Of a DNA stretch of 64,000 nt, positions 1-64,000 are shown piece after piece. The DNA comes from Akkermansia muciniphila (GTDB lineage Bacteria > Verrucomicrobiota > Verrucomicrobiia > Limisphaerales > BJHT01). Within the stretch, counting starts at the first letter, position 1; each line of letters starts with the position of its first letter. Below the pieces are notes generated by a model that was not told the DNA's origin, searched no databases, and saw only the letters and a list, made by a program, of their open reading frames with translations. The stretch is from contig CAMAUZ010000036.1 of NCBI GenBank assembly GCA_945861535.1, forward strand, positions 1 through 64,000, written 5' to 3'. The translations under genes and the position numbers were made by a program.

Positions 1-120
1 TACCTGCGGGAACGCAATCTCCGCCCCAAGCGCTACGTCTGGAAAGCCGCGGGGGAGGAAATCCTGGCCAAGATTCAGCGGGCGCGGGCCGCCGCAAATT
101 CCGCGCCGAAAGAATTATGA
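1..120 (+). mobile_element. C-terminal end of an IS630-like transposase (cut by window edge)
   Basis: Only the last 39 codons are visible, ending in TGA at 118-120. The residues (RPKRYVWKAAGEEILAKIQR, then RARAA) match in style the tail of IS630/Tc1-type DDE transposases, where a conserved P-x-x-F/Y-V-W-x-A segment is followed by an I-L-x-K-I/V helix. The catalytic DDE part lies outside the window, so whether the element is intact cannot be judged. No inverted repeat end was identified downstream. The identification rests on a short segment and is tentative. Confidence 0.55.
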
Positions 121-239
121 GTATAGTTTTGAGAGACACTACACTAGCAAACGTAGAAAAGGCAGACTGGGGAACGAGGGTTTATTACCCGTTGCGAAAG
201 TATGTGCCGCAACCGCCGCGACGAGGAGCGCGTCCGTCT

Positions 240-367
240 CCCTCGCCCCGTGAGGCACGAACGGGGAGAGGGTCGGGGAGAGGGGTGCCTCTCCGTTGGG
301 AGCCGTCTTACCTTGGGGAGCGCCTCCTCTCCCCAACCCTCTCCTCCGTTCGGAACGGAGGAGAGGG
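240..367. repeat. GC-rich palindromic repeat pair
   Basis: Two short hairpins lie here. Bases 240-272 pair CCTCGCCCCGT with ACGGGGAGAGG around a short loop. Bases 337-367 form a 31-base near-perfect palindrome with 15-base arms around one central base. Reading frames crossing the segment give Pro/Ser/Leu/Thr-rich peptides typical of such repeats rather than proteins. The rest of 121-412 shows no gene. Confidence 0.6.
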
Positions 368-412
368 AGACAGAAGCCCCGGTGCGGACGGCACGAACTT
401 TCGCAAAGACTG

Positions 413-643
413 ATAGAACCAGTTGCCTCCGGGATAGAACCGGTTCGATCTGGCATCGAACCGATTGCCTTGGACACAGAACCAGTTCGATTCGCGATCG
501 AATCAGTTCCCTCCGGCATCGAATTAGTTCTATCCGGGATAGAACCAGTTCGATGCGAAATAGACCCGGTTCTATCTCGCATACAACCGATTGCCTCCAA
601 CAGGGACCCCGTTGCCTCCGACAGGGAACCATTCCCCTTGGAT
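413..643. repeat. 21-bp degenerate tandem array (about 11 units)
   Basis: The unit is ATAGAACC-rGTTcgATCyGGs with variation and repeats every 21 bases from 413 to 643 (unit starts 413, 434, 455, 476, 497, 518, 539, 560, 581, 602 and 623). Because 21 is a multiple of three, two frames on each strand stay open and spell heptads such as DRTGSIP. None of these frames has a recognisable start region, ribosome site or domain, so I treat it as a non-coding array. Bases 644-1099 hold no recognisable gene, only a degenerate repeat near 757-795 that resembles one at about 26370-26405. Confidence 0.85.
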
Positions 644-1099
644 TGGGAAGCACACGCGCCCCGCGTGCCGTGGTCGGCCCCCCCGACCACCTCGTTTTAT
701 CGCCTTTCCGACCCGATTTGAACCTGCGAACGCCGGCACACCACAGGCTCGGGCATGGCCGCCCAAACCGGTAGGCCGGTGCCCCGCGCTCCCCGAATAC
801 GCCAACCCCCATTGCTATGATGGCCAACCCCACTGGTTTCCCCCGCCTATCGGGACCTCCGGGAAACAATGCTCCTAGCGTGTTGGACGAAATCGGGCGG
901 CCCTCCAGCTTGCTCAGGGGATACCTCACGCTAGAGCTTATCCATCCGTGTTCCCTGCTTGGGTCTCCGACCCGATTATCGATTGCTCCCGTTTCGCGCG
1001 CAAGGCGCGGTGTCGGCGTTGAGGGGTTTGAGCTTGCAAAGCGGAGTTTGGCTCGATTATGAAATTCCATCACAGACAATGAGGCCAGCCACAATTACG

Positions 1100-3154
1100 A
1101 TGAACTTTCCTGCCATCCTTGATGTCGGCCTCGGCTTGGTCGTAGTTTTCTTCCTGCTCGCCAGCATTTGCTCGATTCTAGTTGAGATCATTGCCAATTG
1201 GCTGAAGTGGCGTCATGCCACCCTCAAAATCACCGTCAACGCGCTGCTGAAAGGACACGAGGAACGCACTGGAGAAGCAACCTCTCCATCCGCCGGTCAA
1301 CCGGAGGGCGACGCCAAACTTGCAGTTCAAATAAACTCCAAAGGCGAAAGGATGGAAGAGCTCTTCTGGGCGCACCCGGAAATCGAGCCCCTCCGAGCGG
1401 CGGATACGGCGTCGCCGGCTTACATAGATGAAGCTCGTTTTGCGAACGTCGTCTTGGATATTGCGACTGGCAAAGGTGCGGATGGGGTGATTCCTGACAG
1501 TCGCGCCTCCTTCAGCCGAGCGTTTGAGAAATACGCCTCGCCTAAATTGCGTGAGCGCCTCAGCAGCCTGCTACGCAATCTTCCCGCCGAAACCTTGGAG
1601 GTTCGTGCTGAGATCACCGCCGCGCTGGCCAGATGGTATAACGAGGCCATGGCGCGCAGCACCGGCAGCTACAAACGCAAGGTGCAGAAGTCGCTATTCT
1701 GGAGCGGATTGGTGGTCGCGCTAATCCTGAATTGCGATGCTCTGCGCATCAGCTATGTGCTGTTCCGTGATCCGGGATTGCGTAGCTCGATGGTGGATTA
1801 CGCGAAAAGCATCAGCGTCCCGGCGCCAGCGCCAACGAACCAGGCAGCCGTCGTGGCATCCACAAACTTGCCAGCCAATGCCTTGGCTACAAATGCTACG
1901 TTGACGGATGTCGTTTCCACGAACGCCTCCTCCCCGAATGTCATCGCGGATTTGCGGTTGTCGTTACAGAAGCAGCTCAAGGAACTGCAGAAGCTCGAAC
2001 GCATCGGGTTCCCGATTGGTTGGGTGGCACCTTTTAGCGCGAATTTCTTGCCGTTTCACGCAGGAGATGAACCGATTAACGGAAACTGGATAGGGGCAGC
2101 AATATTTCTCAAAATCATTGGTTTGTTTGCCACCGCTTTTGCCGTCTGCCTCGGTGCTCCGTTCTGGTTCGATCTCCTGAACAAGTTGCTCAAGCTGCGC
2201 ACCTTGAGCGCAAAGACCGGAGCAGACAGCGGTGGCGACTCCACCGCAACTGTCACACCTTCGCCAAATTCATCGGCTGGGGTCAGCGCCTCGACATCCG
2301 CCGGAACCACACCGCGACCAACCAAACCCCTGCTGGCCATTGGCGAAGCATTGCGTGAGCCCAGCACACAATTCCAAGCCGCCAAGGCCTACTGGCTGGC
2401 CGAGGCTTCGCTGTTGGCGTATGCCGCCGAGGCAGAAATTATGGCTACAGTCATTAACGTGTGGCGCTTTGAACGCATGATCCTGTTCAATGACACCGCC
2501 ACCAACACTCAGGGTTTTCTTGCCGTGGGCGGCGGCGTGGCGATTCTTGCCTTCCGTGGCACCGAGCCGAAACAGTTGCCCGACTGGGAGACCGATGCCC
2601 ACGCGTTGCTGATGGCGCAACCGGCTGAATATCCCGGTGAAATTCATAGCGGATTCGCCACCGCTTTGGCGGGTGTTTATACGGCGATTGAGCGAGAGGT
2701 AAAGACTCTGCCCGGCTCGGGCTCCCTGTTGTATGTCACGGGCCACAGTCTTGGTGCCGCGCTCGCGACGTTGTGTGCGCATCGGTTGAAAGCCGCGCGC
2801 GTATATCCGGTGCAAGGCGTGTGCACCTACGGTAGTCCGCGTGTTGGCAATGCTGAGTTCGCGCAAAGCTACGAAACGGCCATCGGCTCCCGCACCTTCC
2901 GCGTGGTGAACAACGAAGACCTCGTCACGCGCGTCGCCCCGCGCGCCGTCGGCTACGAGCACGTCGGCGAAATGGTCTATATTGACGAAACCGGCCGCCT
3001 GCAACGTGACATCGGCTTCTGGTATCGCTTCCTGAACCTAGTCGCCAATGCGGCGGCTGATTTCAAGCAAGCCGCCAAGACGACCGTGCGCGACCACAGC
3101 ATGTCGCTGTATTGTGAACATCTGAAACGCGCGTCAATCACGCCTGATAAATAA
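1100..3154 (+). CDS. Membrane protein fused to a class-3 lipase domain; first gene of a conflict-type operon
   Basis: A 684-residue protein. Residues 1-45 carry a first membrane helix (LDVGLGLVVVFFLLASICSI). A helical region follows with the motif RWYNEAMARSTGSYKRKVQ (about 178-196), then membrane segments near 199-216 and 329-352, ending in GAPFWFDLLNKLLKLR. This N-terminal layout matches a widespread uncharacterised bacterial membrane family known to me from memory. A Ser/Thr-rich linker (about 368-408) joins it to an alpha/beta-hydrolase of the Lipase_3 type. The nucleophile elbow is GHSLG (Ser550), the acid is probably Asp607 (NNED) and the base His666 (RDHSM). It probably cuts membrane lipids on the inner face. 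The start at 1100 is chosen because the family-like MNFPAILDVG begins there; an in-frame ATG lies at 1079. The next gene starts 10 bases downstream. Confidence 0.8.
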   Translation: MNFPAILDVGLGLVVVFFLLASICSILVEIIANWLKWRHATLKITVNALLKGHEERTGEATSPSAGQPEGDAKLAVQINSKGERMEELFWAHPEIEPLRAADTASPAYIDEARFANVVLDIATGKGADGVIPDSRASFSRAFEKYASPKLRERLSSLLRNLPAETLEVRAEITAALARWYNEAMARSTGSYKRKVQKSLFWSGLVVALILNCDALRISYVLFRDPGLRSSMVDYAKSISVPAPAPTNQAAVVASTNLPANALATNATLTDVVSTNASSPNVIADLRLSLQKQLKELQKLERIGFPIGWVAPFSANFLPFHAGDEPINGNWIGAAIFLKIIGLFATAFAVCLGAPFWFDLLNKLLKLRTLSAKTGADSGGDSTATVTPSPNSSAGVSASTSAGTTPRPTKPLLAIGEALREPSTQFQAAKAYWLAEASLLAYAAEAEIMATVINVWRFERMILFNDTATNTQGFLAVGGGVAILAFRGTEPKQLPDWETDAHALLMAQPAEYPGEIHSGFATALAGVYTAIEREVKTLPGSGSLLYVTGHSLGAALATLCAHRLKAARVYPVQGVCTYGSPRVGNAEFAQSYETAIGSRTFRVVNNEDLVTRVAPRAVGYEHVGEMVYIDETGRLQRDIGFWYRFLNLVANAAADFKQAAKTTVRDHSMSLYCEHLKRASITPDK

Positions 3155-3164
3155 CAATATTGCC

Positions 3165-4487
3165 ATGGCAATAAAGCGCTCAAAGCCACTCCATCTCGCC
3201 GACGTCCACAACCGTTTGGCTTTTCGCCGCCTGCATGAGGTCCTGAAGAAGCCGCTCAAACCGATCGCATTCGTGGGGGCCGGAATCAGCGTGGACGCCG
3301 GGTATCCGGATTGGAAGATATTGCTCGACCAGTTGCATCGCTGCGCGTTTCCCGACCGGGGTAATGGCAGCGACCGGGCCGACATCGCCCGCAGCAAGGA
3401 TGGACTGTGGCGCGCGGAAGTTTACCGGCAGACGCTGGGAAAGAAATATCATCGAGCCTTGGCGAACATAATTAAGGTTCGAAACCTCCAGCGGAAGTCA
3501 CATGGACTGGCTCAACATGTTTCGGCGCTCGGTTGGGCGCACTACCTCACAACCAATTACGAGACGGTGCTGAGTGACGCCGTCAATAAAACGTGCAATG
3601 GCCAGAAACCCGGGGAGGTGGATGCGCAAGACATCGGGGACATGCGCCGCTTCCTCGCCGAGATCAATCGCGCGGATACGCATGTCATCTACCTCCACGG
3701 TCGGATGACGGAACCTGAATCAATTATCCTGACCGAGGCGGATTACCTCCGGCGCTATCGCGGCACCCAGCGGGCCGAGCGCGAACTGTTTGCCGTCCTA
3801 GCCACCCGCGAAGTCGTCTTCATCGGCTTCTCACTCAGCGATCCTGACCTGGCCGAAATCCTGCGCGTGATGCGCGGCGAGGAATCGGGCGAACCCCGCC
3901 ATTTCGCCCTTCTGCCTCTCGAAAACGCCGATGACGAAGCAGTCCAGCGCGAGTATTATCGCCGCAAATTCGGAGTCGATACGATCTTCTACCTCAAGAC
4001 AGACAACCACCGCCAGTTGGTTGAATTGCTGAAATTGCTCAAAGCCGGTTCGGTGTCTGACGACCAGATCCCCAGCATCGGTGCGGCCGTCACGCGGGTC
4101 AGCGGCCCGACGGCCCGGACCAAGCCTACTGACCCCGACGACCCGCAAAAGGGAATGTGGGGCGGCAAGAGTGCCCGTAACGGACGCAAAGTCACAGCTA
4201 CAGTCGAGTTGGCAGAAGGAGAAAAGGAATGGTTCAAAATAGACATAAAAGTCGAAGCAACCGATTTCCGTTCGATCACGGGGCCGGTTTACGTGCATGT
4301 CCATGACACTTTCGCCAAGCCTTACTACATAGCAGATTTCGTCAACATTAAGAGGCTTTGCGCGGAACTTGTTCTGCATGCCTACGGTGCCTTCACCATT
4401 GGCGTTGTGTGCGATGATGGCGAGACCACGCTGGAGCTCGACCTAGCCAAACTGAAAGACGCGCCGAAGACATTTAAAGAAAACTAA
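3165..4487 (+). CDS. SIR2-family NADase-like protein with C-terminal pYEATS domain
   Basis: A 440-residue soluble protein. Residues about 30-240 form a SIR2_2-type domain: FVGAGIS (35-41) is the NAD-binding loop, TTNYE (129-133) carries the conserved Asn131, LHG (177-179) carries the catalytic-type His178, and GFSLSDPDL (221-229) is the usual late motif. Related SIR2 domains in Thoeris, DSR and similar antiphage systems hydrolyse NAD+. After a Pro/Asp-rich linker, residues about 340-440 resemble the prokaryotic YEATS domain (GPVYVHVHDTF, AYGAFTIG, DDGETTLELDLAKL), known from predicted conflict systems as a sensor or adaptor. It sits 10 bases after the lipase gene and 22 before the helical-repeat gene, so co-transcription is likely. 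All expected SIR2 residues are present, suggesting an active enzyme; its trigger is unknown. Confidence 0.85.
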   Translation: MAIKRSKPLHLADVHNRLAFRRLHEVLKKPLKPIAFVGAGISVDAGYPDWKILLDQLHRCAFPDRGNGSDRADIARSKDGLWRAEVYRQTLGKKYHRALANIIKVRNLQRKSHGLAQHVSALGWAHYLTTNYETVLSDAVNKTCNGQKPGEVDAQDIGDMRRFLAEINRADTHVIYLHGRMTEPESIILTEADYLRRYRGTQRAERELFAVLATREVVFIGFSLSDPDLAEILRVMRGEESGEPRHFALLPLENADDEAVQREYYRRKFGVDTIFYLKTDNHRQLVELLKLLKAGSVSDDQIPSIGAAVTRVSGPTARTKPTDPDDPQKGMWGGKSARNGRKVTATVELAEGEKEWFKIDIKVEATDFRSITGPVYVHVHDTFAKPYYIADFVNIKRLCAELVLHAYGAFTIGVVCDDGETTLELDLAKLKDAPKTFKEN

Positions 4488-4509
4488 AACACATCCACTT
4501 CCAAAAACT

Positions 4510-6486
4510 GTGATCCCCATCGCAGCCGCCGAAGCCGCCATATCCATCGCCAAAGGTCTCGTCAAACTCGGCCACCGTCTCGACGTGTTGCTTGCGGAGA
4601 AAGAGGCCGTCTCCACGGGACAATCCGTCCTTCCAATGCCAGCCGTCGCGAAAATTCCGGCGACTCCGCTGATGCAGGAAGAGCTCGAAGAATTCCTCAA
4701 AGATGCAAATGCACTCGCCAACCCCGACCTGCCCAAGAAATTCAAGAAACAGGTGCAGGACGCGATCAAGGATCCGAACGCCACGCAGGAAGGAGTCTTG
4801 AACCTCTACCGGCTGGCTTATCCGGAGCGCGCGGTGGTGATCACCATCAACCCCGACGAGGAGTTTGTGCGCAATCTGAAGGCGGCCTGGCCCACGCTCA
4901 ACTTGGATGATCCCGACACGCTAACCGCGTTGTTCCATGTTGCCGCCGGTCAGGATCCGAAGCGATTCAGCTATGGCCTGCGTGTGGGATTGCTCGTCGC
5001 GGATGTGTTGGCCGAAGGCGTGGGTGAAAATATCGGCCTTATCATTCGGGATGAGAACATGGGAAAGATCGTTTCCGCCGTGCTGGAGCGTTTCGCCAAA
5101 CCCGACCTGTCCGCCTTCACCGCATGGAGGCCGCTTTTGCGCCACGCCCTCGGAGCCACGCTGAACGGATTGGTGGACGCACGAGCGGCCGTGGCCGGTG
5201 ACAGTGAGTGGCTGGCGGCAGTGCTGGACGCTCTGAACGAAGCTCGCGCCGACGAGGCGGGCGGGGATGACTACCTGATTGGGCTGATGGAGGGTCGCGG
5301 TTATCAACTGCTCTTGAGCAAGGGCATCGCGCGTGCGGCAGAAGTGCTCGCGGAAGACCAGGCCAGCGCCTTCGGACAAGTCGCGGCCGACGTCCTGAAA
5401 GCAGCGGCGCCACTCGTCAACGACAGCCGGAGCTTCAAGGACTTTTTCACCGAACACTGGGGCGATTTGCTGCACGCCGGACTGGCCTCACTGGAAAAAC
5501 AAGGACCAAAACTGCTCACCGGTTCTGACGAGTTGCTCAAGGAAACTCTCGTCGCCGCCATCGGCTACCTCAAGGATGTCGATCGCAAGAGCCTTTTCAC
5601 AAGTGATACCCTGTTTGGAATTGTGGACGCCGCGATCTCCGCCGTGGCCGCGAAGCCTGAATTGCTTAAGAGCAAAATCGACGGCGTTCCTTGGCTCCAA
5701 TTGCTCCTCCAGTCTGTTATCGACTCAGTAAAAGTCACCGGTGTCCGGCGCGCATTCAGCGCCGAAGGATTGTCGAGCATCATCAAGACCGCGGCCGGCG
5801 CCTTTGCCGAGCATCCGGAGTTGATTTTTGACCGCCCCGGTCTCTTGCAGGAGGTCGTCGGCAAGGTGCTCGGCGCTGTTAAGGATTTGAGTAGTCTTGA
5901 CGCGCAGAACCTCGCGAGCGCCGTGGTTCAAGGCGGGCTTCAGGCGATTGCCGACCGGCCCGATCTCTTGGGGACAAAATACACCGACTTGCTGGCGGAG
6001 TTCGCCGGACAACTTGCGGCGCTCGTCAAGGTGCGCTCGATCACCGGCATTGATGCTTCAGCCATCGCCACAGCGGCAGCGGAAGCCATCCTTCGCAACC
6101 CGATGTTGTTCGACAAACTCAAAGACAATCTCGCCACCGCAGTCCTTGATGCGGTCCTCAAGGCGGCAGGCAACGACCCCGCACGGCTGCTCGTCGGTTC
6201 CACGCTGGTGGGTACCGTGCGCGAAGTGCTCGCCTCCGTCGCTGCTCACGCTCGCGACGCGATCACGGGCAAGCCGATCGCGGACTTCGTGGAGGCGCTG
6301 GCCAAGGTGCTGACGGATGGCTTGGCCCGCGCGGAAACGGAATTGGGGCGCAGCATGGACCTTCCCGCCCTGCCCGCCCTCTTGAACAAATTGGTGGCCG
6401 CTTGGCTGCGCGGAGGCGGGGTTCCCTTGAATCCTGACAGCGCAGCCTTCGATCAACTGTTCGCCAGCTCGACCGTCCACGCATGA
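4510..6486 (+). CDS. Large alpha-helical repeat protein, third gene of the conflict-type operon
   Basis: A 658-residue protein from a GTG start, 22 bases after the SIR2 gene. I do not recognise a catalytic domain. The sequence is Ala/Leu-rich and almost entirely helical. Between about 361 and 560 a degenerate unit of roughly 48 residues repeats, each with a pattern like A-A-x-A-x-x-x-x-P-E-L-L followed by L-L-x-x-x-x-x-x-V-L-x-A-V (compare AKPELLKSK, EHPELIFDR, DRPDLLGTK and RNPMLFDKL). This suggests a solenoid scaffold. Residues 93-150 (YPERAVVITINPDEEFV) look like a separate small domain. No signal peptide or membrane segment is evident, so it is probably cytoplasmic. Placement suggests a scaffold or regulator for the neighbouring lipase and SIR2 effectors; this is inference. 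Confidence 0.6.
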   Translation: MIPIAAAEAAISIAKGLVKLGHRLDVLLAEKEAVSTGQSVLPMPAVAKIPATPLMQEELEEFLKDANALANPDLPKKFKKQVQDAIKDPNATQEGVLNLYRLAYPERAVVITINPDEEFVRNLKAAWPTLNLDDPDTLTALFHVAAGQDPKRFSYGLRVGLLVADVLAEGVGENIGLIIRDENMGKIVSAVLERFAKPDLSAFTAWRPLLRHALGATLNGLVDARAAVAGDSEWLAAVLDALNEARADEAGGDDYLIGLMEGRGYQLLLSKGIARAAEVLAEDQASAFGQVAADVLKAAAPLVNDSRSFKDFFTEHWGDLLHAGLASLEKQGPKLLTGSDELLKETLVAAIGYLKDVDRKSLFTSDTLFGIVDAAISAVAAKPELLKSKIDGVPWLQLLLQSVIDSVKVTGVRRAFSAEGLSSIIKTAAGAFAEHPELIFDRPGLLQEVVGKVLGAVKDLSSLDAQNLASAVVQGGLQAIADRPDLLGTKYTDLLAEFAGQLAALVKVRSITGIDASAIATAAAEAILRNPMLFDKLKDNLATAVLDAVLKAAGNDPARLLVGSTLVGTVREVLASVAAHARDAITGKPIADFVEALAKVLTDGLARAETELGRSMDLPALPALLNKLVAAWLRGGGVPLNPDSAAFDQLFASSTVHA

Positions 6487-6510
6487 CCAAACTCCAAACC
6501 ATCAAATAAT

Positions 6511-7392
6511 ATGAAAACGCTCCGGAAATTTATCTCGTCGCTTACCATCTCGCTGCTCCTTGGCATTTTCGCCGCTGGTCTGGTCACCAGTTGCGCCACC
6601 AGGCGGGAGGTTCAGCAAATCGTTACCGACTCAAATGCCGCCATCCTCGAACGCCAGCTCGGAACGGACGTTGACGTCGTCGCTACCGTTAATGGAAAGG
6701 GCAAATCTAACGCATTAGACGCGGCTTCAGCGCGCATCGACGCGTTCATCGCGGCGCACCCAGACCAACCGGCGACCGTCGCGGCGCTACGCATCCGCCA
6801 AGGCATGCTTTTGCTCACCGCCAAGGAGCCCGAACTGGCTAAGGCCGCCTTCGCTCAAGCGGCGATCAACGATCTCCACACCCCCCGGGACCAGACGTTA
6901 AAGGAAATATCCACGAATCTGGTCTGGTGGTTCCGCAGTGCGAGCACAGACGCATTCAACGAAAACGATTATGGCCCGGCTACAAATGCGCTGGCCGCCC
7001 TGTTGAAATGCCAGACCAATTTGACAGCCATCACCCAAACCGACCCGGATGCCGAGGGCATTCGCGACTACGTGGCGGAAACGCGCGCGTGGATCGGCCT
7101 GCGATACACCAGCGCCCTCCCCAGCGGCCAGTCGAATTCGGCTCGGATCGCTTTCGTAGATACCGTCACGAATTACGTCGCTTCCCTCGGCACCACCACC
7201 ACTAATAGGATTGTATGTGGATGCAGATGCGAACAGACCAACCTTCCCCCCGTCATCACACTTGACCTGCGACGCTGTTTCCGCTCCCGCGAAGTCTTAA
7301 AATACGCTTTCGAGGTGCGACGGGATTCATTTGGCCAGAATCCTCCGAATCTTCCCGATCCATCGGCAAGCTTGGTGCAGGATTGGAAGTAA
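6511..7392 (+). CDS. Lipoprotein of unknown function, fourth gene of the conflict-type operon
   Basis: A 293-residue protein, 24 bases after the helical-repeat gene. It starts with KTLRK and a hydrophobic stretch, then a lipobox GLVTSC with the acylated cysteine at residue 28, so it should be membrane-anchored on the outside. Residues about 70-200 are helical and TPR-like (alternating A-A-L-R-I-R-Q-G and A-K-A-A-F-A-Q-A segments). The C-terminal part has a Cys-rich patch (CGCRC, about 236-240). No enzyme motif is visible. A lipoprotein beside a lipase-membrane protein suggests envelope sensing or immunity, but nothing in the sequence proves either. Confidence 0.6.
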   Translation: MKTLRKFISSLTISLLLGIFAAGLVTSCATRREVQQIVTDSNAAILERQLGTDVDVVATVNGKGKSNALDAASARIDAFIAAHPDQPATVAALRIRQGMLLLTAKEPELAKAAFAQAAINDLHTPRDQTLKEISTNLVWWFRSASTDAFNENDYGPATNALAALLKCQTNLTAITQTDPDAEGIRDYVAETRAWIGLRYTSALPSGQSNSARIAFVDTVTNYVASLGTTTTNRIVCGCRCEQTNLPPVITLDLRRCFRSREVLKYAFEVRRDSFGQNPPNLPDPSASLVQDWK

Positions 7393-7436
7393 GGGCGCGA
7401 GGCGGGTAGACGACTTAGTGGTTGAGGGTGATTAAT

Positions 7437-7826
7437 TGGGAGCAGCCTGCGAACAATGATTTCCTGCTGGTCAGCAAGTTCAGCTTCACGGGCGCGCTCT
7501 ACACCTGCCGGCCGGATTTGGTCGGCTTCGTCATTGGCCTGCCGTGGTGGTCACCGAGTTAAAGAAGCCCGGCGCGGAGGAAATGGCGAACGACGAGTTT
7601 CGATTGGTGAACTGGCTGAACTTCACAATTCGCACCCGACTCGACACCTCGCCCCGGCCCCCCCGTTCGAGGTGGAGAGGGTGTCTGAAGCGGCAGGGAA
7701 AATCACCAGTTCCTCGGCGTGAACAACGCCATCGCCTTGATGCTCGCCGCGCGCAAGCTGGGGCACGGTCGCGGCGGCGTATTCTGGCAAACGCAGGGCA
7801 GCGACAGGAGTTTCTCAGCAGACTGA
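7437..7826 (+). pseudogene. hsdR: Frameshifted remnant of a type I restriction enzyme R subunit
   Basis: Bases 7437-7560 read WEQPANNDFLLVSKFSFTGA, then LYTCRPDLVGFVIGLPW, which is the HsdR N-terminal nuclease region. The frame is lost at about 7545-7550, consistent with one missing G. The next frame continues VVTELKKPGAEE, the E-L-K part of the PD-(D/E)xK nuclease site, and NDEFRLVNWLNF. After a divergent stretch, 7699-7826 in another frame reads ENHQFLGVNNAIALMLAARK and GVFWQTQGSDRSFSAD, equivalent to the HsdR segment running into Walker A (normally TQGSGKS, here GSDRS), then stops. Thus three collinear HsdR blocks survive and no intact gene does. It is good evidence of an older restriction locus beside the SIR2 operon. 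Confidence 0.75.
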
Positions 7827-7827
7827 A

Positions 7828-7865
7828 AACGAAAACCGCCCGTTGCCTTGGCAGACAACGGGCGG
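7828..7865 (-). terminator. Intrinsic terminator for the minus-strand gene at 7884-8372
   Basis: CCGCCCGTTG (7836-7845) pairs perfectly with CAACGGGCGG (7856-7865) around a 10-base loop. On the minus strand the hairpin is followed by TTTTCGTTTT, a usable U-tract. It lies 18 bases beyond the end of the minus-strand gene. Confidence 0.8.
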
Positions 7866-7883
7866 CGCGAGGGGACGAATCCT

Positions 7884-8372
7884 TTACGGATTGGGAGGAT
7901 TCGGCGGTGCTGGCGGAGAGTTGGTTCCCTGACCGGCGAAGCGTTCGCCGAGGTCGTCGGCAATCGTGTCGGCGCCGGGGACGTTGAGTTCGGCCGCTTG
8001 CTGGGCGGTCTTGTAGAACACGAGCGCGGCGCGGTAGGCCTCGTGGCCGACGGCGCGGGCGGTGTCCGCGATGCTCTCCTGAAGGGGAGTGGAGATCTGG
8101 AGGATGGCTTGGAGGGTCAGGGCAAGGTTGAAGTCCTTGCGGAATTCCGGCACGTCCAGATAGGGCGGAACCAGTTGCGGGTTGGCCTCGGCATAGGCGA
8201 GGGCCTTGCTGACAAAGGGTTCATTGCCGGAAGTGAGGCTTTGCAGACCGCGATGTTCGTCCTTCGTCAGGTTGATGAGGAAGGGGAGGAGGGTCTTGAT
8301 GTCGTTGAGATCGGTGAGGATCGAAGTTTTGTCCGCATCGATCAACGTGGCAGAGAGGTTGGCGTAGGGCAT
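7884..8372 (-). CDS. Small soluble protein of unknown function
   Basis: A 162-residue protein. The start is placed at ATG 8372 because AAAGG precedes it at good spacing; a longer frame to 8426 adds a Lys/Arg/Pro-rich lead without support. The protein is helical (LNDIKTLLPFLINLTKDEHR, later AYRAALVFYKTAQQAAE) and ends in a Pro/Asn-rich tail (PPAPPNPPNP). No signal peptide, membrane segment or catalytic motif is seen. The helical pattern and the A-A-L-V-F-Y-K-T-A segment resemble small hypothetical proteins common in Verrucomicrobiota, but I cannot name a family. A strong hairpin terminator follows it, so it looks like a complete single-gene unit. Confidence 0.65.
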   Translation of the reverse strand: MPYANLSATLIDADKTSILTDLNDIKTLLPFLINLTKDEHRGLQSLTSGNEPFVSKALAYAEANPQLVPPYLDVPEFRKDFNLALTLQAILQISTPLQESIADTARAVGHEAYRAALVFYKTAQQAAELNVPGADTIADDLGERFAGQGTNSPPAPPNPPNP

Positions 8373-8830
8373 AACAGGCCTTTCTCTTGGTTGATTCTTT
8401 GGCTTTTCGATTCGGCATTCCGGCACTCACCGGAGCGCCTACGAGGGTAAGGAAATTCAGGAGGGAACCGGGGGCAACTCAGGTAAATTCCCGAGGGAGG
8501 GATGGGATGGGGAGGAGCGCGGCTGTGTAGAGGCCACCAGCCGCAGCAGACTGGGAAACACAGGACGGCGTCGGATTCATCACAACACGGACGGACATGG
8601 GGGTGTCGGCGGGTCTGGTCACGGACGCGCGCAGCGCGGCCCTACCGGGTTGGCGGTGCGATGGTGAAGAAAAGCATCGCGTTTCGGCGGGGACGATGGC
8701 ACATCATCGCGGCCCGGCGGGAAAACGGGTGAATGAGATTCGCGCGTGGGGCGCGGGGAAGTGGAAATTTTGTGGAAGAAGAATGAGCAGGAGCGGCGGC
8801 CTTGGAGGCTCTCACCTGCGGATTGATGCG
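8373..8830. other. Intergenic region without recognised gene
   Basis: It lies between divergent units (the minus-strand hypothetical gene and hisG), so promoters for both probably sit here, but I found no convincing -35/-10 pair. Near 8626-8655 the string CGCGCAGCGCGGCCCTACC resembles a short interspersed motif also present near 19680-19700. Confidence 0.4.
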
Positions 8831-9742
8831 ATGAAGAAAGCGGACAGCAACAGCAGCACCAAGACGGCGCCGAAGAAACTGCGCCTGGGTTTGCCGAAGG
8901 GCAGCTTGCAGGATGCGACCATTGAGAAGATGGCCAAGGCGGGCTTCAACGTGCAGTTGAGCAGCCGGTCATACATTCCTTATGTGGATGATGAGGAGTT
9001 GGAGATTCGGCTCATTCGCGCGCAGGAGATCAGCCGGTATGTGGAGCATGGGTATCTGGATGCGGGGATCACGGGGCACGACTGGATTGTCGAGAACGGC
9101 TCGAAGGTTCACGAGGTGGGCGAATTTATTTTCAGCAAGATCAGCCGGCAGCCGACGCGCTGGGTGCTGGCGGTGCCGGAGTCGTCGCCGATTCAGTCGG
9201 TGAAAGATCTGGCAGGGAAACGCATCGCGACGGAGGTGATGAACATCACGAAGCGGTGGCTGCGGAAGCACAAGGTGAAGGCGGAGGTGGAGTTCTCGTG
9301 GGGCGCGACGGAGGTGAAGGCGCACGAGCTGGTGGATGCGATCGTGGAGGTGACGGAGACGGGGTCGTCGTTGAAGGCGAACAAATTGCGCATCGTGGAG
9401 ACGCTGTTGGTGTCCACGCCGCGGCTGATCGCAAACCGCGAAATCTGGCAGGATGAATGGAAGCGGCAGAAGATCGAAACGCTGGCCCTGTTGCTCCGCG
9501 GGGCGCTGGAGGCGGAGTCGAAGGTGGGGATCAAGATGAACATTTCGGCAGAAAATCTGCCAAAGTTGTTGCAATCTTTGCCCGCACTGCGTAATCCAAC
9601 CATCTCTAATTTGAGTTTGTCTGGGTGGGTGGCGGTGGAAACGATCATCGACGAGCATGTGGTTCGCGAGATTATTCCGAAGTTAAAAGCAGCGGGTGCT
9701 GAAGGCATCATTGAGTATCCGTTAAACAAAGTCGTGTATTAG
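8831..9742 (+). CDS. hisG: ATP phosphoribosyltransferase (HisG, long form)
   Basis: Catalyses the first step of histidine synthesis, joining ATP and PRPP to phosphoribosyl-ATP in the cytoplasm. The 303-residue protein begins after a short Lys/Ser/Thr-rich lead with [11 protein letters not shown]. It shows [10 protein letters not shown] (substrate-binding lobe), GKRIATEV and the PRPP-type loop [17 protein letters not shown]. Residues from about 215 on ([15 protein letters not shown] to the end) form the C-terminal ACT-like regulatory domain of the long, feedback-inhibited type, so no HisZ partner is expected. The start at 8831 (MKKADSN) is preferred to further upstream in-frame starts, since the family begins close to the LRLGLPKG strand. 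The tiny ribosomal-protein gene follows 24 bases later; the pair shares a terminator. Confidence 0.95.
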
Positions 9743-9766
9743 CCGGCTTTCCAAGAGATAGAAGAT

Positions 9767-9868
9767 ATGGGTTCACTGAAAAAACGTCGCAAGTCGAAGA
9801 TCAACAAACATAAACGTCGCAAGAAGCTTCGCGCCAACCGCCATAAGAAGCGTACCTGGCAGAAGTAG
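9767..9868 (+). CDS. 33-residue bS22/AURKAIP1-COX24-type ribosomal protein
   Basis: A very small, extremely basic protein: it begins [20 protein letters not shown] and ends [10 protein letters not shown]. The G-S-x-x-K-K-R-R-K start and the K-H-K-x-R-K-x-L-R-x-x-R-H-K core match the short bacterial proteins of the AURKAIP1/COX24 C-terminal family, which in mycobacteria are ribosomal protein bS22. It should bind rRNA in the ribosome. A purine-rich stretch (AAGAGATAGAAG) just upstream is a plausible ribosome-binding site. It lies 24 bases after hisG and 33 before a strong terminator. It is well below the length at which automatic calling is reliable and may be missed. Confidence 0.85.
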
Positions 9869-9901
9869 GCCCGCCTCCTTCCTTCCTTTCTGTTTATCCT
9901 C

Positions 9902-9946
9902 CGCCCAAGTGGCGCTCCGCAGTCGCGGAGCGCGCTTGGGCGTTTT
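9902..9946 (+). terminator. Intrinsic terminator after hisG-bS22
   Basis: CGCCCAAG with GCGCTCCGC pairs with GCGGAGCGC and CTTGGGCG around AGTC, followed by TTTTC. The long GC-rich stem and T-run make this a convincing end of the hisG transcript. Confidence 0.85.
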
Positions 9947-9976
9947 CAGGCACCATGAATCCAAATTCCGCAATGG

Positions 9977-10118
9977 CCTCACGCAAAGGACGCGAAGGAC
10001 GCAACGCGGAACTGAATTGGGTCCGAAGGAACTGCTCCGCGCGCCCACACTCAACGGGTGGATCTATTGTTGCTTCCCGAGTGCTTACCTTTGCGGCCGT
10101 CGCGCCCTTTGCGTGAGG
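9977..10118. repeat. Inverted-repeat element, CCTCACGCAAAGG type
   Basis: CCTCACGCAAAGGACGCGAA and following bases (9977-10004) are the near-exact reverse complement of 10091-10118, with about four mismatches in 28, separated by 86 bases. It lies between the hisG terminator and the TPR gene and ends only 19 bases before that gene's ATG, so it may carry part of its leader. Confidence 0.65.
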
Positions 10119-10137
10119 CGCAGTTGCGGGATCTAGG

Positions 10138-12084
10138 ATGAAAGCCATTCCCAAACTGGTGGTTGCCGGGTTGGGCATTGTCATGGCCTTGCCGGTGATG
10201 GGCGTGATGGGTGCGGATGCGCCGACCGCGAAGACTAATCCACCGGCACCGGCGGTCATCAAGGGGTCGACCAATCCGTCCGCGCCTGCGGTCATCAAGG
10301 CGCCGACTAACGCGCCCGCGTCCACGGTCACCAAACCCCCGACCAACGCTCCCGCGTCGGCGGTAACGAAAGCTCCCACCAACGCACCGGCCGCCGCGGT
10401 GGTGAAGGGCGCCACCAACGCCCCGCCGCCGTCCGCCAAGTCCATCAAGGACGCGCAGTTCGACCGTCGCGTCGAGGCGCTGGCGCGCTTTGCGAATGGG
10501 GTGAGTCTCGAGTTGAAGGACGAGCCGGACAAGGCGACGCAGCAGTTTTTCCTCGCGGCGATGGCGGACCCGGCGAATGAATCGCTGGTGGTGGATGTCG
10601 CGGGACGGTTGCTGCGGCGCAAGGAATTCAAGAAGACCATCGAGGTGCTGGCGCGCGCCACGGACCGGCCGGATGCCAGTGGGGATTTGCTGGCGTTGCT
10701 GGGGTTTACTTACCTGCAAGATGGGCGGACCAAGGACGCCATCATCGCCAGTCGCGCGGCCATTCAGAAGCAGCCGGACAAGCTGATGGGGTATCAGACT
10801 TTGTTTCAGGTGCATCTGCGGCTGGAGCAGCCGAAGGAGGCGTTGTCGGTCGTGGACGAAGCCGCGAAACGCCGGCCCGGCGCGGTGACTTATCCGATCG
10901 ATGTGGCGGAGATGTATGTGTCCTACCTGCGGCTGATGCCGCGCGAGATGGGCGATCTGAAGCCGCGCATCATGGTGCAGTTGGATCGGGCGATGGAGTT
11001 GAAGGTCAGGGAGCCGATCTTGCTGGAGCGGATGGCGGAGTTGTACCGGCCGATTGGGGAATTCGCGCGCGCGGCCGAGCTTTATCTCCAATTGCAGAAG
11101 CGGTTTCCCTCGCAGCCGCTGTTTCGTGAGCGCCTGACCGATCTGTATTTGCGGAGCGGGGATCGCAAGAACGCGGCCGAACAGTTGCAGGCGATCATCC
11201 GTGAAAACCCGACCAATCCGCAGGCGAACTACATCCTCGGCCTCATCGCGTATGAGGAAAAGGAGTTCAAGGAAGCGGTCGGATATTTTGAGAAGGTCGT
11301 TCTGCTCAAGCCCGACGTCGAGGTGGCCTACTATGAGCAGGCGCACTACGACCTGGCGGGCGCGCACATTTCGCTCGATCACGCGAAGGAAGGACTGGCG
11401 GTGCTGGAGAAGGCGCGGGTGAAATTCAAACCGAACTTCGTTTTGGAACTCTTCACCGCCACGGCCTACAACCGTCTCAAAGACTACGCCAAGGCGGTGC
11501 GGCATCTGACGGCCGCCGAGGTCTGGGCGCGCGCCAACGAGCCGACGCGGCTGACGGCGGGCTTTTATTTTCAGCTCGGCTCGACCTACGAACGCAACAA
11601 GGAGTTCGAGCAGTCGGAGAAATATTTCGAGCAATGCCTGAAGCTCGCGCCGGACTTTGCGGATGCGCTCAATTATCTGGGGTACATGTGGGCCGAGCGC
11701 GGTGTGAAACTCGACAAGGCGCGCGAGATGATCGAGAAGGCGGTGAAGCTGGAGCCGGAGAATGCGGCGTTCATGGACAGCCTGGCGTGGGTGCTGTTCA
11801 AGCTCGGCATGACCAAGGAAGCCCTGCCGGTCATGCTCAAGGCGATCAAGCATAACAAGGAGCCGGACGCGACGCTGTTCGATCATCTCGGCGATATTTT
11901 TGCGGAGATGAAGCAGATGGACGAGGCGCGCGACGCGTGGAAGAAAGCCCTCGCCCTCGAGCCGAATCCGGAGATCGAGAAGAAGCTCAAAGGAGCGGCG
12001 CCGAAGCCCGTGCCGCAGGCTGCGCCGCCGGCGACGCCTCCCGCACCCGCGCCGCCCACGCCCAAGGTTACGCCGGCGAAGTAA
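10138..12084 (+). CDS. Exported TPR-repeat protein
   Basis: A 648-residue protein with an N-terminal signal peptide (KLVVAGLGIVMALPVMGVMG, cleavage likely before ADAPT). Residues about 27-100 form a low-complexity linker of roughly 11-residue repeats, APTNAPASxVxK-like. The rest, about 110-620, is at least ten TPR-type helical hairpins (for example LLALLGFTYLQDGRTKDAII, YILGLIAYEEKEFKEAVGYF, DALNYLGYMWAERG), then a Pro/Ala-rich tail. The order resembles periplasmic TPR scaffold proteins in which late repeats read L-N-Y-L-G-Y-x-x-A-E-x-G. It probably acts as a protein-interaction platform in the envelope. The DUF2203 gene follows after three bases, suggesting joint expression. Confidence 0.85.
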   Translation: MKAIPKLVVAGLGIVMALPVMGVMGADAPTAKTNPPAPAVIKGSTNPSAPAVIKAPTNAPASTVTKPPTNAPASAVTKAPTNAPAAAVVKGATNAPPPSAKSIKDAQFDRRVEALARFANGVSLELKDEPDKATQQFFLAAMADPANESLVVDVAGRLLRRKEFKKTIEVLARATDRPDASGDLLALLGFTYLQDGRTKDAIIASRAAIQKQPDKLMGYQTLFQVHLRLEQPKEALSVVDEAAKRRPGAVTYPIDVAEMYVSYLRLMPREMGDLKPRIMVQLDRAMELKVREPILLERMAELYRPIGEFARAAELYLQLQKRFPSQPLFRERLTDLYLRSGDRKNAAEQLQAIIRENPTNPQANYILGLIAYEEKEFKEAVGYFEKVVLLKPDVEVAYYEQAHYDLAGAHISLDHAKEGLAVLEKARVKFKPNFVLELFTATAYNRLKDYAKAVRHLTAAEVWARANEPTRLTAGFYFQLGSTYERNKEFEQSEKYFEQCLKLAPDFADALNYLGYMWAERGVKLDKAREMIEKAVKLEPENAAFMDSLAWVLFKLGMTKEALPVMLKAIKHNKEPDATLFDHLGDIFAEMKQMDEARDAWKKALALEPNPEIEKKLKGAAPKPVPQAAPPATPPAPAPPTPKVTPAK

Positions 12085-12087
12085 GCG

Positions 12088-12471
12088 ATGGCCTTTCAGT
12101 TTCGTCGTCACTACACGCTGGAGGAAGCGCGCGCCCTGCTGCCCCAGATCCGCCTGTGGTTCGCCGCGATCGACAAATGGCGGCGCGTCTTCGAGCAGAC
12201 GGATGCCAAGCTGGCCACGCAATTGGAGGCGCACGGCGATCAGGGCGGCGAGCCGGTGAATCGCTGGGTGAAGGCCATGGCGGGGATTCAGGCGGTGCTG
12301 GGCGAGTTCCAGCAGCGCGGGATTCAGATCAAGGATTTGGACCGCGGGTTGATTGATTTTCCGGCGCTGCGCGATGGGCGGGAGGTTTTTCTTTGTTGGG
12401 AAAAGGACGAGGACGACATTGAGTTTTGGCACGATCTGGAGACCGGCTTTGGGGGAAGGGAGCCGCTGTGA
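12088..12471 (+). CDS. DUF2203 family protein
   Basis: A 127-residue soluble protein. It opens with the family-typical FRRHYTLEEARALLPQIR and ends with the strongly conserved run DLDRGLIDFPALRDGREVFL and CWEKDEDDIEFWHD, the DUF2203 signature (I-D-F-P-A, C-W, E-x-x-I-x-F-W-H). The function of this family is unknown; the conserved acidic and His/Trp residues suggest a ligand- or metal-binding site. The ATG lies three bases past the TPR gene's stop, so both are likely on one transcript. Confidence 0.85.
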   Translation: MAFQFRRHYTLEEARALLPQIRLWFAAIDKWRRVFEQTDAKLATQLEAHGDQGGEPVNRWVKAMAGIQAVLGEFQQRGIQIKDLDRGLIDFPALRDGREVFLCWEKDEDDIEFWHDLETGFGGREPL

Positions 12472-12476
12472 GAATG

Positions 12477-12819
12477 TTTTTGGAGTGCGGTGACTTGTCA
12501 CCGCTTTTTCGAGGCGACTTGTCGCCGTCGGATGAGAGGACGCATCGGCAGAGAGAGGGGCGTTCACGGCTCGCGCCAGCGTCGGCACGGGGAGCGCACC
12601 CGCCCTCGGGTGCAGTTTTCCGCGCCCTCGCGGAAAACCGGCGTGGCACGAGATCACACAAAGTTTTCACATCGGCATGGGCGCGCCCCGACGCCGGATG
12701 CGAGGGCGCATCCGGCGACACGCGAGGGCGCGTGTGCTCCCCACCGAGTCGCGCGCGCCGCAGTCCGACGGCGACAAGTCGCCTGCGCGAAAGCGGTGAC
12801 CAGTCACCGCACTCCAAAA
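12477..12819. repeat. Long inverted-repeat element (about 55-bp arms)
   Basis: The left arm 12477-12531 (TTTTGGAGTGCGGTGACTTG and following) is the near-exact reverse complement of the right arm 12764-12819. Each arm itself contains the short palindromes GGTGACttGTCACC and GGCGACTTGTCGCC. Between the arms lie further GC palindromes, including TTTTCCGCG...CGCGGAAAA near 12617-12640. From 12820 to 13066 no gene is seen; a direct repeat of TCCGTGTCCA occurs near 12859-12885. Confidence 0.85.
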
Positions 12820-13066
12820 TCGCGGCGGCGCGGACCCTTTGTGCCCGCCTTGTTCCCATCCGTGTCCATCCGTGTCCATCCGTGGTTAAAACCTTTTTCC
12901 TCGTGAAAATATTTTTGAACGCATCCGCGGGCGCGTGTTCCAACCGAACGAATTGCTTGACAGGCACGCAACATAACAGGCACTCAGAGGCCCGCATTTT
13001 TGCAAATGACAGCGCGGACGATCAGCGCGGCGGCGGATTTCCGCCGGTGCGATGGGAGAAACTGAA

Positions 13067-14029
13067 ATGATCAAAGTCGAAAACTTAAAAAAGAATTTCG
13101 GAACGAAGGTCGCGGTCAACGGCATCTCGTTTGAAGTCGCCAAGGGCGAAGTGTTGGGCTTTCTCGGGCCGAACGGGGCCGGCAAGTCCACCACCATGCG
13201 GATGATCACGGGCTTCATCACGCCGACCGCCGGGCGCGTGTCCGTGGGCGGCCACGACATGATCGAAGACCCCGTGCCCGCCAAGCGCATCATCGGCTAT
13301 CTGCCCGAAAACGCGCCGTCCTACTCGGACATGAGCGTCAGCGGCTTCCTCCATTTCACGGCCGAAATCCGCGGTCTCTCCGGCGAGGCGAAACAGAAGG
13401 CCGTTGATCGCGTGATCGAGATGTGCTTCCTCCAAGCCGTCATTCATCAAAGCATCGAGACGCTCTCCAAGGGCTTCCGCCACCGCACCTGCTTCGCGCA
13501 ATCGATCATCCACGACCCCGAGGTGCTCGTGCTCGACGAGCCGACGGACGGCCTGGACCCGAACCAAAAATTCGAGATTCGCAATCTCATCCGCCGCATG
13601 GGTGAAAAGAAGGCCATCGTTTTCTCGACGCACATCCTCGAGGAAGTCGAGGCCGTCTGTTCGCGCGCCATCATCATCGACCGCGGTCAGATCGTCGCGA
13701 ACGGCACGCCCGCCGAGCTGAAGCAACGTTCCGAAAACGCCGGCTCGGTCCTGCTGCGCGTCGGCAACACGCAACCCGGCACGCTTCGCCACAAGGTCGA
13801 GCAGATCGCCGGCGTGCGCAGCGTCACCACGCTCAAGGAAAACGGCAGCTCGATTTCCCTGCGCGTCCTGCCCAAGGCCGGCGTGGCCCACGGCGACCTC
13901 GCGCGTTTCATCGCCGGCGCGGGCCTCACCGGCACGATTGAGGAGCTTCACACCGAGGAAGGCCGGCTCGACGAAGTCTTCCGCAGCATCACCCTCTCCG
14001 ACACCGCCCATTCTTCTTCACGCAAATGA
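13067..14029 (+). CDS. ABC transporter ATP-binding subunit, GldA type
   Basis: A 320-residue ATPase that should energise the membrane subunit encoded next. Walker A is GPNGAGKS (about 36-43), the signature is the unusual LSKGFRHRT where LSGGQ normally stands, Walker B is VLVLDEPTDGLDP, and the switch His is STHILEEV. A C-terminal extension of about 90 residues follows, as in GldA and other ABC-2 ATPases. The start at 13067 is chosen because GGGAGA lies seven bases upstream; a longer frame from 13052 adds only MGETE. It is the first gene of a four-gene unit and its TGA overlaps the next ATG. Confidence 0.9.
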   Translation: MIKVENLKKNFGTKVAVNGISFEVAKGEVLGFLGPNGAGKSTTMRMITGFITPTAGRVSVGGHDMIEDPVPAKRIIGYLPENAPSYSDMSVSGFLHFTAEIRGLSGEAKQKAVDRVIEMCFLQAVIHQSIETLSKGFRHRTCFAQSIIHDPEVLVLDEPTDGLDPNQKFEIRNLIRRMGEKKAIVFSTHILEEVEAVCSRAIIIDRGQIVANGTPAELKQRSENAGSVLLRVGNTQPGTLRHKVEQIAGVRSVTTLKENGSSISLRVLPKAGVAHGDLARFIAGAGLTGTIEELHTEEGRLDEVFRSITLSDTAHSSSRK

Positions 14030-14775
14030 ACAGCCCTCTCCGCAACATCCTCACGATCACCAAGCGCGAGCTGGGGAGCTATTTCAGCTCGCCCGTCGCC
14101 TACGTGTTCATCGTCATCTTCCTGCTCCTGACCGGCTTCTTCACCTTCATGGTCGGGGGCTTCATCGAGCGCGGTGAAGCGTCGCTGACCTCGTTTTTCC
14201 TGTGGCATCCGTGGCTCTACCTCTTCCTCGTCCCCGCCGTCGGCATGAGGTTGTGGGCGGAAGAACAGCGCCTCGGCACCATGGAATTGCTGCTCACCAT
14301 GCCCATCACAACGTGGCAAGCGATCATCGGGAAATTCCTCGCGTCGTGGGCGTTTCTCGGGCTGGCGTTGCTGCTCACGTTCCCGGTTGTCATCAGCGTG
14401 CGCTACCTCGGCACGCCGGACATGGGCGTGATCTTCTGCGGCTATGTCGGCAGCCTGCTGCTGGCGGGAGCGTATCTGGCCATCACCTGCATGACCTCGT
14501 CGATGACCCGCAACCAGGTCATCAGTTTCATCATGTCCGTGGTCGCGTGTTTGTTCCTCATCCTCGCGGGCTACCCGCCGGTGACGAACATGCTCACGAA
14601 GGTGTTCCCCAGCGCGAGCTGGATGGTCGAGACCGTTGCGGCCTTCAGCGTGATGACCCATTTCGAGGGCTTCCAACGCGGCGTCCTCGATCTGCGCGAC
14701 ATTGTGTTTTTCGTCTCCATCGGCGGCTTCTCGTTGTTCACGACGGGCGTGGTGCTGCGCAACTTGCGCGGCTGA
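14026..14775 (+). CDS. ABC-2 type permease, GldF type
   Basis: A 249-residue inner-membrane protein with six predicted helices. The start RNILTITKRELGSYFSSPVA is the standard opening of GldF/NosY-like permeases, followed by AYVFIVIFLLLTGFFTF and the conserved EEQRLGTMELLLTMPIT loop (about 83-99), which contacts the ATPase. The ATGA overlap with the ATPase gene and the following GldG-like gene identify the complete transporter. In Bacteroidota the equivalent GldAFG set is needed for gliding; in non-gliding phyla, as probably here, its cargo is unknown. Confidence 0.9.
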   Translation: MNSPLRNILTITKRELGSYFSSPVAYVFIVIFLLLTGFFTFMVGGFIERGEASLTSFFLWHPWLYLFLVPAVGMRLWAEEQRLGTMELLLTMPITTWQAIIGKFLASWAFLGLALLLTFPVVISVRYLGTPDMGVIFCGYVGSLLLAGAYLAITCMTSSMTRNQVISFIMSVVACLFLILAGYPPVTNMLTKVFPSASWMVETVAAFSVMTHFEGFQRGVLDLRDIVFFVSIGGFSLFTTGVVLRNLRG

Positions 14776-14811
14776 CGCGACGGCAACTCACCCGGACAAC
14801 GCACTCACACC

Positions 14812-16716
14812 ATGAACAAGAAACTTGAAACAGTCCTCTACTCGACGGTCGGCGTGGCCGCGATGTTTCTCATCCTGCTGGCCGTCAATTTCCTCGTCAC
14901 CGCCGCGCGCACCCGCGTGGACCTCACCGCCGAGAAGCTTTACACGCTCTCGCCCGGCACCAAGGCGATCCTCGGAAAGCTCGATACCAAGATCAAAGTG
15001 CGCTTCTACTGCACCAAGGGCGATCACGAGATGCCGGTCTTCCTCAAGACCTACGCCCAGCGCGTCGAGGACCTGCTCGGCGAATACAAACAGTATTCCA
15101 AAGGCAAAATTGAAATCGAGAAGCTCAATCCGCGGCCGGATTCCGACGCCGAAGATTCCGCCAATCTCGACGGCGTCGAAGGCCAGATGACCCAGACCGG
15201 CGAGAAGATTTATCTCGGCCTTGCGGTGAGCTGCCTCGACCAAAAGGTCGCGCTCCCGTTCCTCTCGCCTGAGCGCGAGAAGTATCTTGAGTACGATCTT
15301 TCCCGCGCCATTTCCCGCGCCGGAGCCAGCTCGCGTGTGACCGTCGGCGTGATGACCGCGCTGCCCGCGTTCGGCCAGGCGATGAATCCGATGATGATGC
15401 GGCAGGGCCAGCAAGGGCAGCCCGCGTGGGCCTTCATCAGCGAACTCAAGCGTGACTTCGAGGTGAAGCAGGTCGAGATGACCGCCGAACAGATCGACGC
15501 GGAGATCAAGGTGCTCATCGTGGCCCACCCGCGCGACATCACGGAGAAAACGCAATACGCCATTGATCAATTCCTCATGCGCGGCGGCAAGCTCATCGCC
15601 TATCTCGATCCCGTGTCCGTCATCGACGCGCGCCAGAATCAGGGCAATCCGATGATGCCCAGCCAGCCGACCTCCTCCTCGCTCGACCGCCTGCTCAAGG
15701 CATGGGGCATCGACATGGACAAGACCAAGACCGTCGCGGACATGAACTTCCTCACCCGCATGCAGCGCGGCAACCGGCCCGAGAGCGCGCCCACCGTGCT
15801 CTCGATCAATCCCGCGGGCATCAACAAGGACGACGTGATCACCGCGCAAATCGACAGCATCCTGATGCCGTTCGCGGGCGCGTTTTCCGGCTCGCCGGTC
15901 GAGGGGTTGAAGAAAACCGTCCTCCTCCAAACCACCGAGGCCTCGCAGATGGTCGAAGGCTTCATGGCGACCTTGTCCGGCGAACAGATCGCCAAGGAAT
16001 TCAAGTCCGACAACAAGAAGCGCGAACTGGCGATTCGCCTCACTGGCAAATTCAAGACCGCGTTCCCCGAGGGCAAACCCGCCGATCCCGCCGCCGACAA
16101 AAAAGACGCCGAGGGCAAGGACAAGAAGGATGAGAAGAAGGCCGATTCGTTGAAGGAATCCGGCGAGACCGCCGTGATCCTCGTCGCCGACGCGGACATG
16201 CTCTTCGACCAGTTCTGCGTGCAGATTCAGGAGATGTTCGGCCAGCGCATCGTCATCCCGCGCAACGGCAACCTCACCCTGCTGCAAAACTTCGTCGAGC
16301 AGCTCTCCGGCGACAGCAACCTGATCGGCACCCGCAGCCGCGCGACGCTGAACCGGCCCTTTACCGTCATCCGCGAGATGCAGGCCAAGGCCGAGGAAAA
16401 CTACCGCGCCAAGATCAAGAAGTTCGAGGAAGGCCTCCAGGACACGCAGCGCAAGCTCAACGAACTCCAGGGCAAGAAAGACAAGAGCCAGCGCTTCATC
16501 ATTTCGCCGGAGCAACAGGTGGAGATCGAAAAGCTGCGCAAGCAGGAGGCCGGGATGAAGAAAGAATTGAAAGAGGAGCGCAAGAACCTGCGCCGCGACA
16601 TCGACTCGCTCGAGAACCGCGTCAAGTGGCTCAACATCGCGGGCATGCCCCTGCTGGTCACCTTCTCGGGCATCGCCCTGGCGCTCTTCAAACGTAAACG
16701 CACTGCCGCAAAATGA
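14812..16716 (+). CDS. GldG-like ABC transporter-associated membrane protein
   Basis: A 634-residue protein with one N-terminal membrane helix (GVAAMFLILLAVNFLVTAA) and one near the C-terminus (GMPLLVTFSGIALALF), so most of it lies outside the membrane. It has the family motif RVDLTAEKLYTLSPGTKAIL, the conserved opening of the ABC-type uncharacterised transport (GldG) family, then the R-F-Y-C-T and E-D-L-L-x-E-Y segments. Residues about 420-450 are a Lys/Asp-rich linker, and about 525-610 form a long coiled coil before the last helix. It lies 36 bases after the permease gene, and its stop overlaps the next start (ATGA). Confidence 0.9.
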   Translation: MNKKLETVLYSTVGVAAMFLILLAVNFLVTAARTRVDLTAEKLYTLSPGTKAILGKLDTKIKVRFYCTKGDHEMPVFLKTYAQRVEDLLGEYKQYSKGKIEIEKLNPRPDSDAEDSANLDGVEGQMTQTGEKIYLGLAVSCLDQKVALPFLSPEREKYLEYDLSRAISRAGASSRVTVGVMTALPAFGQAMNPMMMRQGQQGQPAWAFISELKRDFEVKQVEMTAEQIDAEIKVLIVAHPRDITEKTQYAIDQFLMRGGKLIAYLDPVSVIDARQNQGNPMMPSQPTSSSLDRLLKAWGIDMDKTKTVADMNFLTRMQRGNRPESAPTVLSINPAGINKDDVITAQIDSILMPFAGAFSGSPVEGLKKTVLLQTTEASQMVEGFMATLSGEQIAKEFKSDNKKRELAIRLTGKFKTAFPEGKPADPAADKKDAEGKDKKDEKKADSLKESGETAVILVADADMLFDQFCVQIQEMFGQRIVIPRNGNLTLLQNFVEQLSGDSNLIGTRSRATLNRPFTVIREMQAKAEENYRAKIKKFEEGLQDTQRKLNELQGKKDKSQRFIISPEQQVEIEKLRKQEAGMKKELKEERKNLRRDIDSLENRVKWLNIAGMPLLVTFSGIALALFKRKRTAAK

Positions 16717-18119
16717 ACCGCAAACAACTCCTCATTCTCGTCGTCCTGCTCGCCGTCATCGGCGGTGCCGGCCTGGTTTATCTGAAGAAAGACAACGCCG
16801 AGTACGCCTCGTCCGGCGGCACGCTCGGCCAGAAGCTGCTCGAGACCTTCCAGATCAACGATGTCGCGCAGGTCGTCCTCAAGCAGGACAAACAGACCGT
16901 GAGCCTCGTCAAGCAGGACGACCTCTGGCGCGTGAAGGAGCGGCAGGATTACCCCGCCAACTTCTCGACCATCGGCGACCTCATCCGCAAAGCCGCCGAC
17001 CTCAAAGTCGTGCAGTCCGAGCAGATTGGCGCGTCGCAGTTGGAGCGCATGGAATTGGTCGAACCCGGCAAGGGCGCGGCCGGCAGCGGCACGCTCGTCG
17101 AGTTCAAGGACAAGGGCGGCAAAACGATACGCTCGATGATGCTCGGGAAAAAGCAGGTCAAGAAATCGGAAAGCCCGTCGCCCTTCGGCGGCGGTGATTT
17201 CCCCGTCGGCCGCTGGATTACGACCAGCGCCAAGCCGGGCGTCGCCGCGCTGGTTTCCGAAACTTTCACCGAAGCCGAACCCAAGGCCGAGCAGTGGCTC
17301 GACAAAGAATTCTTCAAGGTCGAGAAGGTGAAATCGGTTTCCCTCACCTCGACCAACGCGACCAACTCTTGGAGCGTCTCTCGCGAGACCGAAGCCGGTG
17401 AATGGAAACTCGCCGCCCCCCGCGCCGGCGAAGTGCTCGACACCAACAAGGTTTCCTCGCTCGGCAGCGTCCTCGCCAGCCCGTCGTTCAACGACGTCGT
17501 CGCCGCCGATGCCAAGCCCGAGGACACGGGCATGAACACGCCGTCCGTCGTGAAAATTGAAACCTTCGACGGCTTCACTTACACCGCCAAGGTCGGCAAG
17601 AAAACCAGCGACGAGGCCTCCATCCACTTCTCACTCGCTGTCAGTGCCGATCTCCCCAAAGCGCGCACGCCGGGCAAGGACGAGAAGCCCGAAGACAAAG
17701 AGAAACTCGACAAGGAATTCGCCGAGAAAAACAAGAAGCTCGAAGAGAAGCTCGCGCAGGAAAAGAAGTTCGAGAAATACACCTACCTCGTCTCCAAATG
17801 GAGCGTCGATTCCGCCCTCAAAGATCGCGCCGAACTGCTGGTCGAAAAGAAAGAACCCGCCAAACCCGACGACGGCAAACCCAGCCCCACGCAGCCGTTC
17901 CCGGGCCTCACCGTCCCGCCCGCACCGCCGACCCCGCCGTCGCTGCCGCCCGTTCCTCCCGCTCCGACAGTCCTGCCGAAACCTCCGGCCCCGAAGCTCG
18001 AGACCAACCCCGTTCCCAAGCTCGACGTGAAGCCCGCCCCGGCCGCGCCGAAGGCCGAGGTCAGCCCCGCTCCGAAAGTTGAGGTCAAGCCCGCCCCGAA
18101 GCCCGAAGAGAAGAAGTAA
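16713..18119 (+). CDS. DUF4340 protein of the Gld-like ABC module
   Basis: A 468-residue protein anchored by one N-terminal helix (LLILVVLLAVIGGAGLVYL). The outer part contains repeated DUF4340 beta-rich units, with L-V-K-Q-D-D-L-W-R-V-K (about 70-80) as the first hallmark, followed by P-A-N-F-S-T-I-G-D-L. From about 390 the chain is a Pro/Ala/Lys tail without predicted structure. DUF4340 genes regularly accompany GldG-like genes; the pair probably forms an external sensor or ligand-binding arm. The ATGA overlap with the preceding gene implies translational coupling. Confidence 0.85.
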   Translation: MNRKQLLILVVLLAVIGGAGLVYLKKDNAEYASSGGTLGQKLLETFQINDVAQVVLKQDKQTVSLVKQDDLWRVKERQDYPANFSTIGDLIRKAADLKVVQSEQIGASQLERMELVEPGKGAAGSGTLVEFKDKGGKTIRSMMLGKKQVKKSESPSPFGGGDFPVGRWITTSAKPGVAALVSETFTEAEPKAEQWLDKEFFKVEKVKSVSLTSTNATNSWSVSRETEAGEWKLAAPRAGEVLDTNKVSSLGSVLASPSFNDVVAADAKPEDTGMNTPSVVKIETFDGFTYTAKVGKKTSDEASIHFSLAVSADLPKARTPGKDEKPEDKEKLDKEFAEKNKKLEEKLAQEKKFEKYTYLVSKWSVDSALKDRAELLVEKKEPAKPDDGKPSPTQPFPGLTVPPAPPTPPSLPPVPPAPTVLPKPPAPKLETNPVPKLDVKPAPAAPKAEVSPAPKVEVKPAPKPEEKK

Positions 18120-18400
18120 CCGCCGCAGGAGCCGGGAGTCCGCCCGCCTGCACGAAAAGCCACCGCGGGAAGGTCTGCAGGGAAATTTTTGGCAAAGGAA
18201 TGGAGGCAAGGGAATGGGGAAGGGAAGGATCAGCGCGTGTTGAAATTGCTCCTCTCCCCATTCCTTTGCCCACACCCCCGCATCCATCCCCCAAGCGACC
18301 ACCCTGTTCTCCTTCCCCATTTTTCTGCCCCCTATTTTTCTGCCATCTTCCCCCCGCTATCCCTGCTTGCGACCTCCCCCACTTCCCGTACTCTCCACCC

Positions 18401-19570
18401 ATGATCTTCCTGCATCGCCCCGCCTTTGCGATCCGCTGCCTCGCCGGGATCCTGCTCGCCTGCGCGCTCCTCACCGCAGCGTCCGCTCCCGCCGCCGTGC
18501 GTCTGCTGCGCGTCCCCAACGGCGGCCTCCAGCCGCAGTCCGTCACCGCTGCTGACGGCACGGTCCATCTCATCTATCTGAAAGGAGACCCTGCTGCGGC
18601 CGACATTTTCTACGCGCGCCTCGCGCTCGGCGAAACCCACTTTTCTTCGGCGATCCGCGTGAACAGCCAGCCCGGCAGCGCGATCGCCATCGGCACCATT
18701 CGCGGACCCCAGCTCGCCCTCGGACGCGCCGGGCGCGTGCATGTCGCGTGGAACGGCTCCAACACCGCGCAGCCCAAACCCGCCCGCGGCACCCCGATGC
18801 TCTACGCGCGCCTTGATGACGCCGGCACCGCCTTCGAACCGCAGCGCAGCCTCATCACGCACGCCGCGGGCCTCGACGGTGGTGGCGCGGTCGCGGCCGA
18901 CGCGAGCGGCAATGTGTACGTCCTCTGGCACGCGCCCGGCACGCCGGAATCCAAAGGTGAAAATTTCCGCGCCGTCTTTGTCGCGCAGTCCGGCGATGAT
19001 GGGAAAACCTTCGCCCCCGAACGTCGCGCCCACCCCGCGCCCACCGGCGCCTGCGGCTGCTGCGGCATGAAAGCGTACGTCGATCCCTCCGGCGCGCTCT
19101 TCGCCATCTATCGCTCCGCCACCCCCGACGGCAACCGCGACATCGAACTCCTCGTCTCGCGCGACCACGGCAAAACCTTCACCGTCGGCGTCGTGGACCC
19201 GTGGTCCGTCAAGCAATGCCCGATGAGTTCCGCCACGCTCACCGGCGGCCCCGGCGGCGTGCTCATCGGTTGGGAAACCGCGGGCGAAGTTTCTTTCGGC
19301 CTCGCCAACCCCTCCGCCACCGTCAGTGATCGGAAAAAACTGAGCGACTCCCGCGGTGCCAAACATCCCGTCCTCGTCACCCAACCCACCGGCGAAACCC
19401 TCGCCGTGTGGACCCACGGCACCGGCTGGCAACGCGGCGGCACCCTTGCCTGGCAGGTCTTCGACCAAGCCGGCCAGCCCACCGCCGACAAAGGAAAATC
19501 CGACGGCGTTCCCGTCTGGGGCCTCCCCGCCGCGTTCGCGCGCAGCGGCGCATTCACCATCCTTTATTGA
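18401..19570 (+). CDS. Secreted sialidase/BNR-fold protein
   Basis: A 389-residue protein with a signal peptide (residues 1-32, CLAGILLACALLTAASAPAA). The remainder is a beta-propeller typical of the sialidase superfamily. Two Asp-box-like motifs are visible, SGDDGKTF (about 201-208) and SRDHGKTF (about 255-262), plus related strands. ACGCCGMKAYVDPSG (about 222-236) is a Cys-rich signature seen in secreted sialidase-fold proteins of this phylum. The Arg triad of true neuraminidases cannot be confirmed, so sugar cleavage is uncertain. The start at 18401 was taken because the signal peptide begins there; the upstream in-frame part is low-complexity. Confidence 0.75.
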   Translation: MIFLHRPAFAIRCLAGILLACALLTAASAPAAVRLLRVPNGGLQPQSVTAADGTVHLIYLKGDPAAADIFYARLALGETHFSSAIRVNSQPGSAIAIGTIRGPQLALGRAGRVHVAWNGSNTAQPKPARGTPMLYARLDDAGTAFEPQRSLITHAAGLDGGGAVAADASGNVYVLWHAPGTPESKGENFRAVFVAQSGDDGKTFAPERRAHPAPTGACGCCGMKAYVDPSGALFAIYRSATPDGNRDIELLVSRDHGKTFTVGVVDPWSVKQCPMSSATLTGGPGGVLIGWETAGEVSFGLANPSATVSDRKKLSDSRGAKHPVLVTQPTGETLAVWTHGTGWQRGGTLAWQVFDQAGQPTADKGKSDGVPVWGLPAAFARSGAFTILY

Positions 19571-19715
19571 TGCGGTAGGGACGCGTTGCCGCGCGTCCGT
19601 AACCTTTCCCCCTGACTCTCTCGACGTCGCCGCTTGCGATTGGAAGTGTTGCGGTTCGAGACTGGCGAAGGTCACGGCCGAGCGCAGCTCGGCCCTACCA
19701 AGACGCGACGCCCGT

Positions 19716-21230
19716 TTACGACGAAGCCGGAGGTTCGGGTTTGGCCGGTGGAGCCGGAGGAGCCGGTGCGGCGTGCGTCTTCGCGGCGTGACCGAGCACG
19801 AGCTTGGGTGGCCCGCTCGGCGGCACGATTACCTTCGGCATGCCCCCAGCCAACGGGGCTGCGGGCTTCGGAGGCTGGGGCGCGGCCGGCGTCGGTGCAG
19901 ACGCGGCGGCCGCGCCGTGGCCGGCCTCTGGCGCAGCGCTGCCTTCCGGCGAAGCAGGCGCCCCTGGGTTGGTCGGTGGAGTCGGCGCGGCGTGCGTCTT
20001 CGCGGCGTGACCGAGCACGAGCTTGGGTGGCCCGCTCGGCGGCACGATTACTTTTGGCATGCCGCCGCCCAACGGGGCTGCGGGCTTCGGAGGCTGGGGC
20101 GCGGCCGGCGTTGGCGCGGACGCGGCGGCCGCTCCGTGGCCGGCCTCTGGCGCAGCGCTGCCTTCCGGCGAAGCAGGCGACCCTGGGTTGGTCGGTGGAG
20201 GTGGCGCGGCGTGCGGCTTCGCGTGATGACCAAGCACCAGCTTCGATGGCCCGCTCGGCTGCACGATTACTTTTGGCATACCGCCAGCCAACGGGGCCGC
20301 GGGTTTCGGCGGCTGGGGCGCGGCCGGCGTTGGCGCGGACGCGTCGGGAGTTTCGTGGCTGCCCTCTGGCGGAGCGCTGCCTTCCGGCGAAGCAGGCGAC
20401 CCTGGGTTGGTCGGTGGAGGTGGCGCGGCGTGCGGCTTCGCGTGATGACCGAGTGAGAATTTCGGAGGCTCGCTCGGCGGCACGATTACCTTAGGCATGC
20501 CGCCGACGAGTGGCGCGGCGGGCGGTTTTGCCGCCGGAGTGCTCGCGGCCGCAAGGGGCGCCGCCGCTTTCTGGACTGTTGGTTTCACGCCCTCAGCCGT
20601 GCCGGGCTGCGGAGCCGCTGGCGCGGGTCCGCCGGTGCCCGCGGGATGTGGCATCGCCGGCTTCGCGATTGCGGGCTTGGGCAGCAACGGCGCGCCCGGC
20701 TTGGGACCCGGCGGCATGGGTGGAAACACACCCTTCGGCTTTTCCCCGACCCCGGCAGCATGCGGCGCTGCTGGCTGTGCAGCACCCGGCTCCATAACCG
20801 TGGCTGGCACTGCTGCCGGACCGGCCACAACCGCCGGGATGGGAACCGGGTTGGTTGACTCCACCGGCGCAGGTGCAGGGGCAGGCGCAGGCGCGGCCAC
20901 AGGAGGTGGTGGGACGACCGGTGGTTCAGCATCCGGAGCGGGCACACCGAATTCGTAGCGCACCTCCACCGCGCCGATCACGAACGTCTCTCCCGCCGCG
21001 ACCGTTCCTTGTTCGATCCGCTGGCCTTTGATGAAGGTCCCGTTCGTCGAACCGAGATCGAGAATCGTGAGCGTGTCGTCGGATTCACCCAGCTCGCAAT
21101 GCCGGCGCGAAATCGAAGCGTCAGGCACGCACAGCGCGTTGTCCTCCAACCGGCCGAGCGTCACTAAGTCGTCGGGAATTTCCAGCACGGCGGGTTCGAT
21201 GCCCGCGGTCAGAATGCGCAGTCGGCTCAT
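19716..21230 (-). CDS. FHA-domain protein with repetitive Pro/Ala tail
   Basis: A 504-residue protein. Residues about 1-95 form an FHA domain: VTLGRLEDNALCV, SISRRHCELG and DLGSTNGTFIKGQRI, with the phosphothreonine-binding Arg, Ser, Arg-His and Asn in place. It should bind phosphothreonine peptides. The rest is Pro/Ala/Gly-rich with about four tandem units of 73 residues, each containing GGMPKVIVPPSGPPKLVLGH. No membrane segment is seen. The start is set at ATG 21230, where the FHA fold begins; the frame extends to 21287 without support. The tail repeats are encoded by a 219-bp tandem array, so copy number may vary between strains. Confidence 0.85.
   Translation of the reverse strand: MSRLRILTAGIEPAVLEIPDDLVTLGRLEDNALCVPDASISRRHCELGESDDTLTILDLGSTNGTFIKGQRIEQGTVAAGETFVIGAVEVRYEFGVPAPDAEPPVVPPPPVAAPAPAPAPAPVESTNPVPIPAVVAGPAAVPATVMEPGAAQPAAPHAAGVGEKPKGVFPPMPPGPKPGAPLLPKPAIAKPAMPHPAGTGGPAPAAPQPGTAEGVKPTVQKAAAPLAAASTPAAKPPAAPLVGGMPKVIVPPSEPPKFSLGHHAKPHAAPPPPTNPGSPASPEGSAPPEGSHETPDASAPTPAAPQPPKPAAPLAGGMPKVIVQPSGPSKLVLGHHAKPHAAPPPPTNPGSPASPEGSAAPEAGHGAAAASAPTPAAPQPPKPAAPLGGGMPKVIVPPSGPPKLVLGHAAKTHAAPTPPTNPGAPASPEGSAAPEAGHGAAAASAPTPAAPQPPKPAAPLAGGMPKVIVPPSGPPKLVLGHAAKTHAAPAPPAPPAKPEPPASS
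19760..20530. repeat. 219-bp tandem repeat inside the FHA gene
   Basis: The string beginning CTTGGGTGGCCCGCTCGGCG recurs exactly 219 bases apart at 19803, 20022 and 20241, with a more diverged copy at 20460. Copies 1 and 2 are almost identical, pointing to recent duplication. The period is 73 codons and preserves frame. Confidence 0.9.
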
Positions 21231-21275
21231 GAAAATAGGGGGTTGTCGTCGTTCGGAGGGAAAGGGCAACGGGTG

Positions 21276-21469
21276 AAAAAGCTCCAAGGATAAAGCTCAA
21301 AGCTCAAGGGAAGGTTCAAACTCCAAGCTCGATGCGAGGTCGGCCAACGCCAGGTTTTGTCCGACCTCCCACGAACGTTCGCGCGACGACGAAGCCCGCG
21401 ATCAATCGGCTCCGCATTGGGGCTTGCTCCTTGAACCTTCCCTTGAGCTTTGAACTTTGAGCTTTGAGC
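21276..21469. repeat. Interspersed inverted pair A, AGCTCAAAGCTCAAGGGAA type
   Basis: Left arm 21276-21320 (AAAGCTCCAAGGATAAAGCT and following) and right arm 21431-21469 (its near reverse complement) enclose about 110 bases. The same arms occur at 33985-34032/34561-34600 and 56601-56650/57571-57619. The left arm lies just upstream of the FHA gene start. Confidence 0.85.
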
Positions 21470-22353
21470 GTCGCGCCGGAATACCACCCCGCACGAAATT
21501 GCGCCGCGCTGCGAAAGGCGTCGGCTGCGCACGTTCATTGGTTGAACCACCGGTCCAGCCGATCGTGGAACGCATTGCCCGTGATCGTCCGCAGCGGCAG
21601 CGGCTCCAGCAGCTCGTAGTCGGTTTTCATTGCAGCGCTGTTCCACCCCGCCGTTTTGGGCGGCGAACTGTAGCGCGAAATCGCCGGCCGAGAGAGTGTC
21701 CGCAACCTCCGCGCCTCCCAGGCTTGGGTGCGTGGCGTGGGCGGGAAAAGTTTTCTCGGCCTGGCTCATGTCCTGCGTTTGTTGGTTTGCCGAGACTGGT
21801 ACCAACTTCAAAAACCCGTGTCGAGCGCGGGTGTGGTTTTGCCCCGGAGCGCGGCTATGTCGCAGTGACCAGCCGCAGCACGGACTCGCCTCGCGACGGC
21901 CTCGGCATGTTCTTGCGCGTCCCTCCCGCCGCCGCCGCTGCGGCTGATCCCGCTCGGCGCGGGACACAGCCGCGCTCCGTCCGCGCGCGCGCCCGGAGCG
22001 CGGCTGTGTCGCAGCGACCAGCCGCAGCACGGCCTCACCTCGCGACGGCGTCGACATGTTCTTGCGCCTCCTTACCAACGTCGCTGCTGCGGCTGATCCC
22101 GCTCGGCGCGGGACACAGCCACGCTCCGCCCGCGCGCGTGCGCCCGGAGCGCGGCGTTCACGCCGCAGAAGTGTGAGCGGCTAAGAGAGCGTTGGATTTT
22201 TCAAAGGCTTCCTCGCCAGGCGGGCGTCTCTGCGGCGTAAACGCCGCGCTCCGGGCGCGCGCGGCCGCGTTCCGCGCTAACCGCTGGAAAATTCTCCCAT
22301 TCGGAAATCCTTCCCGCATCATCCCACTCCAAGCCCAACGTCTGCCAACTCGC
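21470..22353. repeat. Cluster of GGAGCGCGGC-type palindromic repeats
   Basis: Several copies of GGAGCGCGGCTGTGTCgC...CCAGCCGCAGCA and of GGAGCGCGGCGTTcACGCCGC occur between about 21830 and 22260, in both orientations. An ORF crossing them is repeat-derived. Bases 22260-22353 are the probable leader of the ceramidase-like gene. No other gene is seen. Confidence 0.7.
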
Positions 22354-23847
22354 ATGAAACTGAATCGCCGCACCTTCTCCGTCCGCGCCCTCGGGCTGCT
22401 CTGTGCCGCGCACCTGCTCGTCCACGCCGCGCTCACCGCAACTGCCGCCGCCGCCGTGCCGCGTCCGAAACAACTCCGCGCCGGCGCGGCCACCGCGAAT
22501 CTCACGCCGCCGCTCGGCTCCGACATCATCGGCGGCTTCCTGCCGTTTCCCGCGACGCACGTTCACGATGAACTGCTCGCGCGCTGTCTCGTGCTCGATG
22601 ACGGCACCACGCAGCTCGCGCTGGTCGTGTGCGATCTGCTCGGTCTGCACCGCAGCGTGGGTGTTGAGGCGCGAAAAATGATCGAGGCGGCGACGGGTAT
22701 TCCGGCGGCGAACGTGATGATCTCCGGCACGCACACGCACTCGGCGGCGAGCGCGCTGGGCACCACGCCGCGCGGCTATTTTTCGGATCGCGAGCTGGAC
22801 GAGTACCAGCGCTTCGTTGCGCGCCGCGTCGCCGACGGCGTGCGCAATGCGGCGAATCTGCTGCGGCCTGCACAGATCGCGTTCGGCACCGCCGAGGCGC
22901 CCGAGCACGTCTTCAACCGCCGCTGGATCATGCGCGACGGCACGGTGCCGGTGACACCCTTCGGCACCAAGGCGGACACGGTGAAAATGAATCCGCCGGG
23001 CGGCAGCAAGGACCTCACCGAACCCGCGGGACCGACCGATCCGACCGTTTCCTTCATCGCGCTGCGCGAGCCGAATGGCCGCCTCATTTCGGTGTTCTCG
23101 GCCTACTCGCTGCACTACGTCGGTGGTGTCGGTGGCGGGCATATTTCCGCCGACTACTACGGCATGTACTGCGAGGCGTTGAAGAAACTGCAGGCAGGCG
23201 CGGAGAACGATCCGCCGTTCGTGGCGCTCATGGCCAACGGCACCAGCGGTGACGTGAACAACATCAACTTCCGCACACCGCGCCCCGGGCAGCCGCCGTA
23301 CGCGCAGATGCGCTTCGTGGCCGAGGATGTGGCGAACAAAGTCCACGCCGCGCTGGCGAAGGTGACGTGGAAGGACGCCGCGCCGCTGGCCGCGCGTTAT
23401 CGCGAGCTGGACAACATCGCGTGGCGCAAGGTCGAGCCGGAGCTGCTCGCGTGGGCGAAGGACACCGAGGCCAAGGCCACCGGTACGATTGGCAAGGCCA
23501 GCCTGGCGACGGTATATGCCGGGCGAATTCAGCGGCTCGCGCAGGCCAGTCCGCAGACCAAGGCGCCCGTGCAGGTGCTGCGCCTCGGGGACATTTGCAT
23601 CGGCACCACGCCGACAGAGACCTTTGCGGAGACGGGCTTGGAGTTCAAAAAACGCAGCCCCTTCGCGCAGTCGTTCATGGTCGAGCTGGCCAATGGTTAT
23701 TACGGCTACATGCCTCCGCCGCGGCACTTCGCGCTCGGCGGTTACGAGACGTGGCCGGGGACCAACTACCTGGAACAACAGGCCTCCGTGAAGATGATGG
23801 ATGCTCTGCTGGAACTGGCGAAGGAACTGCGGGAGGAAACGAAATGA
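22354..23847 (+). CDS. Secreted neutral/alkaline ceramidase-like protein
   Basis: A 497-residue protein with an export signal (NRRTFSVRALGLLCAAHLLV, possibly Tat-like because of the twin Arg). It then resembles the N-terminal catalytic domain of neutral ceramidases: RAGAATANLTPPLGSDIIGG, DDGTTQLALVVCDLLG, MISGTHTHSA (metal-binding His pair, about 127-136) and FVALMANGTSGDVNN. These proteins usually hydrolyse ceramide amide bonds, but in Verrucomicrobiota the substrate is not established. The C-terminal immunoglobulin-like domain of true ceramidases is missing, as is common in this group. Its stop overlaps the next start (ATGA), so the subtilase-like gene is co-expressed. Confidence 0.85.
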   Translation: MKLNRRTFSVRALGLLCAAHLLVHAALTATAAAAVPRPKQLRAGAATANLTPPLGSDIIGGFLPFPATHVHDELLARCLVLDDGTTQLALVVCDLLGLHRSVGVEARKMIEAATGIPAANVMISGTHTHSAASALGTTPRGYFSDRELDEYQRFVARRVADGVRNAANLLRPAQIAFGTAEAPEHVFNRRWIMRDGTVPVTPFGTKADTVKMNPPGGSKDLTEPAGPTDPTVSFIALREPNGRLISVFSAYSLHYVGGVGGGHISADYYGMYCEALKKLQAGAENDPPFVALMANGTSGDVNNINFRTPRPGQPPYAQMRFVAEDVANKVHAALAKVTWKDAAPLAARYRELDNIAWRKVEPELLAWAKDTEAKATGTIGKASLATVYAGRIQRLAQASPQTKAPVQVLRLGDICIGTTPTETFAETGLEFKKRSPFAQSFMVELANGYYGYMPPPRHFALGGYETWPGTNYLEQQASVKMMDALLELAKELREETK

Positions 23848-24914
23848 AGACTGCGCGAAGCCAGACCGGAAGGGGCGCGGCGTTTACGCCGCTTCACGGT
23901 GGAGCGCACTGTGATGTTCGAAAACGCTGCGAGCCACGCACGTTGAAGCGGCCTGAAGGCCGCGCTCCTCTCTCGCTTCTCGCCCTCATGCTTTTACTCC
24001 TCACCCTCGTCCCGCTGCGCGCGGGCGAGCCGGTCAATCCCGTCGAGTTTCGCCACGCACGCATTACCGACGCGTGGGAAAAATACGCCAAGGTCCTCAC
24101 CTTCGGTCGCGGCCAGACGCTCGCGCTCGTGGACGACGGCTGCAAACTCGCCATGCCCGAGTGGACCGCAATCGTGGACGGCGTGCCCAAAGTGCGCGTG
24201 GCTTGGGACGCCGTGGATGGCGATCCCGATCCCAAGCACGAAGGTCGCGGCTATCACGGCTCGACGATCGGCATCCCGTCGTCACTGAACCTCAATGGCA
24301 AATGGGGCGTGGCCTACAACAATCAGGTCGCGGTCATCCGCGGCCTTGAGTGTTGCCATTGCAAAATCGCCGACAGCGCGCCGCTCGCCCGCGCGTTGCA
24401 ATGGATCATCGAGCACCACGCCGAACACCGCATCACCACCGTCAACCTTGCGCCCGTCGATGACCTCGCGCACGGCGCGCCCGTGCCCACCGAGATCGAC
24501 GCCCCGCTCGCCAGACTCCGCGAACTGGGCATCTGGGTCAGCGCGCCCGCCGGCAATCATCACTTCACCAACGGCATCTCGTGGCCCGCGTCGCAGCCCA
24601 ACTGCTTCGCCATCGGTGCGGTGAAACCCGGCGTGGATGTCGTCATTCTCGATCGCGACGCGAAGATCGTTCTCGTCGTTCCCGCCAGTGCCACCAGTTC
24701 CTCCAACGCCATCGCCTGCGGGGCCGCGATGATTCTGCGCGAAGCCATCGAACGCAGCGGTTACCCGTGGAAAACCGACGGCAAAAATCTCCCCGAAGCC
24801 ATGCTCGCCATCTTCCAAAAAACCGGCAAACCCGTGCCGGACCCCGCCACCAAACTCACCTTCCGCCGTCTCGACCTCCTCGCCGCGCTGGACCATGTGA
24901 TGAAAAAGCCGTGA
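23844..24914 (+). CDS. Secreted subtilisin-like (S8) protease with repeat-derived leader
   Basis: A 356-residue protein. The catalytic triad is recognisable: Asp in LALVDDGCKL (about 94-103), His in GRGYHGSTIG (about 133-142), Ser in TSSSNAIACGAAM (about 288-300), with Asn of the oxyanion hole in SAPAGNHH. It should be exported by the hydrophobic segment LLALMLLLLTLVPLRAG (residues about 44-60). The start at ATG 23844 overlaps the upstream stop and has GGGAGGA before it. Residues about 10-42 are encoded by a palindromic repeat (23871-23969), giving an abnormally long basic region before the signal helix. An alternative ATG at 23988 (MLLLLTLVPLRAG) would omit it but lacks a clear ribosome site. 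Confidence 0.75.
   Translation: MKTARSQTGRGAAFTPLHGGAHCDVRKRCEPRTLKRPEGRAPLSLLALMLLLLTLVPLRAGEPVNPVEFRHARITDAWEKYAKVLTFGRGQTLALVDDGCKLAMPEWTAIVDGVPKVRVAWDAVDGDPDPKHEGRGYHGSTIGIPSSLNLNGKWGVAYNNQVAVIRGLECCHCKIADSAPLARALQWIIEHHAEHRITTVNLAPVDDLAHGAPVPTEIDAPLARLRELGIWVSAPAGNHHFTNGISWPASQPNCFAIGAVKPGVDVVILDRDAKIVLVVPASATSSSNAIACGAAMILREAIERSGYPWKTDGKNLPEAMLAIFQKTGKPVPDPATKLTFRRLDLLAALDHVMKKP
23871..23969. repeat. 99-bp palindromic element inside the subtilase reading frame
   Basis: AGGGGCGCGGCGTTTACGCC and following bases (to 23896) pair imperfectly with 23944-23969 (TGAAGCGGCCTGAAGGCCGC and following). The same element type is intergenic at 57270-57366. Its length of 99 bases is a multiple of three and it contains no stop in the gene's frame. 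Confidence 0.8.
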
Positions 24915-25063
24915 CGGGTTTTTACGCGAGGCCGCGCGGCGATTCCCGGAACCTCCCGCAGATTCAATGCGACCGCAGATTAAATTCCCCATCTGTGGTC
25001 GCCCTGAATCTGCGGCCGCTTTCGATCGTTCGTGGCGTCAGTGTGCGCGTGGCGCGCGACTGG

Positions 25064-25207
25064 TCCTGTGGGTCAGGCTTCCAGCCTGACGGTTCGGGCG
25101 GCATCCTTGCCGCCTGTTCCGGCGGCGGCCGTGGGGCGCGGTGGAACCGGGAACACGGGGCAAGGATGCCCCGTGAACCGGCAGGCAAGGATGCCTGCCT
25201 CACAGGC
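25064..25207. repeat. Palindromic element D, copy 1 (GGGGCAGGCATCC type)
   Basis: About 144 bases running from TGTGGGTCAGGCTTCCAGCC to GCAAGGATGCCTGCCTCAC, with inner GCGGCATCCTTGCCGCC and GGGGCAAGGATGCCCC hairpins. Further copies lie at 47961-48097 and 61203-61341. The remaining bases of 24915-25314 hold no gene. Confidence 0.85.
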
Positions 25208-25314
25208 GCGGCCCGGCCTGCCGGAGCGCGCGCAGGCAAGTGCGATCCTTCCGCGGGGCTGCAAGCGCCAAATCGTTTCTTGGCCGTCGGGCGTGGGCGG
25301 CTAGAGTGCGGGGT

Positions 25315-25989
25315 ATGAAGAAGTATGCCGCCGAAGGACTGGGCACGTTCACGTTGGTGTTCGCGGGGACGGGCGCGATCGTGATCAACGAGGTGAGCCA
25401 GCAGGCGATCACGCACGTCGGCGTGGCGCTGACGTTCGGGTTGGTGGTGCTGGCGATGATTTACACGCTGGGCGAGGTCTCGGGGGCGCATCTGAATCCG
25501 GCGGTGACGGTGGCGTTCTGCGCGGCGGGGCGGATGCCGTGGGGCGCGGCGGTGCCGTATGTGCTGAGCCAGTGCGCGGGGGCGCTGACGGCGAGTGCGC
25601 TGCTGAGGTTTTTGTTTCCGCAAAATGAACTGCTTGGGGCCACGCTGCCGAGCGGACCGGCGGCGCAGTCCTTCGTGCTCGAGGTGGTGCTGACGGCGAT
25701 TCTGATGTTTGTGATTTTGAACGTGTCCACGGGCGCGAAAGAGAAGGGCATCACGGCGGGGATCGTGGTGGGCGCGGTGATTGCGGTGGAGGCGCTGTTT
25801 GCGGGGCCGATCTGCGGGGCGTCCATGAATCCGGCGCGGTCGCTGGCACCGGCGCTGGTTTCCGGGCGGCTCGAGTCGCTCTGGATTTATCTGCTGGCAC
25901 CGGTGCTCGGCGCGCTGCTGGCGGTGCCGGCGTGTCGCTGCGTGCAGGAGGAGGGGTGCTGCGTGAGGGGCGCGGGGCAGACGGCATGA
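25315..25989 (+). CDS. MIP-family channel (aquaporin/glycerol facilitator)
   Basis: A 224-residue inner-membrane protein with six helices and two half-helices. Both pore motifs are intact: SGAHLNPAVTVA (about 60-71) and CGASMNPARSLAPA (about 165-178). The selectivity Arg follows the second NPA, as in water-selective members. AYAAEGLGTF-like opening (KKYAAEGLGTFTLVFAGTGA) marks the start; ATG 25315 is used since the family opens there. The C-terminal tail is short and Cys-rich (CRCVQEEGCC), which is unusual for the family. It stands alone with repeats on both sides. Confidence 0.9.
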   Translation: MKKYAAEGLGTFTLVFAGTGAIVINEVSQQAITHVGVALTFGLVVLAMIYTLGEVSGAHLNPAVTVAFCAAGRMPWGAAVPYVLSQCAGALTASALLRFLFPQNELLGATLPSGPAAQSFVLEVVLTAILMFVILNVSTGAKEKGITAGIVVGAVIAVEALFAGPICGASMNPARSLAPALVSGRLESLWIYLLAPVLGALLAVPACRCVQEEGCCVRGAGQTA

Positions 25990-26055
25990 GGAAGCATCTC
26001 AATCGTTTGCCAAGCCTCCCGCAATCAGCGCCAGCCCGGAGGGCCGGAGACAGTC

Positions 26056-26201
26056 GCCCAGCACTTCAGTGCTGGGTCTGCGACGGTGACGAATCGAGTC
26101 CCGGCAGGGACGACAGAAGCGCCGCGTCCTTGCCGTCTCTTTCGTCCCTGACGGGACTTTCCGGTTCCACGGCAACCGACCCAGCACTGAGGTGCTGGGC
26201 T
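26056..26201. repeat. Palindromic element, GCCCAGCACTnCAGTGCTGGG type
   Basis: GCCCAGCACTTCAGTGCTGG at 26056 onward and GACCCAGCACTGAGGTGCTG at 26178 onward are each palindromic and together form an inverted pair. Inner TCGTCCCTGCCGGGACT and its complement near 26096-26160 extend the pairing. Bases 26202-26438 hold further GC palindromes, including one related to 757-795, and no gene. Confidence 0.8.
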
Positions 26202-26438
26202 ATTTTCGGTCGTCCCTGCGGGATTGTTCCAGCGCGCCGTGGGGAGCGCACGCCGCTGGCGTGCCGTTTTCGGCGGCCCGCCGAAAACTTCGTTCCACTA
26301 ACCTTTTCATGCCGAAGAAGATTCTCGCGCCGAAGTAGAGGCAGACCGGGGCACGACGGTTTGGGCGGGCCGCCCAAACCGGCACGCGGGCCGCGTGCGC
26401 TCCCCGTCGGCCTTCGGCGTTCGGAATAGACAGTTCTC

Positions 26439-27590
26439 GTGAAGCCCCCCGAAACAACGCCCGAGTCCGCCGCCGCCACTGCCGAGGTGCGGCTGGAGGC
26501 TGGCGGGCGCGCGGTGGTGGTGCTGCGCGGGCGGCTGGATTCGCTGACGGCGATGGGGCCGTGGCGGCAGGTGGAGCAGCGCCTGCATGGGGTCGCGGTC
26601 ACGGCGCTGGAAGTGGACGCGGGCGGGATCGAGTATTGCGACGGCTCGGGCATGGCGTTGCTGCACTGCTTGCAGATGGGTTTCCTCACGCCGGGCGCGA
26701 CAGTGACGGTGCGCGGTCTCACGCCGGAGTTGCAGCGGAGTTTCGATAATTTTTCGGCGGCGGATTATCGCGCGAGCGTGCCGCCGCCACCGCTGCGTAA
26801 TCACATTCCGACCGACCTCGGGCGCGGGGCGCGGGCGATGGCGCGGGATTTTGTCGAGCAGGTGCGGTTCATCGGCGCGGTCGCGCAGGGATTGGTGGGG
26901 ACGTTGTTCCGACCGCGGCTGATGCGGTGGGATGAGGTCATGCGGGTGTTCGAGTCCGCGGGTGCCAACGCGCTGCCGATCGTGTCGTTGATCAGCCTGC
27001 TGGTGGGCCTGGTGATCGCGTTCGAGGCGGCGCAACCGCTGGCGTTGTTCGGCGCGCAAATTTTCATCGCGGACATGATCGGGCTGGTGATGGTGCGCGA
27101 GCTGGGGCCGATGATGGCGGCGATCATTCTGGCGGGGCGCTCCGGCTCGGCCTTCGCCGCCGAACTGGGGACGATGAAGGTGAACGAGGAGCTGAACGCG
27201 CTGCAGACGATGGGCCTCGACCCGGTGCGGTTTCTCGTGGTGCAACGCGTCGTGGCCTCCGTGCTGCTCACGCCGCTGCTGACGGTGTACGCGATGTTCA
27301 TGGGCGTGCTGGGCGGCGTGCTGGTGATGCTGGGCATCGGATTTCCCCTCGTGGCGATTTACAACGAACTGGTCCTGCGGCTGACGGCGGGCGACGTGTT
27401 GATCGGCACGACCAAGGGCGTGGTGTTCGGCCTCATTGTCGCGGCGGTCGGCTGCCTGCGCGGGCTGCAAACGCAGAAAGGCCCCAGCGCCGTCGGCGCA
27501 TCGACGACGCGCGCGGTGGTGAGCAGCATCCTGTTGATCATCGTGACGGACGCGGGGTTTTCGATCCTGCTCTACGTGCTGCGCCAATGA
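26439..27590 (+). CDS. mlaE: MlaE-type lipid transport permease fused to a STAS domain
   Basis: A 383-residue inner-membrane protein from a GTG start. Residues about 15-110 form a STAS domain (VVVLRGRLDSLTAMG, IEYCDGSGMALLH), the role played by separate MlaB in E. coli. Residues about 165-383 are the MlaE permease: LVGLVIAFEAAQPL, the signature VRELGPMMAAIILAGRSGSA and the coupling E-L-G-T-M-K-V-N-E-E-L-N-A-L segment. It should move phospholipids, or similar lipids, across the inner membrane with the ATPase and MCE protein encoded next. Its stop overlaps the MlaF start (ATGA). Confidence 0.92.
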   Translation: MKPPETTPESAAATAEVRLEAGGRAVVVLRGRLDSLTAMGPWRQVEQRLHGVAVTALEVDAGGIEYCDGSGMALLHCLQMGFLTPGATVTVRGLTPELQRSFDNFSAADYRASVPPPPLRNHIPTDLGRGARAMARDFVEQVRFIGAVAQGLVGTLFRPRLMRWDEVMRVFESAGANALPIVSLISLLVGLVIAFEAAQPLALFGAQIFIADMIGLVMVRELGPMMAAIILAGRSGSAFAAELGTMKVNEELNALQTMGLDPVRFLVVQRVVASVLLTPLLTVYAMFMGVLGGVLVMLGIGFPLVAIYNELVLRLTAGDVLIGTTKGVVFGLIVAAVGCLRGLQTQKGPSAVGASTTRAVVSSILLIIVTDAGFSILLYVLRQ

Positions 27591-28375
27591 ACGACCACGA
27601 CATCGCCATCGCCGTGAAGGGGCTGAAGGTCGGCTACGACCACGTCGTGGTGCTGAAAGACATCAGCTTCGAGGTGCGGCGCGGCGAGGTGTTCGTGATT
27701 CTCGGCGGCTCAGGTTGCGGCAAGAGCACGCTCCTCAAACACCTCATCGGCCTGTTTGAACCGATGGCGGGCGAGGTCTGGATCGAGGGCGTCAATCTGG
27801 TTGCCGCCGAGGGCGAGGCGCGGCGGCGGTTGTTGCGGAGGTTTGGCGTGATGTACCAGAGCGGCGCGCTGTTCGGCTCGCTGACGGTGCTCGAGAACGT
27901 GCGGCTGCCCCTGGACATTTTCACCGACCTGCCGGAGCGCGCGCGCAATCTGGTCGCGCTCGGCAAGCTCAAGCAGGTCGGCCTGGCCGCGGCGGCGCAT
28001 CAGCAACCGGCCGAGCTCAGCGGCGGGATGCAGAAGCGCGCCGCCATCGCCCGCGCCATGGCGCTGGACCCGGGCATCCTCTTTCTCGACGAACCCTCGG
28101 CCGGCCTCGACCCCGTGACGTCGGCGGGCCTGGACGCGCTGATCAACGATCTCGCGGAAAACATGGGCATTACCTTTGTGATCGTGACGCACGAACTGCC
28201 CAGCATTTATGCGGTCGCCGACCGGGTCATCATGCTCGACCAGAAAACGCGCACGCTGATCGCGGAAGGGCGGCCCGAGGCGTTGCGCGACCATTCGCCC
28301 AACCCGTGGGTGCGCCAGTTTTTCAAACGCGAAGCCGAACCCTCCGTCACCGCCACCCCGACCACCCCGACCTGA
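27587..28375 (+). CDS. mlaF: MlaF-type ABC ATPase of lipid transport
   Basis: A 262-residue ATPase. Walker A is GGSGCGKS (about 44-51), the signature is ELSGGMQKR, the MlaF-typical variant of LSGGQ, Walker B is ILFLDEPSAGLDP, and the switch His lies in IVTHELPS. Y-Q-S-G-A-L-F-G-S-L-T-V matches the MlaF Q-loop region. It overlaps mlaE by four bases and is followed seven bases later by mlaD, so the three form one transporter. Confidence 0.93.
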   Translation: MNDHDIAIAVKGLKVGYDHVVVLKDISFEVRRGEVFVILGGSGCGKSTLLKHLIGLFEPMAGEVWIEGVNLVAAEGEARRRLLRRFGVMYQSGALFGSLTVLENVRLPLDIFTDLPERARNLVALGKLKQVGLAAAAHQQPAELSGGMQKRAAIARAMALDPGILFLDEPSAGLDPVTSAGLDALINDLAENMGITFVIVTHELPSIYAVADRVIMLDQKTRTLIAEGRPEALRDHSPNPWVRQFFKREAEPSVTATPTTPT

Positions 28376-28381
28376 TTGCCC

Positions 28382-29494
28382 ATGAGTGTACGCAGCAACC
28401 ATCTGAAAATCGGCCTGTTCGTCCTGGCCGCCTTCGCCATCCTCGTCGCGGCTCTGTTCGTTTTTGGGGCGCGCAATTATTTCGAGGAGAAGAAGTCGTT
28501 TGAAACCTACGTGGTGGGCGATGTCGAGGGCCTCTCGGTCGGCTCGGCGGTGTGGTTGCGCGGCGTGCCCGTGGGCAAGGTCAACCGGATCACCTTCACT
28601 TGGATCGACTATCCGGCAGCGACGAACACAGGCTATGTGCTGGTGCAGTTTGATGTGAAGGCGCGGGTCATTCCCCAACTGCGCGCGCAGACTTTCGAGC
28701 AGTTGTTGCTGGAACACATCGGCCGCGGTCTGCGCGCGCGGGTCAAGGGCGTGGGCGTCACGGGGACCAGCATTCTGTCGCTCGAATACATCGACCCGCC
28801 GCCGCCGCTGCCCATGGAGATCACCTGGGTGCCGAACAATCACTACATCCCGTCGGCGGAAACGCAGTTCAGCCAGATGCTGACCTCGATTGAGAAATCG
28901 CTGCGCAACCTGCGCGAGGTGGATTTCGACAAGGTGGCCAAGCAGCTCGGGCAGGTGCTGGCCTCGACGGACAAACTCGTGCAGGAGGTCACCAAGGTGA
29001 ACTTCGACCGGCTCGGGGCGGAGGCGACGCGGCTGCTCGCCGAGGTCCGCGAGACCAATCAGAAACTGCAAACGAACCTCATCGACAAACTCGGCGGCGA
29101 CGCGGGCCGGCTGTTCGACAAGCTCGGCGGCGACGCCGGGAAGCTGCTGACCGAGGCGCGGGAGAGCAATCAGAAGCTGCAGGCCACGCTCGACGACGCC
29201 CGTGCGGGCATTCGTGCCGTGAAGCTCGACACGCTTACCACGAACCTCACCGCCGTGAGTCAGCACGCGGACCAGCTCCTGCTCGACGTGGCGGAATCCA
29301 ATCGGAAATTACAGCAGCTCTTCGACCGGCTGAACTCGCTGAACCTGGCACCGCTGAACACGTCGCTCGAAAACGCCCGCAACGCGACGGAGCATCTCGA
29401 CAGCGTGTTGCGCGATCTGAAGCAATATCCGTCGGGCTTTCTGTTCGGCACGCCGCCGCCGCCGGCGCGCAGTCTGCAGAGGCCGGGGAAATGA
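28382..29494 (+). CDS. mlaD: MlaD-type MCE protein with long helical tail
   Basis: A 370-residue protein with one N-terminal membrane helix (LKIGLFVLAAFAILVAALFV) and an MCE domain (about 40-130: VEGLSVGSAVWLRGVPVGKV). MCE domains form rings through which lipid passes. From about 155 a long amphipathic helical tail follows, including two near-identical units, DKLGGDAGRLF and DKLGGDAGKLL. Such tails can build needle- or tube-like extensions towards the outer membrane, as in PqiB. The start at ATG 28382 is preferred to TTG two codons upstream. Confidence 0.9.
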   Translation: MSVRSNHLKIGLFVLAAFAILVAALFVFGARNYFEEKKSFETYVVGDVEGLSVGSAVWLRGVPVGKVNRITFTWIDYPAATNTGYVLVQFDVKARVIPQLRAQTFEQLLLEHIGRGLRARVKGVGVTGTSILSLEYIDPPPPLPMEITWVPNNHYIPSAETQFSQMLTSIEKSLRNLREVDFDKVAKQLGQVLASTDKLVQEVTKVNFDRLGAEATRLLAEVRETNQKLQTNLIDKLGGDAGRLFDKLGGDAGKLLTEARESNQKLQATLDDARAGIRAVKLDTLTTNLTAVSQHADQLLLDVAESNRKLQQLFDRLNSLNLAPLNTSLENARNATEHLDSVLRDLKQYPSGFLFGTPPPPARSLQRPGK

Positions 29495-29524
29495 AACGGA
29501 AACGCACGAACTACAACGCACCGC

Positions 29525-30400
29525 ATGACTACACGCCCCATGCAAACGACTTTGATTGATCGCTGTCTCGCCGCGCCGCCGCCCAGGAACCAGTGGGTAG
29601 GGCGCGCCTGTCCTCAGCGCGCCGCCGCACCGTTCGAACGTCCCGCCGGCGCGCTGAGGACAGGCGCGCCCTACCTGCCGCGGCGTGGGACCGTCCGCCG
29701 GTTTGGAGTTCCGGCTTTAGCCGGCGGAGCGTGGAAAGGAGCGCGAGGTGCGAGATGGAGAGTCGCGTGTTGTCGGAGCGTTCGCCGCCTGAAGGCGGGA
29801 CTCCAAACTGTCGCCGCCATCGCCGCCGCGTGTTTGCTCATGATCACGTTCACCGGCTGTCTTTCCCGTCCGCCGTTGGCGCGGGAAACGTTTGCGCTGA
29901 CGCTGCCCGCCGCGCCGGAATCCACGAACGCGAGCGGCACCGCCGTGCTGTTGCTCCGCAGCGTCGTGGTCGCGCCGATGTTCGATGGCAAGGCGCTGGT
30001 GTATCGCCTCGGCGAGCACACCTGGGAACAAGACCCGTATGCGGAATTTCTCGTGCCGCCCGCCGCGATGCTCGCCGGTCCGTTGCGGACGGCGCTGCGT
30101 CGCAGCGGGGTTTTCCGCGACGTGATCGAGCCGGGCAGCGCGCTCACACCGGACCGGGTCGCGGAAATTCAGGTCACGGAGTTTTATGGCGACTTTCGCA
30201 AACAAGCCGAGCCGGCGGCGGTGCTCATGTTGCGATGCACGATCTTCGACACCGGGCCGAAACAGTCGGTGCGGTTGCAGAAGGAGTACGTGCGGCGGCT
30301 CGCGCTCCCCGAGCGTACTGCGGCCGGGGTAGTGGCGGGATGGAATGAAGCGCTGGGGCAGATATTGGGTGAGCTGGTGGCGGATTTGCAGGGGCGGTGA
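29525..30400 (+). CDS. PqiC-like lipoprotein of the lipid transport operon, with repeat-derived leader
   Basis: A 291-residue protein by the longest frame. The mature part, from about residue 110, resembles the ABC-type transport auxiliary lipoproteins (PqiC family): FALTLPAAPES, LLLRSVVVAPMFDGKALVYR, a signature of the family, and VTEFYGDFR. The lipobox is ITFTGC (Cys about residue 111) after the hydrophobic VAAIAAACLLM. Between the first codons and this signal are about 75 codons made of two palindromic repeats (29597-29674 and 29701-29809). No ATG, GTG or TTG at a sensible place follows them in frame, so translation probably reads through both. It is the fourth gene after mlaEFD, 30 bases from mlaD. 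Confidence 0.75.
   Translation: MTTRPMQTTLIDRCLAAPPPRNQWVGRACPQRAAAPFERPAGALRTGAPYLPRRGTVRRFGVPALAGGAWKGARGARWRVACCRSVRRLKAGLQTVAAIAAACLLMITFTGCLSRPPLARETFALTLPAAPESTNASGTAVLLLRSVVVAPMFDGKALVYRLGEHTWEQDPYAEFLVPPAAMLAGPLRTALRRSGVFRDVIEPGSALTPDRVAEIQVTEFYGDFRKQAEPAAVLMLRCTIFDTGPKQSVRLQKEYVRRLALPERTAAGVVAGWNEALGQILGELVADLQGR
29597..29674. repeat. Palindromic element with perfect 27-bp arms inside the PqiC-like frame
   Basis: GTAGGGCGCGCCTGTCCTCA and following (29597-29623) is the exact reverse complement of 29648-29674; the 24-base loop contains CGTTCGAACG. Length 78 bases, a multiple of three. Confidence 0.92.
29701..29809. repeat. Palindromic element, GTTTGGAGTTCCG type, copy 1
   Basis: Outer arms GTTTGGAGTtCCGgCTTtAG (29701 onward) and its imperfect complement ending ACTCCAAAC at 29809. 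A perfect version lies at 59821-59892. It falls inside the PqiC-like reading frame, directly before the signal peptide helix. Confidence 0.8.
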
Positions 30401-30625
30401 GATCGGGGCGGGCGTTGGGAAAACTTGCGGCGTCGTTGCGAGTGCGCGGCTGCTGTGGACGGAAACGCTCGTGCGCTTGGAGTGCGCCCGTTCCCGGGCG
30501 CAGCGGCTCCGTGCGGGAGGAGGCGCTGGGAAATCTTGCGGCAGCTTGGCGAGTTTGGGGCCGCTGCGGGCGGGGCCGCGTTGGCTTCCTCCGGGGTTGT
30601 CGCATTGCCAGGGCGGAAAGCGGCT

Positions 30626-31597
30626 TCACATCAACTTCAGCTTCGGCAGGTCTTGCGAGTCCACGAGGCCGACGGGTTCGCGTTGGGCGTTCACCACGAT
30701 GAGGTCGTCGATGTTGCGGTCGTTGAAGATTTTCAGCGCCTCGGCGGCGAGGGCGTCTTCGCGGATGCAGATCGGTTTTCGCGTCATGACTTTGGCGAGC
30801 GGCTGGGAGAGGAGGTTTTCGTCGAGCGCCATGTGGCGGCGGAAGTCGCCGTCGGTGAAGACGCCGGTGAGTTTGCCCGCGGCGTTGACGACGCTGAGGC
30901 TGCCGGATTTGGCGCGGGTCATGAGCAGCAGCGCCTCCTTGACGGAGACGGACTGGGACGCGACGGCGCTGCGGTTGCCCGCACGCATGATGTCGCTCAC
31001 GCGCACGAGCAGCGCGCGGCCGATGGCGCCGGCGGGATGGTAGCGGGCGAAGTCTTTCTGCGTGAAGCCGCGCGCCTGCAGGACGGCCATGGCGAGGGCG
31101 TCGCCCATGACGAGCATCGCGGTGGTGCTGGCGGTCGGGGCGAGGTTGAAGGGGCAGGCTTCCTTGGGGACGTGGACATTGAGCACGAGGTCGCTGTGGC
31201 GGCCGACGGTGGACTTGGGCGCGCCGGTGAGCGCGATGATGCGGACGGCGAATCGTTTCAACGCGGGGAGCAGATTCACCAGTTCCTCGGATTCGCCCGA
31301 GTAGCTCAGGGCGAGAATGATGTCGCCGTCGTTGACGATGCCGAGGTCGCCGTGGAGCGCGTCCACGCTGCTCAGGACGACGCTGGTGGTGCCGGTGCTG
31401 GTGAAGGTGGCGGCGATCTTCTGGCCGATGTTGCCGGATTTGCCGATGCCGACGATGACGACTTTGCCGCGCTGGCGGACGGCGTCGGCGATGGCTTCGA
31501 CGGCGAGATTAAAGGTCTCGTCCAGCCGCGCCCGCACGGCACGGAGTGCGGTCAGTTCGATTTCAAAAACCCGGCGCGCTTCGGCGAGATGATTCAT
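30626..31597 (-). CDS. kdsD: D-arabinose 5-phosphate isomerase (KdsD/KpsF type)
   Basis: Converts ribulose 5-phosphate to arabinose 5-phosphate for KDO synthesis. The 323-residue protein has a SIS domain (about 35-170: VVIVGIGKSGNIGQKIAATF, ALHGDLGIV, LALSYSGESEE, and the substrate Lys/Ser loop) followed by two CBS domains (about 205-323: ALLLMTRAKSGSLSVVNAAG, LTGVFTDGDFRRH, IDDLIVVN). The A-C-P-F-N-L-A-P-T-A-S-T-T segment is characteristic of this enzyme. It stands alone on the minus strand. Bases 30401-30625 between it and the Mla operon, which converges on it, contain only GC-rich repeat-like DNA. KDO synthesis fits a Gram-negative outer membrane with LPS. Confidence 0.92.
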   Translation of the reverse strand: MNHLAEARRVFEIELTALRAVRARLDETFNLAVEAIADAVRQRGKVVIVGIGKSGNIGQKIAATFTSTGTTSVVLSSVDALHGDLGIVNDGDIILALSYSGESEELVNLLPALKRFAVRIIALTGAPKSTVGRHSDLVLNVHVPKEACPFNLAPTASTTAMLVMGDALAMAVLQARGFTQKDFARYHPAGAIGRALLVRVSDIMRAGNRSAVASQSVSVKEALLLMTRAKSGSLSVVNAAGKLTGVFTDGDFRRHMALDENLLSQPLAKVMTRKPICIREDALAAEALKIFNDRNIDDLIVVNAQREPVGLVDSQDLPKLKLM

Positions 31598-31675
31598 GGC
31601 GGGCGCGAGCGTGGCAGAGGCGCGGATTTTTCTCGAACGGTTTTGTCGCGATCTGCGGGGCGGCGGGGCAGGGGA

Positions 31676-31770
31676 GGGAATGGCGAACGACGAATGGCGA
31701 ATGGCGAATGGGGAATGGCGAATGGGGAATGGGGAATGGCGAATGGGGAATGGGGAATGGGAAGGGGGGA
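31676..31770. repeat. Short tandem repeat of GAATGGC/GAATGGG units
   Basis: About twelve 7- to 8-base units alternate GCGAATGG and GGGAATGG between the KdsD gene and a terminator. Such an array is prone to slippage. It lies upstream of the minus-strand kdsD gene, so it may sit within or near its promoter. Confidence 0.85.
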
Positions 31771-31774
31771 ATGC

Positions 31775-31813
31775 AAAACGGGCAGACCTGGCGGTCTGCC
31801 CGTGGTGTTTTTT
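31775..31813. terminator. Hairpin terminator between kdsD and the small secreted-protein gene
   Basis: CGGGCAGACC (31779-31788) pairs with GGTCTGCCCG (31793-31802) around TGGC. On the minus strand it is followed by TTTTGC and lies 28 bases past the end of the gene at 31841-32305, its likely user. A TTTTTT run at 31808-31813 would also serve the plus strand. Confidence 0.8.
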
Positions 31814-31840
31814 AAGTGAGTGGGTGAAGAGCGGGGGAGC

Positions 31841-32305
31841 TTACTTCTTGTCGTCCGTCTTCTTGGGTTCCGGCTTGCCCTTGTCGGCGGGCTTGGCGGC
31901 GGGCTTGGGGGCGGGTTTGTCGGCTTCGGGTTTCGGGCCGACGCGCATGGAGACGACCTCTTCCTTGCCGTCCTTGTTCTTCTTGCACAGGCCGCCCACT
32001 TCCTCGCCGTCCTTGAGATCGGCGAAGGCCGCGGGTTTCCCGGCCTTGGTGTACTTCGTGGCTTCCGTGGTCAGGAAGGTGCGGGTGGATTCCTTGCCGG
32101 CGATGGTGAAGCTCTTCGCGGCGGCGTCCACCTTGGTGATCTTGCCACCGAACGGATAGGTGTCGCGCTTGGGCGCGTCCTTCTTGGCGGGCGCGTCGGT
32201 TTTGGGTTTGTCGTCGGTCTTGGGCTTGTCGGCGGCGCGGAGGGTGCCGGTCGCGACGAGGGCGATGGCGGTGAGGAGACTGAACAGGAGGGTTTTGCGG
32301 GACAT
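31841..32305 (-). CDS. Small secreted Lys/Pro-rich protein
   Basis: A 154-residue protein with a signal peptide (LLFSLLTAIALVATGTLRAA, mature start near residue 25). Two charged Lys/Pro/Ala-rich linkers flank a small beta-rich core (about 50-120: YPFGGKITKVDAAAKSFTIA, later FADLKDGEEVGGLC). The core has the K-I-T-x-V-D-x-x-A-x-S-F-T-I pattern of small OB-like beta-barrel domains common in secreted proteins of this phylum; no enzymatic residue is evident. An AAAAGG ribosome site precedes the ATG, and a terminator follows. The function is unknown. Confidence 0.75.
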   Translation of the reverse strand: MSRKTLLFSLLTAIALVATGTLRAADKPKTDDKPKTDAPAKKDAPKRDTYPFGGKITKVDAAAKSFTIAGKESTRTFLTTEATKYTKAGKPAAFADLKDGEEVGGLCKKNKDGKEEVVSMRVGPKPEADKPAPKPAAKPADKGKPEPKKTDDKK

Positions 32306-32606
32306 AATGGCCTTTTTGGTTGGTTGGTTGTTTTTGGTTATTTCTCACCTGCGACGCAAATCCCTGATGAAGGAATCCTAATCGCAGCGCGGATTTCGAC
32401 TTTTCTGTATTCCCGCTATTCAAAGGCGGGGAGCGTGACGGGTGACGGGTGACGGGTGACGCGTGAGGAGGGCGTTCTGGTGCGCTTGAATCCGCCACAC
32501 GCGCCCGGCCTCCCGACTCACGCGTCACTCGTCACCCCAATTTCTCCTTCCCTTCACCGGTGCCCCGGTGTTCGCTCCCCGCTCGTCTGCCAACCAAAAA
32601 ATCCTT
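32306..32606. other. Divergent intergenic region with a 9-bp tandem repeat
   Basis: Separates the minus-strand secreted-protein gene from the plus-strand aminotransferase gene. At 32435-32466 the unit GTGACGGGT occurs in tandem three to four times. I saw no clear promoter boxes. Confidence 0.5.
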
Positions 32607-33986
32607 ATGGGCAAAGAATTCAGCATCGTTCCGCGCACGGTGGCGCGGGTGGAAACTCCGCATCGCCGGATTGTCACGCAACTGCCGCATCCCGAGTCGG
32701 TGCCGACTTTGGAAAAGCTGCGGACGTTTGAGCCGATCTCGATGCGCGGGCAGCCGCCGCTGGTGTGGGAGCGGGCCGAGGGGATTTTTGTTTACGACAA
32801 ATACGGCAACCAGTGGATCGACTGGTCGTCGGGCGTGCTGGTGACGAACGCGGGGCACGCGGCGCCCGAGATTTGCCAGGCGATCATCGACCAGGTGACG
32901 AGCCGCCTGCTGCACAGCTACGTGTTTCCGAACGAGGAGCGCGCGGCGTTGGCGGAGTGCCTGGCGGGCGTGGCGCCGGAGGGTTTGGAAAAAGTTTTTC
33001 TGCTCACGACGGGTTCGGAGGCGACGGAGTGCGCGATCAAATTGAGCCGCGCGCACGGGATCAAGGTCGGCGGGCGGAAGAAGATCGGGATCGTGGGATT
33101 TGAGCGCGGGTTTCATGGGCGCACGCTGGGGTCGCAGCAGGCGGGCGGGATGGCGGGGCAGAAGACGTGGATTGTGAATGAAGATCCCGCGATCGTGACC
33201 GCGCCGTTTCCCGATGGCTACTGGCAGACCGATGTGAGCTTCGAAACTTTCCTGGCGACGCTCGAGCAGCGCGGGCTGAAACCGGAGCACGTCGCGGGCG
33301 TGCTGATGGAAACGTATCAGGGGGTCGGGCCGGATTTCGCGCCGGTGGAATATGTGCGGCGCATGGCGGAGTGGTGCCGGAAACATCAGGTGGTGCTGGT
33401 GTTCGACGAGGTGCAGGCGGGCTTCGGGCGGACGGGGAAGTTTTGGGCGTTCGAGCATTACGGCGTGACACCGGACGTGATTTGTTGCGGCAAGGGGATC
33501 AGCAGTTCGCTGCCGTTGTCGGCGGTGATTGGGCGCGCGGAGATCATGGATCAGTTCGGCCCCGGCTCGATGACGAGCACGCACACGGGCAACCCGGTGT
33601 GCTGCGCGGCGGCGCTGGCGAGCGTGTCGAAAATCATCCGCGAAGACCTGACGGGCAATGCGGCGAAGCTGGAGAAACCGCTGCTGGACGGGCTGAAACG
33701 CATCCACGCTAAACATCCCGAGGTTATCGGGCACGTCACGGCGCGCGGCTTGGTCGGCGGGATGCAGACCGTGAAACGCGGGCTGAAGGAGCCGGATCAC
33801 GATCTGGCGCACAGCATCATCGAGCGCTGTTTTCACCAGGGCCTGCTGCTCTTCGCGCCGGTCGGCGCGTGGGGGCAGACGGTGAAAATCGCGCCGCCGC
33901 TGACCATCACCCGCGCGGCGATGGACGAAGGGATCGCGGTGCTGGAACAGGCGACGGATGAGGCGGTGGCGGAGCTGCACGGCTGA
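32607..33986 (+). CDS. Class-III PLP-dependent aminotransferase (GabT-like)
   Basis: A 459-residue enzyme that moves the amino group from an omega-amino compound (such as 4-aminobutyrate or ornithine) to a keto acid. Visible features are YDKYGNQWIDWSSGVLVTNA and GHAAPEI at the start, LLTTGSEATECAIK (PLP phosphate loop), GFERGFHGRTLG (stacking His), VLVFDEVQAGFGRTGKFWAF (PLP Asp) and CCGKGISSSLPLSAV with the Schiff-base Lys. The family consensus after the Lys is usually G-I-x-x-G-x-P; here it is ISSSLPLSA, as in 4-aminobutyrate-like transaminases. Substrate cannot be set from sequence alone. The start is ATG 32607; upstream in-frame codons look non-coding. Confidence 0.85.
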   Translation: MGKEFSIVPRTVARVETPHRRIVTQLPHPESVPTLEKLRTFEPISMRGQPPLVWERAEGIFVYDKYGNQWIDWSSGVLVTNAGHAAPEICQAIIDQVTSRLLHSYVFPNEERAALAECLAGVAPEGLEKVFLLTTGSEATECAIKLSRAHGIKVGGRKKIGIVGFERGFHGRTLGSQQAGGMAGQKTWIVNEDPAIVTAPFPDGYWQTDVSFETFLATLEQRGLKPEHVAGVLMETYQGVGPDFAPVEYVRRMAEWCRKHQVVLVFDEVQAGFGRTGKFWAFEHYGVTPDVICCGKGISSSLPLSAVIGRAEIMDQFGPGSMTSTHTGNPVCCAAALASVSKIIREDLTGNAAKLEKPLLDGLKRIHAKHPEVIGHVTARGLVGGMQTVKRGLKEPDHDLAHSIIERCFHQGLLLFAPVGAWGQTVKIAPPLTITRAAMDEGIAVLEQATDEAVAELHG

Positions 33987-34600
33987 AAAAGCTCCAAGGC
34001 TAAAGCTCAAAGCTCAAGGGAATGGCCAAGGGCCAAGTTCCAGTGAGAGGGCGCGAGCCGTTGCGCGGTCGGGATGGGGACCCTGCGATCAATCGTTGTG
34101 AAAGTTCGTGCCGTCCGCCCCGCGGCCGCCGGCTCCTTGCCAAGCAACACCGGTGCCCACGGTGGTGGTCGGAGCCGCGGGCAAATCAGTTTGTCGCTGG
34201 CATTCGCCGGGCGAACCCCGGCGGGGTTCCCTGTGAATAGCCGGGGGTGGAGCGAGAGACGAGCGACACCCCCGGACCCTGCCGGAGCGTTCCGGAACCC
34301 CGGCGGGGTTCTCCCGCCACCAAGCCGTTGCGGGTTCGGGGGGATGGGGCCACCCCGCCGGGGTGGTGGGCATCGAGGCGGGCATTTCCGGGGGGTGCGC
34401 TCGTGTCTCGCGCACCCCCGGCTATTCACGGACAACCCCTCCGGGGTTGGGCTGGCGGTTGCTGCGGAGACCGTGCGTTTCCCGCCGACGAAACAGCGAG
34501 GAGGGGGCCCCGCTTGTTCAGCGCCGGAGCATGTTGGTTCTTGGATCGATTGGTTCCTTGGTGCTTCCCTTGAGCTTTGAGCTTTAGCCTTGGAGCTTCA
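33985..34600. repeat. Interspersed inverted pair B enclosing a compound repeat
   Basis: The left arm (33985-34032, AAAAAGCTCCAAGGCTAAAG and following) begins directly at the aminotransferase stop. The right arm (34561-34600) is its reverse complement. Between them lies a second nested palindromic family, CCCCGGCGGGGTTCCCTGTG and AATAGCCGGGGGTG, with its complement at about 34397-34450. Bases 34601-34730 hold no clear gene apart from an unsupported N-terminal extension of the next one. Confidence 0.85.
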
Positions 34601-34730
34601 TCGCCGGTTGCACTTTTGCGACGCGCGTCGTCGCAAACGCGGTAGGCGGCGCTGTCCGCGCCGATCACCAAAAGAGGCTTGGCCATCGTGGGTGTGCGTG
34701 CGAGTTTCCGCCGCCGACTGGCACGCCCAA

Positions 34731-37265
34731 ATGCAACTACCGCAAACGCAAAAATCCACCCGCCTGTCCGGGGATCCCCGCTGGTGGATCGTCGGCCTGC
34801 TCGCGCTGCTCACGCTCGCGATTTATTCGCCGGTGCGGGATCACGAGTTCATCGACTACGACGACAACGCCTACGTGTACGAGAACGCCCTGATCCGCCA
34901 GGGTTTCAGCGTGGAGGGCGTGCGGTTCGCGTTTCTGAAACTGCACGGCAAGGAAACGTACTGGCATCCGGTCACCTGGCTTTCGCACATGCTGGATTGC
35001 CAGTTGTTCGGGGTGAAGTCCGGCCCGCACCATCTGGTGAACGTCTTGTTTCACGCGGTCAATGTCGTGCTGCTGTTTCTCTGGCTGCAGTCGCTGACGG
35101 GACGACTGTGGCGCAGTGCCGCGGTGGCGATGCTGTTTGCGTGGCATCCGTTGCAGGTTGATACGGTCGCGTGGGTCGCCGAGCGCAAGAATCTGCTGAG
35201 CGCGCTGTTTTGGATTCTGGCCGTCTGGTCGTACACCCGTTGGACTCGAAGCCGCCAGCGGCCGGACTATCTGACCGCGCTCGCACTTTATGCGGTTGGG
35301 CTGATGTGCAAGCCCGCCATCGTGACGCTCCCGTGTGTGCTGCTGCTGCTCGACTTCTGGCCGCTCCGGCGGATCGAGATTTCGGCGGCGACGTCGTTCA
35401 AAACGCTGCGCGCGCTGCTGGTCGAGAAGGTGCCTTTTTTTGCGCTCACGGTCGCTTCATCGGTCGCCACGATTCTGGCGCACCAGAGCCTCGCGCTGCT
35501 CACCTCCACCGAAAAAATGTCGCTTGCGGCGCGCGTGGCGAATGCGCTGGCGGCCTACGGGAGCTACGTGGGCAAGGTCTTCTGGCCGACGAAACTCGCG
35601 GTGGTTTATCCCGCTATGGCCCATCAGCCGACGGAACTCGTGGTGGCCGGTGCGCTGGTCGTCGTGTTGCCGCTGATCATTGGTGTGGCGAAGGTGCGCT
35701 CCCACCCGCATCTGCTGGTTGGTTGGCTGTGGTTCCTCGGCACCCTTGTCCCGACGATTGGCATCGTGCAGGTGGGACATCAGGCCATGGCCGATCGCTT
35801 TGCGTATCTGCCGCTGATCGGGCTGTTCATCGTCGTGGTGTGGACGGTGGGTGAGGCCGCGAGCCGGTTCGCTGTGCCGCTCCGGCTGCGCCTGACGACG
35901 GCCGCCGCGAGCGGTCTGGCGTGCCTCGCGCTGACGGCGCACCAAGTTACCTTCTGGGAGAACTCGACGACGCTGTTTGGTCATGCGGCGGCGGTGACTC
36001 AAAAGAACTGGGTCGCCTTGAACCGGCTCGGGGAGAACGCCCTCGGGCGCGGTGATCTGCCCGTGGCCATCACCCATTTAAGCGCCCTCGAACGCCTCAT
36101 GCCCAACCGGCCCGAGGTGCAATACAATCTCGCCCTGACCTATTCCCGGTCCGGTCGTTTCGCCGAAGCCGACACCCATTACGTCGCCGCCTTGAAGCTC
36201 AAACCCGAGGACGCCCGCGCGTTGCATGGACGCGGGTTTGTCGCGATGCAGCAGGGCCGGCTGGCCGAGGCGCGGGAGTGGTTTGACCAGGCGCTCGCGT
36301 TGGATCCGACGCTGCGGGAAACCCGCAACTGCGTTGAGCTGATCGCCAGCGGCGCGGCGACTGCCTTCGCGGAACTGGCGCGGGTGGAGGCGGAGATCGC
36401 CCGCGAACCCGCCCGTGATGAACTGCGGCTGCGGGCGGCCGAATTATTGACCGCGACGGGGCGCACCAACGAGGCGATGGCGCACTATGAAAAGGTGCTC
36501 GAACTCAAGCCGGGGGAGCCGCGGGCTTTGATCGCCGTGGCCGCAGTGCGGGTACGCGCCGGGCGCGACGCCGAGGCGCTGGCGATGCTTGAGCGCGCGC
36601 TGGCGGCGGATCCCAAATCGGCGGAGGCCCACTACCAACTGGGGCAGTTGGGGGAGCGAGCCGGGCGCGGGGATGTGGCATTCGGCCACTATAAGACGGC
36701 GGTGGCCGCGAAGCCCGAGCACGCGGGTGCCTGGACCGCGCTGGGCCTGCTCCTAACGCGCATCGGCAACCTGCCGGAAGCCCTCGACGCACTCGAACGG
36801 GCGACCGTGCTCCAGCCGCAGAACGCGGAATCGCACCTGCGCGCGGGCCTGGTCGCTGCGAGTCTCCAGCGGGCACCGGTGGCGGGCCGGCATCTGCGCG
36901 AAGCGGCGCGGCTGCGTCCCGACTGGCCGCCGCCGCTCAGTTCCCTGGCCTGGCTGCTCGCCACCCATCCCGACCCGCAGGCCCGCAATGGCGAAACGGC
37001 CGTCAAGCTCGCCCGCCGCGTCTGCGAACTGAGCGGGTCAAAAAATCTGGCGCATCTCGACGTGCTGGCGGCGGCGCTGGCGGAGACGTGGGATTATGCG
37101 GCGGCCGTGACCATGATCAAGCAGGCCATCGCCCTCGCCGACGCTGCGGGCAAGCCGGCGGCGGTCGCGGAGTTGACGTCGCGGCTGAAACTGTACCAAG
37201 AGCGCAAACCGTTTCATCAGCCGCCGGTCGTGGCGACGGGGGTGCGCGCACCGCCTGCGCCATGA
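34731..37265 (+). CDS. GT-C-type membrane protein with TPR tail, paralog 1
   Basis: An 844-residue protein resembling the TMTC/PMT-like group: an N-terminal multispanning GT-C fold followed by tetratricopeptide repeats. The first outside loop carries the acidic motif HEFIDYDDNAYVYEN (about 38-52), then YWHPVTWLSHMLDC and GPHHLVNVLFHAVNVVLLF. About ten to eleven helices follow up to residue 430. From about 440 to 800 come eight or more TPR units (for example DARALHGRGFVAMQQGRLAE). GT-C proteins use polyprenyl-phosphate sugars to glycosylate proteins or glycans outside the membrane; that role is inferred. The start at ATG 34731 is chosen because the hydrophobic start follows soon; the longer frame from 34590 is repeat-derived. 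Confidence 0.75.
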   Translation: MQLPQTQKSTRLSGDPRWWIVGLLALLTLAIYSPVRDHEFIDYDDNAYVYENALIRQGFSVEGVRFAFLKLHGKETYWHPVTWLSHMLDCQLFGVKSGPHHLVNVLFHAVNVVLLFLWLQSLTGRLWRSAAVAMLFAWHPLQVDTVAWVAERKNLLSALFWILAVWSYTRWTRSRQRPDYLTALALYAVGLMCKPAIVTLPCVLLLLDFWPLRRIEISAATSFKTLRALLVEKVPFFALTVASSVATILAHQSLALLTSTEKMSLAARVANALAAYGSYVGKVFWPTKLAVVYPAMAHQPTELVVAGALVVVLPLIIGVAKVRSHPHLLVGWLWFLGTLVPTIGIVQVGHQAMADRFAYLPLIGLFIVVVWTVGEAASRFAVPLRLRLTTAAASGLACLALTAHQVTFWENSTTLFGHAAAVTQKNWVALNRLGENALGRGDLPVAITHLSALERLMPNRPEVQYNLALTYSRSGRFAEADTHYVAALKLKPEDARALHGRGFVAMQQGRLAEAREWFDQALALDPTLRETRNCVELIASGAATAFAELARVEAEIAREPARDELRLRAAELLTATGRTNEAMAHYEKVLELKPGEPRALIAVAAVRVRAGRDAEALAMLERALAADPKSAEAHYQLGQLGERAGRGDVAFGHYKTAVAAKPEHAGAWTALGLLLTRIGNLPEALDALERATVLQPQNAESHLRAGLVAASLQRAPVAGRHLREAARLRPDWPPPLSSLAWLLATHPDPQARNGETAVKLARRVCELSGSKNLAHLDVLAAALAETWDYAAAVTMIKQAIALADAAGKPAAVAELTSRLKLYQERKPFHQPPVVATGVRAPPAP

Positions 37266-37479
37266 ACCCGCGCGCGGAGGTGGTGGTGGTCGCCGGGCGG
37301 ATTGGCTGCGGAGCACCGCGGGCTTTTCATCTCGTAAACCGGCTTTGCCCGTGGGCCGGGCCGTGCGAATTTTCGGCCGTGCTCCTAAGTGTCCGCGCCA
37401 GCAAACCCACCCATTGTCCATCGCCCCGCTGGCGCTGCGGGAGTTTGGCTGACGGTGGTGGAAAGCGCCGGGTCAAGCC

Positions 37480-39984
37480 TTGAAAAACTTCTCTGACAGC
37501 GGATTCGTCGTGCCCCGGCGCTGGATCGCCGGCGTGCTCGCGTTGCTCACCCTGGCGGTCTATCTGCCGGTGCAAAATCACGAGTTCATCGAGTACGACG
37601 ACAATGTTTATGTTTCGAAGAATGAGTTGATTCAGCAGGGCTTCACGCTCGCGGGGATCAAGTTTGCGTTCGGCAAACTGAGTGGCACCCACACCTACTG
37701 GCATCCGGTCACCTGGCTGTCGCACATGCTGGACTGTGAATTGTTTGGGACCGAGCCCGGGCCGCATCATCTGGTCAACGTCGGCTTCCATGCGCTCAAC
37801 GTGGTGCTGCTGTTTCTGTGGTTGCAGGCGCTGACCGGGCGCCGGTGGCCGAGCGCCGTGGTGGCGATGTTGTTCGCGTGGCACCCGCTGCAGGTGGACA
37901 CGGTGGCGTGGGTGGCGGAGCGGAAAAACCTGTTGAGCGCGTGCTTCTGGATCCTGGCATCATGGGCCTACACGACCTATGCGCAGGGGGGACGACGGGC
38001 GGCTTACCTCGGGGCGTTCGGATTGTTTGCGGTGGGCTTGATGTGCAAGCCGGCGATCGTGACGTTGCCGTGCGTCTGGCTCCTGCTCGATATCTGGCCC
38101 TTGCAGCGGATCACGTTCCCGAGCGTGAAGCTGGCGGCCCAAGCCCGGCGATTGTTATGGGAGAAAGTTCCGTTCTTGGGTCTCACCGTGGTTTCCTCCG
38201 TGATCACGCTCCAGGCCCATGCGGGCATGGGCATTCTGGCGTCGGTCGAACACACGCCGCTGGCGGCGCGAATCGCCAACAGTTTTGCGTCCTACGCGCT
38301 CTACCTGAGAAACGTGGTGTGGCCGCGGCAGCTCGCCGTGGTGTACCCGCAGGATCTGAATCTTCCATGGGGAATCGTGGCGGCGGGTGTGGTGCTGGTG
38401 GTGACGCTGGTGATTACCGGAGTGGCACTCGTCCGTACGCGCCCGTATTGGCTGGTGGGCTGCGGCTGGTTTCTGGGTGCGCTGGTGCCGACCATCGGCA
38501 TCGTGCAGGCGGGGCATCAGGCGATGGCGGACCGGTTTGTTTATGTGCCGTTGATCGGATTGTTCATCGCCCTCGTGTGGGCGGCGGCGGACCTGTTGGC
38601 CCGCTGGCCGGTGGGTGGCCGGGCGGCGACGATCGCCGCGGTGGTGGTGGGGACAGCCGGTTTGGCGCTGACTTCGCGCCAGGTGGGCTATTGGAAAGAC
38701 ACCCGCTCGGTTTTTGAACACGCGGCGGCGGTGACGAAAGACAACTATATCGCGCAACGGAGCCTGGGGTACGAGGCGGTGCAACGCGGGGAGTTTGCCG
38801 CCGGCTTGGCGTATTTTCTCACGGCGGAGCGCATCGCCCCGGGGGATGTCGTCAGCAGCTACGGGATCGCCCTGGCCTGCATGAACATGAACCGGCTGGA
38901 AGAGGCCGAAGCCCGGTTGAGCGCCATCCTCAAACAAAAACCCACGCATGCCTATTCCCATCACGGACTTGGTTACCTGCGGATGCAGCAGGGCCGGTTC
39001 GACGAGGCTCGGGATTACTTCCTGCGGGCGCTGGCGCTCGATCCGGAAATAGCCGAGGCGCGCACGAATCTCGAATTGATCCAGACCGGGGCGGCCAGGG
39101 CCTTTCCCGAGTTGCTCGCGGTCAAAGCCCGGCTGGAATCCGAGCCGGCCAATGTCGAACTGCGCCTCCGGGTCGCCGGATTGCTGACGACGGTCCTGCG
39201 TCCGAACGAGGCCGCCACTCAGTACCAAAAGGTGCTCGAACAGCAGCCCGGCGAGCCGCGGGCCTTGACGGGGTTGGGGACGTTGGCGGCGCGGGAGGGC
39301 AAGACTGACGAGGCGATAACGCTGCTGGAGCGGGCGCTCGCAGCGGATGGCAAACACGGCGAAGCCCGGGTGCAACTGGGGGCGGTGCTGGAACTGCTGG
39401 GGCGCGCGGCGGAGGCGCGGCAGCAGTATGAGACCGCGGTGCAGACCCGGCCGGAGCTGGCGGAAGCATGGGCCAGCCTGGGTTTGCTGGAGGCGAAGAC
39501 CGGGCGGATGGGGGCGGCCGCGGCAGCCTTGGAACGGGCGGCCAGCCTGCGGCCCGACCATGCGGAGTTTCAGATGCGCGCCGGGCTGGCCGCCGCCACC
39601 TGGCAGCGTGCGGAGCCGGCGGCGCGGCATCTGCGGGCGGCCCTGCGGTTGCGTCCTGACTGGCATCCGCCGATGACCACGCTGGCGTGGTTGCTGGCGA
39701 CGCATCCGGACGCGGCGGCGCGCGACGGGGCGGAGGCGGTGAAGCTGGCGCGACGGGCGTGCGAGCTGACGAAATTCGAGAATCCGGGTTGCCTGGACGC
39801 GCTCGGCGCGGCGCTCGCGGAGACCGGCGATTTTGCCGGGGCGCTGGCCACGATGCGGCAGGCCCTGGAGCTGGCGCGCTCGCAGAATTTGCCGTCGGCA
39901 GTGGGCGAGTTCTCGGCCCGGCTGGAACTCTATCGCCAGGGTCAGCGGTATCAGCAGCCGCGCGTCCCGCCTAGTTCGCCGTAG
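37480..39984 (+). CDS. GT-C-type membrane protein with TPR tail, paralog 2
   Basis: An 834-residue close paralog of the gene just upstream, with the same order of parts: HEFIEYDDNVYVSKNEL (about 30-46), YWHPVTWLSHMLDCELFG, GPHHLVNVGFHALNVVLLFL, then about eleven helices and a TPR tail (about 430-800, for example AYSHHGLGYLRMQQGRFDEA). It starts at a TTG codon at 37480; GTG 37510 is an alternative. It follows paralog 1 by 214 bases, which hold no gene. Duplication is evident from long stretches of shared wording. Confidence 0.75.
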   Translation: MKNFSDSGFVVPRRWIAGVLALLTLAVYLPVQNHEFIEYDDNVYVSKNELIQQGFTLAGIKFAFGKLSGTHTYWHPVTWLSHMLDCELFGTEPGPHHLVNVGFHALNVVLLFLWLQALTGRRWPSAVVAMLFAWHPLQVDTVAWVAERKNLLSACFWILASWAYTTYAQGGRRAAYLGAFGLFAVGLMCKPAIVTLPCVWLLLDIWPLQRITFPSVKLAAQARRLLWEKVPFLGLTVVSSVITLQAHAGMGILASVEHTPLAARIANSFASYALYLRNVVWPRQLAVVYPQDLNLPWGIVAAGVVLVVTLVITGVALVRTRPYWLVGCGWFLGALVPTIGIVQAGHQAMADRFVYVPLIGLFIALVWAAADLLARWPVGGRAATIAAVVVGTAGLALTSRQVGYWKDTRSVFEHAAAVTKDNYIAQRSLGYEAVQRGEFAAGLAYFLTAERIAPGDVVSSYGIALACMNMNRLEEAEARLSAILKQKPTHAYSHHGLGYLRMQQGRFDEARDYFLRALALDPEIAEARTNLELIQTGAARAFPELLAVKARLESEPANVELRLRVAGLLTTVLRPNEAATQYQKVLEQQPGEPRALTGLGTLAAREGKTDEAITLLERALAADGKHGEARVQLGAVLELLGRAAEARQQYETAVQTRPELAEAWASLGLLEAKTGRMGAAAAALERAASLRPDHAEFQMRAGLAAATWQRAEPAARHLRAALRLRPDWHPPMTTLAWLLATHPDAAARDGAEAVKLARRACELTKFENPGCLDALGAALAETGDFAGALATMRQALELARSQNLPSAVGEFSARLELYRQGQRYQQPRVPPSSP

Positions 39985-40351
39985 GGGAGCTGAATTCCGC
40001 GGGGTTCTCGCGGGGGGGGGATTTCACCCGCCGCCGGAGGTTCCGCCACCCCAACGCGGTGATACCGACCGCGCGCGGGTTGTGGGAATCGGCCTCCGGC
40101 GGGCACTCTGCACGCATGGGGCGGCTGATGGCAACGCAGCTCAGCCGCGGCGCCAAAATCTCTGGAATTGAGGGTCTTGCCTGCTAGTCTCGGACGCAGA
40201 TGAAACACCTGCGAAATCCGGTCGGCCGCGCCGCCATTGCGTCGGCAGCCGCCCTGCGGTTCCGTTCCGGGCGTTCCGGGTTCGGGCAACGAGGCGGGCG
40301 GCGGGCGGCGGTGGACGTGGCACTTAGGCGCCCGGAGGGCATCTTCACCAC
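39985..40351. other. Intergenic region with GC-rich short repeats
   Basis: No gene or clear promoter seen. A run of nine G (40011-40019) lies near the start, and CCGCCGGAGG/CCTCCGGCGG form a loosely spaced inverted pair (about 40030 and 40093). Confidence 0.4.
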
Positions 40352-41110
40352 ATGCTGTTAGGCAAGAAAGTTGTGGTTGTCATGCCGGCCTACAACGCCG
40401 CCAAAACGCTGGTCCAGACCTATGAGGAGGTGATGGCGCACTCATTGGTTGATAAGGTCATCGTGGTCGATGACGCGAGCCGCGATGACACGACCGCCAT
40501 TGCCAGCCGGCTGCCCAACGTGCTGGTTCACCGCCATGCCAAAAATACGGGCTACGGCGGCAACCAGAAGACCTGCTATCGCCTGGCCCTGGATGAGGGG
40601 GCCGACATCGTCATCATGGTCCACCCGGATTATCAGTACACCCCCAAGTTGATCCCGGCGATGGCCTATCTGATCGCGGAAGGGCTCTACAGTTGCGTGC
40701 TGGGTTCGCGCATCCTCGGTGGCTATGCGCTCCAGGGCGGGATGCCCTATTGGAAATATGTGGCCAACCGATTTCTGACGCTGACTGAAAACATTCTGCT
40801 GGGCGCAAAATTATCCGAGTACCACACGGGTTATCGGGCGTTCTCGCGTGCTCTGCTGGAACGGCTCTCGCTGGACGCCAACTCGGATGACTTCGTCTTC
40901 GACAACCAGATGCTGGCCCAGATCATCTGGTGCGGCTACACGGTGGCGGAAATCACCTGTCCCACCAAATATTTCCCCGAGGCGTCCTCCATCAATTTCC
41001 GCCGCAGCGTGACCTATGGATTGGGCTGCCTGCAAACCGCAGCGCGTTTCCGGCTGGCCCGCTGGAAATGGTGCCGCAGCCCTTTGTTTCCGTATGAAAT
41101 TGCCGGGTAG
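40352..41110 (+). CDS. GT2 glycosyltransferase, polyprenyl-phosphate sugar synthase-like
   Basis: A 252-residue cytoplasmic or peripheral enzyme. It opens with KVVVVMPAYNAAKTL, then VIVVDDASRDDT (nucleotide-sugar Asp pair), NTGYGGNQKT, and MVHPDYQY where DPM1-type enzymes have the metal-binding D-x-D/H. HTGYRAFSRALLE (about 154-166) and the D-D-F-V-F-D-N segment match the dolichyl/undecaprenyl-phosphate sugar synthase group. No C-terminal membrane helices are present. Located between two GT-C-type genes, it could make their lipid-linked sugar donor; this is inferred from position. Confidence 0.8.
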   Translation: MLLGKKVVVVMPAYNAAKTLVQTYEEVMAHSLVDKVIVVDDASRDDTTAIASRLPNVLVHRHAKNTGYGGNQKTCYRLALDEGADIVIMVHPDYQYTPKLIPAMAYLIAEGLYSCVLGSRILGGYALQGGMPYWKYVANRFLTLTENILLGAKLSEYHTGYRAFSRALLERLSLDANSDDFVFDNQMLAQIIWCGYTVAEITCPTKYFPEASSINFRRSVTYGLGCLQTAARFRLARWKWCRSPLFPYEIAG

Positions 41111-41212
41111 GATGGTCATGACCGATCGCCGCCCCGCTGCCATTGTGCCGGGCCTTGGCCGGGTTCCCGTGAGCGCGGCGGTGGGCTGCGGTTTGGCCGC
41201 AACGCAGCGGGA

Positions 41213-43972
41213 ATGGATGTGCTCATGAAGCTCGACGTGGCGAGCCATTCCGAGGCACGGCAGAAACTGGTGCGCCGGGTCTGGTCCCCCGGGGGAATCT
41301 TCGTTGGCTTGGTGCTGGTCACGCTGGCGATCTATTTGCCGGTGATTAACAACGACTTCGTGGCCTACGATGACCCCGGATACGTCACCGAAAACCTGGT
41401 CGTCAGGCGCGGGTTGACGTGGTCGGGTTTGCTCTGGGCGTTTCAAAACGTCAACCAAGCCAACTGGCATCCGGTGACGTGGCTGTCCCACATGTTGGAT
41501 TGCACATTGTTTGGATTGAACCCCGTCGGGCATCACGTCGTAAGCGTCTTGGGGCACGCGGTCAACGCGGTCCTGCTGTTCCGGTTGTGGTGGCGCATGA
41601 CCGGCGCCCTGGGGTTGAGTGCGCTGGTGGCCGCCTTGTTCGCCTGGCATCCGCTGCATGTCGAGTCGGTGGCCTGGGTGTCGGAGCGGAAGGACATCTT
41701 GAGCACGGGCTTCGGCCTGCTGGCGATGCTGTTTTATCATCGGTATGTCACGGAACGGCACCGGGGGTCTTATTGGATTGCTGCGGGCATGTTCGCCCTC
41801 AGCCTGATGTCCAAGCCGATGCTGGTCACCCTGCCGTTCGTGCTGCTCCTGTTGGATTACTGGCCCCTCGAACGGCTGTCGTGGGACCTCAGCCGCACGG
41901 CGGCTTCAGGTCCGTCGCCGGTGGCCGGACCCGAAAGCGTGACGATTCTCAATGCTGTCCGGGAGAAAATCCCATTTTTCGCGCTGAGTCTCGCGTGCTC
42001 GGTGGTGACGATGTGGGCGCAACGCCAGGGTGGTGCGGTGACGTCGGTGGAGGCGCTGAGTCTGCCGGTTCGCCTTACAAATGTCGTGATTTCCTACGCC
42101 GGTTATCTCGGCCAGATGCTCTGGCCGAAAGATCTGATCGTCATCTACGTTTTCAATTTCAACCCGCCGGCGGCTCACTTCTGGGTGGCGCTGATCGTCC
42201 TGGTGGGGATCAGCGGGTTGGTGGTGAGGTTCCCGGATCGCAAGTATCTGCTGACCGGTTGGTGTTTCTACCTGGGCACGCTGGTGCCCGTAATCGGCTT
42301 GGTTCAGGCCGGTCTTCAGGCGCACGCCGACCGGTACACCTATGTCCCGCTCATCGGCATTTTCGTCATGCTGGCGTGCGGCAGCCGGGAGCTTTTCTCG
42401 CGGCTGCGCTGTCCCGTCCCGGTCGCTGCGGCCTTCTGGGGGGTGTTGGTGTTGGTCTGTTGCCCATTGACCTGGTTGCAGGCGGAACGCTGGAAGAACT
42501 CGGAGACACTCTTTTCCCATGCGCTGGTCCGGGAGCCGGGGAACACGGTGGCGCTGGAGCAATTGGTGGACCTTTCCCTACGGGCCGGCGATTTCCCGAA
42601 AGCGATGCACCATTTGCAGAAATACCGCCAAGTCGCCCGGGTATCCGAACCCTCCGCCGTGTTCCTGGCGAAAACGCTCAGCGAATTGAATCGTCCGGGC
42701 GAGGCGATGGCGACGATCGACGCCTACCTGGCCGCGACCAATGCGATGACCGGGGGGTTGCGGATGGCCCGTGGCGCCATCGCCGAAAGCGCCGGGGACA
42801 AAGCCCGGGCGTATGCGGAATACCAGCAGGCGATGGAATTCAAGAACACGCGTTTTGCGGCGGCGCTGCGACTGGCCTCGCTGAAGGCGGAAGACCGCAC
42901 CGGGACGGAGGCCGAGGCCGACTACCGCAAACTGCTGGCGGAGGACCCTGGCAACCCGAGTGCTCTGCTTGGTCTTGCGGGGTTGGCCAGTGACGCGGGT
43001 CGGAGCGAGGAAGCGCAAAAACTGCTGCGGCAGGCCTCGGTATTTCCGCCGCATACCCCGACCGAATTCGGTCAGGTGGCCGCGGTACAGGCCAAGCTGG
43101 GCCGGCGTGCGGAGGCCGAGGCAAACTATCTGCGCGCGATTGAACTGGACCGGTGGGACTACAATTTGCATTTCAACCTGGGTAATTTTTATGCGCGCAA
43201 CGGAGTGTTTACCAACGCCATCCGCTACCTCGGGCGCGCGGCGGAACTGAAACCGACGATTCCCGGCGCCCGGAATAATCTGGCGGTCGCGCTGGCCTCC
43301 GTGGGCCGGTTCCAAGAGGCGGCCAACCAGTATCGCGAGGCGATCAAACTCACGCCCGGCGAGGCGGACCCCTACTATGGTCTGGCGCGGGTTCTGGAGA
43401 TTCAGACCAATTACGCCGGGGCGGTGAGCTACTACCAGCAGGCGCTCCAGTTGAAGCCGAACCTCGTGGAAGCCCGGTTGGGGCTGGCCATGGTTTTGAG
43501 TCAGGCCGGCCAGTGGAGCAACGCGCTGCCGCAGTGGGAACTGGTCTTACAGGCCAGTCCCGAAAGCGGCGTCGGCCATTACCAACTGGGGCTGGTGTTG
43601 CTCAACCTCAGACGGACTGCGGAGGCCCTGCCTCATTTGGAGCGGGCCGTGGCGCTGCGGCCCCGGGACCGGCTGGCCGCGGGGACGTTGGCGCGGGTGC
43701 TGGCCACGGCAGTTGATGGCGCGCTCCGCAACGGGGCGCGGGCCGTGGCGCTGGCCGAGGCGCTCTGCCAGCCGCGCGAGCAGACGCCGCCGGCGTTGCT
43801 GGAAATCCTGGCGGCGGCTTATGCGGAAACCGGAGCGTTTGACCAGGCTCGGTCGGTGGCGGCCCGGGCCGTGGAATCCGCCGTCCAGGCCGGGGACGAA
43901 GCCCTCGCCAGCCGCGTGCGGCAACAACTGGCCCTGTATCAGGCGGGGCGGCCACTGCGGGATACCCCCTAG
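41213..43972 (+). CDS. GT-C-type membrane protein with TPR tail, paralog 3
   Basis: A 919-residue protein with the same plan as the two paralogs upstream but more diverged: DFVAYDDPGYVTEN (about 46-59), NWHPVTWLSHMLDCTLFG, WHPLHVESVAWVSERKDILS, around eleven helices to about residue 430, then a longer TPR tail to about 890 (for example PYYGLARVLEIQTNYAGAVS). The shift from Y-D-D-N to Y-D-D-P and the longer tail suggest a different acceptor. An internal ATG four codons downstream is an alternative start. It follows the GT2 gene by 102 bases. Confidence 0.75.
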   Translation: MDVLMKLDVASHSEARQKLVRRVWSPGGIFVGLVLVTLAIYLPVINNDFVAYDDPGYVTENLVVRRGLTWSGLLWAFQNVNQANWHPVTWLSHMLDCTLFGLNPVGHHVVSVLGHAVNAVLLFRLWWRMTGALGLSALVAALFAWHPLHVESVAWVSERKDILSTGFGLLAMLFYHRYVTERHRGSYWIAAGMFALSLMSKPMLVTLPFVLLLLDYWPLERLSWDLSRTAASGPSPVAGPESVTILNAVREKIPFFALSLACSVVTMWAQRQGGAVTSVEALSLPVRLTNVVISYAGYLGQMLWPKDLIVIYVFNFNPPAAHFWVALIVLVGISGLVVRFPDRKYLLTGWCFYLGTLVPVIGLVQAGLQAHADRYTYVPLIGIFVMLACGSRELFSRLRCPVPVAAAFWGVLVLVCCPLTWLQAERWKNSETLFSHALVREPGNTVALEQLVDLSLRAGDFPKAMHHLQKYRQVARVSEPSAVFLAKTLSELNRPGEAMATIDAYLAATNAMTGGLRMARGAIAESAGDKARAYAEYQQAMEFKNTRFAAALRLASLKAEDRTGTEAEADYRKLLAEDPGNPSALLGLAGLASDAGRSEEAQKLLRQASVFPPHTPTEFGQVAAVQAKLGRRAEAEANYLRAIELDRWDYNLHFNLGNFYARNGVFTNAIRYLGRAAELKPTIPGARNNLAVALASVGRFQEAANQYREAIKLTPGEADPYYGLARVLEIQTNYAGAVSYYQQALQLKPNLVEARLGLAMVLSQAGQWSNALPQWELVLQASPESGVGHYQLGLVLLNLRRTAEALPHLERAVALRPRDRLAAGTLARVLATAVDGALRNGARAVALAEALCQPREQTPPALLEILAAAYAETGAFDQARSVAARAVESAVQAGDEALASRVRQQLALYQAGRPLRDTP

Positions 43973-44003
43973 CCGTTTCTATTCAGTTGTAACGGGAAAT
44001 AAG

Positions 44004-44130
44004 ACCACAGAGACACGATGAACACAGAGAAAAACAGGGGACGACGTCCACTGCGGAAAGTCACCAATCAGGGAACGACGATCGGCCACCGAGTCCTAGG
44101 TTTTCTCTGTGTTCATCGTGTCTCTGTGGT
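44004..44130. repeat. Perfect 30-bp inverted repeat, ACCACAGAGACACGATGAAC type
   Basis: Bases 44004-44033 and 44101-44130 are exact reverse complements, separated by 67 bases. A partial copy (CCACAGAGACTCGATGAACA) occurs at 56682-56701. It lies between paralog 3 and the epimerase gene; nothing else is seen in 43973-44206. Confidence 0.92.
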
Positions 44131-44206
44131 TCAAGAGAATCGGCTCGACTGAATGGATACGCCCTAGTGCCCGACCGCTGGCACGCCATTGCTTTCCCGC
44201 ATTTTT

Positions 44207-45229
44207 ATGTCGCCTGCTTCTGGAGACTCGGCACCTGCCGACGGACCTGCTGGTAAACACATCATCGTCACGGGCGGGGCGGGCTTCATCGGCTCGCATC
44301 TCACGGAACGGCTGCTGGCCGGCGGCTGGCCGGTGGTGGTCATCGATGATTTTTCCACCGGCAGCCTTGGCAATCTGGCGGCGGTTGCGGCCCACCCGGG
44401 GCTGACGATCATTCGTTCCCAGGTTTCCGCGTGCGCCCAACTCGGCGACCTGCTGGCCGGGGCCGCCTATGTTTTTCATCTCGCGGCGGCGGTGGGGGTG
44501 GAATTGATCCTCAAAGAACCGCTGGCAGCGATCCATACCAACCTCCGCGAAACCGAGGCCATCTTGGAAGCTGCGTCGCGGTGCGGCACCCCGCTGTTGT
44601 TGACGTCCACTTCGGAGGTCTATGGCAAAAGCCCGAAGCCCTGGCTCACGGAGACGGATGACCTGATCATTGGACAGCCGCACCTGAGCCGCTGGGCCTA
44701 TTCCTGCTCCAAGCTGATGGACGAGTTCCTGGCCTTTGCCCATGCCCAGACCCGGAGTCTGCCCGTCACGGTCGTCCGGCTGTTCAATACGGCGGGACCG
44801 CGGCAGACCGGTCGTTACGGCATGGTGCTGCCCCGGTTCGTCGCCGCGGCGCTCGCGGATCAACCGCTCCAGATTTTTGGCGATGGCACCCAGACCCGTT
44901 GCTTTTGCCATGTGGCGGACACCGTCGAGGCGCTCATGCGTTTGCAATCGCTGCCGACGGCGCGGGGGCAGATCGTCAACATCGGTGGCGAGGAGGAAAT
45001 CTCGATGCTTGCCCTCGCCGAGCGGGTCGTGACCACCGTCGGATCGCGGTCGGCCGTGCGCCTGGTGCCGTATCAGGAGGCGTATCCTCCCGGCTTTGAA
45101 GAAATGCCCCGCCGCCGTCCCAGTATCGCCAAACTGGAGCTGCTCAGTGGTTTCCGGCCTGCGCGCAGCCTGACAACGATCATTGGCGATGTCGCGGATT
45201 GGCTGCGTTCCACTAGTCATTCCCGGTAA
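44207..45229 (+). CDS. NAD-dependent sugar epimerase/dehydratase (extended SDR)
   Basis: A 340-residue enzyme acting on a nucleotide sugar. [20 protein letters not shown] (about 18-37) is the NAD-binding Rossmann motif, HLAAAVGVELI the following loop, LLTSTSEVYG the catalytic Ser/Thr strand, and YSCSK the catalytic Tyr and Lys. LFNTAGPRQTGRYGMVLPRF resembles UDP-glucose epimerases and UDP-glucuronate decarboxylases; the A-A-V-G-V-E-L-I segment leans to the latter. The start at ATG 44207 is preferred to the TTG six codons upstream. Confidence 0.8.
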   Translation: MSPASGDSAPADGPAGKHIIVTGGAGFIGSHLTERLLAGGWPVVVIDDFSTGSLGNLAAVAAHPGLTIIRSQVSACAQLGDLLAGAAYVFHLAAAVGVELILKEPLAAIHTNLRETEAILEAASRCGTPLLLTSTSEVYGKSPKPWLTETDDLIIGQPHLSRWAYSCSKLMDEFLAFAHAQTRSLPVTVVRLFNTAGPRQTGRYGMVLPRFVAAALADQPLQIFGDGTQTRCFCHVADTVEALMRLQSLPTARGQIVNIGGEEEISMLALAERVVTTVGSRSAVRLVPYQEAYPPGFEEMPRRRPSIAKLELLSGFRPARSLTTIIGDVADWLRSTSHSR

Positions 45230-45429
45230 CCGGACGGTGCTGGCTGCCGCTGTTTGCGGCAGGGGGGCCGCAGCGCGGGCGGCTGGCGACCGGGAGGAGT
45301 CGGCGGCCGGCCCTTCCCGAAGTCCAGCGCCGGAGCAACCGGTGATTCGTCAGAGCGCCGGTGTGCCCAATCCCCTGGCACCGCCAGCAGGTGGCGATGC
45401 GTTGCCGCTGGGCTATGGCGGATCCGGGC

Positions 45430-45462
45430 AAAAAAAAGCACCCGCCGGAGCGGGTGCTTTGC
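45430..45462 (-). terminator. Intrinsic terminator of pseudopilin gene 1
   Basis: AAAGCACCCGC pairs with GCGGGTGCTTT around CGGA; on the minus strand a run of eight T follows. The sequence is duplicated at 46751-46781 with the gene. Confidence 0.9.
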
Positions 45463-45496
45463 GAAAGGAATTACGAAACGAGTGGCGGCCCCAATA

Positions 45497-46306
45497 TCAG
45501 GGCACGATCCACAGGGTGTCGCCGAGACCGGTGCCGGTGCCGAACGTATAGGACGTGCCGGCGTTGTTCATGGCCGTCTGGAGGACGGTGGCGGTGGCCT
45601 GCTGCACGCTGCCGTCAGCAAACGTCAGGTTGCCTTGCAGATCGTGGATCGCATTCGCGGCGGCACCGGCCCAGAAGGTGCCCGAGACGATGGCGGCGGA
45701 ATTGATCGTGGTGCGTCCCGCCGCGACCGAGGTGGCGGCCGCGCAAGTGGCCGCCGTGGTGCCGGTGGCGATATTACGGTCGGCCACGAGCAGACCGATC
45801 GGACGGGCTTCGTCGGCGTTGTGGTTCGAGGCGTAGCTGGTCGCGTTGTTTTGGTTTACCGGGGCGGTTGCATACCCCAACGAATTAGCGGTGAGAGCGC
45901 CCGGCGCGCCCGCCAAGGAAGCGAAGTCCGTGGTGCGGTTGAAGGTGGCACGAGCGCGATCCGAGGGGCAGAGGAGCACCTTGGGAGTCTGCAATTCATT
46001 CCACATGGCTTGATACACCTGCCACGCTGCCGCCCCGAGACCCGTCACGGAGGCCCCCGTCAAACTGCCGATGTAAGTGTTGCCGGTGCATTGGGTGGGA
46101 TAGAGATCCCCGTTGTCGGAAGCAAACACGCGGAAAGCGGTGCCGAGCTGCTTCTGGTTGTTGACGCATTTGATGCGGTTGGCTTTGGCCTTGGCCTTGC
46201 CGAGGGCCGGCAGGAGCATGGAGGCCAGAATGCCGATGATGGCGATGACGACCAGCAGCTCAATGAGCGTAAACGCCCCGATCTTCTTGTGGGTGATGTG
46301 TTTCAT
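45497..46306 (-). CDS. Type II secretion/type IV pilin-like pseudopilin, copy 1
   Basis: A 269-residue protein with a class-III leader: [20 protein letters not shown] (about 9-28), cleaved after the Gly before AFTLIE by prepilin peptidase and methylated. The helix is followed by [20 protein letters not shown], the typical Verrucomicrobiota/Planctomycetota form. The globular part ends with [11 protein letters not shown], equivalent to the H-x9-D-G motif region of these families. It probably assembles in a pilus or pseudopilus. The near-copy follows upstream on the same strand (46818-47615). Confidence 0.88.
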
Positions 46307-46379
46307 ATAACTGTTAGTTTGTGAGCGACTCGTGATTGGGTCCACCCCAAGCAAGTCATCTCGGTTGAGATTGAGAAAA

Positions 46380-46394
46380 GCAGCCCGAATGCCA
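46380..46394 (-). promoter_or_regulatory. Candidate sigma-54 promoter of pseudopilin gene 1
   Basis: On the minus strand TGGCAT-TCGGG-CTGC has the -24 GG and -12 GC with the required ten bases between them. It sits 74-88 bases upstream of the start codon. The equivalent position before copy 2 has the same layout while neighbouring bases differ. Confidence 0.5.
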
Positions 46395-46750
46395 TTGAAT
46401 TCCTGCATCTGATGGCGTGAAAACCGCCCGAAAATCTCCGGGTTTTCCGCCACAATTGGCATGCTTCTGAAAATTTTCCCGCCTCCCGCGTGAAATTCCC
46501 GCGCCGTTGGAAAAACGTCATCGCCAGGCTGCTTTCTACGCGAACGCCGGAGGGGGATTTGGGCGCGGGCGCGGAATGCGGCATTCCGGCTGGTTCCGCA
46601 GGGGACCGGCTGCGGACGATCGGAATCCGGGTGGCGACGGCTCGTCGCCACCTGCTGAATGCCCCCGCACGCGAGAAGCGGGCGGACCCTCCGCAGGCGT
46701 CGCGCCTCGTGGCGGGGAACTCCAGCACCTGACTGCGACACGTTCCGGGC

Positions 46751-46781
46751 AAAAAAAAGCACCCGCCGGAGCGGGTGCTTT
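46751..46781 (-). terminator. Intrinsic terminator of pseudopilin gene 2
   Basis: Same hairpin and T-run as at 45430-45462. The rest of 46395-46750 has no gene. Confidence 0.9.
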
Positions 46782-46817
46782 GCGAAAGGAATTACGAAAC
46801 GAGTGGCGGACCCACTA

Positions 46818-47615
46818 TCAGGGCACGATCCACAGGGTGTCGCCGAGACCGGTGCCGGCGCCGAACGTATAGGACGTGCCGGCGTTGTTCATGGCCGTCT
46901 GGAGGACGGTGGCGGTGGCCTGCTGCACGCTGCCGTCAGCGAACGTCAGGTTGCCTTGCAGATCGTGAATCGCATTCGCGGCGGCACCGGCCCAGAAGGT
47001 GCCCGTGGCGAGCGCGGCGGAATTGATCGTGGTGCGTCCCGCGGCGAACGACGCGGCGGTCGAGGCGCCGGCGGCCGAGGAGGCGGCCATGTTGCGGTCG
47101 GCGACTAGCAGGCCGATCGGCCGGGCTTCGTCGGCGTTGTGGTTCGAGGCGTAACTGGTCGCGCTGTTATTGTTGGCGGCGTTGCCCAAGGAATTGACGG
47201 TGCTGGCACCCGGAGCTCCCGCTGCGCCATTGAAATCCGTGGTGCGGCTGAAGGTGGCACGGGCGCGATCCGACGGGCAGAGAAGCACCTTGGGTGTTTG
47301 TAACTCATTCCACATGGCTTGGTACACTTGCCACGCGAGGGCGGCGGTGCCGGTCACGGAGGCCCCCGCCAAACTGCCGATGTAGGAGTTGCCGGTGCAT
47401 TGGGTGGGATAGAGATCCCCGTTGTCCGAAGCAAACACGCGGAAAGCGGTGCCGAGCTGCTTCTGGTTGTTGACGCATTTGATGCGGTTGGCTTTGGCCT
47501 TCGCTTTGCCGAGTGCGGGCAGGAGCATGGAGGCCAGAATGCCGATGATGGCGATGACGACCAGCAGCTCGATGAGCGTGAAGGCCCCGATCTTCTTGTG
47601 GGTGATGTTTTTCAT
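46818..47615 (-). CDS. Type II secretion/type IV pilin-like pseudopilin, copy 2
   Basis: A 265-residue near-duplicate of copy 1: same leader and helix, same FADGSVQQA ending and nearly the same C-terminal 60 residues. Differences cluster in the middle (about 125-190), where Ala/Asn/Ser-rich loops vary, which suggests surface-exposed variable loops or repeat-driven drift. The duplicated unit is about 1.3 kb and includes the terminator. No pilus assembly genes are nearby, which is normal for these scattered pseudopilins. Confidence 0.88.
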
Positions 47616-47687
47616 ATAATCTGTCAGTTTTTGAGTGGCCGCCGCCGGGTCCTCCCCGGCAAGTCACTCATGTTGAGCGTCGAAATA

Positions 47688-47702
47688 GCACTCGGTATGC
47701 CA
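47688..47702 (-). promoter_or_regulatory. Candidate sigma-54 promoter of pseudopilin gene 2
   Basis: On the minus strand TGGCAT-ACCGA-GTGC shows GG and GC ten bases apart, 73-87 bases upstream of the ATG, equivalent to the copy-1 element. Upstream (47738-47800) and before copy 1 (46476-46506) lie several ATTnCCCGC motifs that could be activator sites. Confidence 0.5.
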
Positions 47703-47960
47703 AGGGGTTCTCACGAGAATTGCCCCACAATCTGGGATTATTCCCGCCCTGTCGGCGACCTGCCGGTGAGTAATCCCGCATTGCGCGTGAAATTCCCGCT
47801 CCGCGTGGGATTCGCGCGCCGGTGGGCGGCTGGCGGCCGGCGGCCGTAACTCTTTCCGGCGGTGCCAAGGAGGCCAGCCGACGCATCTCAGTTTCCTGCT
47901 ACCCTGGGCAGGCACGGGTGCCGTTCGCGAGGAAACCGGCGGCGGCACGCGCGCGGGCGG

Positions 47961-48097
47961 GGTGGGGCAGGCATCCTTGCCTGCCAGTTCGGGCGGCATC
48001 CCTGCCGCCCGTTTCCATGGCCGAGTCCCCCCCGCGGAACTGGGAACACGGGGCAGGGATGCCCCGCCCACTGGCAGGCAAGGATGCCTGCCCCACC
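47961..48097. repeat. Palindromic element D, copy 2
   Basis: Arms GTGGGGCAGGCATCCTTGCC and GGCAAGGATGCCTGCCCCAC with the same inner hairpins as the copies at 25064 and 61203. Bases 48098-48221 show no gene. Confidence 0.88.
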
Positions 48098-48221
48098 CGG
48101 CTGGCGCGGACGCCAAGCCGCGGGCAAGAAACTGAGCTGCGCCCGAGGCCAACGCCCCGCAGCGGCGGTGGGGCTTCCGGTCGCGGCTGAACACAACGCG
48201 GGCCGCCCTCCGGCCAAAGGG

Positions 48222-48944
48222 TCATGGTTTACCGATGCTCTGCCGGCATTGCCAGGCGAAGGCGAAGAGCTGGCGCAGGTTCGAGGCGATGGTGCGGAGG
48301 TTTTTGACTTTGGATTCACCGCTCAACCGGGGCCGCACCGTCGTGGGCAGGCTCGTCACGCGGCAGCCGCTGCGCGACGCCTTGATGATGAACTCCATCA
48401 CGATCATCCAGCCCCGTCCCTGCGAGTGGAGCGGGATGCGGGCGAGCAGCTCGCGGCGGAAAAGCATCACGCCTTGGAAGCGCGGCAGCGGACCCAGCAG
48501 CACGCGCAGGATGAGCCGCTCGGCCCAGGAGAGGAACCGGGCGGCCAGGCCGCAGGGACGTGCGGGCAGATAGCCGAGCACGAGATCGTGAGTCGCCGTG
48601 TGCGGCAGGAATTGCGCGAGGATGTCGGGCGGAAACTGACCGTCGGCGGGGAAGAAGCTGACGAACTCGCCGCGCGCCTCGGCGAATCCCGTGCGATAGA
48701 CGCCGCCCAAACCGAGGTTGACGGGATGCTGCACCACGCGGACGGCGGACAGTTCGGCGACGAGGTCCGCCGCGACCTGCGGCGTGCCATCGGTGCTGCC
48801 GTCGTTGATGAGGATCAGCTCGAAGGTGCGGTGCAAGGCCGTGAGCGCGGCGTGCAGTTCGCGGACCGTGGCGGCGAGATTCTCCGCTTCGTTGAAAGCG
48901 AGGATGCAGACGGTCAACTCCGGGCTGGCCGGCGGCGCGCTCAC
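48222..48944 (-). CDS. GT2 glycosyltransferase, last gene of the sugar operon
   Basis: A 240-residue enzyme. LTVCILAFNEAENL, ILINDGSTDGT (nucleotide-sugar Asp pair) and FVSFFPADGQFPPD (metal-binding D-x-D equivalent, ADGQ) are diagnostic for the DPM1-like branch of family 2; N-L-G-L-G-G-V-Y-R-T-G is the acceptor loop. No C-terminal membrane helix pair is present. It starts with GTG at 48944, overlapping the preceding TGA by four bases (GTGA), which fixes the start although the frame is open upstream. It probably transfers a sugar to a lipid carrier. Confidence 0.85.
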   Translation of the reverse strand: MSAPPASPELTVCILAFNEAENLAATVRELHAALTALHRTFELILINDGSTDGTPQVAADLVAELSAVRVVQHPVNLGLGGVYRTGFAEARGEFVSFFPADGQFPPDILAQFLPHTATHDLVLGYLPARPCGLAARFLSWAERLILRVLLGPLPRFQGVMLFRRELLARIPLHSQGRGWMIVMEFIIKASRSGCRVTSLPTTVRPRLSGESKVKNLRTIASNLRQLFAFAWQCRQSIGKP

Positions 48945-49456
48945 GGGCGGAGGCGGAGCACGCGGGCGGGCACGCCGACCGCGATGGCGAAGTCCGGCAC
49001 ATCCTGAGTCACCACGGCGCCCGCGCCGATTTGCGCCCCTGCGCCGATGCGCACGCCGGGCAGGAGGATGCAACCCGCGCCGAGGTCCGCGCCATCGCCC
49101 ACGCTCACCGGCGCAAACTGCACCGGCGCGTGCAAAATTGGGCGGCTGACATCCCCCAGCTCGTGCTGCGACGTGAGTATCTTCACGCCCGGCCCGACGC
49201 CGACATTCCGGCCCAGCACGATGCCCCCGGCCGAATGCAGGAAACATTGCTGCCCGATCCAGCAGCCGTCGCCGATGACGAACCGATTCTTGTAGTAGCC
49301 CTTGAGAATGGCCTGGTGGCCGACGTACACGTCGTCACCGAGCTCAATGTTTTCCGGGTGGAAAACGAGCACGCCCGGCTCGAAGACGACGTTTTGACCG
49401 AGCCGCGCAAACTGTTCCGTTGTGAACGCACCGGTGCCGTGGGAGCGGGGTTTCAT
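48941..49456 (-). CDS. Left-handed beta-helix acyltransferase (WbbJ-like)
   Basis: A 171-residue acetyl-CoA-dependent O- or N-acyltransferase with hexapeptide repeats: GDGCWIGQQCFLHSAGGIVL, VGPGVKILTSQHE (catalytic-type His), VGDGADLGAGCILLPGVRIG and the closing GAGAVVTQDVPDFAIAVGVP. It should decorate a surface sugar. Both ends overlap neighbours by four bases. Confidence 0.88.
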   Translation of the reverse strand: MKPRSHGTGAFTTEQFARLGQNVVFEPGVLVFHPENIELGDDVYVGHQAILKGYYKNRFVIGDGCWIGQQCFLHSAGGIVLGRNVGVGPGVKILTSQHELGDVSRPILHAPVQFAPVSVGDGADLGAGCILLPGVRIGAGAQIGAGAVVTQDVPDFAIAVGVPARVLRLRP

Positions 49457-50550
49457 CGGCCCAGTTTACCCATCACTTCCCGCAACGTGGCGGCGACCGT
49501 GGTCACGTCCGCCTCCGTCATCCGCGGGTGCAACGGCAGCGCGAGCGACTGGCGGTAGGCACGGAGCGAGTTGGGGCAGTGCTCGCGGCCGGCATAGGCG
49601 GGCTGGGCGCTGATGGCGTGGGTGCCGAGGGTGGCCTCGACGCCGCCCGCCCGGAGCGCCTCGCGCACAGCATCGCGATCACAGGTGTCGGCCAGGGTGA
49701 CGACAAACGCCTGCCAGTTCGTGACCACGCCGGGCGGCTCGACCGGCAGTTGCACGCCGGGGCAGCCGGCCAGTTGCGCGAGCAGGAGCGCCGCGAGTTC
49801 GCGGCGGCGGGCGACGAGCGCGGGTAGCCGGGTCATCTGCACGCTGCCGATGGCGGCCTGGAATTCGGTGAGCCGCAGATTCAAGCCGGCGCAGTTGAAG
49901 CGGCCGTATTTGCCCTCGGCGACGAGGCCGTGATTGCGCAAGGCGCGGAGCCGCACGGCCAGCGCCTCATCGTGCGTGGTCAACATGCCGCCTTCGCCGG
50001 TGGTGAGGATTTTTCGCGGATGAAAGCTGAAGCAGCCGACGCGGCCCAGCCCGCCGCAGGGCCGGCCCTGCGAGGTGGCGCCCAAGGCGCACGCGGCGTC
50101 TTCGATGACCGGAATTCCGCGCTGATCCGCCAGTTCCAGAATGGGCGCGAGATCGGCGGGCAGGCCGAAAAGATGCACGGCCATGATGGCTTTCGTCCGC
50201 GGCGTGATGAGGCCGGCGAGGGTGGCGGGCGCGAGATTGTAAGTGTGCGGATCAATGTCCGCGAGGACGGTGCGCGCACCGGTGACTTCCACCACGTTCG
50301 CACAACCCGGCCAGGTGAAGTCGGGGACGATGACTTCGTCGCCGGGGCCGATGCCGAGGGCGAGGATCGCCAGATGCAGCGCGGCGGTGCCGCTGCTGAC
50401 GGCGATCGCGTGCGGGGTCCCGACGACGGCCGCGACGCGCTCCTCGAAATCACGGACGCGCGCGCCTTGCACCAACTGGCCGCTGGCGAGGACGTCCGCG
50501 ACGGCCTGAAGCTCCTCCGGCCCGAGGACGGGATCGGCGAGGCGGATCAT
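49453..50550 (-). CDS. DegT/DnrJ-type sugar aminotransferase
   Basis: A 365-residue PLP enzyme that aminates a keto-sugar nucleotide. VSSGTAALHLAILAL (phosphate loop), EVIVPDFTW, VIEDAACALGA (PLP Asp), FSFHPRKILTTGEGGML with the Schiff-base Lys in HPRK, and RNHG are all present. With the WlbA- and WlbB-like genes in the same operon it is best read as the 3-aminotransferase (WlbC/WbpE role). Start ATG 50550 overlaps the epimerase stop. Confidence 0.88.
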   Translation of the reverse strand: MIRLADPVLGPEELQAVADVLASGQLVQGARVRDFEERVAAVVGTPHAIAVSSGTAALHLAILALGIGPGDEVIVPDFTWPGCANVVEVTGARTVLADIDPHTYNLAPATLAGLITPRTKAIMAVHLFGLPADLAPILELADQRGIPVIEDAACALGATSQGRPCGGLGRVGCFSFHPRKILTTGEGGMLTTHDEALAVRLRALRNHGLVAEGKYGRFNCAGLNLRLTEFQAAIGSVQMTRLPALVARRRELAALLLAQLAGCPGVQLPVEPPGVVTNWQAFVVTLADTCDRDAVREALRAGGVEATLGTHAISAQPAYAGREHCPNSLRAYRQSLALPLHPRMTEADVTTVAATLREVMGKLGR

Positions 50551-51500
50551 GACTGGTGCCGGTACGCGTGGATGGTGCGGAGGAGGCCTTCTTCCAAATC
50601 CACCTTGGGTTCGTAGCCGAGTAGCTTGCGGGCCTTGTCCAGATTCGGGATGCGCAGCTCGACATCCACGCCGGGCCGCGGCACGAAGCGCAAACGGGAG
50701 GATGACGAGGCCAGCCGGATGACGTGCCGCGCCAGATCGTAGATGGTGCAGACACTGCGGGCATTGCCGATGTTGAAGGACTGGCCGACGGCCTGCGGGG
50801 TTTCCAGGCAGAGCAACACCGCGTCGATGATGTCGTCGATGTAACACCACGCGCGAATCTGACTGCCGTCGCCGTGGATTTCGATGTCTTCGCCCCGCAG
50901 CGCACGGACGATGAACCGGTGGATGGCGCCTTCACCCACCTGGCCGGGGCCGTAGATGTTGAACGGGCGGATGGCCAGCGAGGGGAGCTGGAACTGCTTG
51001 TAGTAGGTGTGCGCCAGATGCTCGGTCGCCAGTTTGCTGACCGCGTAAGTCCAGCGCGCCTCGCCCACCGCGCCGAGCGTGGTCACGTCGCCCTCGCGCA
51101 CATTGTAGGCGTAACTGCCGAACACCTCGCTCGTGGAGAAATCCACGAACCGCTCGGTGATGCCCGTGGCGACGGCGGCTTCGAGCGCGTTGTAGGTGCC
51201 GATCAACGTCACCTTCATGCAGGTGACAGGCATGCTGATGACGGTGTCCACGCCCGCGATGGCCGCGAGATGGACGACCATCTGACACCCGGCCATCGCC
51301 GCGCGCACGGCGGCGGCATCCATCACGTCGCCCTGAATCAGGCGCAGATTGGGGTGGGTGCCGGCGGGTGAATCCTTGAGCGAGTTGCGGTGCAGGGTGT
51401 CGAGCACCACGACTTCGTTGTGGGCGACGAGGCGGTTGGCGAGCTGGGTGCCGATGAAGCCGGCGCCGCCGGTGAGCAGGATGCGTTTGTTGGCGATCAT
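50547..51500 (-). CDS. NAD-dependent nucleotide-sugar epimerase/dehydratase
   Basis: A 317-residue extended [23 protein letters not shown] is the NAD site, [13 protein letters not shown] the next loop, [11 protein letters not shown] the Ser/Thr strand, YAVSK the catalytic Tyr/Lys, and [19 protein letters not shown] the sugar-binding stretch. This resembles UDP-glucose/UDP-GlcNAc 4-epimerases and UDP-glucuronate epimerases. Both ends overlap neighbours by four bases. Confidence 0.87.
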
Positions 51501-52120
51501 GAGGGGGGGGACGGGAGCGGTTGGTCGTCCGGCCAATCCAAACATTGCAGGACGGCGGGGGAGATTTCCTGATACCGCCATTGGCTGGCGGGGCACCGCC
51601 AGATCCCGGCAGCGTCGGCGCTTTGGAGCCGGTATCCGTGCCGGCCCATCCAGCCGTCGCGGCGCGCGGGGACGCCGAGCATGAGCGCGTAGGCGGGCAC
51701 GTCGCGCGTGACGACGGCGCCTGCGCCGATGAAGGCGTGGCGACCGATGGTCGTGCCGCAGACGATGGTGGCGTTCGCGCCGAGGGTGACGCCGAGCTGG
51801 ACGCGGGTGGGGCGGAATTCGGTGCGCCGGTTGATGCCGGCACGCGGGTTGATCACGTTGGTGAAGACGCAACTGGGACCGCAGAATACGTCATCGTCCA
51901 ATTCAACGCCTTGATAGAGCGAGACGTTGTTCTGGACCTTCACGCGGTGGCCGACGCGCACGCCGGGACCGACGTAAACGTTCTGCCCGAGCACACAATC
52001 GCGCCCGAGTCGGGCACCGGCGCAGACGTGGGTGAAGTGCCAGATTTTCGTGCCGGCACCCAGCTCGCAGGGTTGGTCCACGATGGCGGAGGGATGGATC
52101 AGGACATCGGCAGTGCTCAC
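51497..52120 (-). CDS. wlbB: WlbB/WbpD-like N-acetyltransferase
   Basis: A 207-residue left-handed beta-helix enzyme. It should acetylate the 3-amino group of UDP-2-acetamido-3-amino-2,3-dideoxyglucuronate. [60 protein letters not shown] (catalytic Asn and loop of the family) and [20 protein letters not shown] are all WlbB-like. The tail [10 protein letters not shown]...[10 protein letters not shown] is the characteristic zinc-ribbon-like C-terminus, here with one Cys fewer than the C-P-E-S-G form. It starts with GTG at 52120, overlapping the WlbA stop (GTGA). Confidence 0.85.
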
Positions 52121-53121
52121 GGGTTTTCCAGGGGAAGGCACACCGGGTGGCCGTTGGTGACGAGCGAGTGTTGGGCGGCTTGCAGCACCTTGAGCACGCG
52201 GAGCGCGGAGACTCCGTCGGTCAGTGGCTGCACCCGGGTGGCGATGCTGGTGAGAAAGGCTTCGCATTCGCGGCGAAGTGGTTCGTCAGGCGCAAAGGCG
52301 ACTTCCGAACCCACGCCGCGCACCGGCACGGAGTCCCCGCCCTGCCACTCCACGCGCTGGTCGTAGAGCACGAGTTTCTTGGCCACATCGTCGAAGCTGA
52401 CCATTTTGCGCGAACCAATGACTACAAGGCGTTGCTCCTTGAACGGGTGGAGCCAGGAAACATGGATGTGGGCGCGCACGCCGCTGTCGAAGAGCAGGTT
52501 GGTGACGGTGGCGTCGGCGATGTTGGGTCGGATGTAAGCACCGCCGTTGGCCGCGACTTGAAACGGCATCGCGCCAACGAGCCGGAGGATTACGGCGATG
52601 TCGTGGGGTGCGAAGCTCCACAGAATGTTCTCTTCGCGCCGGACTTTGCCGAGGCTGAGGCGGTGGGAATAAAGGTATTGGAGCTGGCCCAGTTCACCGG
52701 CGGCGATGAGCTGGACGAGGCTGATGATCGCGGGATGGTATTCCAGGACGTGGCCGACCATCAGGATGCGGCGGTGTGCTTCGGCCAGTTGCACCAGGCG
52801 TGCGCCGTGGTCAGGGCGTAGGGCCAGCGGCTTTTCCACGAACACATCCTTCCCGGCGAGCAACATTCGTTCCGCCAGTTCGAAGTGGGTCTCGGCAGGA
52901 GTAGCGATGACCACTGCGTCGGCCGCAGCCAAGACGGCGGGCGTCACCTCGGCGGCGCACGGCACCCCGGGGGCCACATTTCTCGCGGCCCGCTGCCCCC
53001 CCTCGGACGGGTCAACGATTTGGGCCAGTCCGCCCAGTTGGTGAAAAACGCGCGCCAAGTTTTGTCCCCAACCGCCACACCCTAGCAGAAGGATTCTCGG
53101 GGAAGGTGGGCCGGTATGCAT
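52117..53121 (-). CDS. wlbA: WlbA/WbpB-like Gfo/Idh/MocA dehydrogenase
   Basis: A 334-residue NAD-dependent enzyme that would oxidise C3 of UDP-N-acetylglucosaminuronate. [17 protein letters not shown] binds [11 protein letters not shown] holds the conserved [13 protein letters not shown] and [13 protein letters not shown] (catalytic His) are typical of the WlbA branch. The start at ATG 53121 is taken because the nucleotide-binding strand follows closely; the frame to 53190 overlaps the YfhO-like gene. It is the first of six genes joined by four-base overlaps. Confidence 0.87.
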
Positions 53122-53156
53122 TATGGGGCGACTGTGGCGTAGAAACGGTTCCACCG

Positions 53157-55631
53157 TCAACGGTTCCTTTGCCGAACCCGCCAACCCCATCCGGACCAGG
53201 CGCCGACGAGCAAGCAGCCTGCCGCCAGGCAGCGCAGGCCCCAGGTGAAGCTGGCCGGGGCATACTCAAAGACCAGCCGGTGCGTTCCCGCCGGGGCGAC
53301 GACCCCGCGCAGCGCGTGGTTGGCGCGATGAATCGCCACGGGCTGGTCATTCAACGTGGCGCGCCAGCCGTCGTTCCATTGATCGGCCAGCACCACCAAG
53401 CCCGGGGTTTCCATGTCCGCGCGCAGTTCCACGCGGCTCGGCACTTCGGCGACGATCTCGGCGCGGCCCGCGCAGTTGGTGCCCAACTCGAGCGGGACTT
53501 CCACCAGGCCCACCTGCCGCGGATCGAAGTTCGGCGCGGCGATGAGTTTTAGCCGCGCGGGCGCGGATGGCTCCACGCGCACGGCCGCCGGCACATACGC
53601 CCGCGGCAGCGCCTTGCGATTCTCCACCACCTTGATCGCGCTGCCCGGTTCCGCCACCAGCGGCTTCAACCCCGGCACATCGTCGCCCCAGCAAATCAGG
53701 TAGCGGACGTTGAAAAGATTGAGCGCCGGGTCCAGTTCCACCCGCCCGTCGCCGGTCAGCTTGCCGTTGGGAACCAGGTCTTGGGTGGTTGGGAAGGGCG
53801 TTTGCCCGACTTGCGAGTTACGCACCAAATCAAGCAGTTCGACCACGCGCCGCGGATCGACGCCATCATAGCCGCGCACCTCGCGGAGTCCCTGGCTGGC
53901 CAGCAGATTGGCCGGCAGACAATTCAGCGGAATGACCCGTCCGGGCGGGAGCCGTTTCAGCGTCTCCAACACCGGGCTGGGGGGATAGAAATCGGCCGGG
54001 CGGTTTTGCGGATTGAAATCCCAGCCAAAGCACAGCAGTTCCGCCAACCAGACGCCGACCAGCGCCGGCGCCCAACGCTGCGGCGTCAACCGTCCGCATC
54101 GCAATGTCCACCAAGCCCAGAAAGTGAGCACCGACAGGGCTGTGCCGCGCACGTAGGCCCACATCAGCGAACTCTCGATGCGCGCCAGTTTGGCGGCATC
54201 CATCGGCCCGTAAGGATCTCTTACGGGGCGGCCCTGTTCGATCTGCTGCCGGAGTGGGGTGATGATCTCCGCCGACGTGGACAAACCATTGACCACACAC
54301 AACAGCGCCAAGCCCGCGCTCGCGCACAGCAGCACCACGAATCCCCGGTGCCAGCGCCATTCCCCCGCCCGCCCCGCCTCCAATCCAAGGGCTACCAGTA
54401 CCGCCACGCCGAAGGTCGCCACGCACACCAGCCGGACGTGCGACAACATCTGCAGCACGGGCAGTTGCAGCAGCGTGGTGAAGCCCGGCAGGTTCAAGTC
54501 CCAGCTCCAGCCCAGCACCACTAGGCCCGCGCACAGCGCGGCCAGCGACCTCCGTCGTTGGTTGCACCACGCCAGCGGGGCCAGCACGAGGCACCCCACC
54601 AGCCCGGCATATCCCGCCACCGGCCCGTCCTCCATGTTGCCGGCACCACTTGAAATGAACCACGAACCGTTCTGCGTGTGGCCGAAAAAATCTGGAATCA
54701 GAAATTGCGGCAGCGCCTGCCAGCCCACCGGGAGGCGCTCGACCGGGCCGTCCGCCCGCGCGCCCAACCGCGCGCCCGTCTGCAGATACTCGAACAGCGG
54801 CAGCAGATAGGGCGACGCCAGCAGCAGCCCCGCCAGCCAGCCCACCGTCGCCGCCCCGAGCGGCAGCGCATGGCCGCGGCCCGGACGCCAGCCACACGCG
54901 TCACCGCAGCACCACAGCGCGTACACGCCCGAGGTCAGCATCAGTTGCGCGGCCACATCCACATGGCCCGTGAGGATCGTCACCGCCGTCACCCCGGCCA
55001 GGGCCGGCACGCCCCATCCCAGCGGCCGCCGCACCGCCGCGTCCGTCGCCAGCAACAACCACGGCAGCCACGACGCCACCCACGACACCGGAAATCCCTG
55101 CCAGACCACGAAATATCCCGTCCACGGCAAACACCACGCCACCGCCGTCGCCGGCCAGTAACTCACTCGCGCCACCCGTCGCAGAAATACGTACGCCCCC
55201 AGCCCAAGGACCAGCGATTTGATCACCTGTATCCAAGCCAGCGCGGCCGGACCCGGGGCCGCGTAGTAAATCAGATTGTAAGGCGAATACTTGCCGAATT
55301 GGGCAAACGGCGTGCCGCCAAACATTCCCGGATGCCACATCGGCAGCCGCCCCGCCCGAAACTCCTCCGCCGCGAACTGCCGGAACGGCTGGTAGCTGGC
55401 CACCAGATCGAACAAGGTGAAGTCGTGGCGGCTAGTTGGTTCAGCGATCGGGTAATTCCGTGGCCCACTGAATAAATCCACGGGCAGCAACACCTTGGAA
55501 CCCACCAGCGACGGCCAGAAAACCAGCAGTTGCGTCAGGAGCAATCCCGCCAGCAGGACGGCGCGACGCAACCGGGGACTGGCTTCGACGGCGCTGAGCG
55601 ACAGGCCCGCCGGGGGGGGAGGTAGGTTCAC
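53157..55631 (-). CDS. YfhO-like multispanning membrane protein
   Basis: An 824-residue membrane protein with a GT-C-like arrangement. Recognisable YfhO-type stretches are LPVDLFSGPRNYPIAEPTSR, SYQPFRQFAAEEFRAGRLPM, WHPGMFGGTPFAQFGKYSPY and, at the C-terminal soluble end, LADQWNDGWRATLNDQPVAI. YfhO proteins are implicated in glycosylating lipoteichoic-acid or lipids in Bacillota; here a surface-glycan role is suggested by the operon. About twelve helices lie between residues 20 and 500. The GTG start at 55631 is my choice, since the frame from 55778 adds a Cys/Arg-rich lead; this is uncertain. It ends 35 bases before the WlbA gene. Confidence 0.78.
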   Translation of the reverse strand: MNLPPPPAGLSLSAVEASPRLRRAVLLAGLLLTQLLVFWPSLVGSKVLLPVDLFSGPRNYPIAEPTSRHDFTLFDLVASYQPFRQFAAEEFRAGRLPMWHPGMFGGTPFAQFGKYSPYNLIYYAAPGPAALAWIQVIKSLVLGLGAYVFLRRVARVSYWPATAVAWCLPWTGYFVVWQGFPVSWVASWLPWLLLATDAAVRRPLGWGVPALAGVTAVTILTGHVDVAAQLMLTSGVYALWCCGDACGWRPGRGHALPLGAATVGWLAGLLLASPYLLPLFEYLQTGARLGARADGPVERLPVGWQALPQFLIPDFFGHTQNGSWFISSGAGNMEDGPVAGYAGLVGCLVLAPLAWCNQRRRSLAALCAGLVVLGWSWDLNLPGFTTLLQLPVLQMLSHVRLVCVATFGVAVLVALGLEAGRAGEWRWHRGFVVLLCASAGLALLCVVNGLSTSAEIITPLRQQIEQGRPVRDPYGPMDAAKLARIESSLMWAYVRGTALSVLTFWAWWTLRCGRLTPQRWAPALVGVWLAELLCFGWDFNPQNRPADFYPPSPVLETLKRLPPGRVIPLNCLPANLLASQGLREVRGYDGVDPRRVVELLDLVRNSQVGQTPFPTTQDLVPNGKLTGDGRVELDPALNLFNVRYLICWGDDVPGLKPLVAEPGSAIKVVENRKALPRAYVPAAVRVEPSAPARLKLIAAPNFDPRQVGLVEVPLELGTNCAGRAEIVAEVPSRVELRADMETPGLVVLADQWNDGWRATLNDQPVAIHRANHALRGVVAPAGTHRLVFEYAPASFTWGLRCLAAGCLLVGAWSGWGWRVRQRNR

Positions 55632-56295
55632 GGCTGAGATTAGTTTCGTAGCCCGTCGATCCAGGCCACAAACGGCCCAACGACGTCGTGCTCCGGGCGG
55701 AGACGGCGCAGTCGCAGGGCGGCAGCCGTTGAAATCGATAGAAACTGCCGCCCCGCACCGTGTCAAGTTATCCGCCAAACTTGGCGCGTCTGACGGCGTC
55801 CCCGGAGCCGAAATGGCGGACTGGATTAGCCGCGCGCCGCCCGCAATTCATCCCGGCGACCGCAGGGGCGAGGAGGCAAGACCTGCGCAAAACCCGCGAA
55901 TACCAAGGCCTGAAATGGATTGTGGGAGCGCTGAAAAACCTCCGCTGCCCAGTGCCGCCACCATTTGCCACCACGCCTTCCCGTTTCGTGACAGTCGTGT
56001 TCTTTCGAGCTTCCCAGTTTCGAATCAGCGCCCGGTGCGAAAGTGCGCGCCCGCCGGCTCTGGACCCCTCCACGGATTGCGTCGGTGCCCCGCCTGTCTG
56101 GACCGCAGCAGCGCGGTGTCCCGCACCGCAGCCCCGGCAAAAAAGTGTTTGCTGCGGCCGCGGATGCGGTACCGTCCCCGCCCTATGCACGGGCAATTCA
56201 CCAGTGAACCTCCAGTCGCGCCGGCCGCCGAAGGCGGCGGGTCGGGTGCGGCGGCGCGACCGTTCGCGGGCCGCGAATTGCCGTCCTGAAGCCGC
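55632..56295. other. Divergent intergenic region
   Basis: Separates the YfhO-like gene (minus) from the small FHA gene (plus). No gene, hairpin or clear promoter was identified; both upstream regions must lie here. Confidence 0.4.
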
Positions 56296-56589
56296 ATGAA
56301 AATCAGCGTTTCCTTCAACGGGGCCGCCTCGGTGGTGATGTTGGACAAACCCGAGTGCGTCGTCGGCCGCCGCAATCCCTACAAGCAGCCGGACCTGGAC
56401 CTCAGCCCCGACGACAAGGTCTCGCGCCGGCACGCGCGCTTGTGGGTGGAAGCTGGCGCGCTCTGGGTGGAAGACCTGGGCAGCCGGCACGGCACGCTGG
56501 TCAACGGGATCAAGCTCAACTACGCGATGCAATTCAAGCCGGACGATTTCATCCAGGTCGGCGAGACGTTGTTGCAGGTGGTGGCGTAG
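56296..56589 (+). CDS. Small single-domain FHA protein
   Basis: A 97-residue protein that is nothing but an FHA domain: VVGRRNPYKQPDLDL, DKVSRRHARLWVEAG, WVEDLGSRHGTLVNG with the phosphothreonine-contacting Arg, Ser-Arg-Arg-His and Arg-His-Gly-Thr/Asn in place. It should read phosphothreonine signals as a free adaptor. No kinase is adjacent. A second, repeat-tailed FHA protein lies at 19716-21230. Its stop is followed by repeat pair C. Confidence 0.85.
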   Translation: MKISVSFNGAASVVMLDKPECVVGRRNPYKQPDLDLSPDDKVSRRHARLWVEAGALWVEDLGSRHGTLVNGIKLNYAMQFKPDDFIQVGETLLQVVA

Positions 56590-56600
56590 CGGCGGGGAGG

Positions 56601-57619
56601 AAGCTCCAAGTTCAAAGCTCAAAGCTCAAGGGAAGCGCCAAGGCCCAAGCCGTAACTATTCAGTCGAGCCATTTCTCTTGGGCCACAGAGACTCGATGAA
56701 CAGGGGGCGGCGGAGCCGCAACTTAAGGAGCGCGGCTGTGTCCGCCGAGGACCAGCCGCAGCAGCCCGGAAACGTCGTGGGCGCCCATAGAAATCAGACG
56801 CTTCCCGTGCGGTCAACCTGCTGCGGCTGGTGCTCCGCGCACACAGCCGCGCTCCGGGAGAAATCCTCGCGACACGCGAGGATTTTGCAGACTTGTAGTT
56901 CAGCGCGGCGGAGCCGCAACCCAAGCGGAGCGCGGCCGTCCCGGCCGCAGCGGCAACACCGTAGCCGGCGCGTTGAAAATTTCTGGCGTTGTCGCAGGGG
57001 CGGAGCTGCTGCGAGCGGCAGCGCCGCAACCCAAGGAGCGCGACCGGTCCCCGGTCGCAGCGCGGGAAGCGGGAGCCGAGCGCGGAATTTTCGGACCGCT
57101 TTCAAGCGCCGCCGTCTTCGGGGGGACACAGCCGAGTTTGGCAGCGGAATTTTGGGCAGGGGAATGGGAAGGTGACGGACTGGGGACGGGGTGAGCGTGG
57201 CAGGAAAAATCCTCGCGGCGCGCATGGATTTTGCAGAGCTGTAGTAAAGGGCGGCAGCGCACCAACCCAAGGAGCGCGGCGTTTACGCCGCTTCACTGTT
57301 CGAACGTCGTCGCGGGTCCGAACATGCCAGCACCTTTCACGCTCAAGCGGCATAAATGCCGCGCGCCGAATTCCTCGCGGCGCGCGAGGCTTTTGCAGGT
57401 TTGCAGTACAGGGCGGCGGAGCCGCAGCCGCAGAGGAGCGCGACCGGTCCCCGGTGTTGCCGCTGCGGCGCTTGGGTTCTCCTCACGTCGGCAGTTTTTC
57501 ATCCCGCCCCCGCCGGTCGCGTTTCGGCCCCGCGTCCAAGACTGCTCCGGCGTACGGGTTGAACCGGCTGGTTCCTTGGCACTTCCCTTGAGCTTTGAGC
57601 TTTATTCTTTGAGCTTCCG
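56601..57619. repeat. Interspersed inverted pair C enclosing about ten smaller repeats
   Basis: Left arm 56601-56650 (AAGCTCCAAGTTCAAAGCTC and following) and right arm 57571-57619 are reverse complements. Within lie several GGAGCGCGGC palindromes, including 57270-57366, which matches the element inside the subtilase gene, and a truncated copy of the 44004 repeat (56682-56701). No gene is supported in this kilobase. Confidence 0.85.
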
Positions 57620-57714
57620 CCCCTCCCCTCACGGCCATCACCGCACTGCACGGGATCGGGGCGGCGCCGGGGCTTTCCCCTTGTTTCGCCGGGTTCTTCT
57701 GGTACCAACCCCGC

Positions 57715-58347
57715 GTGACTGATGTGAAGCAATTGCGGCTGGGAATTCTCGGTTCGGGCAAGGGGTCCAACATGGTGGCCATTGCGGACGCGGTGGCGGC
57801 GGGGACGGTTCCGGCGGTGATCGCGGTGGTGTTGAGCGACGTGGCGGAGGCGGGAATTCTCGAACGCGCGCGCGAGCGGGGCATCCGCGCGGAGTTCATC
57901 GCACCGGGGAAATTCCGCACGAAACTGGATGAGGCGGCGGAGATGGCGTACATCGCGGCGTTGCAGGCGGCGCAGGTCGAAGTGGTGGTGCTGGCGGGGT
58001 TCATGCGGATTTTGAAGGGGGAGTTTCTCCGCGCGTTTGCGAACCGCGTGATCAACATTCATCCCTCGTTGCTGCCGTCGTTTCCCGGCTTGGAGGCGTG
58101 GCGGCAGGCGCTGGATTACGGCGTGAAGGTGACGGGCTGCACGGTGCATTTTGTCGATCAGGGAATCGACACCGGGCCGATCATCGTGCAGCAGACGGTG
58201 CCGGTGCTGGATGACGACACGCCGGTGAGTCTGCACGAGCGGATTCAACAGGCCGAGCGGGTGGCGTATCCGGCCGCGATCGCCGCGCTGGCACGGGGCG
58301 CGGTGACGGTGCGGGGCCGACGGACGACTCTGGGGCAGGGGAGGTAG
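57715..58347 (+). CDS. purN: Phosphoribosylglycinamide formyltransferase (PurN)
   Basis: Transfers a formyl group from 10-formyl-THF to GAR in purine synthesis. The 210-residue enzyme shows [14 protein letters not shown] (phosphate loop), [28 protein letters not shown] (catalytic Asn and His) and [18 protein letters not shown] (catalytic Asp). The GTG at 57715 is used; a second GTG lies three codons later. The methyltransferase gene starts 17 bases after the stop. Confidence 0.95.
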
Positions 58348-58364
58348 TTGCGCCTTCGGGGATC

Positions 58365-59201
58365 ATGGCGGACGCAGGTTACATCCACACCTTTGATCCG
58401 GCGGAGCAGGACCGGCTGGTGGCACAGGCGGAATTTCTGGAGCCGTATTTTTTCCCGACGATTGATTTCTCCGCGTGTCGCGACGTGCTGGAGGTGGGCT
58501 GCGGCGTGGGCGCGGAGATGGAGATTTTGTTGCGGCGCTTTCCGGCGCTGCGTGTGACGGGGGTGGATTTTTCCGCGGCGCAACTCGAACGGGCGCGCGG
58601 GTATTTGCACGCGCGGCTGGCGGCGGGGCGTGCGCGCTTGCAGCAAGGGAGCGCGTATGAACTGCCCTTTGCCGACGGGGCCTTCGACGGCGTGTGCATC
58701 ATCTGGGTGCTCGAACATCTGGCCGAGCCGCAACGGGCGCTGGCGGACGCGGCGCGGGTGTTGCGTCCGGGCGGCGTGCTGAGCTGCACCGAGGTTTGCA
58801 ACGCGAGCTGGCACGTCGAGCCGCCGTGCGCGGCGATGGCGGAGTATTGGGCCGCGTTCAACGCCTTGCAGCGCGAGCTGGGCGGCGATCCCGAGGTCGG
58901 CACCAAGCTCGGCGCATTGGCGACGGCGGCGGGTTTGGTGGAGGTGCAGTCATGGCCCGTGCCGGTGCGGTTGGACGGGCGGATGCGCGACCCGGCGACG
59001 CGGCGGAAGTTTCTCGGCTACTGGGAGACGCTTTGGCTCACCGGCGCGGGGCAGTTGCGTGAACGCGGTTGGGTGACGGCGGAGCTGGTGGCGGCATTGC
59101 GCCGCGAGTTTGCAGGCCTGACGGAAAATCCCGCAGCGGTCTTTCACTACGCGGCGTGGCAGATGCGGGCATTTTCCCGCGCCGATGGTTTCCCCTGGTG
59201 A
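58365..59201 (+). CDS. SAM-dependent class-I methyltransferase
   Basis: A 278-residue enzyme. VLEVGCGVGAEMEILLRRFP is motif I, VTGVDFSAAQLERAR motif II, YELPFADGAFDGVCIIWVLE motif post-II/III and VLRPGGVLSCTEV the following strand. The substrate is not evident; the C-terminal half (about 160-278) has no special motif. Because it follows purN closely, expression is probably linked, though no metabolic link is known. Confidence 0.85.
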   Translation: MADAGYIHTFDPAEQDRLVAQAEFLEPYFFPTIDFSACRDVLEVGCGVGAEMEILLRRFPALRVTGVDFSAAQLERARGYLHARLAAGRARLQQGSAYELPFADGAFDGVCIIWVLEHLAEPQRALADAARVLRPGGVLSCTEVCNASWHVEPPCAAMAEYWAAFNALQRELGGDPEVGTKLGALATAAGLVEVQSWPVPVRLDGRMRDPATRRKFLGYWETLWLTGAGQLRERGWVTAELVAALRREFAGLTENPAAVFHYAAWQMRAFSRADGFPW

Positions 59202-59222
59202 GTGCGTGGCCGCCCGGTTCCT

Positions 59223-59532
59223 GTCCCGGAGGGACGCCGGAGGAGATTAGCCGGGGGCAAGTCCGCGTCAGCGGACGCCGCCCCCGGAAACTGTGCCGAA
59301 TGGCTCCGTGCCCCAGCGGGGCATCGAAGAAATGGCCCGGGTTGCTGGGCGCTCACTGGTGGTCTGAGCGTCCCGAGGCGACGGGTGGTGGTGGCGATGC
59401 TTCGGGAGGGGCGATGCCAAAAACTTCTCCGATGCCCCGCTGGGGCATGGCTCGTTTTGCGGCGCTACCGGGGGTCGCGCCCGCTGCCGCGGGCTTGCCC
59501 CCGGCTAATTTCCTGCGGCGTCCCTCCGGGAC
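59223..59532. repeat. Long inverted-repeat element, GTCCCGGAGGGACGCCG type
   Basis: Arms 59223-59261 and 59494-59532 are near-exact reverse complements. An inner pair GCCCCAGCGGGGCATCG (59309-59325) and CGATGCCCCGCTGGGGC (59430-59446) lies within. The rest of 59202-59820 holds GGAGCGCGGC-type repeats. Confidence 0.85.
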
Positions 59533-59820
59533 GAAGAGCCGTGCGTTGGCGACAATTCTCTCGTGGTCGGATGGCGGCCACGGCAGCGGCAATATCCTTG
59601 CGCGCCGCGAGGAATTTTCCCGGAGCGCGGCTGTGTGCGCGGAGCACCAGCCGCAGCAGCTTGGCCGCAGGGGAGGCTTGGGATTTCAACGGGTGCCACC
59701 GACGATTCGGGGCCGCTGCGGCTGGTCCTCGGCGGACACAGCCGCGCTCCGTGGGTTGCGGCTTCGCCGCTCTGCGGCCGTCGCGGCTCGGTGTTTCGTA
59801 GGAGCCGGTTTGAACGCCCT

Positions 59821-59892
59821 GTTTGGAGTTCCGCGTTTACGCGGTTCTGGCGTTGCGCGACCAGCGGGCCGCGTAAACGCGGAACTCCAAAC
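59821..59892. repeat. Palindromic element, GTTTGGAGTTCCG type, copy 2
   Basis: Perfect 24-base arms (59821-59844 and 59869-59892) around a 24-base loop. Related to the copy in the PqiC-like gene (29701-29809). Confidence 0.92.
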
Positions 59893-59959
59893 CCAGTCGC
59901 TCGCGGCTCAAGGGGCTATTCAAACACGCGCGACAGATCGGCACCACAGCAGCGACGCC

Positions 59960-60874
59960 TCAGCATTTCACCCAGTCGAAGAAGCCGAGTTTTTTCAGGT
60001 CTTTGCGCAGCGTCGCGATTTGATCGGCGGTGAGGTTTCCGTTCGGCAGGCGCGCGGGGCCGGCATCGACGCCGAGCATGGTCATCGTGGCTTTGGCGGC
60101 GGCCATGTAGCCGTAGCCGGCGAGGAGCTGGATGAGCTGCACGGAGCGGAATTGTTCCATGCGGGCCGTGACAAAATCGCCGGCGGCGGCGGCTTTCAGC
60201 AGCCGGTTGTAAATCGGCGCGGCGAAGTTGTAGCTGCTGCCGACGGCCCCGGTGCAGCCGAGCGAGACGGCGGCCAGGAGGACTTCGTCGAGGCCCCAGA
60301 GGATGTCGAATTTGCCGCGGTTGGCGTGGCGGCAGAGCTGGTAGGACATGAGGTCGGCGTTGGTGAATTTGAGGCCGACGAGCGTGGGGATGCGTTCCGC
60401 GGCCTGCGCGAGGAAGTCGGGCATCGCGAACTGCACGCCGGTGAAAGTCGGGATGTCGTAGAAATAAAACGGCGTGCGCGGCGCGGCGGCGGCGATGGCA
60501 GCGCAGCAGTCGATGAGCAGGCCGAGCGTGCGGGGTTTGAAATAGCTTGGCGCGAGCGTGGCGATGGCGGCGGCGCCGAGCTGGCCGGCCTGCGCGGCGA
60601 GGGCGGTCGAGTCGGCGACGCAATTCGAGCCGACGTGGACGACGACCTTGAGCGGCGTGCCGGCGGTGACTTCCATCCAGCGCTGGGTGAGCTGGCGGCG
60701 CTCGTCGAAGGTGAGGGAGCTGCTCTCGCCGGTGGTGCCGCCGATGAAGGCGGTGTTCACGCCGGTGCGCTGGAGGTGTGCGGCCTGGCTGGCGACGATG
60801 GCGAGATTGAGCGAACCGTCGGCGTTGAACGGCGTGTGGGTGGCGGCGACGAGGCCGGTGAGTTGGAATTTCAT
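59960..60874 (-). CDS. N-acetylneuraminate lyase-like aldolase (DapA/NanA superfamily)
   Basis: A 304-residue TIM-barrel enzyme. FIGGTTGESSSLTFDER is the pyruvate-binding loop (usually GTTGE), FYFYDIPTFTG carries the catalytic Tyr, and LVGLKFTNADL the Schiff-base Lys. The next stretch GKFDILWGLDEVLLAAVSLG, then CTGAVGSSYNF, matches the eukaryotic-type N-acetylneuraminate lyases more than DapA. It should split sialic acid into ManNAc and pyruvate. No other sialic-acid genes adjoin it. Start ATG 60874 is taken because the family begins with the strand L-T-G-L-V-A-A-T. Confidence 0.8.
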   Translation of the reverse strand: MKFQLTGLVAATHTPFNADGSLNLAIVASQAAHLQRTGVNTAFIGGTTGESSSLTFDERRQLTQRWMEVTAGTPLKVVVHVGSNCVADSTALAAQAGQLGAAAIATLAPSYFKPRTLGLLIDCCAAIAAAAPRTPFYFYDIPTFTGVQFAMPDFLAQAAERIPTLVGLKFTNADLMSYQLCRHANRGKFDILWGLDEVLLAAVSLGCTGAVGSSYNFAAPIYNRLLKAAAAGDFVTARMEQFRSVQLIQLLAGYGYMAAAKATMTMLGVDAGPARLPNGNLTADQIATLRKDLKKLGFFDWVKC

Positions 60875-60982
60875 GCGCGGATTGGTTTGTTGTCGCGCGG
60901 ATAAAAGCGGAGCGGGCGGGAGGGTGCAATCTTCAAGCATGCGGAGGCGGGAGTGGGGAGCTGGGATATTTCACACCCATGT

Positions 60983-61104
60983 TGTAGCGCAGGCTTCCAA
61001 GCCTGCTGTATCGCGGGTTTCCAAACCCGCAACGCGTTCGGCGAGACCGACACGCTGCCGACTTGGAAGTCGGCGACACAGCAGGTTTGGAAACCTGCGC
61101 TACA
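60983..61104. repeat. Palindromic element, TGTAGCGCAGGCTTCCAAGC type
   Basis: Arms 60983-61009 and 61078-61104 are near-exact reverse complements (TGTAGCGCAGG...CCTGCGCTACA). Two further short palindromes lie between (GCGGGTTTCCAAACCCGC and GCCGACTTGGAAGTCGGC). Confidence 0.9.
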
Positions 61105-61202
61105 AGGGAGCGCACGGCGCGTGGCGCATCTCAGTTTCTTGCAACGGACGATGCGTGTTGGCGCAGTCCTGAAGGAATGACCGGGTGCGGCGGCGCCGGT
61201 CC

Positions 61203-61341
61203 TGTGGGGCAGGCATCCCTGCCTGCCGGTTCGGGCGGCATCTTGCCGCCCGTTTCTAACGGCGGACGTGCGGCGCGGCGGAACCGGGAACCCGGGGCAG
61301 GGATGCCCCGTGAACCGGCAGGCAGGGATGCCTGCCCCACA
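61203..61341. repeat. Palindromic element D, copy 3
   Basis: From TGTGGGGCAGGCATCCCTGC to GGCAGGGATGCCTGCCCCAC, with inner hairpins as in copies at 25064 and 47961. It ends 100 bases before the glycosidase-GT2 gene. Confidence 0.9.
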
Positions 61342-61440
61342 TCCGCCGCGCTCCGGTGCGGCGCTCCGCTTGCGTTTCACAGGGATTTGTTTTCCCATCG
61401 CGCGCGTCTCTGGTAAGAACCGCGCATTCAATCTGTCTCC

Positions 61441-64000
61441 ATGACGCCCGCCACCGCCAAGCCGCCCCGAGTGATCGTGGACGGCAAGTTCCTCCGGCTG
61501 GGCGAGGGAAAATTCACGGTCAAGGGCGTCACCTACGGGCCGTTTGCACCGGGGCCGGGCGGTCATCAGTTTCCCGTGCCGGAGCAGGTGCTGATGGATT
61601 TCGGGTTGATCCGCGAGCTGGGGGCGAACGTGCTGCGGTTGTATCATGTGCCGCCGCTGTGGTTTTTGGACCTGGCGCTGGAGCATGGGCTGCGGCTGTT
61701 GATCGATGTGCCGTGGAACAAAATGCACTGCTTCCTCGACAGCGAGGAGCGGCGCGACAAGGCGCGGCGGGCGGTGCGCGAGGCGGCGTCGGCGTGCGCG
61801 GGGCACGCGGCGGTGTTCGCGTTGAGCGTGGTGAATGAGATTCCGCCGGATGTGGTGCGCTGGTATGGGCCGGATCGCGTGGGGGAATTCATCGACGAAC
61901 TGGTGGACGACGTGAAGGCAATCGCGCCGGATTGTCTCTGCACGTTCGCGAATTTTCCGCCGACGGAATATCTGCGGGCGCGCAGCATCGACTTCGTTTG
62001 CTTCAATGTTTACCTGCATCACCAGAAGCCGTTCGAGAGCTATCTGGCGCGGTTGCAGATGCTGGCGGACACGAAGCCGCTGCTGCTGGGCGAATACGGC
62101 ATCGACACGTTGCGCGAGGGCGAGCAGTTCAAGGCGGAGTCGCTGGGGTGGCAGATTGAGACGACGTTTTGCGCGGGGCTGGCGGGGACGATTGTTTTCA
62201 GTTTCACCGACGACTGGTTTCAAGATGGGCGGCAGATTGACAACTGGCAGTTCGGGCTGACGACGCGCGAGCGCGAGCGGCGGCCGTCGTTTCAGGCGGT
62301 GAAGGAAAAGTTCGCCATCGCGCCGCATTTTCCGCTGCCGCGCACGCCGATGGTTTCGGTGGTGGTGGCTTGCTACAACGGCGCACGCACGCTGCACGCG
62401 TGCTTGCATTCGCTCGAGCGGCTGAACTATCCGAGCTACGAGGTGATCCTCATCGATGACGGCTCGACGGACACCACGCCGCAGATCACGGCGCAGTTCA
62501 AGTCGGTGCGCTGCGTGCGGCAGGAGAACATGGGTTTGTCGGTCGCGCGCAACACGGGCATCGCGGCGGCGCGCGGGGAGATCGTGGCGTTCACGGACGC
62601 GGACTGCCGGGCGGACGAGGACTGGCTCTTTTATCTGATCGGCGATTTGCTCAACAGCCGGTTCGCGGCGATTGGCGGGCACAATTTCCTGCCGCCCGAG
62701 GATTCGGCGATCGCGGCGGCGGTGATGAGTTCGCCGGGCGGACCGGCGCATGTGATGCTGACGGACCGGTTGGCGGAGCACATTCCCGGCTGCAACATGG
62801 CGTTTTACAAATGGGCGCTGGAGGAGATCGGCGGGTTCGATCCGATTTTCCGGCAGGCGGGCGACGACGTGGATGTGTGCTGGCGGCTGCAACAAAACGG
62901 GCATCGCATCGGGTTTAGCCCGGCGGGGTTTGTGTGGCATTACCGGCGCTCGACGGTGGCGGATTATCTGAGCCAGCAGCGCGGCTACGGCGCGGCGGAG
63001 GCGTTGCTGGTGCGGAAGCATCCGGAGAATTTCAGCGCGCTGGGCGGGAGCATCTGGCACGGGCGCATCTACGGCTCGGCGAACATCAGCCTCGGGTTTC
63101 GCGCGCCGATCATTTACCACGGGATTTTTGGGAGCGGCTTTTTCCAGTCTATTTACCGGCCGTCGCACTCGATGCTCTTTCTGCTGACGAGCCTCGAATA
63201 TCAAATCCTGGTGACGGTGCCGCTGATGATCATCGGATTTTCATTTCGATCATTGTGGCCGTTGGGCGTGGCGAATCTGCTGCTGTCGCTAGGGGTGTGC
63301 GTGGCGGCGGCGATGCACGCGGAATTTCCGCGGGGCAAGGAGCGGCGGTGGTCGCGGGCGCTGGTGGCGCTGTTGTTTCACTGGCAGCCGATTGTCCGCG
63401 GCTGGGCGCGGTATCGGGAGCGGCTGTCGCTGGGGCACGCGCCGCCGGCGTTGAGTCCGCAACTGGATGCGTTGTCGCTGGACGTCAACGCCGAGGATCC
63501 GGAGGAGATCGAGTATTGGGCCGAGGCGGGCAATCCGCACAGCCGCGTGGATTTCCTGAACGCGGTGATCCGGCAGCTCGCGCAGCAAGGCTGGCTGAGC
63601 CGCACGGATGCGGGGTGGAACAATTACGACGTCGAGATTTTTACCAACCGCTGGACGCGGATGCAGCTCGTGACGGTGCTGGAGCAGCACAAGAAGGGGG
63701 CGCGGCTGATCCGGTGCCGGCTGCGGCCGGCGGGAAGTTTGCTGGCGGCGTGCAGCGTGGGCGCGCTGGCGGCGGTGGCGCTGATCTTCCTCGGGCTGAT
63801 GCAACACAGCGTGGGGTATTGGATTTTTTTCATCCTGATGATGGTGTGTCTGCTGCTGTTTTTGCAGCAGGAGCAACGGAAGATGCAGCACCTGCTGGCG
63901 GCGTTTCTGGATCAGATCGCGCGGGAGTTGCGGTTGATGAAATTGCCGCCGGCGAAGGCCAAGGGGAAGCCGGCGGCGGGTGCGGACGGCGGTGACGCGA
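61441..64000 (+). CDS. Glycoside hydrolase-GT2 glycosyltransferase fusion (runs off the window)
   Basis: At least 853 residues without a stop. Residues about 10-290 form a GH2/GH5-like TIM barrel: VKGVTYGPFAPGPGG, ANVLRLYHVPPLWFLD, SVVNEIPPDVVRWYG (acid/base Glu133) and KPLLLGEYGIDTL (nucleophile Glu218). Residues 304 to about 540 are a GT2 domain: MVSVVVACYNGARTL, VILIDDGSTDTTPQ, VAFTDADCRADEDW (metal-binding D-x-D), GCNMAFYKWALEEIGGFDP, and QAGDDVDVCWRLQQNG as the acceptor region. Membrane segments follow (about 580-625 and 760-810). A single chain that can both make and cut a glycan suggests processive synthesis with editing at the membrane. It has no obvious signal peptide, so which side the glycosidase faces is open. 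Confidence 0.85.
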   Translation, partial: MTPATAKPPRVIVDGKFLRLGEGKFTVKGVTYGPFAPGPGGHQFPVPEQVLMDFGLIRELGANVLRLYHVPPLWFLDLALEHGLRLLIDVPWNKMHCFLDSEERRDKARRAVREAASACAGHAAVFALSVVNEIPPDVVRWYGPDRVGEFIDELVDDVKAIAPDCLCTFANFPPTEYLRARSIDFVCFNVYLHHQKPFESYLARLQMLADTKPLLLGEYGIDTLREGEQFKAESLGWQIETTFCAGLAGTIVFSFTDDWFQDGRQIDNWQFGLTTRERERRPSFQAVKEKFAIAPHFPLPRTPMVSVVVACYNGARTLHACLHSLERLNYPSYEVILIDDGSTDTTPQITAQFKSVRCVRQENMGLSVARNTGIAAARGEIVAFTDADCRADEDWLFYLIGDLLNSRFAAIGGHNFLPPEDSAIAAAVMSSPGGPAHVMLTDRLAEHIPGCNMAFYKWALEEIGGFDPIFRQAGDDVDVCWRLQQNGHRIGFSPAGFVWHYRRSTVADYLSQQRGYGAAEALLVRKHPENFSALGGSIWHGRIYGSANISLGFRAPIIYHGIFGSGFFQSIYRPSHSMLFLLTSLEYQILVTVPLMIIGFSFRSLWPLGVANLLLSLGVCVAAAMHAEFPRGKERRWSRALVALLFHWQPIVRGWARYRERLSLGHAPPALSPQLDALSLDVNAEDPEEIEYWAEAGNPHSRVDFLNAVIRQLAQQGWLSRTDAGWNNYDVEIFTNRWTRMQLVTVLEQHKKGARLIRCRLRPAGSLLAACSVGALAAVALIFLGLMQHSVGYWIFFILMMVCLLLFLQQEQRKMQHLLAAFLDQIARELRLMKLPPAKAKGKPAAGADGGDA

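Follow-up and report, generated by a model that had tools for sequence, protein, structure and literature searches.

Mobile palindromic repeats are probably read as part of the signal peptide of an Mla-type auxiliary lipoprotein

The lipoprotein gene at 29525-30400 of the DNA stretch analysed here (64,000 nucleotides in all, hereafter 'the window'; taken from contig C36 of G000, a Verrucomicrobiota genome of 7.94 Mb) raises the question whether ribosomes translate mobile DNA before they reach an export signal, because two palindromic elements lie between its first ATG and its signal helix, and the original prediction held that the ribosome reads both of them. The encoded protein matches PF03886 (ABC_trans_aux, PqiC-like) with 41.8 bits against a curated Pfam cut-off of 26, and its gene is the last in an operon that encodes, on the plus strand and with ATGA overlaps and tight spacing (26439..29494), an MlaE permease with STAS domain (26439-27590; Pfam MlaE and STAS_2), an MlaF-type ATPase (27587-28375; ABC_tran) and MlaD (28376-29494; MlaD), all of them above the respective Pfam cut-offs. 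Since the neighbours are of the MlaE, MlaF and MlaD types, and not the pqiA and pqiB that accompany PqiC proper, 'auxiliary lipoprotein of an Mla-type transporter' is the better name. The signal helix with its lipobox (VAAIAAACLLMITFTGC; 29810..29860, plus strand) aligns with the helix and the Cys of orthologs, the Gly-Cys of the lipobox being invariant in an alignment of five orthologs (Cys at 29858), and the mature part (29861..30400, plus strand) is delineated by the Pfam match, the orthologs and a gene-like codon usage.

Folding and genome copy numbers confirm that the two elements are real, although their sizes differ slightly from those first given. The first, E1 (29596..29675, unstranded), is a REPIN-like, GTAG-tagged REP doublet of 80 bp with perfect 29-bp arms (not 78 bp with arms of 27), which is read as VGRACPQRAAAPFERPAGALRTGAPY. 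Its outer ends are sharp and carry the GTAG tetranucleotide of REP doublets (GGTAGGG...CCCTACC), and its RNA fold of -79.7 kcal/mol (z = -11.8) is equalled by no shuffle. Exact E1 15-mers occur 33 times in the 7.94 Mb genome, and at least 45 distinct copies were found, most of them 79-80 bp long, 36 of them intergenic, and in all sorts of contexts; like a REPIN, E1 is thus an inverted REP pair that forms a hairpin and has many dispersed, mainly extragenic copies. The second, E2 (29701..29808, unstranded; GTTTGGAGTTCCG...CGGGACTCCAAAC, read as FGVPALAGGAWKGARGARWRVACCRSVRRLKAGLQ), comprises 108 bp (not 109), that is 36 codons, has outer arms that are ~81% complementary, and folds with -64.6 kcal/mol (z = -6.1). 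Its exact end GTTTGGAGTTCCG is present 59 times in the 7.94 Mb genome, in which the reversed pattern has a count of zero, and its family comprises some ten relatives of nearly full length besides many shorter variants. E2 shares with REPINs the many dispersed copies with inverted ends; it is not filed as a GTAG REP because its ends, GTTTGGAG, are devoid of GTAG. E1 and E2 thus represent two different, unrelated families of dispersed repeats, far above chance, and both are also present in a second genome of the same genus (G001), where E1 copies are many.

Nine matches to Y1 (RAYT-type) transposases were identified in the genome (L107-L115). One has an E1 copy ~0.7 kb away on a single side and none is bracketed by E1; E2 ends were found near none of the nine, which leaves E2 devoid of a cognate RAYT among them. 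The RAYT-type genes L113, L114 and L115 are flanked by palindrome families of their own (GGAGCGCCGAGCATTGCTCGGC, CGGAGCGCGGCTGTGTC and GTAGCTCGACATTCC). By virtue of its end GGTAGGG, E1 can supply a start codon: inserted behind AT or GT, it yields an ATG or GTG that continues into the stop-free E1 frame, as is seen at L036, L039, L145 and C1:161846 of G000. The window is itself rich in different palindrome families; further large palindromes at 61202-61341, 47949-48108 and 25083-25186 belong to one family (GGCAGGCATCCCTGCCTGCC), and next to a KpsF-like gene lies an array of degenerate GGGAATGGCGAATG-like units in tandem (31662-31775).

The answer that we consider probable is that both repeats are translated as an over-long signal-peptide n-region that is removed after export, where we infer initiation, export and cleavage from the sequence. 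The mobile repeats, the REP doublet E1 and the similar element E2, would have transposed into the leader, among the first codons of the gene, in frames open by chance. Translation would begin at the in-frame and unstructured ATG29525 (29525..29527, plus strand; alternatively at ATG29540 in the same frame), and would pass through both repeats without encountering a stop, yielding a signal peptide whose n-region is Arg-rich and extends over about 95 residues. Helix and lipobox would be unchanged, and the extension would depart with the signal peptide, so that the mature lipoprotein would be normal; as the sequence of an n-region matters little and is discarded, repeats could persist there.

The frame is indeed unbroken upstream of, between and downstream of the elements. 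E1 and E2 account for about 63 codons, or about 71 if the spacer between them is included (LPRRGTVRR in the lipoprotein frame, and thus n-region-like), compared with the roughly 75 repeat-derived codons predicted. Two of the three forward frames are stop-free in E1, and likewise in E2; hence the openness of the frame by itself says little about translation, and we rejected it as proof. Positive charge was likewise rejected as a special trait of the repeat peptides: the repeat region (72 residues) is Arg-rich with a net charge of +15, but random open noncoding stretches have an equal mean charge (+2.9 per 27 codons), and such a charge is what open stretches of the GC-rich genome G000 typically have. 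One point against translation of the repeats is that the usual start of orthologs, an ATG over the MlaD stop, is here out of frame: ATG29491 overlaps that stop just as the repeat-free orthologs begin at an ATGA overlap, yet it opens a frame of only 22 codons (MKRKRTNYNAPHDYTPHANDFD; 29491..29559, plus strand) which ends before E1. The insertions might thus have displaced the old start and left a silent gene, with the frame as a young relic, and the absence of the lipoprotein from the congener would fit such a loss. We consider this unlikely, considering that the domain is intact (41.8 versus 26 bits), stop-free and gene-like in its codon usage, and that the frame continues before, between and after the two elements.

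Support for translation of the repeats from an upstream start comes from the choice of start codons. Three in-frame start codons precede E1 (ATG29525, ATG29540 and TTG29552). Thereafter no ATG, GTG or TTG is found in frame until TTG29834 and ATG29840, and none from E2 to the signal helix; these two codons already belong to the helix and precede the lipobox Cys at 29858 by just 8 and 6 residues, so that the view that no reasonable start follows the repeats holds. Shine-Dalgarno matches are no commoner at 362 unambiguous ATG starts than at random sites (1.26 Mb sample of G000); the motif thus appears unused, its absence at ATG29525 is uninformative, and a repeat-borne start that relies on it was dropped for the window genome. 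In contrast, true starts in G000 are weakly structured (mean of -7.4 versus -16.6 kcal/mol at random sites), and ATG29525 with -5.1 kcal/mol falls at the 60th percentile of true starts. A search for a non-AUG start near the helix, which would speak against the original prediction, yielded only CTG29789, which is located within the right E2 arm (MKAGLQTVAAIAAACLLMITFTGC) and is the sole later codon able to serve. If it were used, the repeats would constitute an untranslated leader, with E2 donating the start and the first residues; the codon is in frame, has a GGAG 10 nt upstream and would yield a textbook 24-residue lipoprotein signal. However, CTG is a very rare start codon, this one is buried in a strong hairpin (its -20.1 kcal/mol corresponds to the 2nd percentile of true starts), starts in G000 show no enrichment of Shine-Dalgarno matches such as its GGAG, and the parallel genes described in the following have a conserved ATG upstream of their repeats, which together renders initiation at CTG29789 quite improbable.

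Comparison with sister genes in the congener G001 provides evidence that repeats at such positions are read. (i) In G000, the gene for a DctP solute-binding protein (PF03480) reads MNRLLSRFFAWNL, then E1 (27 aa, read in the frame that it also has in the lipoprotein gene) and then PSRFVALLLLAGCVLGGSAQAAT, with no start codon after E1, which is thus obligately read. In G001 the end of the upstream gene and the TTTATGAACCGA start are the same as in G000 and are followed by MNRLSSRFPSAVAGLLAVALCCSAAAAHAAQV, without any element. Because the remainder of the signal peptide has also diverged, this does not represent a clean one-step insertion. The comparison with repeat-free orthologs that had been proposed could thus be made within the genus for DctP, but not for the window gene, of which no congener ortholog was found. 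(ii) In a very long exported protein of G000 (C1:161846), E1 is located between a conserved ATGAAATC start and the helix, and the G001 ortholog, 93% identical downstream, has the pair GTAGGAGTCGACGTC...GTCTCCTAC at this site and a second, related stretch behind it. (iii) C52:19951 of G000 carries E2, its G001 ortholog (88%) carries the GTAGGAG pair, and 5' flank and start are conserved; GTAGGAG ends were counted 19 times in the 0.8 Mb sample of G001 and 20 times in the 1.26 Mb sample of G000. Neither G001 ortholog in (ii) and (iii) has a usable canonical start after the repeat. Hence, unrelated repeats share one n-region across sister species while the start remains fixed, and the sister-gene comparison shows that repeats evidently do get translated into export signals in this group. 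The notion that the ribosome reads the repeats first is thus supported, as DctP and two other genes keep in G001 the start that lies upstream of the repeats.

A second such case had been announced for the window, and this is most likely the palindrome at 23871-23969 before the gene ending at 24911 (23844..24914, plus strand). Its ATG23844 overlaps the stop of the upstream gene and is followed by the palindrome, which contains a single TTG (23943), and then by the signal helix (LSLLALMLLLLTLV). The fold at ATG23844 is -6.4 kcal/mol compared with -20.4 kcal/mol at TTG23943, the same pattern as in the lipoprotein gene. The open reading frame 47850-49004 was rejected as a candidate for this second case, being antisense to a gene-like frame and devoid of a Pfam match.

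How frequent such arrangements are was assessed with 378 elements of palindromic families classified in 1.26 Mb of G000, of which 290 are intergenic or other, 13 gene-interior and the remainder near gene starts. Repeats account for 15% of the bases in noncoding DNA, for 12% in n-regions (measured from the nearest start to the helix) and for 0.15% in gene interiors. In 8 of 313 genes with a signal helix in the G000 sample, the stretch from the nearest start to the helix contains 45 or more repeat bases, and seven of these were retained after manual filtering; in one of the eight, on C4, a GTG follows the repeat. In the 0.8 Mb sample of G001, none of 216 signal-helix genes is an obligate case and n-regions are nearly repeat-free. 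A simple test revealed no significant enrichment in signal peptides (8/313 with helix versus 5/404 without, p = 0.26), and manual reading of the five cases without a helix indicates that they resemble misplaced coding starts, with an ATG after the repeat. The phenomenon is thus real but rare (about 1-2% of exported proteins); that repeats prefer n-regions is suggested, not proven. In-frame repeats also precede two prepilin-like N termini in G000 (C1:38455-38597, SRSGFTLIELLLVL; C8:9285-9434, RGSSGYALLTVM), where the leader is likewise cleaved.

Relatives of the lipoprotein gene were detected in 33 of 320 genomes of the order. None was found in G001, where the Mla-type operon (26439-30400) has no DNA-level ortholog, none is located beside KpsF in the close named relative BJHT01, and a scan of named genomes yielded none. 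Long n-regions are usual for the family. Orthologs without a leader repeat include G054 and G014, which have short leaders (MKALPLFAAF... and MKHRQPSRRAF...), as well as G084 and G127. The leaders of G009, G038 and G260, which represent three other genera, contain unrelated palindromic or repetitive sequences in open frames, which are dispersed in their own genomes; for the leader hairpin of G089, multicopy status was not confirmed. In all four a later GTG or ATG could be the start, and the leaders of G009, G038 and G089 exhibit AGGAG-like sites together with an in-frame GTG; the leaders of G009, G038 and G260 therefore document recurrence at the site, not obligate translation. A role of the hairpins as RNA devices that reduce, stabilise or time the expression of the operon's final gene, translated or not, appears highly improbable: the hairpins are very stable and located at the MlaD/lipoprotein junction, REPs mostly lie between genes that are co-directional or convergent, with an action at the RNA level suggested for them (PMC3733652), and unrelated elements recur in the same leader in other genera, but G054, G014, G084, G127 and many other orthologs have no repeat there, E1 copies occur in every kind of context, and ribosomes melt a translated hairpin. 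Of the 'tolerance, or use' that had been envisaged for repeats at this place, tolerance fits, while use is unsupported, because the elements vary among orthologs and many orthologs have none.

A wider suggestion is put forward tentatively: the n-regions of export signals in this lineage might constitute a standing refuge for palindromic mobile repeats, where selection would be very weak, in-frame turnover would approach intergenic density, and repeats would swap identity between sister species. If so, they would provide a natural supply of new signal-peptide extensions. Signal-peptide n-regions may offer mobile DNA an entry point into genes at low cost. REPs are extragenic by definition, and N-terminal ones have been disregarded as likely errors of annotation. 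Cases in which a sister species keeps the start codon, and in which one repeat family stands where the other species has another, make their translation testable; they also warn gene callers that a start called downstream of such a repeat may be misplaced.

Palindromes and REPs in frame are already known, also from Verrucomicrobia; what is new is their recurrence in n-regions, the conservation of starts between sister species as evidence that N-terminal REPs are read, and the occupation of one n-region by unrelated repeats across sister species. Intragenic GTAG-tagged REPs are most numerous in Opitutus terrae (Verrucomicrobia), and GTAG doublets in frame add 20-30 residues each, sometimes two per gene and many of them N-terminal (Di Nocera et al. 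2013, PMC3733652). Most N-terminal cases were suspected to be extragenic, since translation may start downstream, and were inferred to be non-coding for several species (PMC3733652). We likewise observe GTAG doublets in frame, but the congener-conserved upstream starts argue for reading, and the sites are signal-peptide n-regions. E1 also resembles the REPINs of the REPIN-RAYT system (Bertels and Rainey 2011, PMC3116915), being a dispersed, mostly intergenic inverted REP pair in a genome with RAYT genes; however, a RAYT with E1 or E2 on both sides was not found, the ends of E2 carry no GTAG, and the copies considered here reside inside a frame. Rickettsia palindromic elements (Ogata et al., reviewed in PMC10969869) are likewise dispersed palindromes in frame in coding genes, and proteins decorated with them at the N terminus are expressed (PMC3733652). 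They differ in sequence and host and occur in many kinds of protein, compared with signal-peptide n-regions here, and the ends of our elements deviate from the CGTC tag and the family sequence. Sec signals that carry a long N-terminal extension are also present in exported proteins, namely autotransporters (PMC2805444); these are not known to originate from mobile repeats. The enterobacterial RU-2 in YPO1552 is a mobile repeat that is part of a Yersinia signal peptide (PMC2759123): RU-2 forms part of the signal peptide itself at one annotated locus, whereas the repeats described here would only lengthen the n-region, and would do so in several genes and two species.
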